Assembly: GCA_903870165.1 (NCBI GenBank)
Contig: CAIQBW010000008.1
Span: 1-64,000 of the forward strand
Source: an uncultured Methylophilaceae bacterium
Lineage (GTDB): Bacteria > Pseudomonadota > Gammaproteobacteria > Burkholderiales > Methylophilaceae
Length of the DNA: 64,000 bases
Reading direction: 5' to 3'
Positions 1 through 64,000 of this stretch are shown here, in pieces. Both the position numbers and the translations under genes were made by a program. The first letter of the stretch is position 1. Each line of letters begins with the position of its first letter. The notes beneath the pieces were generated by a model. That model was not told where the DNA came from, made no database searches, and saw only the letters and a program-made list of their open reading frames with translations.

Positions 1-1
1 C

Positions 2-115
2 AAGGGCCTCAAGGAATATATTTGGTATTACAATCACGAAAGGATTAAGACAAAATTAAAAGGACTGAGTCCTGTAGAGTACAGAAATCAGTCCTTAGCT
101 TTTAAACCCAATTAA
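2..115 (+). mobile_element. C-terminal fragment of IS3-family (IS150 group) transposase, truncated by the window edge
   Basis: Frame 2 reads [37 protein letters not shown], the typical IS3 OrfB C-terminus ([18 protein letters not shown]). Confidence 0.9.
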
Positions 116-116
116 A

Positions 117-141
117 AGTCCAACTTTTGGGGGTCAGTTCA
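117..141 (+). repeat. Right terminal inverted repeat of the IS3/IS150-group element
   Basis: agtccaacttttgggggtcagttca; its reverse complement TGAACTGACCCCCAAAAGTTGGACT is a typical IS150-group terminal repeat, directly after the transposase stop. Confidence 0.8.
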
Positions 142-176
142 CTTATGCAGGCTTTTTTAATGGGGCTCACTTTTGA

Positions 177-1301
177 TTACTCAAAAAAGTCTTTTACTTT
201 ATCCAGCCAGCCCTTAGCGCGAGGACTGTGCTTGCCTGAGTCTTGTTGATTAATAGCTTCTAGCTCACGCAATAACTCGCGTTGTTTCTCGTTGAGCTTC
301 ACTGGCGTTTCAACCACAACGTGGCACATCAGGTCGCCATTTTGGTTACTACGTAGTGGCTTGATGCCCTTGCCGCGCAGTCTAAATGTTGCTCCCGTTT
401 GGGTCTCTGCAGGGATCTTCATCTTTGCGTGACCATCTAGTGTCGGGATCTCAATCTCACCACCGAGCGCTGCGGTCGTGAAGCTGATCGGCATCTCACA
501 ATGTAAATCACCGCCATCACGTTGGAATATTTCGTGTTGTTTTAAGTGGACAACAACGTAAAGGTCACCGGTTGGCCCTCCGTTTACGCCAGCTTCACCC
601 TCACCAGTTAAGCGAATGCGATCTCCCTCATCCACGCCTGATGGAATCTTAACGGAGAGAGTTTTGTGCTCTTTAACACGGCCATCACCATGACAGCTTG
701 GACAAGGGTCTTTGACCATGCGACCGCTACCATGACATTTTGGACAGGTTTGTTGAACAGAGAAAAAGCCTTGTTGCATACGCACCTGGCCGTGACCTTG
801 GCAGGTGGTACATGTCACCGGCGATGTGCCAGCCTTTGCACCAGAACCATTACACGGATTACATTTGGACATGACTGGAATGCGGATCTTAGTCTCAGTG
901 CCGCGCGCCGCGTCTTCTAGCGAGATTTCCATGTTGTAACGTAAATCAGCGCCGCGATAGACATTGGATCTGCGACCGCCGCCTCCGCCACCACCAAAAA
1001 TGTCGCCAAAAATATCACCAAAGGCATCTCCAAAGTTACCGAAGCCTGCGCCGCCAGGACCTGGGCCTGCGCTTGGATCAACGCCGGCATGTCCGTATTG
1101 GTCATAGGCGGCTCGCTTTTGACTGTCAGAGAGCATCTCATAAGCTTCTTTTGCTTCTTTGAACTGCTCTTCTGCTTTTGGATTATCTGGGTTGCGGTCA
1201 GGGTGGTGCTTCATCGCGAGCTTGCGATAAGACTTTTTAATCTCCTCTTCGGAAGCATCTCGGTTAAGACCAAGGACTTCGTAGTAATCACGTTTTGCCA
1301 T
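177..1301 (-). CDS. dnaJ: Chaperone protein DnaJ
   Basis: J domain (HHPDRNPDN), G/F-rich linker, four CxxCxGxG zinc repeats. Confidence 0.98.
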
Positions 1302-1339
1302 TATGTTGTCGCTTATTAGGTTGGGCTAAAAATGCAAGA

Positions 1340-1372
1340 AAGCACATCCAAGTTTTTGACGAGGATGTGCTT
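1340..1372. repeat. Intercistronic hairpin between dnaK and dnaJ
   Basis: Perfect 10-bp arms AAGCACATCC / GGATGTGCTT. Confidence 0.65.
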
Positions 1373-1392
1373 AATCTTATCTAATAAAAAAA

Positions 1393-3318
1393 TTATTTTT
1401 TATCAGACTTCACTTCTTCAAACTCAGCATCCACGACTTCAGCGTCTACTGTCTTTTCAGCTTGCGGCTGGGCTTCAGCACCGCCCGCTTGTTGGGCTTG
1501 CTGCTCTGCGTACACTTTCTCGCCTAGTTTTTGCGATGCTTCCATCAACGCATTGGTTTTGGCTTCAATGGTTTCTTTGTCGCCATCTTTTAGCACATCT
1601 TCAACGTCTTTCACTGCCGCTTCAATTTTGGCTTTTTCGTCAGCATCTAATTTATCGCCGTGCTCAGTTAAAGATTTCTTCACGCTGTGAATCATGCCGT
1701 CTGCTGCGTTACGTGCGTCAACTAGTTCACGCAATGCCTTGTCTTCATCTGCATGCGCTGCTGCATCTTCTTCCATGCGTTTGATCTCTTCTTCAGACAA
1801 GCCTGAGTTTGCCTTGATCGTGATCTTGTTTTCTTTGCCAGTCGCTTTATCTTTTGCAGAGACGTGCAAGATACCGTTGGCATCGATATCAAAAGTCACT
1901 TCAATTTGTGGCATACCACGTGGAGCTGGAGGAATATCGCTCAAGTTAAATTGACCTAAGCTCTTATTCCCAGCCGCCATTTCGCGTTCACCTTGTAATA
2001 CCTGAATGGTGACCGCGTTTTGGTTGTCTTCAGCTGTTGAGAACACTTGTGATGCCTTGGTAGGAATCGTGGTGTTCTTCTTGATGAGCTTAGTCATCAC
2101 GCCGCCCATCGTTTCGATACCGAGTGACAAAGGCGTCACGTCTAGTAACAACACATCCTTAACGTCACCTTGCAATACGCCGCCTTGAATTGCCGCGCCA
2201 ACTGCCACTGCTTCATCAGGGTTGACGTCTTTACGTGCTTCTTTGCCGAAAATCTCTTTTACCTTTTCTTGTACTTTTGGCATACGGCTTTGACCACCTA
2301 CCAAAATCACGTCACCGATTTCATCGATGCTCACGCCAGCGTCTTTCAGCGCTGTGCGGCATGGTGCAATGGTGCGCTCGATCAAATCTTCAACTAAAGA
2401 TTCAAATTTAGTACGTGTAATTTTTACGACCAAGTGTTTAGGACCAGATGCGTCTGCAGTGATGTAAGGCAAGTTCACTTCAGTATGCTGCGCTGAAGAT
2501 AATTCAATCTTCGCTTTTTCAGCCGCTTCTTTTAGACGTTGCTTAGCAAGCAAATCGTTACGCAAATCAAGACCGTTTTCTTTCTTGAACTCATCAGCCA
2601 AGAAATCAATCATGCGATTATCAAAGTCTTCACCACCAAGGAATGTGTCGCCGTTGGTTGAAAGCACTTCAAATTGGTGCTCGCCATCGATGCTTGAAAT
2701 CTCGATGATAGAAACGTCAAATGTACCGCCACCCAAGTCATAAACTGCAATCTTGCGGTCGCCTTCTTGTTTGTCTAAACCAAAAGCTAATGCCGCTGCA
2801 GTTGGTTCGTTGATAATACGTTTCACTTCTAAGCCAGCGATACGGCCAGCATCTTTAGTCGCTTGACGTTGGCTATCGTTGAAGTAAGCAGGCACCGTAA
2901 TTACAGCCTCTGTCACTTCTTCGCCCAAGTAGTCTTCCGCAGTTTTCTTCATCTTGCGTAAAACTTCGGCAGAGATTTGTGGTGGCGCCATCTTGTTGCC
3001 GCGTACTTCAACCCATGCATCGCCGTTATCAGCTTTGGCAATGGTGTAAGGCATTAAGTTGATGTCCTTTTGAACTTCTTTTTCATCAAAACGGCGACCG
3101 ATTAAACGCTTCACTGCGAACAATGTGTTCTTAGGGTTGGTTACCGCTTGGCGCTTAGCAGGTGCGCCAGTTAAGATTTCGCCATCATCTTGGTAGGCGA
3201 TGATAGATGGTGTGGTGCGGCCGCCTTCTGCGTTTTCAATCACGCGTGGTTTGCCGCCTTCCATCACGGCAACGCAAGAGTTGGTGGTGCCTAAGTCAAT
3301 ACCGATAATTTTACCCAT
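1393..3318 (-). CDS. dnaK: Molecular chaperone DnaK (Hsp70)
   Basis: [21 protein letters not shown] start, full-length Hsp70 motifs. Confidence 0.99.
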
Positions 3319-3370
3319 GAGATGATTTCCTCTTTAAATAATTAGTTAATTCAAAAATTCTATGTACTGT

Positions 3371-3398
3371 TAATGGGGGTATGTTTTTATCTTTCAAG
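3371..3398 (-). promoter_or_regulatory. Sigma32-type promoter of dnaK
   Basis: Minus strand CTTGAA-N14-CCCCATTA, matching the sigma32 consensus CTTGAA-N13/14-CCCCATNT. Confidence 0.8.
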
Positions 3399-3416
3399 CC
3401 CCCATTCAAATTAGTT

Positions 3417-3944
3417 TTATTCTTTTGCTTTGACGACCATCACCAATGCAGGTCGGAGCACACGGTCATTTAGTGTATAGCCCTTTTGTAATACGCTATG
3501 CACGGTGTTTGTCTCGCCTTCTGCTTCAATCGCGCTAATCGCTTGATGTTTGTTTGGATCAAATTTTTCGCCAACAGGATTCACTTCAGCAATGTTGAAT
3601 TTTTCGAATACGCTGAGCAGCTGTTTTGAAGTTAGCTCAACGCCGTCCTTGTAGCTCTCAACGGTTGCGTTCGCCACGCCAAGTGCCGCATCCAAACTAT
3701 CTTTTACTGCTAACAACTCACCAGAGAATTTCTCAAGCGCATATTTACGCGCCTTGTCGATGTCATCGGTCGCGCGTCTGCGGATATTTTCGCCCTCGGC
3801 TTTTGCGTAAAGCACAGCGGCTTGTTGCTCGGCTAGTTGCGCTTCTAATTCTGCAATGCGCGCCTCAGGTGTTTGTTCTGTTTCTACAGAAGCTTCTGTT
3901 GTATTTTCAGTTTCAGGCGTTTGGTTTTGGTCTTCTTGCGACAT
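3417..3944 (-). CDS. grpE: Nucleotide exchange factor GrpE
   Basis: GrpE family sequence ([19 protein letters not shown]...; [12 protein letters not shown]), upstream of dnaK. Confidence 0.97.
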
Positions 3945-3987
3945 AAAAATCCCTTATTTTTAGTGATTTGTTTTTACGATAATTTGC

Positions 3988-4016
3988 TAAATGGGGATGA
4001 TGCAGATGATTACAAG
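3988..4016 (-). promoter_or_regulatory. Sigma32-type promoter of grpE
   Basis: Minus strand CTTGTA-N14-CCCCATTTA upstream of grpE. Confidence 0.75.
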
Positions 4017-4079
4017 AGTGAAACTTAATATTTTCTAATAATTTTTTGAGCATGGTTTGATCAAGCGCAATGGCTATAC

Positions 4080-5009
4080 TTGGGCTTGTTTGCGATAATG
4101 GTAAAAAACGATGTTGAGACGGCAATGAATTTAATTAAAGAATTTGATTTTACAGATTGGAATCCAAAGATAACAAAGGCTAAAAGCCAGCAAGCAATTG
4201 CTGCTTTAGAGAGTGGTCATGTGATTTGTTTGCCACATTTGCCCTTTGTGCTGAGCGAAGATGAAAAGCGTTTTCTCTCTGAAAGCTGGTCAGACCAAAA
4301 ATCAAAAAACATTTCACTGCGTCCACAAGGTGGGTTAAAAGGCGCATCTGGTTCAGATGCTGATTTGAAAGCCTTGCGTGCGATGATTCAGCGCTACTGT
4401 GATCAGGCAACGCAATTGGTGAGTGCTTTATTTCCTGACTATGTGCCTAATCTTGTGACTGCTAACACAAGCCTTCGCCCATTTGAGGTGGAAGGGCGCG
4501 TAAGCTCTTACCGTAAGGATGATAAGCGTCTGCATACGGATGCGTTCCCCTCGAACCCAACGCAGGGTACACGTTTGCTACGGGTGTTTAATAATGTTAA
4601 TCCACATGGTAAGCCTCGAGTTTGGCGTTTTGGTGAGCCTTTTGAGACGATGGTAGCAAAGTACCTTCCAAAAGCAAAAAGCCTGTTCCCAGGTCAGGCA
4701 TGGATGATGCACAAGTTAGGCATTACTAAGCGAGAACGTACACCTTATGACCAGTTGATGTTGCAGTTACATGACTTGGTGAAGGGTGATATGGATTACC
4801 AACGTAACGCACCACAGCAGTGTGTGGATTTAATGCCGGGCACCACTTGGATTGTGTATTCAGACCAGGTCCTTCATGCTGCAATGTCGGGTCAATATAT
4901 GATGGAGCAAACATTCCATTTGCCACCAGAAGCACTTTATAAGCCTGAAACTTCGCCAATTAAGGTGTTGGAAACAATTAAAGGAAAGTCTCTCGGATTG
5001 GGCGCTTAA
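4080..5009 (+). CDS. Kdo hydroxylase family protein (Fe(II)/2-oxoglutarate-dependent, KdoO-like); start may be the internal ATG at 4098 or 4125
   Basis: Resembles KdoO-type proteins: HTDAFPSNPTQGTRLLRVFNNVNP (HxD) and distal H in YSDQVLHAAMSGQYMMEQTFHLP; next to LPS genes. Confidence 0.8.
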   Translation: MGLFAIMVKNDVETAMNLIKEFDFTDWNPKITKAKSQQAIAALESGHVICLPHLPFVLSEDEKRFLSESWSDQKSKNISLRPQGGLKGASGSDADLKALRAMIQRYCDQATQLVSALFPDYVPNLVTANTSLRPFEVEGRVSSYRKDDKRLHTDAFPSNPTQGTRLLRVFNNVNPHGKPRVWRFGEPFETMVAKYLPKAKSLFPGQAWMMHKLGITKRERTPYDQLMLQLHDLVKGDMDYQRNAPQQCVDLMPGTTWIVYSDQVLHAAMSGQYMMEQTFHLPPEALYKPETSPIKVLETIKGKSLGLGA

Positions 5010-5851
5010 TTACGAACTTTATAGCGGTCGTAAATCCACATATATTGAGACGGGCACTGTGCAATAGTTTTCTCAATTTCTTGATTGAGCAATTCAGGAT
5101 TCTTTATGCCACCATCACTAACTGGTTTGATGTGAATGTGGTATCCACGACCACCTTCTAATCTTTCACCAAACGCCATCAGTACTTGTGCACCTGATTT
5201 TTCTGCGAGTTTAGATGCAAGCGTCATCGTGTAAGCGGGGCGGCCAAAAAATGGCACCCATTCACCCTCGCCCTCATGTGGTGCTTGATCTGGCAATATG
5301 CCGATCGCCTCACCACGTTTTAGTGCTTGTAGTAATAGCTTCACGCCTTGTGCATTCGCTGGGGCAAGGCTTACTTTGCCCCGCTGGCGGCCTTGGCTAA
5401 TCAGTGGCATCAGCCAGCTCTGTCTCGGGGGGCGGAAAAGTACAGTAATGGGGTGGAACTGTCCGTAGTACAACGAAGTAATTTCAAAGCAGCCAAGGTG
5501 CGGCGTTAGAAAGATAATACCCTTTCTTTTAGCTAAAGCTGATTCAACATGTTCCCATCCTGTGCAACCTTGATACCAGTTTTTTAGTTTTGAGTAATCC
5601 TTAAACCAAATAGCAAAGGTTTCTAAAAAAGCTTTTCCTGTCTCGCCAATATTCAGGTGTAGGCTCTTTTTAAAGCTTACTTCGCCTTTTGTCAGCTTGG
5701 AAGACCTTAAGTTTTGATTGATTAAAATCGCATACTTTTTATAACTTAAATAACTTACCCAGCCCAATCCTGAGCCTAAAAGATGCACAATCCATAATGG
5801 CAGCTTTGCTAATAGCCTTAGTATGCACGCCAATATTTTATGCTTGAACAT
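5006..5851 (-). CDS. Lipid A biosynthesis lauroyl/acyl acyltransferase (LpxL/HtrB family)
   Basis: LpxL-like: FLTPHLGCFE (HX4E-type), LPDQAPHEGEGEWVPFFG. Confidence 0.9.
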   Translation of the reverse strand: MFKHKILACILRLLAKLPLWIVHLLGSGLGWVSYLSYKKYAILINQNLRSSKLTKGEVSFKKSLHLNIGETGKAFLETFAIWFKDYSKLKNWYQGCTGWEHVESALAKRKGIIFLTPHLGCFEITSLYYGQFHPITVLFRPPRQSWLMPLISQGRQRGKVSLAPANAQGVKLLLQALKRGEAIGILPDQAPHEGEGEWVPFFGRPAYTMTLASKLAEKSGAQVLMAFGERLEGGRGYHIHIKPVSDGGIKNPELLNQEIEKTIAQCPSQYMWIYDRYKVRN

Positions 5852-6822
5852 TAGAACGTTCCAAGCCTATCAAATGCATTAAATACTTCACTAGGATCTG
5901 GCATGCGGCCCTTGCCACCTAAGTTAATTGCAAGTGCATTTGGCCCGCCATAAGCACCATTTAGATCAGGGTGGGTATCTGTATAGATGGCAATCGAAGG
6001 TACGTCCATTGCCACAGCTAGATGGATAAGTCCTGTATCAACCCCAACAGCTGCTTTTGCCCCAGCAGTAATATGGGCTAATTCGCTGAGGTTTGATTTA
6101 GGAAGGACAAGCGCTTGCGGAACATGCGTTGCAATAATATTAGCACGGCTTTTCTCGGTCTCGTTTGCCCATGGCAAGCAAAGTGTTAAGCTTTGCTTCC
6201 CTAATAATAAGCCTAAAGAAACCCAATGCCCCATCGGCCAAAGTTTTGAATCACGACTGGTTGCATGAAAAACCATGACATATTTTTTAGGCAAAGCAAT
6301 GTCAATTTCTTTAGTCAATTCAGTCCTTGGCAAGCCATAGTTTGGACCATTAGTCGGGGTTCTGTAATTAAGTGCTAGTGCTGTTAATTGGCGGTTTTGA
6401 TCAACGGCGTGTTGTGCTCTTGAAACAGAAAAGCGACGATTATAGAAAAAACCGGCCAGCCATTCTCTTGCAGTACTTGGACCTTGCCCATATCGTTTTC
6501 CTCTTGCAAGGCAAGCAATTAATGCGCTCTTAAGCAAGGATTGAGTGTCGATAATGTAATCGTATTGACGCGCCTGTAACTGCGTTTTGAATTCTTGGAT
6601 TTCTTGCCAAGTTTTTTGGCTAAAAAGACTTTTGCGCCAGCGGCGAATTGCAACAGGAATAATGTTGTTGATATAAGGATTGAGCTTGAGTATGTCGGCA
6701 AAGTTCTCTTCAATCACCCAGTCGATTTGGGCGTTAGGAAACTCAGCATGGATATCCGCGATAATAGGAAGATTGTGAATCACATCGCCCATCGATGAAA
6801 TTTTGACTATGAGGATACGCAA
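5851..6822 (-). CDS. waaC: Lipopolysaccharide heptosyltransferase I
   Basis: MRILIVKISSMGDVIHNLPIIADI...; GVDTGLIHLAVAMDVPSIAIYTDT; GT9. Confidence 0.92.
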   Translation of the reverse strand: MRILIVKISSMGDVIHNLPIIADIHAEFPNAQIDWVIEENFADILKLNPYINNIIPVAIRRWRKSLFSQKTWQEIQEFKTQLQARQYDYIIDTQSLLKSALIACLARGKRYGQGPSTAREWLAGFFYNRRFSVSRAQHAVDQNRQLTALALNYRTPTNGPNYGLPRTELTKEIDIALPKKYVMVFHATSRDSKLWPMGHWVSLGLLLGKQSLTLCLPWANETEKSRANIIATHVPQALVLPKSNLSELAHITAGAKAAVGVDTGLIHLAVAMDVPSIAIYTDTHPDLNGAYGGPNALAINLGGKGRMPDPSEVFNAFDRLGTF

Positions 6823-6849
6823 TTAATTTATTTTCTTTTGAATATGCCC

Positions 6850-7902
6850 TTATTTTAACGCTTTAGAAACGTTAAGAGGGCAGCGTTTTTTCAACAAATT
6901 AAAAACTTGTTCTGCTGAGATTGAACTCATGCATGGTGAGGTGCTTTGGCATGTGACAAATTGCGATTTTTCTTTTAAGCAAGTGCACGGATTGCTTAAG
7001 ATTGATTCATTATTATTATAAACGGGAGCTGCGTGAACTACGGAATCAGTAGTCCCGAATAGCCCAATCACTTTTACCCCCAAACCTGCGGCAAAATGTA
7101 ATGGCCCAGTGTCACCAGAGATAACCAGTTTGGATTGGTGTAATGTTGCCAAATATAAGGGTAAGTCGTTTAGCGGTGCCAATACAAAAGCATTAGGAGC
7201 TAGCCTTTTTAGTTCAGCAATTAAGTCCTGCTCTCTTTGATTTGGTCCAGACGAAAAAGCTAACTTGTATCCATCTTTTGTGGCTATATGGTAAAGCTCG
7301 ACCCAACGACTAATCGGCCATTCTTTTTTTGGTTGAGATGTCCCCAGATGACAGATGACGTGATGATTTTTTATTATTTGATTTGCCTGCGACGCAAGTG
7401 AAGGGTTTGCCACGATCTTCATGTTGGGCGCAGGGGCGTCAGGAAGGTTTAGCAGTAGCGCTAACATTTTTAGATGACGTTTAACCCATGAAGTTGGAAG
7501 TGATGATGTCTTTATTGTTTTTGTATAAGCGAGCCTTTGTAATAAACTACGACTGTGCTCTATTGGCGCAATTCTAACTTTTGCACCAATTAAAAGACTT
7601 AATATGCTTCCTCTATCATTGCCAACAAAATCAATTGAAAGTTCAAAATTTTCTTTTCGTAATTCTCTAACAAAAGGCCAAGATTTCACTAGCTTTGCTT
7701 TACCTCGAGTACGTGGGAAAGCCCAAACTTTTGTTATGAATGCTAGGTGTTCAAATATTGGGGCAACCTCTTCAGCCGCTAAAACGTGAATTTGTGCTTC
7801 TGGATGTTGATAATGTAGCGCCTGAAGCGCTGGGGTTATAAAAACAGCATCGCCAAGGTATTTAAATTGAATGGCGAGAATTTTTTTTATTGGGACATTC
7901 AT
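6850..7902 (-). CDS. Glycosyltransferase family 9 (heptosyltransferase III-like)
   Basis: ILAIQFKYLGDAVFITPALQALH; SGDTGPLHFAAGLGVKVIGLFGTTD; Cys-rich C-terminus. Confidence 0.88.
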   Translation of the reverse strand: MNVPIKKILAIQFKYLGDAVFITPALQALHYQHPEAQIHVLAAEEVAPIFEHLAFITKVWAFPRTRGKAKLVKSWPFVRELRKENFELSIDFVGNDRGSILSLLIGAKVRIAPIEHSRSLLQRLAYTKTIKTSSLPTSWVKRHLKMLALLLNLPDAPAPNMKIVANPSLASQANQIIKNHHVICHLGTSQPKKEWPISRWVELYHIATKDGYKLAFSSGPNQREQDLIAELKRLAPNAFVLAPLNDLPLYLATLHQSKLVISGDTGPLHFAAGLGVKVIGLFGTTDSVVHAAPVYNNNESILSNPCTCLKEKSQFVTCQSTSPCMSSISAEQVFNLLKKRCPLNVSKALK

Positions 7903-7966
7903 TGTTTATGCTTGTAAGATTACCGTATTAAATTATAGATGTTTATTTTTGATATAAAGGATTCTA

Positions 7967-8947
7967 GTGCATATTTGCTTGGTAATCGATGCAAAACTTC
8001 CAGTTCAAGGTTATGGAGGGACGGAGCGAGTTGTTTATTGGCTTGGTAGAGCTCTATATGACGCAGGTCACAAAGTTACATTTTTGGCGCAACAGTCTAA
8101 GTTGGATTTTGCAGACGTTATCGTGATCGATAAGAATAAGCGCTTGGAAGATCAACTTCCAGAAAGCGTTGATATTGTTCATTTACATTCTGGATTTGAC
8201 ATGCCGGTTGATATTCCGGCATGTCAAACGATTCATGGGAATTGTCGGGAAGTAACAATTTTTCATCCAAATAGTATATTTGTTTCAAATAGTCACGCTG
8301 AAAATCATGGTGCAAGTGCATTTGTTTACAATGGCCTCGATGCGCGTGATTATGGTGAAGTCGAGTTTAATATTGCTCGTAATTCATATGTTTTTTTAGC
8401 TAAAGCAGCTTGGCGAGTTAAGAATGTAAAAGGTGCAATTCGTGTTGCCGAGCTTGCAAATTCGTCTATTGACGTTTTGGGAGGGCATCGACTGAATTTT
8501 AAAATGGGATTCAGATTAACGCTTTCGGCTAATGCGCACTTTCATGGAATGGTTGATGATTCACTCAAAATTCCTTATTTGCGGCAAGCGCGTGGACTTA
8601 TTTTTCCTGTATTATGGCCTGAGCCATTTGGGGTCGCTGTGATTGAAAGCTTGTATTTCGGTACGCCTGTGTTTGCAACGCCTTATGGATCATTGACTGA
8701 AATTGTTAATCAGGATGTTGGTTTTTTATCTAATTCAGCTTTTGAGTTGGCGACTGCTGCAAGGCAATGGGCGTCGTTCGATAGACGAGCAATTCATGAG
8801 TATTGGGAAAGAAATTTCTCAGCAAAGGTAATGGCTAAAAAATACATCACATACTATACGTCTATTCTGGATGGGCAAAATCTGCATGCCGCGCCAATTG
8901 TTGCAAACCCTGTGAGGGCTTCGCAGATGATGCCTTGGACAATGTAA
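7967..8947 (+). CDS. Glycosyltransferase family 4
   Basis: YGGTERVVYWLGRAL N-terminus; PEPFGVAVIESLYFGTPVFATPYGSLTEIV donor-site motif; GTG start. Confidence 0.85.
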   Translation: MHICLVIDAKLPVQGYGGTERVVYWLGRALYDAGHKVTFLAQQSKLDFADVIVIDKNKRLEDQLPESVDIVHLHSGFDMPVDIPACQTIHGNCREVTIFHPNSIFVSNSHAENHGASAFVYNGLDARDYGEVEFNIARNSYVFLAKAAWRVKNVKGAIRVAELANSSIDVLGGHRLNFKMGFRLTLSANAHFHGMVDDSLKIPYLRQARGLIFPVLWPEPFGVAVIESLYFGTPVFATPYGSLTEIVNQDVGFLSNSAFELATAARQWASFDRRAIHEYWERNFSAKVMAKKYITYYTSILDGQNLHAAPIVANPVRASQMMPWTM

Positions 8948-8950
8948 AAG

Positions 8951-9697
8951 TTATTTCTTTGGTAATTGACAAAGATAAAGTTTAAGGTATTTGTAGTATG
9001 TGGTTTCTGCGTTTGCAATCGCTAGAATGAATCCTGAAGAGCCGTCAAGAAACCCAAGTTTGATGAAGTAGGTTCTAATAAAAGCCCAAGTGCCGTGGAG
9101 TATTGCGTTGCTTAACGAGCCCTTTTTGTTTCGATTATGAAGATCTAAAGCACCTGCGGTTGAGTATGCATTCATTTTATAAAGCAACGTTTCATAGTTT
9201 CTATAGCTGTAGTGAGTTAGAGGCGTTTTTAAATGTCCTAGTTTTTGCTTTGTTTCTATGTGCTCGTGGACTTGGTGCGAACTAAATCTAGCTGAATTAC
9301 GCTTGAATAGACGTATTGTCCTATCTGGATGCCAACCTGAATGTTTCATGAATTTCGAGATAAAAAGCGATGATCTCGGCACATCGAAAACATTAAAGTT
9401 CACCTGTGCTATAGCATTTTGAATTTCTTTTTTAAGTTCGCTGGTTATTCTTTCATCAGCATCGAGTGAAAAAATCCAGTCGCTTGTCGAGAAATCGATA
9501 GCTCGGTTCTTTTGATGCCCGAATCCCTGCCAGTCCGTTTCAAAGATTTTTGCGCCTAATTTTTGAGCGATGAATAAGGTTTCATCGGTGCTTCCAGAGT
9601 CCACAACAACAATTTCATCTGCAAAAGAGGCACTCGCTATACATTCTCCAATATTAGATGCTTCGTTTTTTGTTATGATGATTACTGATAATGACAT
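8951..9697 (-). CDS. Glycosyltransferase family 2 (WaaE/KdtX-like LPS core glucosyltransferase)
   Basis: SLSVIIITKNEASNIGECIASASFADEIVVVDSGSTDET; WIFSLDADERI. Confidence 0.85.
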   Translation of the reverse strand: MSLSVIIITKNEASNIGECIASASFADEIVVVDSGSTDETLFIAQKLGAKIFETDWQGFGHQKNRAIDFSTSDWIFSLDADERITSELKKEIQNAIAQVNFNVFDVPRSSLFISKFMKHSGWHPDRTIRLFKRNSARFSSHQVHEHIETKQKLGHLKTPLTHYSYRNYETLLYKMNAYSTAGALDLHNRNKKGSLSNAILHGTWAFIRTYFIKLGFLDGSSGFILAIANAETTYYKYLKLYLCQLPKK

Positions 9698-9702
9698 ATT
9701 GA

Positions 9703-10389
9703 TTACATTACTTTTTTAGCGATAACTTGTATCTGGGCCACTGCTTCATATTTTGTTTGATCCATGGGCACTTGAAAATGCTTAAAAGCATATTGATCAA
9801 TCATCTTTTTTAGCTTTTGGCGCTTTATTGGGTTGAGTTTTACCAAAATTTTAGTGATTAGCTTGAACCAGAAAGGCTTTGTGCCTATGGTCACCGAGGG
9901 GTTGAACTGAAGGTTGTAGTCATAAAATGCATCCTGTCTCTCTGAAGATATGACTTCTAAGTTGGGTAGCGATTCGAATAGCTTGTGAATGTTGTGAGAA
10001 ACTGGAGACCAGCTTGTACTTTCATTAAGCCTAAAAGTGTTTTTATGATCGGAATTGAAATTGCTAGGCCATATCCCTTGTTCATATAGATTTTCATCTG
10101 GCACAACAATAATCATGTATCCGGTAGGTTTTACTAGCTCCCACCATTCTTTTAGTGCGCTTTTGGGATCAAACATATGTTCTAGACAGTGGCTGCTATG
10201 GACCGTGTCGTAAGATGCTTTTTTTCTATAACTGGTGATAAAGTTTGCATCGCCGTCTTCAATGTCAAATCTTTCCGCCCATTCACAAACTAAATCTTTT
10301 CCAGCGCCAATAACAATTAACTTACCACTCATATATTGTTCGAGGAATTTTGATCCTCTTAGTTTGTTAGTTTTTTCTGTCTCGTTCAT
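9703..10389 (-). CDS. Class I SAM-dependent methyltransferase
   Basis: VIGAGKDLVCEW...YDTVHSSHCLEHMFDPKSALKEWWELVKPTGYMIIVVPDENLYEQG. Confidence 0.75.
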   Translation of the reverse strand: MNETEKTNKLRGSKFLEQYMSGKLIVIGAGKDLVCEWAERFDIEDGDANFITSYRKKASYDTVHSSHCLEHMFDPKSALKEWWELVKPTGYMIIVVPDENLYEQGIWPSNFNSDHKNTFRLNESTSWSPVSHNIHKLFESLPNLEVISSERQDAFYDYNLQFNPSVTIGTKPFWFKLITKILVKLNPIKRQKLKKMIDQYAFKHFQVPMDQTKYEAVAQIQVIAKKVM

Positions 10390-11462
10390 ATAATTTTCTT
10401 TGCCATATTTATTATATTGGATATCTTAATGTCCTCGACACTGCGACTTTGTGACTGGACTGCATATTTTAATAAATGTTTTGGCAATCGCCATATTGGA
10501 TTAATTGTGTTGTTGAAAAGCCCGATTACTGGTGTTTCTGTTGTTGTTGCTAAGTGCATTAGGCCGCCGTCTGCTGCAATTATGAGCGTGGTTTTTTGCA
10601 TTAAATTTCGGCACTCTATTAATGATGTTTTCCCAACAAAATTATGTATTGTTAAACTTACACTTTTAATTGCTTTTGCTTCGGTTAGCCCGTTTGAGCT
10701 TCCCAACAAGATCACATCTTGAATTCCTATGTTTTCAAGCTCTTTTATCAATGCATCCCAGTTAGTAAAAGTTCTGTCTTTATCTACCCCTCCGATTGCT
10801 AATGCTACTGACTTTGAAGGTGAGGGAGTTTTTTTTGTATCATTTGTAAATGCTAATTTTTGTTGGGCGTGTAGCTCTTGATCTTTTGCGCTCAGTTTTT
10901 TTTGCGTTAGCTCAGCAAGTCTTTTTGTTGAAAAAAGCGCTCTGTTTATTTCAGGCCCAGTAAACTCGCCATAAATTGAAATCCATGGTTGATGTCGAGC
11001 ATAAATAATTTTGTGCTTAAGGGCTTTCCATGTGAAATTTGTGATTATTACAAAATCGTACTTTTCTGATTGAATGAGTTTTGGATCGCTCTGGACAGAA
11101 TGAATGTATTTGTCATTAGCAAATAATTGGGCTAAGTGAGCATGTGTGAATAAATCTATTTTGATCCCAAGTTTATAAAGCAAAGACCTTGGAGCTAGAT
11201 CCATTAGGGCATCTCCAATTTGAGGTGCATCATAATACAGCCATAAACATTTTTTATGTTTTTGGGGGTTTATTAAAGTTAATAGGTGTCTTTTTTGATT
11301 TGAAATGACTAAAGGGGTAAGCCTTCTCAATGACCGCCAACCTAACTTCATCAGCCCTTTTTTTGACAACAAGCTACGTTTGTTTGTCTCAATATACTCA
11401 TCAATAGGCGGAGTAATTGAATTAATTGCGCCCCTGATTAACAGTTTTTTTATACACAACAT
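10386..11462 (-). CDS. Glycosyltransferase family 9 protein
   Basis: NLMQKTTLIIAADGGLMHLATTTETPVIGLFNNT, GT9 C-terminal signature. Confidence 0.78.
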   Translation of the reverse strand: MLCIKKLLIRGAINSITPPIDEYIETNKRSLLSKKGLMKLGWRSLRRLTPLVISNQKRHLLTLINPQKHKKCLWLYYDAPQIGDALMDLAPRSLLYKLGIKIDLFTHAHLAQLFANDKYIHSVQSDPKLIQSEKYDFVIITNFTWKALKHKIIYARHQPWISIYGEFTGPEINRALFSTKRLAELTQKKLSAKDQELHAQQKLAFTNDTKKTPSPSKSVALAIGGVDKDRTFTNWDALIKELENIGIQDVILLGSSNGLTEAKAIKSVSLTIHNFVGKTSLIECRNLMQKTTLIIAADGGLMHLATTTETPVIGLFNNTINPIWRLPKHLLKYAVQSQSRSVEDIKISNIINMAKKII

Positions 11463-12730
11463 GTTGGATTTGAGGTGAATTTGATTTTACTTTGATTGGA
11501 TGCGATTGCGACAATTAAGACAAATGCCCATCCTTCCCAATCATTGTGTAATGAGCTATCTGTCAAGCAGTTTAACGCAAATATAGCAGTTGCAGTCATC
11601 GTTAGATTTGCTAGCCACGAGTCAGTGATTGTGCTTGTATTTTTTATGGTGGTGATTATTAGACTGATAAATAAAATAAAACCTATTAAGCCATATTGGG
11701 ATAACTGTGTGAGGTATTCGTTATGAGTATGGCCTCTGCCAAGTGGCGCTAATGGGTCGCTTGTGTTTTGCAGCTGATATTTGAATGATCCGCTCCCCAT
11801 GCCTGTTATTGGAGACTCTTTAAACATGTTCCAGCTTACATTCCAATAGTGGAGCCTCTCTCCTGCTGATGTGTGTATGTCATTTTTGTCTTTGTAGGCG
11901 CTTGTCTCATTGCTGATTGACGATATGCGAACCTTAACTGATGGAATTGCGAAATATGCCGAACTTGTGGCAATTGCAATTATAGTAAGGATGATGGCAA
12001 TGTGTTTTTTTGAGCGTAAGTGTATAAGCGCTATTACTGATAGGGAAAAGAATAGACTTATGAGCGCCATTCTCCCGTATATGAAAAACAGTAAATCGAT
12101 TGCGCATAATGCAACAAGAACAAGTAACGGGGCTCGATATTTTTTGTAGTAAATGCCTCCAAGCAATGAGGCGGAAAATAATATAGACACGTGAAAGCCA
12201 TGAACAATTTGATTGCGCCAATAAACAAGATTTGGAGCCCCATTTTGTGAGATGTTGTACGCAGCATTTTTTCGGAAGAAATTTAAGTACTCTATGACTT
12301 GGCCAAGCCCGAAGCCATCAATCAACGTTGGCAACATAAGGACTATTACGCCGAGGCAATAGCTGATAATTAAAAGCTTTTTTTGCTCGTTCGACTTGAA
12401 TAATGTTAAAAAAACAGGAATGGCAAGTAGTTTTCTGTAGTTCATTAAATCATGTTTTCCAGTCTCCCAGGGGGTAACTGAAAAGCAGGTTTTGATTAAA
12501 ATAAATATAAAAAGTGTTGAGGCAATAATAACTGCTGGTGTTTTAAAGGCGTCTTGCCAATTCTTCAAATAGGGCATGCCTAATAAGAAGCATATGCCCA
12601 TTAAGTAGAAGCCGAAATTGAAAAAACCGTTTGACCATGGAATCCCGAATGCGCACATTAGCGCCATCCAACGGCTTGCAGTGATTAAGTTAGATTGATT
12701 GCTTGAATCGGTAGTCTTTGAGAGGTTCAT
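11450..12730 (-). CDS. O-antigen ligase family protein (WaaL/Wzy-C)
   Basis: Polytopic membrane protein with GERLHYWNVSWNMFKESPITGMGSGSFKY...GHTHNEYLTQLSQYGLIGF. Confidence 0.9.
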   Translation of the reverse strand: MNLSKTTDSSNQSNLITASRWMALMCAFGIPWSNGFFNFGFYLMGICFLLGMPYLKNWQDAFKTPAVIIASTLFIFILIKTCFSVTPWETGKHDLMNYRKLLAIPVFLTLFKSNEQKKLLIISYCLGVIVLMLPTLIDGFGLGQVIEYLNFFRKNAAYNISQNGAPNLVYWRNQIVHGFHVSILFSASLLGGIYYKKYRAPLLVLVALCAIDLLFFIYGRMALISLFFSLSVIALIHLRSKKHIAIILTIIAIATSSAYFAIPSVKVRISSISNETSAYKDKNDIHTSAGERLHYWNVSWNMFKESPITGMGSGSFKYQLQNTSDPLAPLGRGHTHNEYLTQLSQYGLIGFILFISLIITTIKNTSTITDSWLANLTMTATAIFALNCLTDSSLHNDWEGWAFVLIVAIASNQSKIKFTSNPTCCV

Positions 12731-13599
12731 TTTTTGATGTTTACTAGCTTGAAATGATTTTTACTCAAATCGCAATTGAAAATATGTTCCAATTTCATAG
12801 CCCAGCGATGCTTTTTCTCGCGGCTTGTTAGTTGATGATTTTTATCAGGGCTGAAACGCTTTTCTGCTCCATTTTTAAGCCAATCATTAACTATTGATGG
12901 ATGGTCGCCGTTGAAGAGGTGAATTGCTTGAGGATCAATTTGATATCCATTAAAAAGCGGATGATCGTGCTTCCAATATTTGCCTACACGTTCGTTTTTC
13001 TTGCGCATGGCTTCAACACTTCTGACGTGGCCATAGTGATAAATTGGTGCTCCAACTAAAGCTGCTCTTGGGTAACGGCCTTTTTTGTTTTTATCCATCA
13101 CCACAAAATAAAGGCCGTCAGGTGCCCAGCTTCGGATGGTGTTGCGAATAATCCGACATTCTTGTCGATACCAGGCGGGACTAACTGCTACCCAGTCAGG
13201 GCTGCCAAAGAAGTGGTGGTAATCAAACGCAAGGGCCTCTACTTCTGGATTATTGAGATGTTTTTCCATTGACGCTTTAATCTTCGGCAGGTCGTCTTCA
13301 TGTAAGACTTCATCACCTTCAAGATAGAATGCCCAATCGCCAGTGCAGTTGTATTGTGCAATCATTTTTTGCTGTGCATAAACAAAACCACGGTCTTGCA
13401 TTTTCTCATTCCATTTCGTTGGAATGATTCGAATTTTATCTGAGTTGATGGCTTGAATACGCGCTAGCGTGTCATCTTCACTGTCTCCAACAGCCACAAT
13501 AAACTCATCGCAAATTGGAAGGGCGGAGAGGATGCTTTCTATGAAAGGGTAACCAAGAAGTGTGCCGTTTCGGATAAATGTAAAACCGCTGATTTTCAT
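12727..13599 (-). CDS. Glycosyltransferase family 2 (ORF opens at 13650; likely start MKISGFTF)
   Basis: ISGFTFIRNGTLLGYPFIESILSALPICDEFIVAVGDSEDDT; WAFYLEGDEVLHEDD. Confidence 0.8.
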   Translation of the reverse strand: MKISGFTFIRNGTLLGYPFIESILSALPICDEFIVAVGDSEDDTLARIQAINSDKIRIIPTKWNEKMQDRGFVYAQQKMIAQYNCTGDWAFYLEGDEVLHEDDLPKIKASMEKHLNNPEVEALAFDYHHFFGSPDWVAVSPAWYRQECRIIRNTIRSWAPDGLYFVVMDKNKKGRYPRAALVGAPIYHYGHVRSVEAMRKKNERVGKYWKHDHPLFNGYQIDPQAIHLFNGDHPSIVNDWLKNGAEKRFSPDKNHQLTSREKKHRWAMKLEHIFNCDLSKNHFKLVNIKK

Positions 13600-13705
13600 T
13601 TTTATATTTGCGATGGTAAATTTTACCCTTGAGTATACCAAAAATATCAAGCTTAAATCTGGTCAAAAAATAGTCTTTTCCAGCTTGTTCTTGGGGCTGT
13701 TTGAT

Positions 13706-13734
13706 TTGACGATAAGCCCCGCATTGGAGATAAT
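13706..13734 (+). promoter_or_regulatory. Putative sigma70 promoter of edd-eda
   Basis: TTGACG-N17-GATAAT, about 30 nt upstream of the edd ATG. Confidence 0.6.
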
Positions 13735-13766
13735 CAAGGACTATCTCAATCATCTATAGCGATACC

Positions 13767-15581
13767 ATGAAACAAATCCTAAATGAAGTGACCGAACGTA
13801 TCCGTGAGCGCAGTGCGCCTACGCGTTATGCTTATTTGCAACGTATTGAGAAAATGGCTTCGCGTACTCGCGGTCCTGATCGTATGGGCTGTGCCAACGT
13901 AGCCCATGCTTTTGCTGCGATGCCGGCGAATGACAAATTAAGAGTGGTGGCTGAAAAGGCCCCAAATATTGGTATTGTCACTGCCTACAATGAGATGCTT
14001 TCGGCGCATCAGCCTTATGTAAATTTCCCTGAAGTGATTCGTGCAGAAGCCCATAAATACGGGGCTACTGTGCAAGTGGCTGGTGGTGTACCTGCAATGT
14101 GTGACGGAATCACACAGGGTGAGCCAGGCATGGAGTTAAGCTTGTTCTCACGCGATGTAATTGCAATGAGTACTGCCGTTGCGCTTTCACATGACGTATT
14201 TGATGCAGCATTGCTACTTGGTGTGTGCGATAAGATTGTTCCTGGTTTATTGATTGGAGCTTTGCAGTTCGGTCATTTGCCATGTGTGTTCGTACCTTCT
14301 GGCCCTATGAGCACTGGTTTGGATAATACGGAAAAATCTAAGGTGCGTGAAAAATTCGCAGAAGGATTGGTTGGTCGTCCGGAGTTGTTGGCTTCTGAGT
14401 CAGCTGCTTATCATGGTGCTGGTACATGTACTTTTTATGGGACTGCCAACAGTAACCAGATGCTACTTGAAGCAATGGGATTGCATGTGCCTGGTGCGGC
14501 TTTCGTTCATCCACATGATCCGCTTCGCGCTTGTTTAACTCGTGAGTCTGTTCGAGTTGTGCTCGAAAATACTCAGAATAATCGTTATATGCCGATTGGC
14601 CGTATGGTCGATGAGCGTGTGATTGTGAACGCCATTGTGGCTTTGTTGGCCACGGGTGGTAGTACAAATCACTGTATTCATTGGGTTGCTGTGGCGCGCG
14701 CTGCTGGTATTATTATTGACTGGGCAGACTTTAATAAACTTTCTAAAAACACTCCATTGTTAGCACGTGTTTATCCAAACGGTAAGGCCGATGTAAACCA
14801 ATTCCAAGACGCAGGTGGCCCTTCATTTGTGATTCGTGAGTTGGTTGAAGGCGGTTACATGCATGAAGACGTTCAATCTGTCGTAATTGGCGGATTGCGT
14901 GATTACTGTAAGAAACCACAGACAGATGGTAAGAGCTTGAGCTGGGTTGAGTTGCCAGCAGAAAGTCCTGATGAAACAATTTTACGGACAGCATCTAAAC
15001 CATTTAGCGCTTCTGGCGGCTTACTATTGTTGCAAGGCAACCTTGGTCGTTCAGTTATAAAGAGTTCAGCAGTTCCTGAGGACCGTCACATTATCGAAGC
15101 GCCAGCAGTTGTGTTCGATGCGCAAGAGGAGTTGTTAGAAGCTTTTGAGCGTGGCGAATTAGAAAAGGACTTTGTGGCAGTTGTACGCTACCAAGGTCCT
15201 AAAGCGAATGGCATGCCAGAGTTACACAAATTAACGCCGCCATTATCAGTTCTTCAAGGTAAAGGCTTTAAAGTGGCAATTGTGACTGACGGTCGCATGA
15301 GCGGTGCGTCAGGCAAAGTGCCTGCGGCAATTCATTTGTCACCTGAAGCTTCAGCTGGCGGTGCGATTGGTAAAATTCGCACAGGCGACATTATTCGCCT
15401 GAACGTTATTGCTGGTACGTTGAATGCCTTGGTGGATGAAGACACTTGGAAAGCGCGTCAAATTGAAGAGTTGAGTGACTCAAAACGATTTGCAAATTCG
15501 CATGGGATGGGTCGTGAGTTGTTTGGCGGTATGCGTAATAACGTTCTAACCGCTGAAGAGGGTGCAGTCACCTGGTTGTAA
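13767..15581 (+). CDS. edd: Phosphogluconate dehydratase (Entner-Doudoroff)
   Basis: IlvD/Edd family; GGVPAMCDGITQGEPGMELSLFSRDVIAMSTAVALSHDVFDAALLLGVCDKIVPG; followed by eda. Confidence 0.96.
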   Translation: MKQILNEVTERIRERSAPTRYAYLQRIEKMASRTRGPDRMGCANVAHAFAAMPANDKLRVVAEKAPNIGIVTAYNEMLSAHQPYVNFPEVIRAEAHKYGATVQVAGGVPAMCDGITQGEPGMELSLFSRDVIAMSTAVALSHDVFDAALLLGVCDKIVPGLLIGALQFGHLPCVFVPSGPMSTGLDNTEKSKVREKFAEGLVGRPELLASESAAYHGAGTCTFYGTANSNQMLLEAMGLHVPGAAFVHPHDPLRACLTRESVRVVLENTQNNRYMPIGRMVDERVIVNAIVALLATGGSTNHCIHWVAVARAAGIIIDWADFNKLSKNTPLLARVYPNGKADVNQFQDAGGPSFVIRELVEGGYMHEDVQSVVIGGLRDYCKKPQTDGKSLSWVELPAESPDETILRTASKPFSASGGLLLLQGNLGRSVIKSSAVPEDRHIIEAPAVVFDAQEELLEAFERGELEKDFVAVVRYQGPKANGMPELHKLTPPLSVLQGKGFKVAIVTDGRMSGASGKVPAAIHLSPEASAGGAIGKIRTGDIIRLNVIAGTLNALVDEDTWKARQIEELSDSKRFANSHGMGRELFGGMRNNVLTAEEGAVTWL

Positions 15582-15619
15582 AATCATTAACATTAATTAG
15601 AAATTAAAGTAGATAAAAC

Positions 15620-16246
15620 ATGAATACATTAGATTTAGCTAAAGAAGGTCCAGTCATTCCAGTGATCGTGATTAACCGTGTTGAAGATGCGGTGCCAATG
15701 GCTGAGGCTTTGCTCGAAGGTGGAATTAAGGTGCTAGAGGTGACTTTGCGCACATCATGCGCATTGGCTGGCATGGAAGCGATTGCTAAGGCCGTGCCTG
15801 AAGCGATTTTGGGTTCTGGGACTGTACGTAGTAATAAAGATGCACAAGCTTCTAAAGACGCTGGCTGTAAATTTGCTGTTAGCCCAGGTTATACAAGCGA
15901 GCTAGGTCAATTTGCACGTCAAATCGGCTTGCCATTGTTGCCAGGTGTTTCAACAGGCTCAGAAATCATGATGGCGAATGCTGATGATTACTATTTCTTG
16001 AAATTATTTCCAGCAGTTGCAGTCGGTGGTATTAATTTGCTTAAAGGTTTTGCCGGTCCATTTGGCGATGTGAAATTCTGCCCAACCGGCGGTGTAACGG
16101 TTGAGTCAGCGCCACAATTCTTATCATTGCCTAACGTAGTGGTCTGTGGTGGCACATGGCTTACGCCTGCTGATGCCGTTGCGCGTGGAGATTGGGCGCA
16201 CATTACAAAATTAGCAAAAGAAGCTAGCGCAATTAAGCCTGCTTAA
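15620..16246 (+). CDS. eda: 2-dehydro-3-deoxyphosphogluconate (KDPG) aldolase
   Basis: PVIPVIVINRVEDAVPMAEALLEGGIKVLEVTLRT; FKLFPAVAVGG-type Schiff-base lysine; PTGGV. Confidence 0.95.
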   Translation: MNTLDLAKEGPVIPVIVINRVEDAVPMAEALLEGGIKVLEVTLRTSCALAGMEAIAKAVPEAILGSGTVRSNKDAQASKDAGCKFAVSPGYTSELGQFARQIGLPLLPGVSTGSEIMMANADDYYFLKLFPAVAVGGINLLKGFAGPFGDVKFCPTGGVTVESAPQFLSLPNVVVCGGTWLTPADAVARGDWAHITKLAKEASAIKPA

Positions 16247-16272
16247 GTTTGTTATTTTTGAGCTTAAATTGG

Positions 16273-16309
16273 AACCTATATTCAGCAAAACGGCTGGATA
16301 TAGGTTTTT
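16273..16309 (+). terminator. Rho-independent terminator downstream of eda
   Basis: AACCTATATTCAGC-aaaacg-GCTGGATATAGGTT followed by T-rich tract. Confidence 0.7.
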
Positions 16310-16333
16310 GAGTTTTTATCAGGTAGACAATTA

Positions 16334-16990
16334 ATGCGTCCTTTAGCGGATTACAAGACGCTTGTGTTTGATTGCGATGGCGTTGTGCTTAACTCTAATC
16401 AGCTTAAGATACAGGCCTACCATGACGTGGCAATTAAGTTTGGGGCGAGTGAAGTGCAAGCTCAGGCTTTGGTTGATCATCATGTGAATTTAGGGGGAAT
16501 TTCGCGCTATCCAAAATTCGAGTATTTTTTACGCGAGATCATGCAACAGCCAGTTACAGAGCAAGCAATGCAAGCTTTGCTGGATAGCTTTACTGCAGAA
16601 GTAAAACGTTTGCTCATAGACTGCGAAATAGCGCCAGATTTGATGCTTATTCGCGAAGCGAACCCCAGTGCGAAATGGATGATTATTTCAGGTGGCGACC
16701 AAGTGGAACTGTGTGACATATTTAAGCAACGCGGCATTGATAAACTGTTTGATGCGGGGATTTATGGTAGCCCGGATAATAAAGATGTTATTTTGGCGCG
16801 CGAAATAGAAACAGGTAATATCGCCAAGCCAGCTTTATTTATAGGGGATAGTCGATATGATCATCAAGCTTCCACAAATGCTGGTTTGGACTTTGTGTTT
16901 TTGAGTGGATGGACAGATGTTGAAGGGTGGCAAGATTATTGTGCCAGCAACCAAATTGTGGTTTTTAATCACCTTGGTAGTTTGATTTGA
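16334..16990 (+). CDS. HAD family hydrolase
   Basis: LVFDCDGVVLNSN (motif I DxDxV), ISGG, FIGDSRYDHQASTNAGL (motif IV). Confidence 0.85.
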   Translation: MRPLADYKTLVFDCDGVVLNSNQLKIQAYHDVAIKFGASEVQAQALVDHHVNLGGISRYPKFEYFLREIMQQPVTEQAMQALLDSFTAEVKRLLIDCEIAPDLMLIREANPSAKWMIISGGDQVELCDIFKQRGIDKLFDAGIYGSPDNKDVILAREIETGNIAKPALFIGDSRYDHQASTNAGLDFVFLSGWTDVEGWQDYCASNQIVVFNHLGSLI

Positions 16991-17024
16991 GCGTGATCTA
17001 ATTTGAAAAGGCTAAGCTAATTTC

Positions 17025-17759
17025 ATGACGAAATTTACATTACCTAAAAAGCTTTCAGTTGTCGTGCCCGTGCGTAACGAGCAGGATAATGTTGCGCCCT
17101 TAATTGCTGAAATTGATGCTGCGCTTAAAAGCTTTACGCATGAGATTGTGTATGTCAATGACGGTAGCACAGATGAGACCCATTCGCGTTTACAACAATT
17201 GCAAACCCAGTACCCACAACTGCGTATCGTGCGCCATGCCAATAGCTGCGGGCAAAGTACAGCAGTGCGTTCAGGAGTTAAGGCAGCGAAGTATGATTGG
17301 GTTGCAACGCTGGATGGTGATGGTCAAAACGACCCAGCAGATATTCCTAAGTTGATTGCTGCGTTAGAAGAAGATGTTTGGTTGGTCGGCGGAAATCGTC
17401 GTAACAGCAGACGCGATACTTGGATTAAGCGAATTTCTTCGGTAATTGCTAATACAGTGCGATCAAAAATGCTGCGTGACGATACGCCAGATACAGGCTG
17501 TGGCTTGAAGTTGTTCAATAAAGCTGCATTTCTAGATTTGCCTTATTTTGACCACATGCACCGATTTTTGCCTGCCTTGATTAAGCGTGCTGGCGGTCAA
17601 ATTCGTTCTGTGCATGTGAGTCATCGTAACCGCGAGTTTGGAAAATCTAATTACGGTACCTTGGATCGATTGATGGTCGGCATCGTTGATTTGTTCGGCG
17701 TAGCTTGGTTACAACGTCGCGCTAAATTGCCTGTTATTATTGATGAAGAAATCAAATAG
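17025..17759 (+). CDS. Glycosyltransferase family 2 (polyprenyl-phosphate glycosyltransferase type)
   Basis: LSVVVPVRNEQDNVAPLIAEIDAAL; YVNDGSTDET; TLDGDGQNDPADIP; FGKSNYGTLDR. Confidence 0.88.
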   Translation: MTKFTLPKKLSVVVPVRNEQDNVAPLIAEIDAALKSFTHEIVYVNDGSTDETHSRLQQLQTQYPQLRIVRHANSCGQSTAVRSGVKAAKYDWVATLDGDGQNDPADIPKLIAALEEDVWLVGGNRRNSRRDTWIKRISSVIANTVRSKMLRDDTPDTGCGLKLFNKAAFLDLPYFDHMHRFLPALIKRAGGQIRSVHVSHRNREFGKSNYGTLDRLMVGIVDLFGVAWLQRRAKLPVIIDEEIK

Positions 17760-17768
17760 GAAGCATTA

Positions 17769-18131
17769 ATGGAATACGGCATCACGTCTTTTTTTCAGCA
17801 TATAGTCGAGTCTGCCCAGCATTTTTTTAGCACGACATCGCAAGGTGATTTGATTTGGCTTTGCGTGGGCTTGCTCGGACAAATTCTATTTATGATGCGA
17901 TTTATCGTGCAGTGGCTTCATAGCGAGCGCCATCAAAAAAGTGTGATTCCTGTGAGTTTTTGGTACTTCAGTTTAGTGGGTGGCCTAACTGTTCTTCTCT
18001 ACGGCATTCACAAGTCTGAGCCAGTGATTATCCTCGGGCAATTGCCAGGCACCTTTGTTTACGCAAGAAATTTAATCCTCATTAAGCGTCACGAGAAATC
18101 TCAGCGTGAATTACAAAAGGATGTTGCGTGA
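17769..18131 (+). CDS. Lipid A biosynthesis N-terminal (LABN) domain membrane protein
   Basis: [69 protein letters not shown]. Confidence 0.88.
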
Positions 18132-19117
18132 AAATTTTAGTAACAGGGGCCGCTGGTTTTATTGGTCATCAAACTACGCTTAGATTATTAGCGCGTGGCG
18201 ACACTGTGATTGGTGTTGATAATCTCAATGACTATTATGACGTTAGCCTTAAAGAAGCGCGTTTGCAGGACATCGTTGAGCACCCACAAGCAAGTAACTT
18301 TAAGTTTATTAAGCTTGATTTGGCTGATGCATCAGCAACGAAAGCTTTATTTAAAGTGGAGCAACCAGAGCGAGTCATTCACCTCGCTGCACAAGCAGGG
18401 GTACGTTATTCACTGCAAAACCCACACGCTTATGTCCAAAGCAATTTGGTGGCATTTACTAATATTTTAGAAGGTTGTCGTGACAACAAGGTTGAGCATT
18501 TAGTCTATGCGAGCTCATCGAGTGTTTATGGCGGCAATACCAAGTTGCCTTTTAGTGAGCAAGATACTGTAGATCATCCTGTTAGCTTGTATGCAGCCAC
18601 TAAAAAAGCCAATGAGCTGATGGCGCATACTTATAGCCACTTGTACGGTATACCAACCACTGGTCTACGTTTCTTTACCGTCTATGGCCCCTGGGGGCGC
18701 CCTGATATGTCGCCATTCTTGTTTGCAGATGCGATTTTGAATAACAAGCCTATTAAAGTATTTAATCACGGCGATATGATGCGCGACTTCACTTATATCG
18801 ATGATATTGTCGAAGGCGTGGTGCGCGTTGCAGATAAATCTGCAACGCCACAAGCAAATAGCAGTGTGCCTTATCGCGTGTTTAATATTGGCAATAATCA
18901 GCCAGAAAAGTTGATGGACTTTATTGGCATACTTGAAGGCGCCTTCGGCAAAGTGGCCGAAAAAGAATTTTTGCCAATGCAAGCCGGGGATGTCAAAGCG
19001 ACTTATGCTGACACAAGCGCTTTGGAAGCATGGGTGGGCTTTAAGCCATATACGCCATTAAAAGATGGCATTGCTAAGTTTGTGGATTGGTATCAAGCTC
19101 ATTACAATAAGCCCTAG
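18128..19117 (+). CDS. NAD-dependent epimerase, probable UDP-glucuronate 4-epimerase
   Basis: [123 protein letters not shown]. Confidence 0.9.
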
Positions 19118-19127
19118 TGTTTTGGAG

Positions 19128-20174
19128 TTATCGAATGAAATGAATCACGCTCTCGGGCGTGATTTTTTTTAGGCATTGCATATGCTCATCTGGATTTTTG
19201 AGTGGACAAGTCCTCTCGAAACAAGGGCTACAAGGCAGCCCCAGATATTCGATGTGAGACTTATCGCTCATGGGCGGTGTATGGTGTGGTGTGCTTGAGC
19301 CAAAAATGGCGATGAGGTTTTTATCTAAAGCCGCGGCAACATGCATTAGGCCTGAATCATTGCTAATCACTGTATCGCATAAATCCATTAAGTCTATTGC
19401 TTCACCAAGATTAGTTTTTCCACCCAAATCTAAACAGTGATTTTCTGTGAGTTGGTTTATTTTTTGAGTATAGGGAGTGTCTTTTTCTGAGCCGAAAATC
19501 CAGACTTCGCAGTTTTTTGCTAGGGCGTCTTTTGCAACTTCTGCGAAGTATTCAATCGGCCAACGTTTAGCTTCGCCATATTCAGCCCCTGGGCATAAAC
19601 CAAGCACTTTTTGAACGGGTTTCTTATGGCCAAGTTTGGCTAAGGTTTTTAAAGCATTCTCATTGTTAGCTAAGAGTGTTGGGTTGGGTAAAGTGCTTGG
19701 CAACCTGACATTTTTAGACAAGCCCAATGTCACAAAACGATCGACTGTTCGGGGTAGTTTGTTTTTGTTGAGAGGTCGAATGTCATTAATTAAGCCATAG
19801 CGCATTTCACCTAAAAAACTAGTGCGGCGGGGAATGTTTGCCGCAAAAGGCAAGATGGCAGACTTGAGAGAGTTGGTGAGAATGATGGCTTGCGTATATG
19901 CTGCCTGGCGAAGGCTTTTGCCAAAGCGGATACGATGCCAAAGCGCAAATTCACCGTGTTTGAATGGAAGGGCGATGGCGTTTTTGACTTCGGGCATGCG
20001 CGCTAAAAGCGGTAAGGTCCAAGCGGGGGCTGCAACGTCAATCTGGCAGTTAGGGTGATGTTGTTTGAGTGTGATGAATAAGCTTTGTGCTAACACCATG
20101 TCACCCACCCAGGCGGGTCCTAAAATAAGGATTTTTTCAAAACTGGGGTGAAGAGTAGGGTGAGTTTTTGGCAC
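19128..20174 (-). CDS. waaF: Lipopolysaccharide heptosyltransferase II
   Basis: ILILGPAWVGDMVLAQSLFITLKQ; CPGAEYGEAKRWP; SNDSGLMHVAAALDKNLIAIFGSSTPHHTPP. Confidence 0.95.
   Translation of the reverse strand: MPKTHPTLHPSFEKILILGPAWVGDMVLAQSLFITLKQHHPNCQIDVAAPAWTLPLLARMPEVKNAIALPFKHGEFALWHRIRFGKSLRQAAYTQAIILTNSLKSAILPFAANIPRRTSFLGEMRYGLINDIRPLNKNKLPRTVDRFVTLGLSKNVRLPSTLPNPTLLANNENALKTLAKLGHKKPVQKVLGLCPGAEYGEAKRWPIEYFAEVAKDALAKNCEVWIFGSEKDTPYTQKINQLTENHCLDLGGKTNLGEAIDLMDLCDTVISNDSGLMHVAAALDKNLIAIFGSSTPHHTPPMSDKSHIEYLGLPCSPCFERTCPLKNPDEHMQCLKKITPESVIHFIR
19143..19170 (+). terminator. Rho-independent terminator of the 16.3-19.1 kb operon, embedded in the waaF 3' coding end
   Basis: AATCACGC-tctcgg-GCGTGATT followed by a T run. 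Confidence 0.7.
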
Positions 20175-20197
20175 AGAATGAATAATTACTTAAAAAT

Positions 20198-21661
20198 TTA
20201 TTGCGCCATTTTTTCAATGATCTTACTTGTGCTACGGCCTTGCACCAAGGGGATGAGCTTCACTTGCCCGCCCCATGATTTGACTTCTACGCCCCCCACC
20301 ACTTGATCCTCAGTATAGTCATCACCTTTAACAATCACATCAGGTTTCACTGCGTGGATAAGATTCAGTGGCGTATCTTCATCAAACAAAATGACGGCAT
20401 CAATCGATTCTAATGCTGCCAAAACGCGCGCTCTGTCGTTCTCATGAATGACGGGTCTAGTTGGGCCTTTAAGTGCGCTAACGGATCTATCAGTGTTTAA
20501 GCCAAGGATAAGCTTGTCGCCTGTCTTTCTAGCCGCTTCTAAATAAGTCACATGGCCAGCATGGAGCAAGTCAAAGCATCCATTGGTAAACACGATTTTT
20601 TGTTTAGCGGCGCGCCAAGCCTCTACTTTTAGTTTTAGGCCTGCTAAGTCAGTTATTTTATCGGCTTGTTCGCTGGTGTTTTTAGCGGTGAGTTCGTGAA
20701 GCAACTCATCGAGATGAATAGGCGCTGTGCCGACTTTTCCAACCACGATGCCAGCCGCGGTATTGGCAAGGCTTAATGCATCTTGAGGACTTAGGCCATG
20801 AATTAGGCCTGCCGCTAAAGTGGCAATGACTGTGTCTCCAGCGCCTGATACATCAAACACTTGCTTGGCGGTTGCTGCGATGTGATGTTCGTTGGATTTA
20901 TCAAATAGCGTAATGCCCTCTTCGCCGCGGGTGACCGCTAAAAACTCCAGGCCTAAATCTGCTTTAAGTTTTTTTGCACCGGCTAATAAAGCTTCTGTAT
21001 CGTTCATATTTACGCCGCAGGCTTCTGCTGTTTCTTTCTTGTTTGGCGTGAGCGCTGTTGCGCCTTTGTATTTACTGTAGTCTTGCCCTTTTGGGTCGGC
21101 GAGTACAGGAATGTTCGCTTCTTTACAGGCTTGAATAATAGACTGGCACGCATCATCGCTCAGCACGCCCTTTGCGTAATCCGACAAAATCACGATAGAG
21201 GGTTTGTCGTGAAGGGCGCGTGTGATTAACACATGCAACTCAGCATTTTCTTCCGCGCTAAATTTGGCTTGGCTTTCCTGGTCAATTCGCACGATTTGCT
21301 GATGCGAGCTCATGACGCGTGTTTTAGCAATGGTTGGGCGGGTCGATGATTGAATCACTGCTTCAGATTTAATGCCTAGATGATTAATCAGCGCTAATAG
21401 CGTAGTCGCCTCAGCATCCTCGCCCACGCATCCTGCAATTCGGGTGTTGATGCCTAAATTAGCTAAGTTGGCTGCCACATTTGCTGCGCCGCCTGCGCGG
21501 TCATTTTGTTGTTTGAGTAGCACCACAGGCACAGGCGCTTCAGGTGATATGCGTTGTACATCGCCAATTAAATAGCGGTCTAGCATCAGGTCGCCAATAA
21601 CCAGCACCCATTTATCTGATTCGTTGAATAATTTAACGGTGTTGATGAGGTCTTGGTTCAT
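20198..21661 (-). CDS. hldE: Bifunctional D-glycero-beta-D-manno-heptose-7-phosphate kinase / heptose-1-phosphate adenylyltransferase
   Basis: PfkB kinase domain (GAGDTVIATLAAGL) plus nucleotidyltransferase domain (FTNGCFDLLHAGHVTYLEAAR). Confidence 0.96.
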   Translation of the reverse strand: MNQDLINTVKLFNESDKWVLVIGDLMLDRYLIGDVQRISPEAPVPVVLLKQQNDRAGGAANVAANLANLGINTRIAGCVGEDAEATTLLALINHLGIKSEAVIQSSTRPTIAKTRVMSSHQQIVRIDQESQAKFSAEENAELHVLITRALHDKPSIVILSDYAKGVLSDDACQSIIQACKEANIPVLADPKGQDYSKYKGATALTPNKKETAEACGVNMNDTEALLAGAKKLKADLGLEFLAVTRGEEGITLFDKSNEHHIAATAKQVFDVSGAGDTVIATLAAGLIHGLSPQDALSLANTAAGIVVGKVGTAPIHLDELLHELTAKNTSEQADKITDLAGLKLKVEAWRAAKQKIVFTNGCFDLLHAGHVTYLEAARKTGDKLILGLNTDRSVSALKGPTRPVIHENDRARVLAALESIDAVILFDEDTPLNLIHAVKPDVIVKGDDYTEDQVVGGVEVKSWGGQVKLIPLVQGRSTSKIIEKMAQ

Positions 21662-21703
21662 GGCTTTACTCTAATGTTTTATTCTAATTTTTGTTATTAG
21701 ATT

Positions 21704-22264
21704 TTATTCTGATTCCAGTAGGTCACATAGGCTATGACCCACAAAAATATGCGCTTCTTGCACACGGGCCGTTTCGCTAGATGGCATGATTAAATTGAAT
21801 TTGCAAAGCTCGGTGAGCTTGCCACCTGTGCCGCCAGTTAGCCCAATCGTCGTTGCGCCGAGTTTATTTGCTTCCTCAATGGCGGCCACCACATTCTTAC
21901 TATTGCCTGAGGTGGTAATGCCAATCACTACATCTTCAGGGCGGCAAAGCGCTTCAATTTGGCGTGCAAAAATATAATCGTAGCCATAGTCATTGCCGAC
22001 TGAGGTGATGATGGATGTGTCTGTGGTGAGTGCAATTGCTGCTAAGCCTCGACGCTCTTTTTTGAAGCGACCAACGATTTCTGCGGCAATATGTTGACTA
22101 TCTGCCGCACTGCCGCCGTTACCCATGAGCAAGATTTTACCGCCACGTTTTAAACAGGCTTTGAGCTCTTCAGCAACAAGGCTTATTTGTGGAATTAAAT
22201 CACCCAGCTTGGCAAACATCGCTTGATGTTCTGCGATGGCATTTTGTAAGTTTTCTGATGGCGT
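21704..22264 (-). CDS. gmhA: Phosphoheptose isomerase (SIS domain); ORF opens at 22333, likely start MTPSENLQ
   Basis: LLMGNGGSAADSQHIAAEIVGRFKKERRGLAAIALTTDTSIITSVGNDYGY. Confidence 0.93.
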   Translation of the reverse strand, partial: TPSENLQNAIAEHQAMFAKLGDLIPQISLVAEELKACLKRGGKILLMGNGGSAADSQHIAAEIVGRFKKERRGLAAIALTTDTSIITSVGNDYGYDYIFARQIEALCRPEDVVIGITTSGNSKNVVAAIEEANKLGATTIGLTGGTGGKLTELCKFNLIMPSSETARVQEAHIFVGHSLCDLLESE

Positions 22265-22280
22265 CATGATGTCGATATCG

Positions 22281-23249
22281 TTAGCAATAAGGATCGGCTT
22301 GCAAAAGATAGTTTTGCACGTAGTCGCGCACACCTTCTTCTAGCGTATGGAATTTCTCAGTGTAGCCCGCATCTGCAAGTTTAAGCATTTTTGCCTCTGT
22401 GAAATACTGATACTTGCCGCGCAAGTCTTCTGGCATATCAATGTAGGTAATGTTCGGCGCTTTTCCCATGCTGGTCATCACTGCGCTGGCAAGGTCTTTG
22501 AAAGCGCGGGCTTGGCCAGTGCCGATATTATAAATGCCAGACTCGCAGAGATTATTCACAAAATGCACTACCGCGGCGGCGGCATCTTTGACATACACAA
22601 AATCACGTAATTGCATGCCGTCTTCATAGCCCGCTAAATGGCTTTTGAATAGTTTAACTTTACCGTCAGCTTTGAACTGATTGAAGGTGTGGAAGGACAC
22701 GCTGGCCATGCGCTCCTTGTGGTATTCGTTAGGGCCGTACACATTAAAGAACTTAAAGCCTTGCCACTGTGGGGGGCTATTCTGCGTGCTTTGTTGTAAT
22801 GCCCATTGGTCAAAGTACTGTTTCGAATAGCCATAGCCATTAAGTGGGCGAAGCGTATTAATGTCACAAGCATCATCATAGCCTTGTTCTCCTCCGCCAT
22901 AAGTGGCGGCAGAGCTCGCATATAAAAAAGGCACTTTGTTTTTAGTGCACCAATCCCATAAAAACTGGCTGTAGCGAATATTGTTTTGAACTAATTTATT
23001 GAAATCTCGCTCTGTCGTCGCGCTAATCGCGCCCATGTGGATGATAGCGTCGACTTTAGGTTTGCCTGCTAAAAAGCAAGCAAGCTCGCTTTTGTCTAGA
23101 TAATTTGCATAGCGGCGTTTAACAAGATTTTGCCATTGTTCAGGATGCTGAATATCGTCCACAATCACCAAGTCATCTCGTCCTAAGTTATTGAGATACC
23201 AAGCAATCATGCTTCCTATCATGCCTGCGCCGCCAGTAATTACTATCAT
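22281..23249 (-). CDS. hldD: ADP-L-glycero-D-manno-heptose 6-epimerase
   Basis: MIVITGGAGMIGSMIAWYLN; FFNVYGPNEYHKERMASVSFH. Confidence 0.95.
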   Translation of the reverse strand: MIVITGGAGMIGSMIAWYLNNLGRDDLVIVDDIQHPEQWQNLVKRRYANYLDKSELACFLAGKPKVDAIIHMGAISATTERDFNKLVQNNIRYSQFLWDWCTKNKVPFLYASSAATYGGGEQGYDDACDINTLRPLNGYGYSKQYFDQWALQQSTQNSPPQWQGFKFFNVYGPNEYHKERMASVSFHTFNQFKADGKVKLFKSHLAGYEDGMQLRDFVYVKDAAAAVVHFVNNLCESGIYNIGTGQARAFKDLASAVMTSMGKAPNITYIDMPEDLRGKYQYFTEAKMLKLADAGYTEKFHTLEEGVRDYVQNYLLQADPYC

Positions 23250-23319
23250 CTTTGCTTACCTATTTTGGAGTGCTTTTTTTGCTTAAAACAAACTAATAAC
23301 CACATTATAAACGTTTAGG

Positions 23320-24432
23320 TTAGATATAGGCCTTTTCGCTCAATCCTTGCGCACGTTGCCTGGTGAGCGTTGCTTGTTTTTCAGCCTCTTGCGCGTCCCA
23401 TTCAGTGCTTACCCAGCCATGCAAGTTTTCCATGGCGATATCGCACATGGCATTTATCCATGTATCGCGGCCATTGAGACATGGAATGTAGTGGTATTCG
23501 CCGCCGCCATTGCTTTGAAAAATATGCTTACCTTCCATGGCGATTTCTTCTAGTGTTTCTAAGCAGTCGCTACTAAAGCCAGGACAAATCACATCAATGC
23601 GCTGTGTCTTTGCTTTGCCTAAATCCTCTAGCGTGCTTGCCAAATAAGGCTTGAGCCATTCTTGTTTACCAAAGCGAGATTGAAAAGAAATTTGATATTC
23701 TTCTTTGCTTAAATTCAATGCTTCTGCTAATAAACGGCCTGTTTTCATACACTCACAGTGATAGGGGTCGCCTTTGAGTAAGTGGAACTTTGGCACGCCG
23801 TGGAAACTCATGACGAGCTTGTTTGGTTTTCCGTGCATTGCCCAATGTTCTAAAACGCTATTTGCTAATGCTTGGATATAAGCAGGGTGGTCGTGGTAAT
23901 TACGGATAGTGCGAATCGCCGGAACGTTACGCGTTTTGAGTAAGACTTTCCAAATAGCATCTAACGAAGCAGCAGTGCTACTTGCTGCGTATTGCGGGTA
24001 AAGTGGAAACACTAAAACTTTGTTGCAGTGCTGCGCTTTAAGTCGCTCAATTGCAGAGGCCATACTTGGGTTGCCGTAACTCATCCCAAGCTCAACCACA
24101 TAGGGTGATGCTATGCGTTGGCTTAGAAAGCCAGAAAGTAATTTTTTTTGTTTTTGCGCGTTAACCATTAAAGGTGAGCCTTCGCTGGTCCACACCATGG
24201 CGTATTTTTCGGCTGATTTTTTGGGGCGCACTACCAAAATAATACAATGCAAAATCCAGCACCAAATAAAACGTGGAATTTCGACGATGCGTCTGTCCAT
24301 CAAAAACTGGCCTAAGTATCTTTTAAGTGACTTGGCATCTGGTGCATCTGGCGTACCGAGGTTAGCAAGTAAGATACCGACCTTTGCTTGGTCGCCATGT
24401 TGATAATGAGGTTCTGGTTTGTAATAAGCCAT
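23320..24432 (-). CDS. hemH: Ferrochelatase
   Basis: VGILLANLGTPDAP; FLMDRRIVEIPR; PLYPQYAASSTAA; FSFHG-type motif (MSFHGVPKFH). Confidence 0.97.
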   Translation of the reverse strand: MAYYKPEPHYQHGDQAKVGILLANLGTPDAPDAKSLKRYLGQFLMDRRIVEIPRFIWCWILHCIILVVRPKKSAEKYAMVWTSEGSPLMVNAQKQKKLLSGFLSQRIASPYVVELGMSYGNPSMASAIERLKAQHCNKVLVFPLYPQYAASSTAASLDAIWKVLLKTRNVPAIRTIRNYHDHPAYIQALANSVLEHWAMHGKPNKLVMSFHGVPKFHLLKGDPYHCECMKTGRLLAEALNLSKEEYQISFQSRFGKQEWLKPYLASTLEDLGKAKTQRIDVICPGFSSDCLETLEEIAMEGKHIFQSNGGGEYHYIPCLNGRDTWINAMCDIAMENLHGWVSTEWDAQEAEKQATLTRQRAQGLSEKAYI

Positions 24433-24456
24433 TTTTTGGTCTTTATAAAGTGATCG

Positions 24457-25476
24457 TTAAGTATTTGATAAGGCGTTTGAAAGAAGTTTCGCAGTAATAT
24501 CAACAATTGGAATGACACGTTCGTAAGCCATGCGGGTCGGGCCAATCACGCCAAGTGTGCCGATCACTTGGCCATCCGCTTCGTAAGGCGCGGTTACCAT
24601 GCTGCATTCATCGAGTGGCAAATAGCCGCTTTCGCCGCCAATGAAAATCCTAATGCCTTCAGCGCGCTGGCTGTTATCAAGTAATTGCATGAGCGAAGTG
24701 CGGCGCTCAAATATCTCAAAAAGCTTGCGTAAGGAATTGACGTTGGTGGATAAGTCGTCTACCTGCAACAAATTGCGCTCACCTGAAATCACCACATTGT
24801 CTTTATCTTCATCGAGCACTTTGCCACTTGCATCAAGCGCTGCAGCCATGAGGCGCGTCATATCAGACTGCATTTGTTTCAGTTCTTCATGCAGCTTTTG
24901 CTGCGCTTGCTCAAAAGTAAATCCAGTGTAGTGCTGATTAAAGAAATTAGTGGCTTGAACTAACTCAGCTCCTGAGTATGGCTTCTCAGTGAGAATAATG
25001 CGGTTTTGCACATTACCATCAGTCGTGACGATAATCACCAAAATGCGTTTTTCAGATAATGGCAAAAATTCGAGATGTTTAAACGCAATGCTTTTGCGTT
25101 TTGGAATCATCACCAAGCCAGCAAACTGGGTTAGCTCAGAGAGCATGCCGGCAGCAGATGAAATGAGCTCTTGAGGGTCTGGTGAGCGAAACTCATGTTT
25201 TAGGCGCTGAATTTCTTGACTTTGCATCGGTTGAACCGTGAGCAACGTGTCTACAAAAAAACGATAGCCGCGCTGGGTTGGGATGCGACCAGCCGATGTA
25301 TGGGGGCTTGTGATAAAACCTAAAGACTCCAAGTCCGACATCACATTACGGATGGTCGCTGGGCTTAAATCTAAACCAGAGCACTTTGAAAGTGTGCGCG
25401 AGCCTACAGGTTGTCCATCATTAATGTAATGTTCAACAAGGGTTTTGAGTAGAATTTGCGCGCGTTTATCTAACAT
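24457..25476 (-). CDS. hrcA: Heat-inducible transcription repressor HrcA
   Basis: RAQILLKTLVEHYINDGQPVGSRTLS; SPATIRNVMSDLESLGFITSPHTSAGRIPTQRGYRFFVD. Confidence 0.97.
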   Translation of the reverse strand: MLDKRAQILLKTLVEHYINDGQPVGSRTLSKCSGLDLSPATIRNVMSDLESLGFITSPHTSAGRIPTQRGYRFFVDTLLTVQPMQSQEIQRLKHEFRSPDPQELISSAAGMLSELTQFAGLVMIPKRKSIAFKHLEFLPLSEKRILVIIVTTDGNVQNRIILTEKPYSGAELVQATNFFNQHYTGFTFEQAQQKLHEELKQMQSDMTRLMAAALDASGKVLDEDKDNVVISGERNLLQVDDLSTNVNSLRKLFEIFERRTSLMQLLDNSQRAEGIRIFIGGESGYLPLDECSMVTAPYEADGQVIGTLGVIGPTRMAYERVIPIVDITAKLLSNALSNT

Positions 25477-25585
25477 GCTGGTAGCTGTAATCTGGTCGAA
25501 AAGTGCATGTTTGTATCATAGCAAGCCTACTCTTAATTCAAAAGCTTTTACGCAACACTTCTATGTCTGGCTTGAATATGATTAA

Positions 25586-26458
25586 ATGCAAGTGATGAAA
25601 AAAGCCTTTAAAAATGTCGCCATTATTGGCAAATACAATGCGTCTGAAATGCGCGATAGCATCCTTGCGATGTGTGCGTTTTTGGATTCCGAAAAAATCA
25701 CTGTTTCATTAGAAGCTTCAACTGCTGACCATTGCAACATCAAAGGCTTTGCTACTTTGAGCATGGATGAGATTGGCGCTAATGTGGATTTGGCAGTGGT
25801 GCTTGGCGGTGACGGTACTATGCTCAGTGTCGCTCGTAAGCTTGCGGATAGCCATATTCCGCTGATTGGTGTTAATCAAGGCCGTGTTGGCTTTTTGACC
25901 GATATCAACTCTGCCAACATGCTTGAAGAAATGCGCAAAATTCTTGCTGGTGATTACAGTATTGAAGAGCGTATTTTGCTCAATGCAACGGTGTTTCGTC
26001 ATGGCAAAAAAATTAGCGCTGGGCGTGCGATGAATGATGTTGTGATTAACAAGGCCGGCATGTCGCGTTTGATCGAGCTTGAAGTGAATATCGATGGGCA
26101 ATTTGTTCACAGACAACGTTCTGATGGTCTTATTTTAACTACGCCAACCGGGACCACCGCTTATGCTCTTTCTGCAGGTGGCCCGATTCTGCATCCAACA
26201 TTAGATGCGATTACATTAGTGCCAATTTGTCCGCACACTTTGAGTAACCGTCCAATTGCGATTCGCAGTAATAGCATCGTTGAAATAACCTTAGTGCACT
26301 GTGAAGATGCAGGCATTCACTTGGATGGTCAATTGCAATTAGCCTTGGAAGCGGGAGACAAACTAATCGTTCAGCGCGACGAAAAAACCGTTTCACTCCT
26401 ACATCCACTAGGACATAGTCACTACGATATGCTCAGACAAAAGCTTAATTGGGGCTAA
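25586..26458 (+). CDS. nadK: NAD kinase
   Basis: VVLGGDGTMLSVARK; GVNQGRVGFLTDI; RSDGLILTTPTGTTAYALSAGGPILHP. Confidence 0.97.
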   Translation: MQVMKKAFKNVAIIGKYNASEMRDSILAMCAFLDSEKITVSLEASTADHCNIKGFATLSMDEIGANVDLAVVLGGDGTMLSVARKLADSHIPLIGVNQGRVGFLTDINSANMLEEMRKILAGDYSIEERILLNATVFRHGKKISAGRAMNDVVINKAGMSRLIELEVNIDGQFVHRQRSDGLILTTPTGTTAYALSAGGPILHPTLDAITLVPICPHTLSNRPIAIRSNSIVEITLVHCEDAGIHLDGQLQLALEAGDKLIVQRDEKTVSLLHPLGHSHYDMLRQKLNWG

Positions 26459-26465
26459 TTTAAGC

Positions 26466-28118
26466 ATGTTGCAAACGCTTTCCATTCGAGATTTTGTGAT
26501 TGTTGATACGCTCAATATTGAGTTTTCAACAGGTTTTACAGTGCTCACTGGCGAGACAGGTGCTGGTAAGTCTATCCTCATTGATGCTTTATCTTTAGCC
26601 ATGGGGGCTAGAGGTGAGGGTGGCATTACACGTGCTGGTTGTGAAAAAGCCGAAATTAGTGCGAGTTTTTATATTGCCAAGTTAGCAGGCTTAAAAGCTT
26701 GGATGCAAGAAAACGAAATTCCTAACGATGATGATCAATTGCTTTGCCGTCGAGTGATTTATGCAGATGGTCGTTCACGCGCGTTTATCAATGGTCAGCC
26801 TGCCACCATTCAACAATTAAAAGATGCGGGTGAATTTTTGGTGGATATCTACAGTCAAAACGCTCATCACTCGCTGCTCAAGATCTCCACTCAGCGTGAA
26901 ATTTTTGATGATTATTGCGGTTTAAGTTTGCTTGCGACTGAAACATCATCTGCTTATAAGCAATGGCAAATGCTTAATCAGCGACGTGTTGAGATGGAAC
27001 AAAATGCCAGCAAATATGCTGATGAATTAGCCGAACTTCGAGACAAAGTTCGAGAGTTGTTGCAATTGGGTTTTGCAGTTGATGAATGGGAAGGTTTGCA
27101 GCAAGAACATAGTCGCTTATCGAATGGCGCCAGTTTGCTAGCGGGCTGTGAGCAATGCCGTGAATTGCTATCCGAAGGTGAGATTTCCGCCTTGCGCCAA
27201 TTAAGCTCCGCCCAGTCCAAGTTGCTTGGCTTGCGTGATTTTGATGCTGGCTTGGATGAAGCGTTAGCTACTTTGGAGTCTGCGATTATTCAGTTGGACG
27301 AAACTGACCGCTTTTTAAATCGATATTTGCAGCGCGCTGAATTAGACCCTGAACGATTGGCCGAAGTGGAGGTGCGTATTCAAACCATCCATGCGGTTTC
27401 ACGCAAATATCGTGTGCGACCAGAGGAGCTGGGTGATTTGCTTACGCAATGGCAAGCAAGGGTGACCGAGCTTGAAAGCGTGGAAGCCGATGGCGAACTA
27501 GCCAGACAAGAAACAGCCGCAAAGTTGGCTTATGATGCATACGCTAAAAAGCTAAGTGAAGGTCGTCATCAGAAAGCGCCTGAATTAAGCCAAAAAATTA
27601 CAGGCGAAATGCAACGCTTATCATTAGCAGGTGGACGATTTGAAGTGGCCTTGACATCACAAACCCCAGCAATCACAGGCTTGGAGCAAGTGGAATTTTT
27701 GGTGGCAGGTCATGTGGGTGTGGAAGCAAGGTCGCTCAGTAAAGTAGCCTCTGGTGGCGAGCTTTCTCGTGTAAGTTTGGCCATACGCGTGGTCACTGCT
27801 CAGCAGGGCAGTGTGCCCACCATGATTTTTGATGAGGTGGATGTTGGTATTGGTGGTGGCGTGGCGGAAGTGGTTGGTCAGCTTCTCAAGCAATTGGGTG
27901 TTGGTCGCCAAGTGTTGGTAATTACCCATCTGCCACAAGTCGCATCGCAAGGCGCACAGCATCTTAATGTGAAGAAAATCCAGAGGGACAATGTCACACT
28001 TAGCTCAATTGAGCCTTTGAATGACCATGCGCGAGTTGAAGAGATCGCTCGTATGCTAGGTGGTGTGGCACTGACTGAAACTACACGACAGCACGCCAGA
28101 GAAATGCTAGGCCTGTAA
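26466..28118 (+). CDS. recN: DNA repair protein RecN
   Basis: MLQTLSIRDFVIVDTLNIEFSTGFTVLTGETGAGKSILIDAL; FDEVDVGIGG. Confidence 0.97.
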   Translation: MLQTLSIRDFVIVDTLNIEFSTGFTVLTGETGAGKSILIDALSLAMGARGEGGITRAGCEKAEISASFYIAKLAGLKAWMQENEIPNDDDQLLCRRVIYADGRSRAFINGQPATIQQLKDAGEFLVDIYSQNAHHSLLKISTQREIFDDYCGLSLLATETSSAYKQWQMLNQRRVEMEQNASKYADELAELRDKVRELLQLGFAVDEWEGLQQEHSRLSNGASLLAGCEQCRELLSEGEISALRQLSSAQSKLLGLRDFDAGLDEALATLESAIIQLDETDRFLNRYLQRAELDPERLAEVEVRIQTIHAVSRKYRVRPEELGDLLTQWQARVTELESVEADGELARQETAAKLAYDAYAKKLSEGRHQKAPELSQKITGEMQRLSLAGGRFEVALTSQTPAITGLEQVEFLVAGHVGVEARSLSKVASGGELSRVSLAIRVVTAQQGSVPTMIFDEVDVGIGGGVAEVVGQLLKQLGVGRQVLVITHLPQVASQGAQHLNVKKIQRDNVTLSSIEPLNDHARVEEIARMLGGVALTETTRQHAREMLGL

Positions 28119-28261
28119 TAAAATTATCTTTAAATGCTACTTGAATTACGTCTGGTCAACCCCAACCTTGTAATCAGCGTTTATTTAAATCAGTATGTTC
28201 AAAAATATTGTTATCTAAACTGGCATTATTTAAACCACCTGTTTTTAAAAGAGGAAATAGA

Positions 28262-29080
28262 ATGCGAATAAAATTCTTACTAGGCGCTAGTGTTTTGGCG
28301 CTGGCTTTTAATCTGATAATGCCGACTTATGCGGCAGATCAATTTTCGCTACATGATGTTTATCAAACGGCTGAAACGGGCAATATAGCTAAAGCGCAAG
28401 CCATGATGGAGCAAGTCTTACGTGATCATCCTGGTAGTGCAAAAGCGCATTATGTAGAAGCCCAGTTGCTTGCTAAACAAGGTAAGTTGGCAGCGGCCTC
28501 TGCTGAACTTAGTACCGCTGAACGTCTAAAACCAGGTTTACCAGATGAAAACCCCCAAGCCGTACAATCGCTTAAAGCAGACATTGCTGGGCATGCTGGT
28601 AATGTTAATCATGCATATCCACAAGAAGTACAAAGCGGCTTCGGCGTTGGCTCAATGTTGCTCATTTTAGCTTTAGTCGTATTTATCTTCTTTGTGGGGC
28701 GTGCTATGGGGCGTCGAAACAATCCGGTGGTTTACCCGGCGGGGAACTATAACGGCGGTAATGCGCCATACGGTCAAGCGCCTTATGGTGGCGCTCCTTA
28801 CGGAGGTTCACCTTATGGGGGGGCGCCCATGGGCGGTGGTATGGGTTCCGGCATTATGGGGGGCTTGGCAACAGGTGCTGCGCTAGGCGCTGGAATGGTT
28901 GCGGGCGAAGCGATGATGCATCACTTCACTGATGGTGATGCTAATTCGCACAGCAATGGCATAATCAGTGATGCGAATGCAGGTGATTCTTGGACAGATG
29001 CCAACGATATGGGTGGCAATGATTTTGGCGTGACTGATAGCGGCTCTTGGGATGACGGCGGTGGCGGTGATTGGACTTAA
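28262..29080 (+). CDS. TPR-repeat protein with signal peptide, TM segment and Gly/Tyr-rich C-terminal half (ORF opens at 28208)
   Basis: TPR-like AKAHYVEAQLLAKQGKLAAASAELSTAERLKPG; single TM; PYGQAPYGGAPYGGSPYGGAPMGGGMGSG. Confidence 0.7.
   Translation: MRIKFLLGASVLALAFNLIMPTYAADQFSLHDVYQTAETGNIAKAQAMMEQVLRDHPGSAKAHYVEAQLLAKQGKLAAASAELSTAERLKPGLPDENPQAVQSLKADIAGHAGNVNHAYPQEVQSGFGVGSMLLILALVVFIFFVGRAMGRRNNPVVYPAGNYNGGNAPYGQAPYGGAPYGGSPYGGAPMGGGMGSGIMGGLATGAALGAGMVAGEAMMHHFTDGDANSHSNGIISDANAGDSWTDANDMGGNDFGVTDSGSWDDGGGGDWT
28762..28830 (+). repeat. Short in-frame tandem repeat encoding (A/S)PYG(Q/G)
   Basis: Imperfect 12-15 nt units: gcgccatacggtcaagcgccttatggtggcgctccttacggaggttcaccttatgggggggcgccc. 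Confidence 0.6.
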
Positions 29081-29087
29081 GTTGTAG

Positions 29088-29125
29088 AACAATTAAAAAG
29101 GGGCGTAAGCAACTTTTTAATTGTT
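29088..29125. terminator. AT-rich inverted repeat between the convergent TPR gene and fur; possible bidirectional terminator
   Basis: AACAATTAAAAAG ... CTTTTTAATTGTT, 13-bp arms. Confidence 0.45.
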
Positions 29126-29130
29126 GAGCG

Positions 29131-29559
29131 TTACTTGTGGGGACAAGGTTTCTTGGTGCAATCTGCGTAAATATAAAGTGAATGTTCGTTAATTTTAAAG
29201 CCGCGTTCTTCAGCGGCTTTATGCTGCAAGGCTTCGATATTTTCATCACAAAACTCTTCAACACGGCCACATTGCATACATACTATATGATCGTGATGGC
29301 TGCCTTGGTTAAGCTCAAACACGGCTTTGCCGCTTTCAAAGTGGTGGCGTACCAAGAGACCTGCTTGTTCAAATTGTGTGAGTACGCGGTAGACCGTTGC
29401 TAGACCCACATCGTCGCCAGTGCTTAACAAAATCTTATATACATCTTCCGCTGACATGTGTCTGTCTTTGCTGTTTTCAAACAGGCTTAAGACTTTAAGG
29501 CGTGGCAAGGTGGCTTTGAGGCCAGCGTTTTTTAATTCATCAGGTTCGCGTGTATTCAT
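29131..29559 (-). CDS. fur: Ferric uptake regulator Fur
   Basis: LKNAGLKATLPRLKVLSLFE; HHDHIVCMQCGRVEEFCDENIE; C-terminal CxxxxC. Confidence 0.96.
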   Translation of the reverse strand: MNTREPDELKNAGLKATLPRLKVLSLFENSKDRHMSAEDVYKILLSTGDDVGLATVYRVLTQFEQAGLLVRHHFESGKAVFELNQGSHHDHIVCMQCGRVEEFCDENIEALQHKAAEERGFKINEHSLYIYADCTKKPCPHK

Positions 29560-29647
29560 GGTTGTTTGCCTAGCCTAGGTTTAAGGGCGGCGCCCTTTTG
29601 TTGCTACTTATGGGACTGTAAGTCGTGGTATATTATCGCTAATTCTT

Positions 29648-31156
29648 ATGAAAGTCATTGTGATGCGTTACTTAGTTTTATTGCTTGCTGTTTTGTGTGC
29701 GTCTTGCACCTCTACATTGCCTTCATTCAAGCCTTATCATTTGGATGTGCAGCAGGGGAATGTGGTGACATCAAAAATGATGTTGCAACTTAAGCCTGGG
29801 ATGACTAAATCTCAAGTGCGTTACGTCATGGGTACCCCGTTGCTTCAAGATAGTTTTCACCAAGATCGCTGGGATTATCTCTATCAAATGAATAAAGGTG
29901 GCGAGGTAATTGAGCGCCGTCGCGTAATCCTTGAGTTTAAGGATGATGGTCTAGCATCAGTGCGTGGTGATGTGATTGCCGCAGGTTCGCCAGGTGCTGA
30001 AAATGCGCCATTGGCAACCATTGATGATATCAAGTCTGCAAAAAGTGATAAGACCTTATTGGCTGAGGATGCTAAAGCGAGCTGGACTGACCGCTTTAAA
30101 TTCTGGGCGGACGACAATAAAAAGCCGGTAACTGCAGCAACAGTTGAGGCTAAGAAAACAAGTGTTGAGCCTGAGAAAAGCTGGTTTGATCGCTTGAAAT
30201 TCTGGGAAGACAAAGAAAAGGCTACTACACCAGCTGTGGCTATTAAGCCTGTTGATGTTGCCAAAGTGGAAGCTCCAAAGGTTGCAGAGGTTGCGTCAGT
30301 TAAAGCCCCTGTCTCAGAGGAGCCTGTGACGCCTCAAATAGCCGAGCAATCTCTCGCTACAGAATCAACCGCGCCGTCTGAACTGGCTGAAGCGGTAAAA
30401 GAAGCGGCTAATATTGAGCCTGAACAAAAAGCGACGGATGATGTGCCTGTTGTTGACGAAAAAGCAGAAATTGCTGCAATGTTGAATGCTTGGGCTGATG
30501 CTTGGCGCACTAAAAATGTTAATGCCTATTTAAAGTTTTATTCAGATAAATTTGCACCAGAAGGCATGAGCCGTAAAGCCTGGGCTGTGCAGAGAAAGCA
30601 AAGGATTTCTGGGCAATCGGGATCAATTGGATTAACGCTTGAAGCCGTGAAAATTGATGTGAAGGGCAATTCTGCTCAAGTTGAATTTCTTCAGCATTAT
30701 TCAAGTAGTAAATTGAATGACCATGTGACCAAAGTGTTGAGTTTGAATAATGAGCAAAAACAGTGGTTGATAGTAAAAGAAACTGTGGCGAGACCATCTA
30801 AGCAGGTTGTGGCTGATAACGTGCCGCCAGTTGAAACATTTAAGCTGCGCGATGTGACAGCGGATGAAAAGTCAGAGGCAATGCCAGAAAAGATGATTCA
30901 AGAGTCTGCTAAAAAATCGATTGAGTCAGCGTCTGCGGCTAAGCCAATCATTAAACCAGTTGAGTCTGTTAAGCCCGCGTCCGTAGCTAAAGAAGTGAAG
31001 CCTGATTTAAAAGAGATGACGCCAGCAAAAAATGAACCAGCTAAGACTGAAGCAAAAGTAGAAGTGAGCAAGGCGGAATCTAATAAAGACAAGCCATTGC
31101 CGCCAGAGGATGCCCCAGGTTATTTTGAACGGATGCTTGAGAAAATTGGCTTCTAA
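29648..31156 (+). CDS. BamE/OmlA-like outer membrane assembly lipoprotein with long linker and C-terminal NTF2-like domain (start may be the ATG at 29663)
   Basis: Lipobox LCASC; LKPGMTKSQVRYVMGTPLLQDSFHQDRWDYLYQMNKGG (SmpA/OmlA); later EIAAMLNAWADAWRTKNVNAYLKFYSDKFAPEG...WLIVKETV (NTF2-like). Confidence 0.85.
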   Translation: MKVIVMRYLVLLLAVLCASCTSTLPSFKPYHLDVQQGNVVTSKMMLQLKPGMTKSQVRYVMGTPLLQDSFHQDRWDYLYQMNKGGEVIERRRVILEFKDDGLASVRGDVIAAGSPGAENAPLATIDDIKSAKSDKTLLAEDAKASWTDRFKFWADDNKKPVTAATVEAKKTSVEPEKSWFDRLKFWEDKEKATTPAVAIKPVDVAKVEAPKVAEVASVKAPVSEEPVTPQIAEQSLATESTAPSELAEAVKEAANIEPEQKATDDVPVVDEKAEIAAMLNAWADAWRTKNVNAYLKFYSDKFAPEGMSRKAWAVQRKQRISGQSGSIGLTLEAVKIDVKGNSAQVEFLQHYSSSKLNDHVTKVLSLNNEQKQWLIVKETVARPSKQVVADNVPPVETFKLRDVTADEKSEAMPEKMIQESAKKSIESASAAKPIIKPVESVKPASVAKEVKPDLKEMTPAKNEPAKTEAKVEVSKAESNKDKPLPPEDAPGYFERMLEKIGF

Positions 31157-31201
31157 TGATTGTGGATCTAGCAATAAGCATAAAGAAAGAAATGGATTGA
31201 A

Positions 31202-32002
31202 ATGTTAAAGGTTGTGATTGCAGGTTGTTCTGGTCGTATGGGCTATGCGCTTTTAGAGGCTGTTTTTGCAGACGCTGAGCTTTCTTTGCACGGCGCCTTG
31301 GATCGTGCTGATAGCCAACAAATTGGTCGAGATGCGGGTGAGCAGTTTGGTAAAAAAACAGGTGTGTTGATTAGTCATGATGTTCGTGCCGCGCTGAAAG
31401 GCGCCGACGTATTGGTAGACTTTACACGTCCGGAGCCTAGCTTGCTATATTTGGCAGCCTGCCAAGAAGTGGGCGTGAATATGGTAATCGGCACAACAGG
31501 CTTCACGGTTGAACAAAAAGCGCTGATTACAAAGGCAGCTAAAAATATTTCAGTGGTATTTGCACCGAACATGAGTGTTGGTGTGACCTTGTTGATTAAC
31601 CTTGTGCAAGCTGCCGCTAAGGTGCTCAATGAAGGCTACGATATTGAGGTGATTGAAGCGCATCACCGCCATAAAGTGGATGCGCCCTCTGGGACGGCCT
31701 TGCGTTTGGGTGAAGCGGCTGCAAGTGCTTTGGGTCGCAATTTAGAAGAATGTGCAATTTATGGTCGTGAGGGCGTGACGGGTGAGCGTGATCCAAGTAC
31801 GATTGGTTTTGCGACCGTGCGTGGTGGCGATGTGGTGGGTGACCATACTGTGCTCTTTGCAGGGATTGGTGAACGTGTTGAGCTAACCCATAAAGCCAGC
31901 AGTCGTGCGACTTTTGCGCTGGGCGCTTTGCGTGCGGGTAAGTTTATGCAGGGCAAAAAATCAGGCTTGTTTGATATGCAAGATGTGCTTGGTTTGAAGT
32001 AA
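31202..32002 (+). CDS. dapB: 4-hydroxy-tetrahydrodipicolinate reductase
   Basis: [41 protein letters not shown]. Confidence 0.97.
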
Positions 32003-32024
32003 CCGAACTTTGCAATAAAGCTGA

Positions 32025-32053
32025 TTGATGGCCTCGCCTATTTCAGCTATAAT
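32025..32053 (+). promoter_or_regulatory. Putative sigma70 promoter of carAB
   Basis: TTGATG-N17-TATAAT. Confidence 0.7.
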
Positions 32054-32066
32054 TGAAACATTATTC

Positions 32067-32097
32067 AGCGGGACGAGCACAACACTCATCCCGCTTT
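32067..32097 (+). repeat. Leader hairpin in the carA 5' UTR
   Basis: AGCGGGACGAG-cacaaca-CTCATCCCGCT, 11-nt arms with one mismatch. Confidence 0.6.
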
Positions 32098-32148
32098 GCA
32101 CATCCGCTTCTCTTCGAGCGATAATTATTTAAAAACAAGGGGTTATAA

Positions 32149-33282
32149 GTGCCGCAACACACACCAGCCATGTTAGTACTTGCTGATGGGACAGTGTTTC
32201 GTGGTATTTCAATTGGCGCTCCCGGCCAAACCGTTGGTGAGGTGGTGTTCAATACCTCAATGACTGGTTATCAAGAAATCCTCACAGACCCATCTTATAC
32301 CAAACAAATCGTTACATTAACTTATCCCCACATCGGCAATACGGGTGTGAATTCTGAAGATGTTGAGTCAGGTCAAGTTTATGCGAGCGGTTTAATTATT
32401 CGTGATTTGCCCTTGATTCATAGCAATTGGCGTAGCGAACAATCTCTTTCTGATTATTTGCTTGCCAACAATGTCGTGGCGATTGCAGATATCGACACCC
32501 GTAAATTAACCCGTATTCTTAGGGAAAAAGGCGCGCAAGCAGGCTGTATTATCGCTGGTGCGGTGAATGAGTCTGAAGCGTTGGCGCAAGCAAAAGCCTT
32601 CCCCGGTTTGTCAGGCATGGATTTGGCAAAAGTGGTGAGCGTTCAAGAGTCTTACGAGTTTGGTGAAGGCGAATGGGACTTGGTTTCTGGCTATGCAAAA
32701 CCAAGTGATCCAGCTTTCCACGTGGTGGCGTTTGATTACGGCGTGAAGCGCAATATCCTTCGCATGCTTACTTCGCGTGGTTGCAAGGTAACTGTATTGC
32801 CAGCGCAGGCAACTGCCGAACAAGCTTTGGCTTTGAAACCAGATGGCGTGTTCTTGTCGAATGGCCCTGGCGATCCACAGCCATGTGACTATGCAATTTC
32901 TGCGATTAAAAATATTGTTGATGCCGGTGTGCCAACGTTTGGTATTTGCTTAGGTCATCAGTTATTGGCTTTGGCTTCTGGCGCAAAAACACTCAAGATG
33001 AAGTTTGGTCACCACGGAGCAAATCATCCTGTGCAGGATGTTGACGATAAGCGTGTGTTCATTACCAGCCAAAATCACGGATTTGCGGTCGATGCGGACA
33101 GCTTACCAGCTAATTTGCGTACGACGCATGTCTCGTTATTTGACGGCAGTTTGCAAGGCATTGCTCGCACAGATAAACCAGCATTTAGCTTCCAAGGTCA
33201 TCCTGAAGCAAGTCCTGGTCCCACAGAGATGAGTTACTTGTTCGATCGATTTGTCGAATCCATGAAACAGCACAAGCAATAA
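32149..33282 (+). CDS. carA: Carbamoyl-phosphate synthase small subunit
   Basis: [49 protein letters not shown] start with AAGGGG RBS. Confidence 0.98.
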
Positions 33283-33289
33283 GAAAACT

Positions 33290-36200
33290 ATGGCAAAACG
33301 TACAGACATTAAAAGCATTTTGATTATTGGCGCTGGCCCGATTGTGATTGGTCAGGCTTGTGAGTTCGATTACTCAGGTGCGCAAGCGTGTAAGGCGCTT
33401 CGTGAAGAAGGTTACCGCGTTATTTTGGTGAATTCTAATCCGGCGACCATCATGACCGATCCTGAAATGGCTGATGCAACCTATATTGAGCCGGTGACTT
33501 GGCAGGTGGTAGAAAAGATTATTGCTAAAGAGCGTCCAGATGCGCTGTTGCCAACCATGGGCGGTCAAACAGCCTTGAACTGTGCTTTAGACTTAGACAA
33601 ACATGGCGTTCTGAAAAAATACAATGTTGAGTTGATTGGTGCAAGCAAGCACGCAATTGATAAAGCAGAAGATAGACAAAAATTTAAAGAAGCGATGACC
33701 AAGATTGGTCTTGGTTCAGCGCGTTCTTCAATGGCGCATAGCTTGGAAGAAGCGTTGCAAGTGCAGGCAAGTATTGGTTATCCGGCGATTATTCGTCCTT
33801 CATTCACTATGGGTGGTAGCGGCGGTGGTATTGCTTACAATCGTGAAGAGTTTGTAACGATTTGCGAGCGTGGTCTTGAAGCCTCGCCAACGAAAGAATT
33901 GTTGATTGAAGAGTCACTTCTTGGTTGGAAAGAGTATGAGATGGAAGTGGTGCGTGACACCAAAGATAATTGCATCATCATTTGCTCAATTGAAAATTTA
34001 GACCCAATGGGTGTGCATACTGGCGATTCAATTACCGTAGCGCCAGCACAAACACTGACGGATAAAGAGTATCAAATTATGCGCAATGCATCGCTTGCGG
34101 TGCTCCGTGAGATTGGTGTGGATACTGGTGGTTCAAACGTACAATTCGCGATTAATCCTAAAGATGGTCGGATGATTGTCATTGAGATGAACCCGCGTGT
34201 GTCACGATCATCGGCCTTGGCCTCAAAAGCGACGGGCTTCCCAATTGCAAAAGTAGCCGCCAAACTGGCTGTTGGCTTTACATTGGATGAGCTTAAGAAT
34301 GAGATTACTGGCGGTGCAACTCCAGCATCATTTGAGCCATCAATTGATTATGTTGTAACGAAGATCCCACGTTTTGCATTCGAAAAATTCCCTCAAGCGG
34401 ATTCACGCTTAACGACACAAATGAAATCCGTGGGTGAAGTGATGGCCATTGGTCGTACTTTCCAAGAGTCATTCCAAAAAGCACTTCGCGGCTTAGAGGT
34501 TGGCGTTGATGGTTTGGATGAAAAAACATCAGATATCGATGAAATACAAAAAGAACTTGGTGAGCCAGGTCCTGAGCGCATTTGGTATGTGGGTGATGCT
34601 TTCCGCGCTGGCATGACCGTTGAGCAGGTGTTTGATCACTCGAAGATTGATCATTGGTTTTTGGTGCAAATCGAAGACATCATCAAACGCGAAATGGCAT
34701 TAAAAGGTCGTCATTTGGCTGATTTGGATAAAGATGCTTTGTTCCAACTCAAGCGTCGAGGTTTTTCAGACCGTCGTTTGGCTAGTTTGTTAGGCACAGA
34801 CCAACATGCAGTGCGTGCTTATCGACAAGCATTGAATGTACGCCCTGTGTATAAGCGCGTCGATACTTGCGCCGCTGAATTCGCGACTAATACGGCTTAT
34901 ATGTACTCTACGTATGAAGAAGAGTGTGAAGCTAAGCCAAACGATAAAAAGAAAATTATGGTGTTGGGCGGTGGCCCGAACCGTATCGGTCAAGGGATTG
35001 AGTTTGACTATTGCTGCGTTCATGCAGCCTTCGCGATGCGTGAAGATGGCTATGAAACCATTATGGTGAACTGCAACCCTGAGACTGTTTCAACCGATTA
35101 CGATACATCTGACCGTCTATACTTTGAGCCGCTTACATTAGAAGATGTGCTTGAAGTGGTGGCAATTGAAAAGCCGGTAGGGGTGATTGTGCAATACGGT
35201 GGTCAAACGCCTCTTAAATTGGCGCGTGATTTAGAAAAAGCAGGTGTACCTATTATTGGTACTACGCCAGATGCAATTGACCGTGCAGAAGACCGCGAAC
35301 GTTTCCAACAAATGCTACAAGATTTAGGGTTGAAACAACCGCCTAATCGAACAGCGAGAACGCCTGATGAAGCATTACGTTTAGCGCAAGAGATTGGCTA
35401 TCCATTGGTGGTACGTCCTTCTTATGTACTTGGTGGTCGTGCAATGGAAATCGTTCAAGAACAAGCTCAGCTTGAGCGTTATATGCGCGAAGCGGTGAAG
35501 GTCTCAAACGAATCGCCAGTATTACTGGATCGTTTCTTAAATGATGCGCTTGAAGTTGACGTTGATGCTTTATGTGATGGCGAAGAAGTGATTATTGGCG
35601 GCATTATGGAGCACGTTGAGCAAGCTGGGGTTCATTCAGGCGACTCAGCATGTTCATTGCCACCGTATAGCTTGTCTAAAAAGCTTCAAGATGAATTGCG
35701 TGTGCAAACGGTACAAATGGCAAAAGCGCTTGGCGTGGTTGGTTTGATGAACGTCCAGTTCGCGATTCAAGGCGAGACTGTTTATGTGCTTGAGGTAAAT
35801 CCTCGTGCATCACGAACTGTGCCTTTTGTTTCTAAAGCTTGTGGTTTGCAATTAGCGAAAATTGCCGCACGTTGCATGACAGGCGTGAAACTAAAAGATC
35901 AAGGCGTAACCAAAGAAATCGTGCCTTCTTATTACTCAGTTAAAGAAGCGGTCTTCCCGTTCATTAAATTCCCCGGCGTGGATACCATCCTTGGGCCAGA
36001 AATGAAATCAACGGGTGAGGTCATGGGCGTTGGTACAACGTTTGCAGAAGCGTTTGTCAAATCACAACTAGGTTCTGGCGATGTGCTCCCTAAAGGTGGC
36101 AAAGCTTTTATTAGTGTGCGTCGTGAGGACCGTGAACGTGTCGTGGAAATTGCACAGTCATTGGCCAACTTAGGTTTCCAATTGCTAGCAACGCGCGGCA

Positions 36201-36496
36201 CAGCAGGGGCTTTAGCTGAGGCTGGGCTTGCGGTAACCCCAGTCAATAAAGTGGCTGAAGGCCGTCCACATATTGTGGACATGATTAAAAATAATGAGAT
36301 CAGCTTTATTGTGAACGTCACGGAAGATAAGCGAGCTGTGCAAGACTCATACGCTATTCGCCGTAACGCCTTACAACAAAAAGTGACTTACTACACAACT
36401 TTGGCAGGTGCTAAAGCGGCTTGTATGGGCATGGGCCATATGCAAGAGCTTGAAGTGAAATCATTGCAAGAGTTGCATAAGACACTTACTAAGTAA
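33290..36496 (+). CDS. carB: Carbamoyl-phosphate synthase large subunit
   Basis: 1068 aa, duplicated ATP-grasp halves, C-terminal MGS-like domain. Confidence 0.99.
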
Positions 36497-36514
36497 TAAG
36501 ATAATCCTAAAATC

Positions 36515-36545
36515 AACCACGCCTAATCGTTAGGTGTGGTTTTTA
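36515..36545 (+). terminator. Rho-independent terminator downstream of carB
   Basis: AACCACGCCTAA-tcg-TTAGGTGTGGTT followed by TTT. Confidence 0.85.
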
Positions 36546-36597
36546 TTTTATATAGACCGCAAATAGCGATAAACGAAGAAGATACAAGGTAGATAAC

Positions 36598-37074
36598 ATG
36601 AATCAAATCCCAGTCACCATTAACGGCGCAGAACTTTTAAAAGCTGAGTTGCAACGATTAAGAAGTGTAGATCGTCCAGCAGTGATTGAGGCGATTGCGG
36701 AAGCGCGAGCGCAAGGCGACTTGTCTGAAAATGCTGAGTATGAGTCAGCGAAAGAGAAACAAAGTTTTATTGAAGGACGTATTGCTGAGATTGAAGCTAA
36801 ACTTTCTAACGCAATGATTATTGATCCTAAAACCTTAAACGCTGAAGGTCGTTGTGTATTTGGTGCAACGGTTGAAGTGGAGGATTTAGATGCTGGCGAT
36901 AAGGCAATTTATCAAATTGTGGGCGATGACGAAGCTGACATTAAGTCTGGTAAGATTTCAATTAGCTCGCCAATCGCACGCGCGTTGATTGGTAAGTCAG
37001 AGGGTGATGTGGCTGAAGTGGTTGCACCGAGTGGCATTCGCTCATATGAAGTGTTGAACGTACAGTACATCTAA
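36598..37074 (+). CDS. greA: Transcription elongation factor GreA
   Basis: GDLSENAEYESAKEKQSFIEGRIAEIEAKL. Confidence 0.97.
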   Translation: MNQIPVTINGAELLKAELQRLRSVDRPAVIEAIAEARAQGDLSENAEYESAKEKQSFIEGRIAEIEAKLSNAMIIDPKTLNAEGRCVFGATVEVEDLDAGDKAIYQIVGDDEADIKSGKISISSPIARALIGKSEGDVAEVVAPSGIRSYEVLNVQYI

Positions 37075-37108
37075 ATCGCTAGTATTTTAATTACTGGGAG
37101 GTCGTGCA

Positions 37109-37561
37109 ATGAAGCAATTCGCAGATAAATTAGCGTTAATTTCTATCACATTGTGGGTTGGCGCGTTATGGGCAATCGGCTATCTTGCAGCGCCTACATT
37201 GTTTTACCATTTGCCTGACAGGCAGCTAGCTGGTAGCTTGGCTGGCGAAATGTTTACTATTGTTGCTTACATTGGCATGGTCAGCGGAGCGTATTTGCTC
37301 CTCAATCGAATCACTAAGTTTGGTGGTCAAGCCTTCAAACAAGGCTTTTTTTGGGCGGTGTTGTTCATGCTATTGCTCACATTGGCTGGTCACTTTGGAA
37401 TTGCGCCGATCATTGCTAAGCTAAAAGCGGATGCAATGCCTTCAGACGTGATGCACAGTGTGTTTGCTGACAGATTTGAAACTTGGCACGGCGTCGCAAG
37501 TATTGCTTATGCCATTCAGAGTTTATTAGGATTGGTGTTGGTGCTGAAAGCGACTCGATAA
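37109..37561 (+). CDS. DUF4149 domain-containing membrane protein
   Basis: Four predicted TM helices, WVGALWAIGYLAAPTLF, between greA and yhbY. Confidence 0.8.
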   Translation: MKQFADKLALISITLWVGALWAIGYLAAPTLFYHLPDRQLAGSLAGEMFTIVAYIGMVSGAYLLLNRITKFGGQAFKQGFFWAVLFMLLLTLAGHFGIAPIIAKLKADAMPSDVMHSVFADRFETWHGVASIAYAIQSLLGLVLVLKATR

Positions 37562-37585
37562 GCTTCGGCCGCTTTCAAATATAAT

Positions 37586-37873
37586 TTATTTAGGAATAAC
37601 GATCTTTGCAGTTTCGGCTTGGCGATAAATCACCAGTTGTTTGCCGATGTGATGTACTTTAATAGCGCCCGTTTTTTCACAGATTTCTTCAAGCATCGCA
37701 GCGCGTGCTTCTCTGTCATCACCAAACACTTTGATTTTGATGAGTTCGTGCGCATTTAAGCTGTTTTCAATTTCTTGTAAAACGCTCGCTGTCAGGCCAT
37801 TGTTGCCTATCATCACAACGGGATTTAATTTGTGTGCCAACCCGCGAAGGTGGCTAATTTGTTTAGTATTCAC
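37586..37873 (-). CDS. yhbY: Ribosome assembly RNA-binding protein YhbY (CRS1/YhbY domain)
   Basis: LRGLAHKLNPVVMIGNNGLTASVLQEIENSLNAHELIKIKV. Confidence 0.93.
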   Translation of the reverse strand: MNTKQISHLRGLAHKLNPVVMIGNNGLTASVLQEIENSLNAHELIKIKVFGDDREARAAMLEEICEKTGAIKVHHIGKQLVIYRQAETAKIVIPK

Positions 37874-37936
37874 GCAGTATCTATCTTGTCTTGTTGATTC
37901 ATTAAGGACGTTATTTTATCACATGAAGCTTAGGCC

Positions 37937-38566
37937 ATGAAAAGAACCAAAACCAGCAAAGCTTGGATGCAAGAGCATGTTAACGACCCTTACGTGAAGC
38001 TCGCTCAAAAGGATGGTTATCGTGCGCGCGCAGCCTATAAGCTATTAGAAATAGACGATAAAGACAGGTTGATAAAGCCTGGTATGGTGATTGTTGATTT
38101 AGGTTCAACCCCCGGAAGTTGGTCGCAAGTGGCTATTCAGCGCCTTAAAAATAATGGCCGTGTGATTGCTTTGGATTTGTTGCCGATGGTCGGCATTCCT
38201 GGTGTGGAGTTTATTCAAGGCGATTTTCGTGAAGATGAAATACTTGAGCAATTGGAAGAAAAGCTGGGTGGGCAGCAAATAGACCTTGTAATCTCAGATA
38301 TGGCCCCCAATATAAGCGGTATCAGTTCGGTGGATCAGCCTAATGCGGTTTATTTAACTGAACTTGCGGTCGATTTTAGTTTGAAATGGCTGAAACCAGA
38401 GGGTAACTTCTTAGTCAAAGTCTTCATTGGCTCAGGGTTTGAAGAGATCGTGAAGATAATGCGGGATAGTTTTGAAAAGGTTGTGACCCGTAAGCCCAAG
38501 GCATCGCGTGACCGTAGTACTGAAGTTTATTTGCTTGGATTGAAACGCAAAGCGAACAATGTTTAG
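37937..38566 (+). CDS. rlmE: 23S rRNA (uridine2552-2'-O)-methyltransferase
   Basis: [53 protein letters not shown]. Confidence 0.96.
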
Positions 38567-38619
38567 GCCCGATTTAGTGGTAAGATTTTAATTGTGCAAA
38601 ATGCAATCTTTAAAAGGAT

Positions 38620-40518
38620 GTGATCTTGAATAACATCGTCAAAAATATCGCGATATGGGTGATTGTTGCCATTATCCTTATGACTGTCTTTAACCAATTT
38701 GCGAATAAAAATGGTGCCGACAATCAAATCGTTTACTCGCAGTTCATTAATGAAGTGAAACAAGGTCATGTGGCCAAAGTGACCATTGAAGGTCGCGTTT
38801 TGCATGGTGAAATGAGCGATGGTAAGAAGTTCAATTCATACGCCCCCTATGACCCAGGCATGATGGGCGACCTGCTTAAAAATAATATACGTGTTGAAGC
38901 GAAGCCAGAGCAAGAGCAATCATTATTGATGAGCCTTTTGATTAATTGGGGCCCGATGATTTTATTGATTGCTGTTTGGGTATTCTTTATGCGCCAAATG
39001 CAAGGTGGCGGTAAAGGTGGTGCTTTCTCATTTGGTAAGAGCAAAGCGCGTCAATTAGATGAGGCTTCTAATCAAACCACATTTGCGGATGTGGCCGGTT
39101 GTGATGAGGCCAAAGAAGAAGTTTCAGAGTTGGTTGAGTTCTTACGTGATCCAGGTAAATTCCAAAAATTGGGTGGTCGTATTCCGCGTGGCGTATTGAT
39201 GGTTGGCCCGCCAGGTACAGGTAAGACCTTGCTTGCTAAAGCGATTGCTGGTGAAGCAAAAGTGCCATTCTTTACGATTTCAGGTTCTGATTTTGTCGAA
39301 ATGTTCGTGGGTGTCGGTGCGGCACGTGTGCGTGACATGTTTGAGCAAGCCAAAAAAGCAGCGCCGTGCATTATCTTTATTGATGAAATTGATGCGGTCG
39401 GCCGTCATCGTGGTGCAGGTACTGGCGGTGGCAATGATGAGCGCGAACAAACGCTTAATCAAATGCTTGTTGAGATGGACGGCTTTGAGCCTAATTCTGG
39501 CGTCATTGTCATTGCTGCAACTAACCGTGCAGACGTGCTCGATAAAGCGTTACTTCGTCCAGGTCGTTTTGACCGTCAAGTGATGGTTGGTTTACCTGAT
39601 ATTCGTGGTCGCGAACAAATTCTATTGGTGCATATGCGTAAAGTGCCTATCGATGCTGATGTTAAAGCCGACATTCTTGCGCGTGGAACGCCTGGTTTCT
39701 CAGGCGCAGATTTAGCTAATTTGGTGAATGAAGCGGCATTGTTTGCGGCACGTCGCAACAAGCGCACAGTGGATATGTCTGACTTTGAAGATGCTAAAGA
39801 TAAAATCTTCATGGGCCCTGAACGTACCTCGATGGTTATGCGTGAAGAAGAGCGTCGCAATACGGCCTATCACGAGTCTGGTCATGCTGTGGTGGCAAAA
39901 CTTTTGCCTAAAGCTGATCCTGTGCACAAGGTGACCATTATGCCTCGTGGCTGGGCACTGGGTTTGACATGGCAGTTGCCAGAGTTCGACCGCATTAGCA
40001 ACTATCGCGACAAAATGTTGGAAGAGATTTCGATTTTGTTTGGCGGTCGTATTGCTGAAGAAATTTTCATGCATCAAATGTCCACGGGCGCATCAAACGA
40101 CTTTGAGCGCGCGACTAAATTGGCGCGTGATATGGTGACACGTTACGGTATGTCCGATGCGCTTGGTACGATGGTGTATGCGGGTAATGAGCAGGATTCA
40201 TTATTTGGTAGCATGTCATCTAAAACGGTTTCTGAGGCGACACAGCAAAAAGTAGATGCTGAAATTCGTCGCATTTTGGATGAGCAATATGCGATTGCGC
40301 GCAAATTGCTAGAAGACAATCGTGATAAGGTTGAAGCGATGACAGCTGCTTTGCTTGAGTGGGAAACCATTGATGCAGAACAGATCAATGACATTATGTC
40401 AGGTCAACCACCAAGAGCGCCTAAGCCTAGTCAAGCCAGTAATAAGGCGGCTAAGGGTGACAGCGGGTCAACAGGCGGTCAGCCAAATACTGCGCCGCAA
40501 CCTGCTGCTAAAAATTAA
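38620..40518 (+). CDS. ftsH: ATP-dependent zinc metalloprotease FtsH (start may be TTG at 38626)
   Basis: AAA motifs ([13 protein letters not shown]), HESGH zinc site. Confidence 0.98.
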
Positions 40519-40601
40519 AGCCGTCATCATTGTTACTAAAAAATGGTAAGCCATGCGGTGTGTTGGGTTAATTATCCAGTGCGCTTCATGGCTTAATAAA
40601 T

Positions 40602-41426
40602 ATGCAATTTCTCTGCGGTAGGTTTGAGCTAAATCTTTCCACGCCACGTGTCATGGGTATTGTGAACGTCACCCCTGACTCTTTCTCTGATGGCGGAAAA
40701 TTCAATACAACAGATAAAGCTGTTGCACACGCGATGGAGTTAGTAGCACAGGGGGCTGATATTTTAGATATTGGCGGAGAGTCTACTCGTCCCGGTGCTA
40801 CGCCAGTTCCTCTCGATGAAGAGCTTAATCGTGTTGTCCCTGTAATTAAGGCGTTAGCACAAGCGGGCGTTCCACTTTCCATTGATACTTATAAACCTGA
40901 AGTGATGCGCGCGGCGATTGAGGCGGGTGCTGATATTGTGAATGATGTTTGCGCTTTGCAAGAACCAAATGCGCTTGAGATCGTTGCGGCAAGCAAAGTG
41001 GGGGTATGTTTAATGCATATGCAAGGTCGTCCACAAACAATGCAGGTCGACCCGCAATATCAAGATGTGGTTGCTGAAGTCACTAGCTTTTTAGCGGCAA
41101 GATTAAAAGCCGCTGAAGCAATGGGTATTTCACGTGATCGAGTCTTGTTAGACCCTGGTTTTGGTTTTGGTAAACGAACTGCGCATAATCTGACTTTGCT
41201 TAATCACTTATCAAGTCTACAATCGTTAGGCTTGCCTTTGTTAATAGGGCTTTCACGTAAATCTTTGTTGGGTCAGGTGCTTGGCTCTGCTGCGGATGAA
41301 CGCATCCATGCCAGCATTGCTGCCTCAGTAGTCTCGGTGATGAGAGGGGCGAATATTGTGCGTGTGCACGATGTGAAGCCAACAGTGGATGCTTTAAAGA
41401 TTGTTACTGCGGTGATGCAAAATTAA
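40602..41426 (+). CDS. folP: Dihydropteroate synthase
   Basis: RVMGIVNVTPDSFSDGGKF; DIGGESTRPGA; LLDPGFGFGK. Confidence 0.97.
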   Translation: MQFLCGRFELNLSTPRVMGIVNVTPDSFSDGGKFNTTDKAVAHAMELVAQGADILDIGGESTRPGATPVPLDEELNRVVPVIKALAQAGVPLSIDTYKPEVMRAAIEAGADIVNDVCALQEPNALEIVAASKVGVCLMHMQGRPQTMQVDPQYQDVVAEVTSFLAARLKAAEAMGISRDRVLLDPGFGFGKRTAHNLTLLNHLSSLQSLGLPLLIGLSRKSLLGQVLGSAADERIHASIAASVVSVMRGANIVRVHDVKPTVDALKIVTAVMQN

Positions 41427-41465
41427 AAATACGCCTTAAAGATAGGTCTTTAGAAGATAAGCATA

Positions 41466-42824
41466 ATGGGTAAAAAATATTTCGGTACAGATGGTATTCG
41501 TGGTCGTGTTGGCACTAGCCCAATCACCCCAGAGTTCGTGATGCGTTTAGGGTATGCCGCTGGTCGTGTGCTAGCGAATGCTGACCTGCATTTAGCTAAA
41601 GATGTGCATCCAACGGTTTTGATAGGTAAAGACACTCGTATTTCGGGCTATATGCTTGAGTCAGCGTTGCAAGCTGGCCTATGTGCGGCTGGTGTGAATG
41701 TCCGGCTCACAGGCCCAATGCCGACCCCTGCCGTGGCGTATTTAACCCGTGCTTTGAGGGCGCAAGCGGGGATAGTGATTTCGGCTTCGCACAATTCTTT
41801 TGAAGATAACGGCATTAAGTTTTTCTCAAGCCTAGGCACCAAGTTGCCTGATGATATTGAGCATCAAATAGAGGCAGAGCTTGATAAGCCAATGGAAGTC
41901 ATGCCATCTGCCGCTTTAGGTCGCGTTAAGCGGATTGATGATGCGGCAGGTCGCTATGTTGAGTTTTGCAAAAGCACATTTCCTAATGACCTAGATTTGC
42001 GTGGCTTAAAGATAGTCCTTGATTGCGCCAATGGCGCTACTTACCATGTTGCGCCGCCAGTTTTTCACGAGCTTGGTGCAGAAGTGATTGCAATCGCTAA
42101 TCAGCCGAATGGTTTAAATATTAATGCCGACTCTGGCACGACACACCCCCAAGCATTATGCAAAGCGGTGGTTGAGCATCAAGCGGATTTGGGCATTGCT
42201 TTTGATGGCGATGGCGACCGCGTGATGATGGTGGATTCTGCAGGCAATCTACTCGATGGCGACCAACTGCTTTATATCATTGCCCAGCACAGACATCAGG
42301 AGGGCATTCTTGGTGGTGGCGTTGTCGGTACACTCATGACCAATCTTGCATTGGAGCACCATTTCCAAAAGACGAAGATTGCGTTCAGCCGCGCAAAAGT
42401 GGGCGATAGACATGTCCGTGAAATGCTGGTGAAAAATGATTGGCAATTGGGCGGTGAGAACTCGGGCCACATTCTTTGCCTAGATAAACATACCAGTGGT
42501 GACGGCATTATTGCTGCACTACAAGTATTAGCTGCGCTTAACGCTCAGAACAAAACGCTGCTTGAAGTTGGCAAGTCACTCACTTTATATCCTCAGGTGC
42601 TGATTAATCTGCCTGTAAAACGGCGTATTGATATGGACAACAATCCTGCTGTGCAAGTCGTTGTCAAAAAAGCTGAGCAAGCGCTAAACGGCAATGGTCG
42701 CATCTTATTAAGAGCTTCAGGCACGGAGTTGAAATTTCGCGTGATGGTGGAAGGTGTAGATAGTGATTTAGTTCATCAATTAGCAAAAGAGATTGCTGAA
42801 GTCGTTGCTGAAGAAGCTCAATAG
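41466..42824 (+). CDS. glmM: Phosphoglucosamine mutase
   Basis: [41 protein letters not shown]. Confidence 0.97.
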
Positions 42825-42848
42825 TTTTATATCGATATTAAAAATAAA

Positions 42849-42874
42849 AAAACCCGCTACTGCGGGTTTTTTTA
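42849..42874. terminator. Bidirectional rho-independent terminator between glmM and glnS
   Basis: aaAACCCGC-tact-GCGGGTTtttttt. Confidence 0.88.
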
Positions 42875-42888
42875 TTGGCTAGTAGAAC

Positions 42889-44655
42889 TTACTTCTGCCA
42901 AGTGTCTTTGAGCGTTACCGTTCTATTAAATACTGGCTTGCCAGCTACGCTGTCTTTTCTATCTGCCACAAAATAACCATGGCGTTCAAATTGAAAGCTT
43001 TCTGCAGGTTTTGCATCCTTTAAGCTTGATTCTAATTGTGCAGTAATTGTGGTGGATGAATTTGGATTAATGTCATCCAAATAGTCACGATCGCCACTGC
43101 CCGGGTGTGCTTCTTTGAACAATCGGTCGTACATGCGAATTTCAGCCTCGTAGGCGTGATGAGCAGACACCCAATGGATGTTGCCCTTAACCTTAACACT
43201 ATCGGAGCCTGGGGTCCCTGATTTTGTGTCTGGGAGGTATTCGCAGTGCACGGTGGTGACGTTGCCGTTCGCGTCTTTCTCAAAACCCGTGCATTTCACC
43301 ACATAACCATAGCGTAAACGCACTAACCCATCTGGCACTAAACGGAAAAAGCCTTTGCTTGGTTCTTCCATAAAGTCTTCGCGTTCAATCCATAGTGCTT
43401 TGGTGAGTTGTATTGTGCGTTTCCCTAGCTCTGGTTTGAGTGGGTGGTTAGGCGCAAAGCAATCTTCTGATTGGCCGTCTGGATAGTTATCAATCACCAA
43501 TTTAATTGGGTCAAGTACCGCGATGCGGCGTTCTGCAGAAAGGTTGAGCGTTTCGCGCATACAGTCTTCAAGGATGGTGTATTCAATCCAAGAGTCTGAC
43601 TTTGAAACGCCAATCCGGTCAGTAAATAAACGGAAGCCTTCTGGCGTATAGCCGCGACGACGTGCGCCAGCTAATGTTGGTAAGCGAGGGTCATCCCAAC
43701 CAGTGACATGATTGTTTTCAACTAAATCAATTAATTTACGTTTTGAAAGTACGACGTAAGTGAGATTTAAGCGAGCAAATTCATATTGTTTTGGAAGCGG
43801 ATGCGTAAGCATGCCAGCTTCAGCTAAGCGTTCTAATACCCAATCGTAGAACGGTCGCTGGTCTTCAAATTCCAGTGTGCAAATTGAGTGAGTAATGCCT
43901 TCAAACGCATCTTCAAGGGGATGTGCAAATGTGTACATGGGATAGATGCACCACTTGTCACCAGTGTTGTGGTGGTGCGCGCGTTTAATGCGGTAAATCG
44001 CTGGGTCACGCAGATTGATGTTAGGCGAAGCCATGTCGATTTTGGCACGCAGTACCATGCTGCCATCGGCATGTTTGCCATCGCGCATTTCGCGGAACTT
44101 GCTTAGATTGTCTTCAATTGAGCGGTCACGCCAAGGGGAATTTTTACCGGCTTCAGTCAACGTGCCACGATTAATGCGCATTTCATCCGCGGATTGTTCA
44201 TCCACATAAGCTTTGCCAGCGCTGATTAAGGCTTCAGCTGCTTGGTACATCATTTCAAAATAGTTACTCGCATAATACAAATGCGATTGTCCAAAAGCAT
44301 TCCAGTCGAAGCCCAGCCATTGCACCATCTCGGTGATGCTATCAACGTACTCTTGCTCTTCTTTTTCAGGATTGGTGTCATCAAAGCGCATGTGGCAAAC
44401 GCCTTCGTAATCGATAGCCAAGCCGAAGTTCAAGCAAATGCTTTTTGCATGGCCAATATGCAAATAGCCGTTTGGTTCTGGCGGGAAGCGTGTACGAATT
44501 TTTGCTGGATCAGGTTGACCGGCGGCATGATGTGCAGCGTCGCCCGGTGTGCCTGCCCAGCGGCGGCTTGCGTTGGTGCCGTTTGCTAAATCACGGTCAA
44601 TAATGCCGCGAATAAAATTAGATGCGGGCGCGATCGGTGTTTTTTCTGATGACAT
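42889..44655 (-). CDS. glnS: Glutaminyl-tRNA synthetase (ORF opens at 44694; likely start MSSEKTP)
   Basis: TRFPPEPNGYLHIGHAKSICLNFGLA; VLSKRKL (KMSKS-like). Confidence 0.97.
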   Translation of the reverse strand: MSSEKTPIAPASNFIRGIIDRDLANGTNASRRWAGTPGDAAHHAAGQPDPAKIRTRFPPEPNGYLHIGHAKSICLNFGLAIDYEGVCHMRFDDTNPEKEEQEYVDSITEMVQWLGFDWNAFGQSHLYYASNYFEMMYQAAEALISAGKAYVDEQSADEMRINRGTLTEAGKNSPWRDRSIEDNLSKFREMRDGKHADGSMVLRAKIDMASPNINLRDPAIYRIKRAHHHNTGDKWCIYPMYTFAHPLEDAFEGITHSICTLEFEDQRPFYDWVLERLAEAGMLTHPLPKQYEFARLNLTYVVLSKRKLIDLVENNHVTGWDDPRLPTLAGARRRGYTPEGFRLFTDRIGVSKSDSWIEYTILEDCMRETLNLSAERRIAVLDPIKLVIDNYPDGQSEDCFAPNHPLKPELGKRTIQLTKALWIEREDFMEEPSKGFFRLVPDGLVRLRYGYVVKCTGFEKDANGNVTTVHCEYLPDTKSGTPGSDSVKVKGNIHWVSAHHAYEAEIRMYDRLFKEAHPGSGDRDYLDDINPNSSTTITAQLESSLKDAKPAESFQFERHGYFVADRKDSVAGKPVFNRTVTLKDTWQK

Positions 44656-44770
44656 AGTAAATATATTAAATAGATTAAATAGATTAACCATCATTTTACA
44701 CCGTGAGACGCTTTACGTGGCGTGTTCCTTCATGATGTCGGTGATAAGCCATGCTAAACTCTCGTTCAAT

Positions 44771-45790
44771 ATGATTAACGCACTGACATTCCCAATTTTG
44801 CGCTTACTTGCTGATGGCCGATTTCACTCAGGTGAGGACATCGCTCAGCATTTTAAGGTGACGCGCACCACTGTCTGGAGCGCAGTTCAAGAAGCCCAGT
44901 CATTGGGTGTTGAGGTGTTTTCGGTGCGTGGTCGAGGATATAAACTGCCCGAACCAATTGTCATGCTCAATCAAGAAGAAATTCTGAATGCCATCGGTCA
45001 AGAACGTGCTTGGTTTAAGTTGGAAGTGCACGATACGCTTGAATCGACCAATACCTATTTAATGAAGAAAGCCAACCAAAGCCAAGTACAAATGCTGGGT
45101 GGGCAAGTTGCAGCACACGCGACTTGTGTGGTGACGGAATTACAAACAGCTGGAAAAGGCCGCAGAGGCCGTGCATGGCAGGCTGGGTTAGGTGCCAGTT
45201 TAACTTTCTCGCTATTGTGGCGTTTCCAAATGGGCGCATCAGCGCTTTCTGGGTTGAGTTTGGCGGTGGGTGTGGCTTTGATTCGCGCATTTCGAACATT
45301 GGGTATTTCAAATGCAAAACTCAAGTGGCCAAATGATGTGCTGATCGAAACGCCGGCGGGAAAACAAAAATTAGCGGGTATCTTAATTGAGCTACAGGGC
45401 GATATGGATGGCCCAAGCGCGGCAGTGATTGGGGTGGGCATTAATCTTCGCTTGCCTGAAAACGTCGCACGTAATATCGACCAGCCATTTACAGATGTTT
45501 ATAACATTAAGCCTGAGGCGGCGAACCCTAACCTCTTGCTTGGCACTGTGCTTAAACATATGGCTGAAGTCTTGAGCGCTTTTGAGCAAAATGGCTTTGA
45601 AGCCCTGCGCGAGGAGTGGATGCAATACCATGCTTATCATCATCAGTCTGTGGGCATGTTGATGCCTGATGGCCGTGAAGTCTTAGGTGAGGTGATTGGC
45701 GTTGCGAGTGATGGTATTTTGCTGGTGAATACACCACAAGGTGAGCAGCGTTTTTCAGCAGGTGAAATTAGTTTAAGAGGTGTCTCGTAA
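44771..45790 (+). CDS. birA: Biotin operon repressor / biotin-[acetyl-CoA-carboxylase] ligase (start chosen at MINALTFP; ORF opens at 44549)
   Basis: N-terminal HTH; TELQTAGKGRRGRAWQAGLGASLTFSLLW; KLKWPNDVLI; KLAGILIE. Confidence 0.95.
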   Translation: MINALTFPILRLLADGRFHSGEDIAQHFKVTRTTVWSAVQEAQSLGVEVFSVRGRGYKLPEPIVMLNQEEILNAIGQERAWFKLEVHDTLESTNTYLMKKANQSQVQMLGGQVAAHATCVVTELQTAGKGRRGRAWQAGLGASLTFSLLWRFQMGASALSGLSLAVGVALIRAFRTLGISNAKLKWPNDVLIETPAGKQKLAGILIELQGDMDGPSAAVIGVGINLRLPENVARNIDQPFTDVYNIKPEAANPNLLLGTVLKHMAEVLSAFEQNGFEALREEWMQYHAYHHQSVGMLMPDGREVLGEVIGVASDGILLVNTPQGEQRFSAGEISLRGVS

Positions 45791-46530
45791 TGTTAGCAAT
45801 AGACTCTGGCAATACACGCACCAAGTGGGCGGTATTTACCGATGATGGCCGTATTCAAGATGCTGGTGTTTGCTTAAACGCCGAGCTTGCAGGGTTTGTA
45901 ATGCCTGCAAGCTGGAAATCTTGCAAACGTGCCATTGTTGCTAATGTGGCAGGTGAGGACGTTGCTGTAAGCATTACGGCATTATTAAAAAAAGCAGAGA
46001 TTGCTTTTGTGTGGGCGAAAGCTCAGGCTGAAATGCTAGGCTTGCTGAACAAATACGAAAAGCCAGAAAGCTTAGGCGTTGACCGCTGGGCTGCCTTAGT
46101 TGCATCATTTAAACGGTATCTCAATCAGCCAGCTTGCTTGGTGGTGAATGCGGGAACAGCCCTTACTATTGATGCCATCTATCAGAACGCTTTTATTGGG
46201 GGCCTGATCGTGCCAGGTTTTAGCATGATGCAGAATGCTTTATTGCAAAATACAGCAACGGTTAATCCACAAAACGGTCAAGCTAAAACCTTTCCGCTCA
46301 GCACTGCTGATGCGAGTTATAGCGGCGTTTTAACAGCGATTGTAGGCGCAATTGTGATGCAGGCAGATAAACTGGAATCGCATTGCCAAGATGTACCAAC
46401 GGTTGTGATGACGGGTGGCGATGCGGTTATGCTCATGCCTATTTTGACGCAAGTATTTGGCGCAAAGCCTGTGCTGGCTGAACATTTAGTGTTAGAAGGT
46501 TTGTATTTGATGGGGAGTACAAAAGCATGA
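45790..46530 (+). CDS. coaX: Type III pantothenate kinase
   Basis: MLAIDSGNTRTKWAVF; LGVDRWAALVA; NAGTALTIDAI. Confidence 0.95.
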   Translation: MLAIDSGNTRTKWAVFTDDGRIQDAGVCLNAELAGFVMPASWKSCKRAIVANVAGEDVAVSITALLKKAEIAFVWAKAQAEMLGLLNKYEKPESLGVDRWAALVASFKRYLNQPACLVVNAGTALTIDAIYQNAFIGGLIVPGFSMMQNALLQNTATVNPQNGQAKTFPLSTADASYSGVLTAIVGAIVMQADKLESHCQDVPTVVMTGGDAVMLMPILTQVFGAKPVLAEHLVLEGLYLMGSTKA

Positions 46531-46715
46531 GACGTCATGTGATTCTTTTGGTTTTGTTAAACATCATTATTTTTGCCTACTTTGAATGGCCAGATGCCGC
46601 TTCAAATAATGCACGTCAAGCTTTGCCAGAATTAAATCCTAACAAAATTCAGTTGCTGAGCGACACGCAGCTTAAAGCTTTGCCAGCAGTTAAAGTCACC
46701 TCAGCTAGTGAGTAA
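46527..46715 (+). CDS. Small hypothetical single-TM protein (62 aa)
   Basis: ATG overlaps the coaX stop; hydrophobic N-terminus; resembles the N-terminal part of SPOR-domain proteins often found after coaX. Confidence 0.55.
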
Positions 46716-46720
46716 ATGAT

Positions 46721-47200
46721 ATGAGCATTTCTATTGAAACACGTCCTCCATTCCCCCCGTTTACTCGCGAAACTGCAATCCAAAAAGTACGGATGGCTGA
46801 GGATGGTTGGAATAACCGCAGCCCAGAAAAAGTGGCTTTGGCTTATACCGTGGATACTATGTGGAGGAACCGAAATGAATTCCCCCGAGGCCGCGTCGAG
46901 ATAGTTGAGTTCTTAAAGCGTAAATGGGCTAAAGAGCATGAATATCGATTGATTAAGGAACTGTGGGCGTTTGAAGGTAACCGGATTGCGGTACGCTTTG
47001 CCTATGAGTGGCATGATGATGCAGGCCAGTGGTGGCGCTCATATGGCAACGAGAATTGGGAGTTTGATGAGAACGGCCTGATGCAAAAACGCTATGCGAG
47101 CATTAATGATTTAGCGATTGAAGAATCAGACCGTTTATTTCATTGGCCGCAGGGAAGGCGGCCCGATGATCACAAAGGGCTCTCAGAATTAGGATTGTGA
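46721..47200 (+). CDS. Nuclear transport factor 2 family protein (DUF1348)
   Basis: [62 protein letters not shown]. Confidence 0.88.
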
Positions 47201-47205
47201 GCAAT

Positions 47206-47232
47206 AAAAAGGAGGCTTTAGGCCTCCTTTTT
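47206..47232. terminator. Bidirectional rho-independent terminator
   Basis: AAAAAGGAGGC-tttag-GCCTCCTTTTT. Confidence 0.9.
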
Positions 47233-47243
47233 AATTAACGCGA

Positions 47244-49034
47244 TTACCTTTTCTTAATATATAAATCAGTAATCGTGCCTTCTTTCATTTCAGCCGCAAA
47301 ACACACAGTCTCTGAAAGCGTTGGGTGAGCATGAATCGTTAAGCCTAAGTCATGGGCATCTGCACCCATTTCAATCGCCAACACAGCTTCCGCAAGCAAT
47401 TCTCCAGCATTTACGCCAACAATGCCGGCACCAATCACGCGGTGTGTGTCTTTATCGAAAATCAGCTTCGTTGAGCCCTCGGTGCGTGCAATGGAAAGCG
47501 CACGTCCACTAGCCGCCCAAGGGAAGCTGGCTTTTTCAATCGCAATCCCTTTGGCTTTCGCTTCAGTCTCTGTCATGCCAGCCCAAGCTACTTCCGGGTC
47601 GGTATAAGCGACCGATGGTATGACTAAAGCTTGGAATTCAACCTTATGACCGGCAATCACTTCAGCCGCTACTTTGCCTTCGTGTGTCGCTTTGTGCGCT
47701 AGCATCGGCTGGCCGACAATATCGCCAATCGCGAAAATGTGCGGCACGTTAGTGCGCATTTGTTTGTCGACATTGATAAAGCCACGCTCATCAACCGCCA
47801 CGCCTGCATTCTCAGCGCCAATATTGAGGCCGTTAGGACGACGACCAATTGATACTAGTACGCGGTCATAAATTTCCACGCCTTTAGGTGCTTCGGTGTT
47901 GCCGTTGACGCCTTCAAAGCTCACATAGATGCCGTCTTTTTTAGCTTCGATATTCGCTACTTTGGTATTGAGCATAATCGCTTCAAAACGCTTTTCCATC
48001 CGCTTTTGTAATGGACGCACTAAGTCGCGGTCGCAACCTTGAATAAGGCCATCAGTAAATTCTACTACGCTAACCTTTGAGCCAAGCGCATCGTAAACAG
48101 TCCCCATTTCAAGGCCGATGATGCCGCCGCCAATGACGAGCATGCGTTTTGGCACATCAGCCAAGGCTAATGCCCCGGTTGAGTCCATGATGCGTTCATC
48201 ATCTGGTGCGCCAGGAAATTTGGTGGCTTGTGAGCCCGCTGCAATAATCGCATTTTCAAAGCCAACTTTTGTGACTTTGCCATCCGCGCCTGTGACAGCG
48301 ATTTGGTGCGGGCTGGTGAATTTACCTAAGCCTTGTACCACAGTTACTTCACGTTTTTTCGCCATCGCTGCTAAACCACCTGTGAGCTTGCCTACAACGT
48401 CGTTGGCTTTCCATGTGCGGAGTTGTTCAAGGTCGACATTGGCCTTACCAAAAGATACGCCGTGATGTGCTGTTTCTTCTGCTTCCGTAATCACTTTGGC
48501 CGTGTGCAAAAGTGCTTTAGATGGAATACATCCAACGTTTAAGCAAACGCCGCCTAGTGTTGAATAGCGCTCGATTAAGACGACTTTTTTGCCTAAGTCA
48601 GCGGCGCGGAAAGCAGCGGTGTAGCCGCCAGGGCCGGAGCCAAGCACAACGACTTCACAAGTGATGTCATTGTCGCCTTGAGGTGCTGCGGGTGTTGGCG
48701 CCCTTACTGATGGGCTTGCTGGCGCACTTTTTGGTGGTGCAGCAGGTTCAGCTTTTGGGGTCTCTGTATTAGCTGTTGTGGCTTTCGCGCCAGCCTCTGC
48801 TTCTAGCACCAGGATGAGTGTGCCTTTAGCGACTTTGTCGCCTACTTTAATTTTAATTTCTTTGACCACGCCAGCATCTGAAGATGGAATATCCATCGAT
48901 GCTTTGTCTGACTCAAGCGTGATTAAAGAATCTTCTTTTGCAATGGTGTCGCCTACTTTAACCAATACCTCGATAACGTCAACGCTATCGAAGTTGCCAA
49001 TATCAGGGACGATGACTTCTACTAAATTGCTCAT
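47244..49034 (-). CDS. lpdA: Dihydrolipoyl dehydrogenase with N-terminal lipoyl domain
   Basis: Lipoyl [11 protein letters not shown]; redox site [17 protein letters not shown]. Confidence 0.97.
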
Positions 49035-49043
49035 GCCAACCCC

Positions 49044-50378
49044 TTAAAGTAACAAGCGACGAACGTCGGACAACATCATGCGCAAGTGGCTAGTGAAACG
49101 CGCGCCATCTGCACCGTCAATCACGCGGTGGTCGTATGAAAGAGACATTGGCAAGATGAGGCGTGGCTCAAAGCCAACTGTTTCTTTGTTGTAAACAGGT
49201 TGGAATGTTGAGCGTGAAACGCCCAAAATCGCCACTTCAGGGCAATTGATAATTGGCGTAAACATGGTGCCGCCAATTCCGCCCAAGCTAGAAATAGTGA
49301 AGCAACCGCCTTGCATTTCTTCAATCTTCAACTTACGTTCACGGGCTTTACCAGACAAGTCTGCCAAGTCACGCGCAATATCGAGCACATCTTTTTTATC
49401 GACATCCCGCACCACAGGGACTACCAAGCCGTCTGGCGTGTCGCAAGCAAAGCCAACGTTGAAGTATTGCTTCATAATCAAGCTTTCGCCATCTGCTGAA
49501 AGCGATGCGTTAAAGTTCGGGTAAGTCCTAAGCGCATTCACAACAGCTTTCATCAAGAAAGCGAGTAGCGTTAATTTAGCGCCACGTTTTTCAGCGTCAG
49601 CTAACATCGACTTACGGAATTCTTCCAAGTCGGTAATGTCAGCTTCGTCGAATTGCGTCACATGAGGCGCAGTCACCCAGTTGCGGTGCAAGTTTGCGCC
49701 AGATAATTTCTTGATGCGTGAAAGTGGTTTGTTTTCAATTTCGCCAAACTGACTAAAATCAATCACTGGCATTGCCAATGTGGTTAAACCAGACCCCATA
49801 TTTTCAGAGCGCGGTTTTGCAAGTTCGCCTTTGACAAAGGCTTGCACGTCCTCTTGGCTAATGCGGTTTTTAGGGCCGGTGCCACGCACCAAGCTTAAGT
49901 TCACACCGAGTTCACGTGCGAATTTACGTACCGATGGACTCGCGTGTGCCAATTTACCATCTGCAGCCACTGCGCTTGCACCAATTGGATTAGGCGTGGC
50001 TTGTGGTTGAATGACTTTAGGCACTTCAGGCACAGGGCGTGATGGCTCTGGAATGGCGACTGGTTTTTCGTCAACCGTTACAGTAGCAACCACAGGCGTT
50101 GTGCTTGGCTGTGCGGCTGGCTTTTCTGCAGGCGCATCCTCGGATGCGTTTAGCGTTAAAATTAAACCGCCTTGCGCTGCTTTGTCGCCCACTTTCATGC
50201 TGATACTTTTGACTACGCCACCGAATGGCGCAGGGATGTCCATTGACGCTTTGTCAGATTCTAAAGTGATGAGTGAGTCATCTTTTGCAACAGTGTCGCC
50301 TTCTTTTACAAGGAATTCGATGACGTCAACGCTATCAAAGTTACCAATATCCGGGACAAGAACTTCTTTAATTGCCAT
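49044..50378 (-). CDS. aceF: Pyruvate dehydrogenase E2, dihydrolipoamide acetyltransferase
   Basis: Lipoyl domain, E3-binding domain (ASPSVRKFARELGVNLSLVRGTGPKNRISQEDV), catalytic SYDHRVIDGADGARF. Confidence 0.97.
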   Translation of the reverse strand: MAIKEVLVPDIGNFDSVDVIEFLVKEGDTVAKDDSLITLESDKASMDIPAPFGGVVKSISMKVGDKAAQGGLILTLNASEDAPAEKPAAQPSTTPVVATVTVDEKPVAIPEPSRPVPEVPKVIQPQATPNPIGASAVAADGKLAHASPSVRKFARELGVNLSLVRGTGPKNRISQEDVQAFVKGELAKPRSENMGSGLTTLAMPVIDFSQFGEIENKPLSRIKKLSGANLHRNWVTAPHVTQFDEADITDLEEFRKSMLADAEKRGAKLTLLAFLMKAVVNALRTYPNFNASLSADGESLIMKQYFNVGFACDTPDGLVVPVVRDVDKKDVLDIARDLADLSGKARERKLKIEEMQGGCFTISSLGGIGGTMFTPIINCPEVAILGVSRSTFQPVYNKETVGFEPRLILPMSLSYDHRVIDGADGARFTSHLRMMLSDVRRLLL

Positions 50379-50425
50379 GCTGTTATTCCTTAAGAGAGTC
50401 TTCTCTGTGTAAGCTAAATTGCTGC

Positions 50426-53080
50426 TTAAACTGTTGTTGGATTAGGGCGGCTTGCGTCGATTTTGTATTTCTTAATCGCTTCAGCAGCTTTGCTTGCAGG
50501 CAGTTTGCCTTCGTCCGCTAATGCTTTAAGCGCGGCAAGCACCACATAATATCTATCCACCTCGAAGAAGCTACGCAGCGCTTCACGACTATCACTGCGG
50601 CCATAACCATCAGTACCGAGTGACACAAAACGTTGTGGCACAAAGTTACGGATTTGGTCTGCAAATGATTTCATATAATCGGTTGATGAAATCACTGGGC
50701 CTTCTGCACCGCTCAAGCATTCAGCCACGTAGCTGAGTCTTGGTTTCTTCTCTGGATTGAGCATGTTCCAACGTTCAGCATCTAAACCTTCACGACGTAA
50801 CTCAGTGAAGCTTGTGACGCTCCAAACATCAGGTGAGACACCCCAATCTTTTTCAAGCATTTCAGCTGCTGCGATGACTTCTCGTAAGATCACGCCACTG
50901 CCCATCAATTGTACTTTAGGGCCTTTAGCTTTTGATTTGCTAAATGCGTACATGCCTTTAAGGATCCCAGCCTCTGCGCCTTTTGGCATTTCCGGGTGGC
51001 TGTAGTTTTCATTCATTAAGGTGATGTAGTAATACACGTCCTCTTGGTTCTGCACCATACGGCGCATACCTTCTTGAATAATGACCGCGAGCTCGTAGCC
51101 AAATGTTGGGTCGTAAGACACACAATTTGGAATTGTGGCTGACATCAAGTGGCTATGGCCATCTTCATGTTGTAAGCCTTCGCCGTTTAATGTGGTACGG
51201 CCAGCAGTTGCGCCGAGTACAAAGCCGCGTGCACGTGAGTCTCCCGCTGCCCAAGCTAAGTCACCAATACGTTGGAACCCGAACATTGAGTAGAAGATAT
51301 AGAACGGAATCATTTGAGTGCCGGTAACGCTGTAAGCGGTTGCCGCTGCAATCCATGAGGAGAATGCGCCCGCTTCGTTAATGCCTTCTTCCAAAATCTG
51401 ACCGTCTTTTGATTCTTTGTAGAACATCACTTGGTCGTTATCTTGTGGCTCGTATAATTGGCCAGCAGATGAGTAAATTCCCAATTGACGGAACATGCCT
51501 TCCATCCCAAATGTACGGGCTTCGTCAGGCACAATAGGCACGATGTATTTGCCGATTTGTTTATCGCGCACTAATGTTGAAAGAATGCGTACGAATGCCA
51601 TCGTGGTTGAGATTTCACGATCACCAGTGGCGGTGAGCATATTCTCAAACGCTGAAAGCTCAGGTACGACAAGCTCGTTACCTTTACGGCGGCGCGCTGG
51701 CACAGAACCGCCCATCGCTGCGCGACGCTCTGCCATGTAAACCATTTCTGGAGAGTCTGCAGGTGGTCTGTAGAAAGACAAGCTTTCAACTTGTTCGTCT
51801 GTGAGTGGTAAATCAAAGCGGTCGCGGAATGCTTTCAACGAAGCAATATCCATGCTCTTTTGTTGGTGCGTCGTATTTTGTGCCTCGCCAGCATCACCCA
51901 TGCCGTAACCTTTAACCGTCTTCGCTAAGATGACGGTTGGTTGGCCTTTGTGCTGTGTTGCTGCTGCGTAAGCTGCGTAAACTTTGTGAGGATCGTGACC
52001 GCCACGGTTTAAGCGCCAGATGTCTTGGTCAGACATGGCCGCGACCATTTCCTTCAATTGCGGATATTTGCCGAAGAAGTGTTCGCGTGTATAGGCGCCG
52101 CCCTTGGCTTTAAAGTTTTGGTATTCGCCGTCCACACACTCTTCCATGCGTTTTTTGAGCAAGCCATCTTTATCCATGGCAAGCAGTGGGTCCCAATAGG
52201 AACCCCAAATCACTTTTAATACATTCCAGCCAGAACCGCGGAAGTCAGATTCCAGCTCCTGGATGATTTTGCCATTGCCGCGCACGGGACCGTCAAGACG
52301 TTGCAAGTTGCAGTTAATCACGAAAATAAGATTGTCTAATTTCTCACGCGAAGCGAGTGAAATAGCACCTAATGATTCAGGCTCGTCCATTTCACCGTCG
52401 CCGCAGAATACCCAAACCTTGCGGTCTGATGTGTCTGCAATCCCACGGTCGTGTAGGTATTTCAAGAAGCGTGCTTGGTAAATCCCTTGCAATGGACCTA
52501 AGCCCATTGAAACGGTTGGGAACTGCCAGAAGTCAGGCATTAACCAAGGATGTGGGTAGCTTGATAAGCCATTGCCACCTGTTTCTTGGCGGAAGTTATC
52601 CATTTGGTCTTCTGTTAAGCGACCTTCTAAGAATGCACGTGCATACACGCCTGGTGATGAGTGACCTTGGAAGAATATTAAGTCGCCACCGAATTTATCA
52701 TTCGCTGCGCGGAAGAAGTGGTTAAAGCCTACGTCATATAAAGTTGCTGCAGATTGGAAGCTAGCAATGTGACCGCCCACGCCTGGGGATTTCTCGTTAG
52801 CGCGAAGTACGGTCATGATGGCGTTCCAACGAATCAGCGCACGAATACGACGCTCCATATCGGGATTGCCGGGTAATCTTTGTTGCAAATGCGTAGGAAT
52901 CGTATTTACGTACGCAGTAGTTGCATTGTAGGGTAGGTAAGCACCGGAGCGGCGCGCTTTATCAATCAGAGTTTCTAATAAGAAGTGCGCACGTTCGGTT
53001 CCCTCGTTGGCCAATACCGCATCAATGGCTTCAAGCCATTCTTGGGTTTCTTGTGGGTCAATATCGGGGGTAAATGCCAT
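50426..53080 (-). CDS. aceE: Pyruvate dehydrogenase E1 component (homodimeric type)
   Basis: 884 aa; GDGEMDEPES TPP motif; YNATTAYVNTIP. Confidence 0.98.
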   Translation of the reverse strand: MAFTPDIDPQETQEWLEAIDAVLANEGTERAHFLLETLIDKARRSGAYLPYNATTAYVNTIPTHLQQRLPGNPDMERRIRALIRWNAIMTVLRANEKSPGVGGHIASFQSAATLYDVGFNHFFRAANDKFGGDLIFFQGHSSPGVYARAFLEGRLTEDQMDNFRQETGGNGLSSYPHPWLMPDFWQFPTVSMGLGPLQGIYQARFLKYLHDRGIADTSDRKVWVFCGDGEMDEPESLGAISLASREKLDNLIFVINCNLQRLDGPVRGNGKIIQELESDFRGSGWNVLKVIWGSYWDPLLAMDKDGLLKKRMEECVDGEYQNFKAKGGAYTREHFFGKYPQLKEMVAAMSDQDIWRLNRGGHDPHKVYAAYAAATQHKGQPTVILAKTVKGYGMGDAGEAQNTTHQQKSMDIASLKAFRDRFDLPLTDEQVESLSFYRPPADSPEMVYMAERRAAMGGSVPARRRKGNELVVPELSAFENMLTATGDREISTTMAFVRILSTLVRDKQIGKYIVPIVPDEARTFGMEGMFRQLGIYSSAGQLYEPQDNDQVMFYKESKDGQILEEGINEAGAFSSWIAAATAYSVTGTQMIPFYIFYSMFGFQRIGDLAWAAGDSRARGFVLGATAGRTTLNGEGLQHEDGHSHLMSATIPNCVSYDPTFGYELAVIIQEGMRRMVQNQEDVYYYITLMNENYSHPEMPKGAEAGILKGMYAFSKSKAKGPKVQLMGSGVILREVIAAAEMLEKDWGVSPDVWSVTSFTELRREGLDAERWNMLNPEKKPRLSYVAECLSGAEGPVISSTDYMKSFADQIRNFVPQRFVSLGTDGYGRSDSREALRSFFEVDRYYVVLAALKALADEGKLPASKAAEAIKKYKIDASRPNPTTV

Positions 53081-53099
53081 GTGGTGGTTCTCCAGGAAA

Positions 53100-53119
53100 C
53101 TTTTAGACTGGTCTAAAAG
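53100..53119. promoter_or_regulatory. Perfect inverted repeat upstream of aceE, candidate operator
   Basis: CTTTTAGAC-TG-GTCTAAAAG, 20 bp upstream of the aceE start. Confidence 0.55.
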
Positions 53120-53335
53120 GTATAATCAACTAGACGTATTACAACGCTAGGTCGTTTATCATTTAATGCTTAAATCAATAAGAGATTGATTGGCTAACCT
53201 TCATCATCGCTTTTTTGACTGATTTGGTCAAGTTTTGGCCGGGTTTTGCTAGATAAATTAATTGCATAAATATTGTTTATTTAGCGAAATTAATGAAATT
53301 TAACGACATTTAAACGAATATAGTGAGGTTTTTGC

Positions 53336-54799
53336 ATGTCCATTACCCTAAAACAAAATTTAGCCATCGCGGATGAGAAATTATTAATCTCTCAATCACA
53401 TCTTTTATTTGTGTTGCCTGCTGAGCGCCCTAAAAATTTACCGTTTTCTGATATTTTGGATGCCAAGCTTAGACGTACCAGCAAGAAATATACCGATTTA
53501 AGTAAGTCTGCTGTTGTGGCTGATTTGCCTCATGGTGCTGTGGCAAGCTGGGTCGTGCTGGAGGATGGCTTGTCGCCGTTTAAGCGGCATACCTTATTGC
53601 GTAAAGCGATAAAGCCCTTGCTGGATGAAAAACCAAAGGCGCTAGCAATTTCGGTTTTTGGCACAGAAGAAGTGCGTAAACAATCAGCAGAAGATGCGTT
53701 TTATGTGGCAAGTGTGAATGCGGCTGAGCTTCCCCAGCGCAAGGGTGCGGAATCGCAAAAAGAGTCTCAGTCACAAGTGTTGGATGTTATGGGGGTGTAT
53801 GGCTGGCAAGATGTGGATGGTTTTGCGGACATTCAAGCGCTGGTTGCAGGGAATGTATTGACGAGAACACTCACGATGATGCCGCCAAATGAGCTTAATC
53901 CTACCCAATATTGCGCTAAAATCGCCGAACTTGCAAAATTGAATGGCTGGCAACATCAGGTCTTTGATATGCCAAAATTGACCCAAATGGGTGCGGGCGC
54001 TTTTGTGGCAGTTGGACAAGGCTCTGATCCGCAAGATGCAGCGATTGTGCATCTCACTTATTTACCTAAGGATGCTCAGAAGCACATTGCGCTGGTAGGG
54101 AAGGGCATCTGTTTTGATACTGGTGGACATAATCTTAAGCCGGCTAAATATATGAGCGGCATGCATGAAGATATGAATGGTTCTGCTGTGGCTTTGGGTG
54201 TGTTGCTTGCTGCTACAAAAGCGAAATTACCAATCAAGATTGATTGCTGGCTCGCAATTGCGCAAAACCACATTGGACCGCTTGCCTATAAACAAAACGA
54301 TGTGGTGACCGCGCTCAATGGCACCACCATTGAAATCGTGCATACCGATGCCGAAGGTCGCATGGTGTTGGCGGACACATTGACGTTAGCTTCCCGTGAA
54401 AAACCAGACTGGATGGTGGACTTTGCAACACTGACAGGTAGCATGGTGAGTGCCTTAGGTGACCGTTACAGTGGTGTCTTAGGTAATAAGCCTGAGCTGC
54501 TTTGTAAAGCTGTAGGTGTAGGGGCTGCTGTGGGTGAGCGGGTTTGCGCCTTCCCATTCGATGATGACTATGACGAGGATCTGGAGAGCAGCATTGCTGA
54601 TGTAAAACAATGCACGTTAGAGGGCGGCGCCGACCACGTTCATGCTACTCGGTTCTTGGCGAAGTTTATTGAGAACGACACCCCGTGGTTGCATGTGGAT
54701 CTTTCTTCATACAACCGCAAGGGTGGGTTAGGTGCTGTGTCAAGTGATGTCAACGGATTTGGTGTTGCGTTGACGTTTGAACTTCTTAAGCGGTATTAA
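53336..54799 (+). CDS. Leucyl aminopeptidase family protein (M17)
   Basis: GKGICFDTGGHNLKPAKYMSGMHEDMNGSAVALG and HTDAEGRMVLADTL. Confidence 0.9.
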   Translation: MSITLKQNLAIADEKLLISQSHLLFVLPAERPKNLPFSDILDAKLRRTSKKYTDLSKSAVVADLPHGAVASWVVLEDGLSPFKRHTLLRKAIKPLLDEKPKALAISVFGTEEVRKQSAEDAFYVASVNAAELPQRKGAESQKESQSQVLDVMGVYGWQDVDGFADIQALVAGNVLTRTLTMMPPNELNPTQYCAKIAELAKLNGWQHQVFDMPKLTQMGAGAFVAVGQGSDPQDAAIVHLTYLPKDAQKHIALVGKGICFDTGGHNLKPAKYMSGMHEDMNGSAVALGVLLAATKAKLPIKIDCWLAIAQNHIGPLAYKQNDVVTALNGTTIEIVHTDAEGRMVLADTLTLASREKPDWMVDFATLTGSMVSALGDRYSGVLGNKPELLCKAVGVGAAVGERVCAFPFDDDYDEDLESSIADVKQCTLEGGADHVHATRFLAKFIENDTPWLHVDLSSYNRKGGLGAVSSDVNGFGVALTFELLKRY

Positions 54800-55560
54800 T
54801 TAAAAGGGAAGGCGACGATCGATTTAATGACCCAGTCGTCTTCCGCTTTTTGGTAGCCGTGGCCGATGCCAAAATTTACATCCATCCCTTTTACCTTAAA
54901 GTCAGCTGCTAGATAGGTAGTGTGCTCTTGGTTTTTCCAGCCTTGTAGATTACTGACCGGCCCTAATCCTGCATAGTGCTCAACGCCCAGCTCAAGATCT
55001 TCATTGATTTTGCGCTTGATCATGAATGCAGGCTCAAAACTCGCTGTGTGCATCCCGCCTTTTGAAAGCGGGATCTCCACGATTGGATTAACGACAAATG
55101 TCCATTCGTCTATATGGGTGCCAATGACTGGACGCAACTCCATGTTCCACATAGAGTCGGTGACCTTAAGTGTGCTATACCCAAATTCAGTGTTGAGTCC
55201 CCAAAAGAAATGCTCATCCTCTGCTTGTTGGTGCATATATTTAAGGCGTGGCCGAAGTCCTGTGAGATAAAAGTTCCCATCACTGGATAATGCGGTTGGA
55301 ACATAGAGACCGGCTTCAAACTCTTTGTTGATGCCATAAGAAAACTCCGCCTGCGCCTGAAAGCGATGGTTTGACACAAGCTCACCAGGGTGACTGACCG
55401 CTGTTGAACCTTGTGGTACGTAGTTTAGATGGAGCTCTAATCCGTACTCGCCTGGTGCATTCATTTCATCTGTGTATACCTGAATCTCGTCAGGCGCTCC
55501 AAAAGCGTTGGCCGACGCAAGGGTACTTAATGCGATGATGGATGCGTATAGTTTTTTCAT
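54796..55560 (-). CDS. Hypothetical outer-membrane/periplasmic beta-rich protein with signal peptide (ORF opens at 55578)
   Basis: MKKLYASIIALSTLASANAFGA signal peptide; alternating aromatic/polar strands. Confidence 0.65.
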   Translation of the reverse strand: MKKLYASIIALSTLASANAFGAPDEIQVYTDEMNAPGEYGLELHLNYVPQGSTAVSHPGELVSNHRFQAQAEFSYGINKEFEAGLYVPTALSSDGNFYLTGLRPRLKYMHQQAEDEHFFWGLNTEFGYSTLKVTDSMWNMELRPVIGTHIDEWTFVVNPIVEIPLSKGGMHTASFEPAFMIKRKINEDLELGVEHYAGLGPVSNLQGWKNQEHTTYLAADFKVKGMDVNFGIGHGYQKAEDDWVIKSIVAFPFN

Positions 55561-55623
55561 GTTATTTCTCGGTCGCAAATTAATAGTTAATGATAGTCGT
55601 TCTTCGGGATGGCGAAATATTTT

Positions 55624-56622
55624 TTACTGATGCAACCAAGCCCCTAGGCTTAGCAGCATTCTCTGATAACGCTGCCCATTTAAAATGGCATCTAGATTTT
55701 GATAGGCGAAATTGTCGCACGGTGAAATCAGGAACTGTGATAGCCATTCTAAGTCTTGAATAATGCTAAGCGTGTCTCGATCTGTCGCGCGATAGCCACT
55801 GTAGGCGAGTGCGCTTGCAAGCCGACTATTCGCAAGCTTCATGTGGTAAATCGCAGGTGTGTGGTTGACCCTCTTTAAGATTTCTTGATTCTCCTGCATG
55901 CTGGTGAGTGCTTCTTGCATGATTTGCTTCGTGGTCGGCGGCTGTTTATAGCGCTTGATATTCATGGCCTGTGTATGAGTTTTAATCAAGGGCTGTGGAC
56001 GTAAGTAACGATAGCCCATCTGTGCCTTACTGCCGTTTTCAATGCTTAATGGAATGTCTTGCTGCAATGCTAATGCGAGTTCAAACAGGTGATAAGCATT
56101 GCCTTGCTTGAGTTCGATCTCTAACTCTTCAATGGGGCAGATATGTTCGCAGGCTTTGTCAGTAGAATTTTTGAGGTCGCCAATATCCACAGAAACCTCA
56201 ATCACTGAGTCGTCGGGATATTGAAGCAACCAGTCAGTGCGAACAACATCCACGATAAACACGGGTTTGAGCGAATCTCTTAAGCGGAGATCGGCAAAGA
56301 TATTTTTTAAATGTGGCTCGGTAATCTTGTTAAAGTCAGGCTCGTTTCTGGTGAGCAAGTCCTCCCACTCGAGTCGCTGATGCAAGCCGCCCACAGATTG
56401 CCCGGTACTTTTGATCGCTTGAAACCAGCTTCCCGCCATGCTTCGGACACGTAAGTTGAGACCTGCATCCAGTAAAGATAGATCCGGGGTGTCGTAATAG
56501 ATGCTGACGAGTTTGCGTGTCCACGGCGCCTCTATTAAACGCTCAGTAATAGCAGGGTGCTTGTTTAAGAGGTGCGCGCTGGATTCTGCAATGCGAAGCT
56601 TGAGTTCGATTTCGTTGGCCAT
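55624..56622 (-). CDS. CYTH domain protein with short C-terminal CHAD-like region
   Basis: EIELKLRI (CYTH ExExK), YYDTPDLSLLDAGLNLRVRS. Confidence 0.82.
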   Translation of the reverse strand: MANEIELKLRIAESSAHLLNKHPAITERLIEAPWTRKLVSIYYDTPDLSLLDAGLNLRVRSMAGSWFQAIKSTGQSVGGLHQRLEWEDLLTRNEPDFNKITEPHLKNIFADLRLRDSLKPVFIVDVVRTDWLLQYPDDSVIEVSVDIGDLKNSTDKACEHICPIEELEIELKQGNAYHLFELALALQQDIPLSIENGSKAQMGYRYLRPQPLIKTHTQAMNIKRYKQPPTTKQIMQEALTSMQENQEILKRVNHTPAIYHMKLANSRLASALAYSGYRATDRDTLSIIQDLEWLSQFLISPCDNFAYQNLDAILNGQRYQRMLLSLGAWLHQ

Positions 56623-56660
56623 GAGTTGCTATTGTGGCTTGAGCGAGACGGCTAGGATGA

Positions 56661-57113
56661 CTAAAGCATCTCAGGAGAGATAACCGCACGAATGATCGCT
56701 TGCTCTTCCTCTGCACGAATTCGGCTAGCAATCCACCAAATTGAGGTTTTTTTGACGCACCAGAAGTGTGTTTTACGCGTCATGGCGATGGCCGCTGCCA
56801 CACCTAAGGTGGGTTGGTGGCCGACAATCAATACGGAGCCTTTGCTCGTATCCCAGTTGGCTGCTTTCAATAAATCGTGAGGGGAGCCGCCAGGTGCAAG
56901 TTCGGGAAGTGTTGTAAACGGAAGTTCAAGCGCGCTCGCAGTTTGCTGGGCGCGCTTGGCAGGGCTCACCAAGATCTGTGTATCTTTAGGCAAGCGGGGC
57001 TTAAGCCAGTCCGCCATTTTTTTGGCTTGCTCATGACCCTTTTCAGTAAGTGCACGTTCGTCATCTGGGTAGCCCTCTTCGGCTTCCGCGTGACGCCATA
57101 AAATTAGTTCCAT
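56661..57113 (-). CDS. sixA: Phosphohistidine phosphatase SixA
   Basis: MELILWRHAEAEEGYPDDERALTEKGHEQAKKMADWL. Confidence 0.92.
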   Translation of the reverse strand: MELILWRHAEAEEGYPDDERALTEKGHEQAKKMADWLKPRLPKDTQILVSPAKRAQQTASALELPFTTLPELAPGGSPHDLLKAANWDTSKGSVLIVGHQPTLGVAAAIAMTRKTHFWCVKKTSIWWIASRIRAEEEQAIIRAVISPEML

Positions 57114-57208
57114 CGTCGGGATTGATTTCGTTCAAATGTATGTAAAAATGGTATAGCGAAAAATGATTTTTTGAAAGTGATTTTTCGCCTGATTGGCCCG
57201 TAAACGCT

Positions 57209-58198
57209 TTGTCTCGAGAAATGAGTGATGATTTGAATTTGGATGTTTATTTACCCCGTTTTGCCCAGTTCCTGCTGAGCGGCGATGACGCGAGAGCTTT
57301 TGCTAAGCTATGCGCAGTCGGCACATGGGAGGTGGATGCTAAGCATCCCATCGAGGCAAGCCTTTGCAAGCAGTTTGGTATAAAAAAGCAGGCGGATTGG
57401 CCTTTGGCACCGCTTGCATTGATGGGTGAGGGTGAAGAGCAAAAAACAGGGTATTGGTTGTTAGCGCATCCCGTACATTTTGTGTTGCAGCGTGACTACT
57501 TTACCCTAGGTGATCTAGTGCGTTTAAGCACGGATGAAGTGAAGTCATTGTCAGCAGATCTCAATCAACACTTCGCGCAAGAGGGCTTCAGTTTCTTGCC
57601 AAGTAAGGCGGGTGATTTTCTATATCTGCATGTGAATGGTGATGTGGATGTCACCACTTTTTTGCTGTCTGAAGCCATGGGGCGGGATGTTGGCAAGCAT
57701 ATGCCATCGGGCAAAGATGGCATGAAACTTCAGGCTTTACTCAATGAAGTGCAAATGCTTTTGCATGACCATCCAATGAATCAGGCGCGGGAGCAAAACG
57801 CCTTGTCGCCCGTGAATAGCCTTTGGCTTTCTGGTGGCGGACGTGTTGAGTCAATGAATCAGTCAGCGAAAGAGTTAAGTGTTCAATTTTTTGCGAGCGA
57901 CATCTTTAGTTTTGGGTTAGCCAAGTGGGCTGGCATCCCTTGCCAAACATTAGCGGCAGCTGATAGGGCATTAAAGCCAGCAGGTGATGTGGTGGTGGTG
58001 ACGGATAACCATGACTTGGAACGGGATTGGTTTGCACCGTTATTGCAAAGGCTCAAGAAAAAAGAGCTTAAGGCCCTGCGCTTTCATTTTGATGTGCACG
58101 GCATGACGTTTACGCTAAACCTTAAATCGCTCGATACTTGGAAGTTCTGGCGGAAGGCATCGCCAATCTCTTCTTATTTTAATGTAGTGGACGCTTAA
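57209..58198 (+). CDS. Conserved hypothetical protein upstream of recJ (phosphoglycerate-mutase-like annotation in related bacteria)
   Basis: 330-aa intact ORF directly upstream of recJ; pattern NSLWLSGGGR. Confidence 0.7.
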   Translation: MSREMSDDLNLDVYLPRFAQFLLSGDDARAFAKLCAVGTWEVDAKHPIEASLCKQFGIKKQADWPLAPLALMGEGEEQKTGYWLLAHPVHFVLQRDYFTLGDLVRLSTDEVKSLSADLNQHFAQEGFSFLPSKAGDFLYLHVNGDVDVTTFLLSEAMGRDVGKHMPSGKDGMKLQALLNEVQMLLHDHPMNQAREQNALSPVNSLWLSGGGRVESMNQSAKELSVQFFASDIFSFGLAKWAGIPCQTLAAADRALKPAGDVVVVTDNHDLERDWFAPLLQRLKKKELKALRFHFDVHGMTFTLNLKSLDTWKFWRKASPISSYFNVVDA

Positions 58199-58201
58199 AC
58201 A

Positions 58202-59908
58202 ATGGTCAGTATTGTGAGACGTTCTTTTAATATGGATGTGGCTGATGGTTTGGCCAAAGATGGTGTGATGCCCCTCTTGGCAAGGGTATTGGCGGCGCGG
58301 GGCATTGCTCAGTCCGCACAGCTCGATGTATCACTCGCTAAACTGGTTCCTCCCGAGCGGCTTACTAATGCGCCCCAGATGGCGGTATTACTTGCTGATG
58401 CGATCGCACAGAAGCAGTCCATCTTAGTGGTCGGGGACTATGACTGTGATGGCGCCACGGCCACGGCGGTTGCGATGTGTGGGCTGCGAAGCATGGGCGC
58501 ATCGGTCGACTATCTAGTGCCCAACCGTTTTGAGTATGGTTACGGCTTAACCCCTGAAATTGTTAAGCTCGCTGCAAAGGCCAGTCCCGATATCATCATC
58601 ACGGTCGATAATGGTATTGCGAGTGTAGAAGGCGTCGAAAAAGCGAACAGTCTAGGCATCAAGGTGCTCGTCACAGACCACCATTTGCCGGGGGATGAAA
58701 AACCAGCCGCAACCTGTATCGTGAACCCGAACCAGCGAGGGTGTGATTTTCCGAGTAAAAACCTAGCAGGCGTCGGCACGATTTTTTATGTGATGCTGGC
58801 GCTTCGTGCTGAGCTTCGAAGTCGCGGCGTGTTTACTGATAAGCCAGAACCTAACCTAACGGAGCTCTTGGATATCGTGGCGCTTGGCACGGTGGCTGAC
58901 TTGGTGAAGCTTGATGACAATAATCGTATTCTGGTGGAACAGGGATTGCGCCGTATTCGCGCGGGTAAAGCATGCCCAGCCATTCGCGCGCTTCTTAAAT
59001 TAGCCGGGCGAGATGCCTCAAAAGCCAACGCGCAGGATTTAGGTTTTAGCGTGGGGCCAAGGCTCAACGCTGCCGGGCGGCTCGATGACATGGCGCTCGG
59101 CATTGCCTGTTTGATTTCGGATGATGAAACTGAAGCCACTGTCATGGCGCAGCGACTTCATACCATGAATTTAGAGCGCCGGGCGATTGAAGCAGATATG
59201 CAGGAGGCGGCGAGTATTTCTTTGGAAGAAGTCGATGTCAGCGGCCAATTTAGTTTGAGTATTTTTGAGCCGGATTGGCACCAAGGCGTGATTGGTATTT
59301 TGGCCTCGCGTGTCAAAGAGCAATTTCACCGCCCGGTGATTGCCTTTGCATTAGGGGGTGATGGCAACCTCAAAGGCTCTGGGCGCTCGATTAAGGGCTT
59401 ACATTTGCGTGACGCTTTGGATCTTGTTTCGAAACGGCATCCAGATTTAATTCTAAAATTTGGGGGTCACGCAATGGCAGCTGGTCTGACGATCCCGCAT
59501 CACGGCTTTGATCGATTTAAAACCGCTTTTGAAGAGGTCGCAGCGAGTTTGCTCACGCCGGCTGACTTAGACGCGGTGATTGAAACCGATGGCTCGCTGG
59601 CCGCGCATGAGGTGGACTGGGATGTGGCTGTCGCACTTGATAAACAAGTCTGGGGACAGGGCTTTCCAGCCCCACTCTTTAGTGATGAATTTTTTGTGAA
59701 GTTGCAAAAGGTCGTCGGTGAGCGGCATTTAAAGCTTTCGCTCCAAAAGGTGGATGATCAAACGGGCCGCATGTTCGATGCGATCTATTTTCAGCAGGCC
59801 ACCTTCTTGCCGCCCAAAGTACAGGTCGTGTATGAGCTTCAGACCAACGAGTTTAACGGTCGCCAGGGTGTGCAGCTCAATATACGCCATTGTGCGCCGC
59901 TTGAGTAA
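58202..59908 (+). CDS. recJ: Single-stranded-DNA-specific exonuclease RecJ
   Basis: DHH motifs: VVGDYDCDGATATA, VLVTDHHLPG, FGGHAMAAGLT. Confidence 0.97.
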   Translation: MVSIVRRSFNMDVADGLAKDGVMPLLARVLAARGIAQSAQLDVSLAKLVPPERLTNAPQMAVLLADAIAQKQSILVVGDYDCDGATATAVAMCGLRSMGASVDYLVPNRFEYGYGLTPEIVKLAAKASPDIIITVDNGIASVEGVEKANSLGIKVLVTDHHLPGDEKPAATCIVNPNQRGCDFPSKNLAGVGTIFYVMLALRAELRSRGVFTDKPEPNLTELLDIVALGTVADLVKLDDNNRILVEQGLRRIRAGKACPAIRALLKLAGRDASKANAQDLGFSVGPRLNAAGRLDDMALGIACLISDDETEATVMAQRLHTMNLERRAIEADMQEAASISLEEVDVSGQFSLSIFEPDWHQGVIGILASRVKEQFHRPVIAFALGGDGNLKGSGRSIKGLHLRDALDLVSKRHPDLILKFGGHAMAAGLTIPHHGFDRFKTAFEEVAASLLTPADLDAVIETDGSLAAHEVDWDVAVALDKQVWGQGFPAPLFSDEFFVKLQKVVGERHLKLSLQKVDDQTGRMFDAIYFQQATFLPPKVQVVYELQTNEFNGRQGVQLNIRHCAPLE

Positions 59909-59955
59909 TGCCGTGTCCAAGCGTAGAATTCGCGTCATATTTAAAGGGTTGAAAT

Positions 59956-60717
59956 ATGCGCCGTAAGCTTGTTGTTGCGAATTGGAAAATGCATGGGTCG
60001 ATTGCTCAAAACCAGCAGTTGTTCGAGGCGTTCAAACAAAAACTCGCGCATATTGATCATGTCGATTTCGCGGTCTGTGTACCATACCCTTACCTCTTTC
60101 AAGCGCAGGTCGTCCTAGGCGGCACGAATATCGCCTGGGGGGCGCAGAACGTGGGTAAATATCCTGTCGGCGCCTATACCGGTGAGGTGGCAGCCAGTAT
60201 GCTGCGTGACTTCGATGCAAGTTACGTTATCCTAGGTCACTCTGAACGCAGCACGGCTTACTGCGAGAGCGGTGAGAATATCGCGGCTAAATTTGTGACG
60301 GCAAAAAATGCAGGCTTAACGCCGATTTTGTGTGTGGGGGAAACCTTGCAAGAGCGTGAGGCTGGGATGGAGCAAGCGGTGGTCGCCGAGCAGTTAGACG
60401 CGATTTTGCTCAGCCAAGGCGGCGCGATCTTTGATCATGCTGTGGTGTCGTATGAGCCGATCTGGGCGATCGGCACGGGCTTAAGTGCGACGCCTGAGCA
60501 GGCGCAGAGCATGCACGAGTTCATCCGTCGACGCATTGCTGCTTACGATGCCAAGGCTGCGAATAGCTTGCGCATCCTCTATGGGGGTAGCGTAAATCCC
60601 GTAAATGCGTCACAATTACTAGTTATGCAGGATATTGACGGCGGCCTCATCGGACGCTGTTCATTAGATGCGAACGATTTTGAAAAAATTTGTCTTGCTG
60701 TAGCTTCAGCGCGTTAG
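59956..60717 (+). CDS. tpiA: Triosephosphate isomerase
   Basis: [34 protein letters not shown]. Confidence 0.98.
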
Positions 60718-60749
60718 TCAGTTTAAGCCTATTTGGAAAATAAGAGATT

Positions 60750-61088
60750 ATGGAAAATTTAGTCACAGTGATTCACGTATTAGCAGCCGCTGGTGTGATT
60801 GGCCTCGTTCTATTGCAGCACGGCAAGGGTGCTGATATGGGCGCAGCTTTTGGTAGCGGGGCATCAGGTAGTCTATTTGGTGTGAGCGGTTCATCTAATT
60901 TCATGAGCCGTGCCACAGCGATCTGCGTGGCTGTGTTCTTCACAACGAGTTTAACGCTCGCTTATCTGTCTGGCCACCGCGCTGACCGTGTGAGCGTAGT
61001 GAAAGCAGTCGCAACTCAGCAAGCAGCACAAAAACCTGCAGTAGCGCCCGTAGCGCCTGCGCCAGCAAACAAGGAAGTTCCTCAGTAA
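60750..61088 (+). CDS. secG: Preprotein translocase subunit SecG
   Basis: VIGLVLLQHGKGADMGAAFGSGASGSLFGVSGSSNFMSRATA. Confidence 0.96.
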   Translation: MENLVTVIHVLAAAGVIGLVLLQHGKGADMGAAFGSGASGSLFGVSGSSNFMSRATAICVAVFFTTSLTLAYLSGHRADRVSVVKAVATQQAAQKPAVAPVAPAPANKEVPQ

Positions 61089-61096
61089 ATAAATTC

Positions 61097-61181
61097 GCGG
61101 CTGTGGTGGAATTGGTAGACACGCCATCTTGAGGGGGTGGTGACGAAAGTCGTGAGAGTTCGAGTCTCTCCAGCCGCACCA
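61097..61181 (+). tRNA. tRNA-Leu (anticodon GAG), CCA encoded
   Basis: Acceptor GCGGCTG/CAGCCGC, D arm GTGGAATTGGTAGACAC, anticodon loop TTGAGGG, long variable arm, GTTCGAGTC, ACCA. Confidence 0.95.
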
Positions 61182-61314
61182 TATCATACATAAGTTGTTA
61201 TTAAAATTTGAGCCTGAAGTCTTAATTAATTTTAACTGAACCAGCTTAGTGTTTATAATTCTCAGTTTTAATCATTGATTCATTGGGTTAGCTTTGAAAA
61301 AAGGTAATTTTTAA

Positions 61315-61854
61315 TTGGATAATTTTAAGCTGAAATCATCTTTGTCTCAGGGAATTAATCCTCAAATTGCTGTTGATTTAGGTCATCAACTAAAGTCCGC
61401 CAGGACTGCCAAAAATCTTTCTATTACGATTGTTTCTAGAGCGCTTGTCTTGACAGAGAGGCAGGTCAATGGGTTGGAGGTGGGAGAGTTTTCGTCTTTC
61501 TATACTCCCGACTTTTATGTTCGTGCACTAAAAAAATATGCAGTCTTCCTAGGTTTAGCTGAAGATATTTCGTTATTGTCTGATTCGCTTTTAGAGATGC
61601 CGGCAATTAGCTTGCATGAGAGGCTTGTTAAAAAATTAGGTTTGTGGTCTTCTATATCGAATCAATTTAAAGCAAGTAATAGCTATGTTTTTGAGATTCT
61701 ATTTTTTAAAATTAATAAGCGTTTGTTTAAAATTGTTATTTTGATGATTTTGTGTTTCTTCGTGTTTTGGGGATACATTCAAAGTGAACGTAAAGCGGCT
61801 GAAGGAAAGCCTATTGATCTACACCGAGAAGAAGTTGAGAAAGGGCACCTCTAA
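61315..61854 (+). CDS. RodZ-like HTH (HTH_25) protein with one TM segment and very short periplasmic tail
   Basis: LGHQLKSARTAKNLSITIVSRALVLTERQVNGLEVGEFSSFYTPDFYVRALKKYAVFLGL; TM KIVILMILCFFVFWGYI; TTG start. Confidence 0.75.
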   Translation: MDNFKLKSSLSQGINPQIAVDLGHQLKSARTAKNLSITIVSRALVLTERQVNGLEVGEFSSFYTPDFYVRALKKYAVFLGLAEDISLLSDSLLEMPAISLHERLVKKLGLWSSISNQFKASNSYVFEILFFKINKRLFKIVILMILCFFVFWGYIQSERKAAEGKPIDLHREEVEKGHL

Positions 61855-62078
61855 TCAGTCATGCATGAAATTAAATAAGGAGACTGTTTGCGTTATCGAT
61901 GAGTCCCTTTTTTAATCGTTATTAAATAATAAAAGTACTTTATTTAAAACTGAATCAATAGTCTAGTTTAAATTAACCCTCTGTTTTGATGTATTTTTAA
62001 AACAAAAAAATAACTGGTAAACTGTTCGTTGTTAGTGTGAAGCACGCTTATGTCGTGTAGGTCTAATTCTTTTGAAAG

Positions 62079-62480
62079 ATGAGTGATTTAATGATGGAAG
62101 ATAAAGAAGGAAATGTATTAATTGGTAAGGGCGTTACCATTACTGGGAATATAACCCTTGCTGGGTCAATATATGTCTATGGGGATGTTAATGGTGAAGT
62201 GGTTGCTCAAGAAATTCATGTCGGAGAAGGCGGAAAAGTTACTGGTGATATCAAGGTCGATGTTGCTGATATTCGGGGTGATGTCTCAAACTCATTGGAG
62301 GTTAAGAAATCTATAGTGGTTAGATCAACAGGCAAGATTGTAGGCAAGCTTATTTATCAGTCTCTTGAAATCGAGACCGGGGGTGTGATTGATGGTCACA
62401 TTGAAAAGGCTAAATCTAAAAATGACTTCGTTACGCTTGTGGCAAGTAATCCGTTAGCAAAGACAGCAACGAGTGATTGA
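62079..62480 (+). CDS. Bactofilin family protein (copy 1)
   Basis: LIGKGVTITGNITLAGSIYVYGDVNGEVVAQEIHVGEGGKVTGDIKVDVADIRGDV, beta-helical polymer-forming repeats. Confidence 0.92.
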   Translation: MSDLMMEDKEGNVLIGKGVTITGNITLAGSIYVYGDVNGEVVAQEIHVGEGGKVTGDIKVDVADIRGDVSNSLEVKKSIVVRSTGKIVGKLIYQSLEIETGGVIDGHIEKAKSKNDFVTLVASNPLAKTATSD

Positions 62481-63522
62481 TTTAGCCTCAAAGCTGAAAA
62501 GCTGCATTTTTTCACCGAAAAAAATGATCGCTGAAATTTGGAGTCACGATTACAAAGATCTCAGGTTGATCTTTGAGCAGTCCGATGAGTTACATTATTT
62601 TTACATCAGAGCAAAAACGCAGAAAATCGCCGCTAAAATGCTTACGCTTTCTCTATTGGGTTTGCTATTTGTTATCTCAGCATTACTGATTCACAATAGC
62701 GTCTTGGTATTGAGGTATGGCCGTCTAGAGGCTTCCAATATTGAAGCTCAGCAAAAAAAACAGGAAGCGATTGAGGCGCTAGAGACATTGTCTAGTTCAG
62801 ACCATGTTGAAGGTAAAAATTTGTCACAAGATCAACTTTTGAATATGGCAAAGATTTATCAGGACAAATTAAAGAAAACTAAGTTATTGGTGCAGTATTC
62901 GTCTCATGAGTTGGTTCAGGCTAATAAAGCCCTAGAGTCCGGCCTTAAAGCGGCCGGGATTTCAAGAAGCGACTTGGGTAAAGTTCTGCAAGACAAACAA
63001 CCTGCCGGACGTGGAGGCCCGTCCAAGGAGCTTTGGCCGGGCTCAGATAAAGATTTAAGCACCTACAAAGATGGGCTGTTAGAAAATCAAAATATTAAAG
63101 ATTTTATCAATGCGTTACCTTCTACAAATCCTGTGAGTGCCGCATTCATTACCTCCAAATTTGGGCCAAGAATTCATCCGGTCACCGGAAAGCTCACTAT
63201 GCATGAGGGATTGGATTTTGTTCCTAGCTTTGATCAAAATGCAAAAACTGTGTTGCCCGGTATTATTGAGTCAGCCGAATATGATCCTGCAGGCTACGGA
63301 AAAGTGGTGCTAGTCTCCCATCCACACGGCATAAAAACTTTGTACGGTCACTTAGATTCAATTTATGTGGCTAAAGGGCAGAAGGTTGAGGCTGGAACTG
63401 TGTTGGGCAAGATTGGAAATACCGGCTTGTCAACTGGCAAGCATTTGCATTTTGAAATTTTAGTGAATGATACAAAGGTAAATCCCTCAATTGTTATGGA
63501 AATGGCGAAAAATGTTCAATAA
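62473..63522 (+). CDS. M23 family metallopeptidase, N-terminal TM plus coiled coil
   Basis: SKFGPRIHPVTGKLTMHEGLDF (HxxxD), LYGHLDSI, TGKHLHFEI (HxH). Confidence 0.95.
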   Translation: MIDLASKLKSCIFSPKKMIAEIWSHDYKDLRLIFEQSDELHYFYIRAKTQKIAAKMLTLSLLGLLFVISALLIHNSVLVLRYGRLEASNIEAQQKKQEAIEALETLSSSDHVEGKNLSQDQLLNMAKIYQDKLKKTKLLVQYSSHELVQANKALESGLKAAGISRSDLGKVLQDKQPAGRGGPSKELWPGSDKDLSTYKDGLLENQNIKDFINALPSTNPVSAAFITSKFGPRIHPVTGKLTMHEGLDFVPSFDQNAKTVLPGIIESAEYDPAGYGKVVLVSHPHGIKTLYGHLDSIYVAKGQKVEAGTVLGKIGNTGLSTGKHLHFEILVNDTKVNPSIVMEMAKNVQ

Positions 63523-63928
63523 ATTTAAAACACAAAGTAGCAGCAAGATTGATAACGTAGAGGCTGGTGACTTAGATCTAGTTGCTGATCTTGAACCCCT
63601 GGAGGATAGTGTTGTTTCACAAAAGCCCACCATTATTAGCGAAGGAGCAATCTTTGATGGCAATATTAAAGTGGCTGGTGCTTTGCATTTGGAAGGTAAA
63701 TTTAAGGGCAACATTAAAGCGGCAAAGGTCACTATCGCTAAGGGTGGTAACTTTAATGGTAAATTAGAAGCGGAAGTCTTAACTATATTTGGCGTAGCAA
63801 AAGGTGAGATTTCTTGTTCGAATTTAACTTTAAATAACACAAGTGATGTCTCGGGTAAGCTAGTCTATGAAAAGATTGTTGTTGATGCTGGGGCATCTAT
63901 CTCAGGTGAACTGATTCATAAGGTTTGA
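63512..63928 (+). CDS. Bactofilin family protein (copy 2); ORF opens at 63491
   Basis: IISEGAIFDGNIKVAGALHLEGKFKGNIKAAKVTIAKGGNFNGKLEAEVLTIFGVAKGEI. Confidence 0.92.
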   Translation: MFNKFKTQSSSKIDNVEAGDLDLVADLEPLEDSVVSQKPTIISEGAIFDGNIKVAGALHLEGKFKGNIKAAKVTIAKGGNFNGKLEAEVLTIFGVAKGEISCSNLTLNNTSDVSGKLVYEKIVVDAGASISGELIHKV

Positions 63929-63936
63929 TTAACGTA

Positions 63937-64000
63937 ATGTCTACCCAAAATACAGATACATCTTATATATCAAAGATTTTTAATAATAAGACTTTTAAAG
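63937..64000 (+). CDS. Start of a further CDS truncated by the window edge
   Basis: ATG 9 nt after the bactofilin stop: MSTQNTDTSYISKIFNNKTFK..., same direction. Confidence 0.5.
   Translation, partial: MSTQNTDTSYISKIFNNKTFK

Follow-up and report, generated by a model that had tools for sequence, protein, structure and literature searches.

A bactofilin-M23 peptidase-bactofilin operon with overlapping genes in Methylophilaceae: an uncommon layout of a known cell-shaping module

The window, by which we mean the entire 64,000-nucleotide stretch analysed here (positions 1 to 64,000 of contig CAIQBW010000008.1 of an uncultured Methylophilaceae bacterium), carries near its end an operon in which an M23 peptidase gene lies between two bactofilin genes, bacA and bacB, with a third bactofilin gene, bacC, directly behind them. 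The operon arranges a known cell-shaping module in an uncommon way and is not a new kind of machine, and the best reading, drawn by analogy, is that it would work like a known system, through local wall remodelling by a bactofilin-linked peptidase. The initial annotation of this DNA had proposed a dedicated bactofilin/M23 wall-remodelling module, a view that conserved gene order and coupling of the genes support.

The window is part of contig C8 of genome G000, a small genome of 1.54 Mb that is 82% complete. The three annotated open reading frames are present as described, all on the forward strand: bacA (62079-62480; 133 aa; Pfam Bactofilin 1.2e-20), the gene for an M23 (LytM-fold) peptidase (62473-63522; 349 aa; Peptidase_M23 3.1e-26, aa 243-338) and bacB (63512-63928; 138 aa; Bactofilin 6.1e-21). 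The true start of bacA may be the ATG at 62094 instead of 62079, giving a protein of 128 aa, since relatives start at that methionine. Both predicted gene overlaps were found, 8 bp between bacA and the M23 gene (GTG start at 62473) and 11 bp, out of frame, between the M23 gene and bacB (63512-63522; ATG at 63512). A further co-directional gene had also been predicted, which understated the case: a search of the genome identified it as a third bactofilin, bacC (148 aa; forward strand; Pfam 7.4e-19; alternative start TTG at 63925), that straddles the window end (63937-64000 in the window, full gene C8:63937-64383). The largest intergenic gap within the four-gene set is 8 bp. The bactofilin polymerisation domain (PF04519) is present in all three bactofilins, far over the Pfam cut-off, and the bactofilin profile matched Caulobacter crescentus BacA (2n3d). 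A promoter and terminator scan gave nothing useful.

From its N-terminus, the M23 protein has some 53 aa of cytoplasmic tail, a single transmembrane (TM) helix, an extended helical part and, at the C-terminus, the LytM domain. Its annotated membrane anchoring agrees with a single TM segment at about aa 54-76 by hydropathy (peak at aa 56-74) and helix model, the cytoplasmic orientation of the tail being assumed from the periplasmic location of the peptidase. The zinc motifs are intact, as originally claimed, with HEGLD (H244, D248) read directly at 63202-63216 and HLH (H324, H326) at 63442-63450 on the forward strand, and H244-E-G-x-D248, H283, H293 and H324-L-H326 are invariant in an alignment of the operon M23 proteins. 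By its domain and its HxxxD/HxH motifs the protein is a LytM-family endopeptidase, with peptidoglycan cleavage as its putative activity. The AlphaFold2 model of the peptidase domain has pLDDT values mostly of 72-94, and the best Foldseek match of the predicted LytM domain as well as the best PDB sequence match was Helicobacter pylori Csd1-Csd2 (5j1l). The H. pylori CcmA-Csd1-Csd2 system, which thus provides the closest solved structures and likewise has a bactofilin-linked M23 peptidase, places two M23 proteins around one bactofilin, whereas the window has one M23 protein between two bactofilins.

Within the cytoplasmic tail, the conserved segment YKDLRLIFEQSDELHYFYIRAKTQ (aa 27-50; 62551-62622, forward strand) is a candidate site of bactofilin docking, and the residues W23, D29, R31, I33, E35, L40, H41, A47 and Q50 of the tail are invariant in four lineages. 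In the BacA-LmdC systems of Hyphomonas neptunium and Rhodospirillum rubrum (PMC10945521), the bactofilin and M23 genes are adjacent as in the window, and overlapping in H. neptunium, and LmdC resembles the window protein in being bitopic with an N-terminal cytoplasmic tail and a LytM domain; that operon, however, has one bactofilin where ours has three. The N-terminal tail of LmdC binds BacA by a cytoplasmic beta-hairpin, with R25-H26-L27 and R30-S31 being important in the R. rubrum protein (PMC10945521). Compared with these published residue positions only, the window tail (R31-L32-I33, S37) is a partial match with the same spacing of arginine, hydrophobic residue and serine, and this R-x-[LI]...S likeness is a suggestive candidate sign of docking, no more. 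AlphaFold2 predicted no beta-hairpin in the tail but low-confidence helices, the alignment for this part being absent or shallow.

Among 150 Methylophilaceae genomes, that of the window included, nearly all have bactofilins, mostly in single copy, and five carry the bacA-M23-bacB operon, four of them as distinct versions and the fifth as nearly a copy of the window. Only G058, G029, G051 and G037 share the N-terminal half of the window M23 protein. The order bacA-M23-bacB was read in G000, G029, G051 and G037, so that the M23 gene has a bactofilin gene on both sides in four genomes, and M23-bacB-bacC was read in G058, whose contig stops short of bacA and also cuts the M23 gene. Of the five carriers, bacC was seen in G000 and G058 only. 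A public contig labelled uncultured Methylophilaceae is near-identical to the window (L005; 93% identity), and in a scan of genome contigs the M23 genes found besides this one had no bactofilin match alongside. With a profile of the N-terminal 216 aa of the M23 protein, the window itself was the only match in 398 genomes of the order and 399 of the phylum, a draw that excluded the other four carriers, with a loose first pass that may miss diverged tails; no wider occurrence of the sandwich thus emerged by this route.

At the M23/bacB junction all five operons read GC(G/A)AAAAATGTTCAATA, with the 11-bp overlap joining the C-terminus of the M23 protein (AKNVQ) to the N-terminus of BacB (MFN). 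Since all five operons preserve it despite an identity of only about 34-53% for M23 and BacB across operon lineages, the overlap is not due to chance, and this low identity elsewhere in the operon proteins indicates that selection acts on the junction itself or on the protein ends it encodes, or on both. The bacA/M23 junction is an 8-bp overlap in G000 and G037, and a 2-bp gap separates the two genes in G029 and G051. Comparison of G000 with its close relative G058 gave dN/dS values of 0.09 (M23), 0.21 (bacB) and 0.18 (bacC), i.e. purifying selection. Fixed stoichiometry, which the initial annotation read from the gene overlaps, is plausible.

Three types of genomic neighbourhood surround the five operons. 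The G037 copy sits between secG/tRNA-Leu and nuo and adjoins a gene whose product has an Arm-DNA-binding domain of the integrase type; the G000 copy comes after the same secG/tRNA-Leu, with nuoA on another contig; in G029, transposase-like ORFs flank the operon, according to their translations. Between G000 and G037, which belong to the same genus, the operon proteins are 38-46% identical and RecJ, TpiA and SecG 76-82%. Horizontal movement or independent acquisition of the operon is likely. A search of plasmids returned distant bactofilins only. As regards window positions 61097-61181 and the secG/nuo junction, secG, tRNA-Leu(gag) and nuoA are contiguous in three other genera checked, but in the genomes checked from the window's genus neither secG nor this tRNA turned up within 1.5 kb of nuoA, some of these loci ending at contig ends. 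The variable genes that fill the secG/nuo gap suggest a hot spot for accessory genes.

One explanation for such a setting is that the cluster moves between genomes as accessory or mobile cargo and now does little, the M23 protein being a generic hydrolase that ended up between bactofilins. The patchy occurrence (5/150 genomes), the transposase-like and integrase-type neighbours in G029 and G037, and the contrast in identity with housekeeping proteins in two genomes of one genus fit this explanation, but gene order and the out-of-frame overlap survive deep divergence, the dN/dS values are 0.09-0.21 and the catalytic motifs are intact, and we regard cargo as improbable.

The initial annotation named a RodZ-like anchor upstream of bacA; the gene there (61315-61854, forward strand) encodes a 179-aa HTH_25 protein (3.7e-9) with a single TM segment at about aa 137-155, and its assignment as RodZ was rejected because it has no RodZ_C domain (Pfam), the RodZ_C protein of the genome being encoded at G000:C10:65308. 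In G037 an HTH_25 gene is near the operon in reverse orientation, and none was seen beside the operon in G029 and G051. The HTH_25 gene is a loosely linked neighbour and not a constant one, and the case for a RodZ-like anchor is weak. Downstream of bacC, G000 has a gene for a META-domain lipoprotein-like product (L004:3461-4276, i.e. C8:64460-65275), a LysM/FimV_core-like gene in which the Pfam match to LysM is sub-threshold and that to FimV_core near-threshold, a DUF4156 gene and then glycosyltransferase genes. The META lipoprotein-like gene occurs in seven of the 150 family genomes, all of the window's genus, with bactofilins present or absent; as a genus-specific gene also found in genomes without bactofilin, it was rejected as a component of the module. 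At L004:6196-8250, on the reverse strand, one chain joins a GT2 glycosyltransferase domain and a radical SAM/SPASM domain.

The initial annotation also considered a polar appendage or envelope-spanning structure, for which the module would be a wall-opening device, be it for secretion, a pilus or a polysaccharide. The glycosyltransferase genes, which begin about 2.8 kb 3' of bacC on the opposite strand, and a type-I-secretion-like gene set near the G029 operon, recognized from its translations, are in line with such a device. The neighbours nevertheless vary by lineage, and no envelope-machine gene is common to the operons; the idea found no support and appears unlikely.

In order Burkholderiales, a BacA profile search of 398 genomes gave a clear top group with E below 1e-22, consisting of eight genomes (G199, G243, G172, G218, G458, G506, G481 and G212) from five families other than Methylophilaceae. 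A BacB gene directly adjoins a BacA gene in all eight, in the same order as in the window; G506 and G481 each have one extra BacA-like copy without adjoining BacB. Six of the eight clusters include an M23 gene, and the same six also hold a third bactofilin, but the M23 gene lies between bacA and bacB in none of these eight non-Methylophilaceae clusters. In a bactofilin tree, BacA proteins cluster together (84/84), as do BacB proteins, that of the window included (99/93). Among the M23 proteins, those of the operons make up a separate clade (95/90), distinct from most of those in the other bacA-bacB clusters (89/81). These latter proteins have a short cytoplasmic segment (MQ-[LF]-[IF]-x-[IV]-[ST]...) in contrast to the tail of about 53 aa in the window. 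The Burkholderiales pairs thus resemble the window in having orthologous, adjacent BacA and BacB, mostly with a third bactofilin and a nearby M23 gene, and differ in that the M23 gene is not enclosed and its peptidase domain belongs to other clades. Since BacA and BacB are orthologous across families and the operon M23 proteins form their own clade, the bacA-bacB scaffold pair appears old, and the layout with M23 in the middle is a Methylophilaceae version of it; the separate clade also means that the operon peptidase may have been recruited separately from the pair.

The two subfamilies differ at their N-termini. The bactofilin membrane-targeting consensus is MFSKKKK, which is not universal (PMC12448750). 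BacB proteins mostly start with MF or IF plus K/R, resembling this consensus, and BacA starts do not; in the window, MFNKFK of BacB fits at sequence level, and BacA and BacC do not. Short proteins with an M23-type N-terminal segment and a TM segment and no peptidase domain are encoded at L067:6521-6952 (G033), L109:6078-6446 (G506) and L111:6260-6628 (G481), each adjoining a BacA-like bactofilin, and resemble peptidase-less docking proteins. In G506 (L108:5978-8213) and G481 (L110), three bactofilins in tandem are directly followed by a ParA-like gene, as read from translations, and an M23 gene lies at a distance of about 1 kb, a setting that resembles the bactofilin-ParABS linkage of Myxococcus xanthus. 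The conjugative plasmid pMsip01 of Methylovorus glucosotrophus carries parA and parB followed by two other genes and then a bactofilin (L128:3360-4387), the hypothetical gene 5' of the bactofilin overlapping it by 4 bp, and on a Gemmobacter aquarius plasmid (L129:3785-5516) a bactofilin adjoins a gene for a 'rod shape-determining protein' (MreB-like).

Could the scaffold serve chromosome or plasmid positioning, with the M23 protein as a side function? In M. xanthus BacNOP-PadC (PMC5703909), a three-bactofilin operon like the one here, the client of BacNOP is an adaptor resembling ParB that serves chromosome positioning, and no M23 protein is named in the passages considered. The ParA-like gene behind the G506/G481 triplet, which includes bacA-bacB, and the parAB neighbourhood of the Methylovorus plasmid bactofilin point the same way. 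Against this, no ParA, ParB or ParBC gene was recognized in or beside the operon of G000, G058, G037, G029 or G051, the place of a ParBC adaptor after bacC being taken by the META, LysM/FimV_core-like and DUF4156 genes, and an M23 protein with intact catalytic motifs inside the operon fits wall work, which makes positioning a very improbable role.

Bactofilin genes commonly lie next to M23 genes, as published for 226 species (PMC10945521), and it is only the layout with M23 between two bactofilin subfamilies that is rare. Rhodomicrobium vannielii (PMC10259793) also has several bactofilin paralogs, which interact and one of which is suggested to co-polymerise; it differs in that one paralog is a cadherin-like fusion and the term M23 is absent from that paper. 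Our literature search found no paper joining bactofilin with Methylophilaceae or Polynucleobacter. The two-subfamily scaffold and the M23-in-the-middle operon appear undescribed within the literature searched, most subscription literature and the published supplementary list lying outside the search.

Local wall remodelling of the Csd1/LmdC type, on a bactofilin scaffold that docks the peptidase, is the probable function of the module. In such a model the bacA-M23-bacB genes would be co-translated, BacB would attach to the inner membrane by its N-terminal MFNK peptide and then polymerise, and BacA, which has no such peptide, would join BacB as a co-polymer or second layer, probably together with BacC. 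The M23 protein, spanning the inner membrane once, would dock on the scaffold by its conserved cytoplasmic tail, and the scaffold would thereby gather the periplasmic endopeptidase at one site, where cutting of peptidoglycan cross-links would bend or bound wall growth, as with Csd1/CcmA and LmdC/BacA. Docking, co-assembly, enzymatic activity and the effect on shape are what we infer here. A more specific version, which we consider possible but doubtful, is that BacA, lacking a membrane anchor peptide, and BacB, which has one, are distinct subfamilies inherited together in Burkholderiales whose filament is obligatorily mixed or layered, the peptidase being made between them in a fixed ratio and docked at their interface.

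Bactofilins are usually regarded as homopolymers whose paralogs may interact, and the adjacency of BacA and BacB across six Burkholderiales families, that of the window included, makes obligate hetero-assembly directly testable, the out-of-frame overlaps offering a natural way to approach the ratio of scaffold to enzyme. Since genome G000 keeps MreB and a RodZ_C protein, the module would modify and not replace the elongation machinery. Six of ten searched genomes of the window's genus are without any bactofilin, including the single-contig, 99%-complete G020, and any shape role would be dispensable, because the operon is missing from most genomes of the genus. For the family, this distribution shows an optional shape module, gained and lost within Methylophilaceae.
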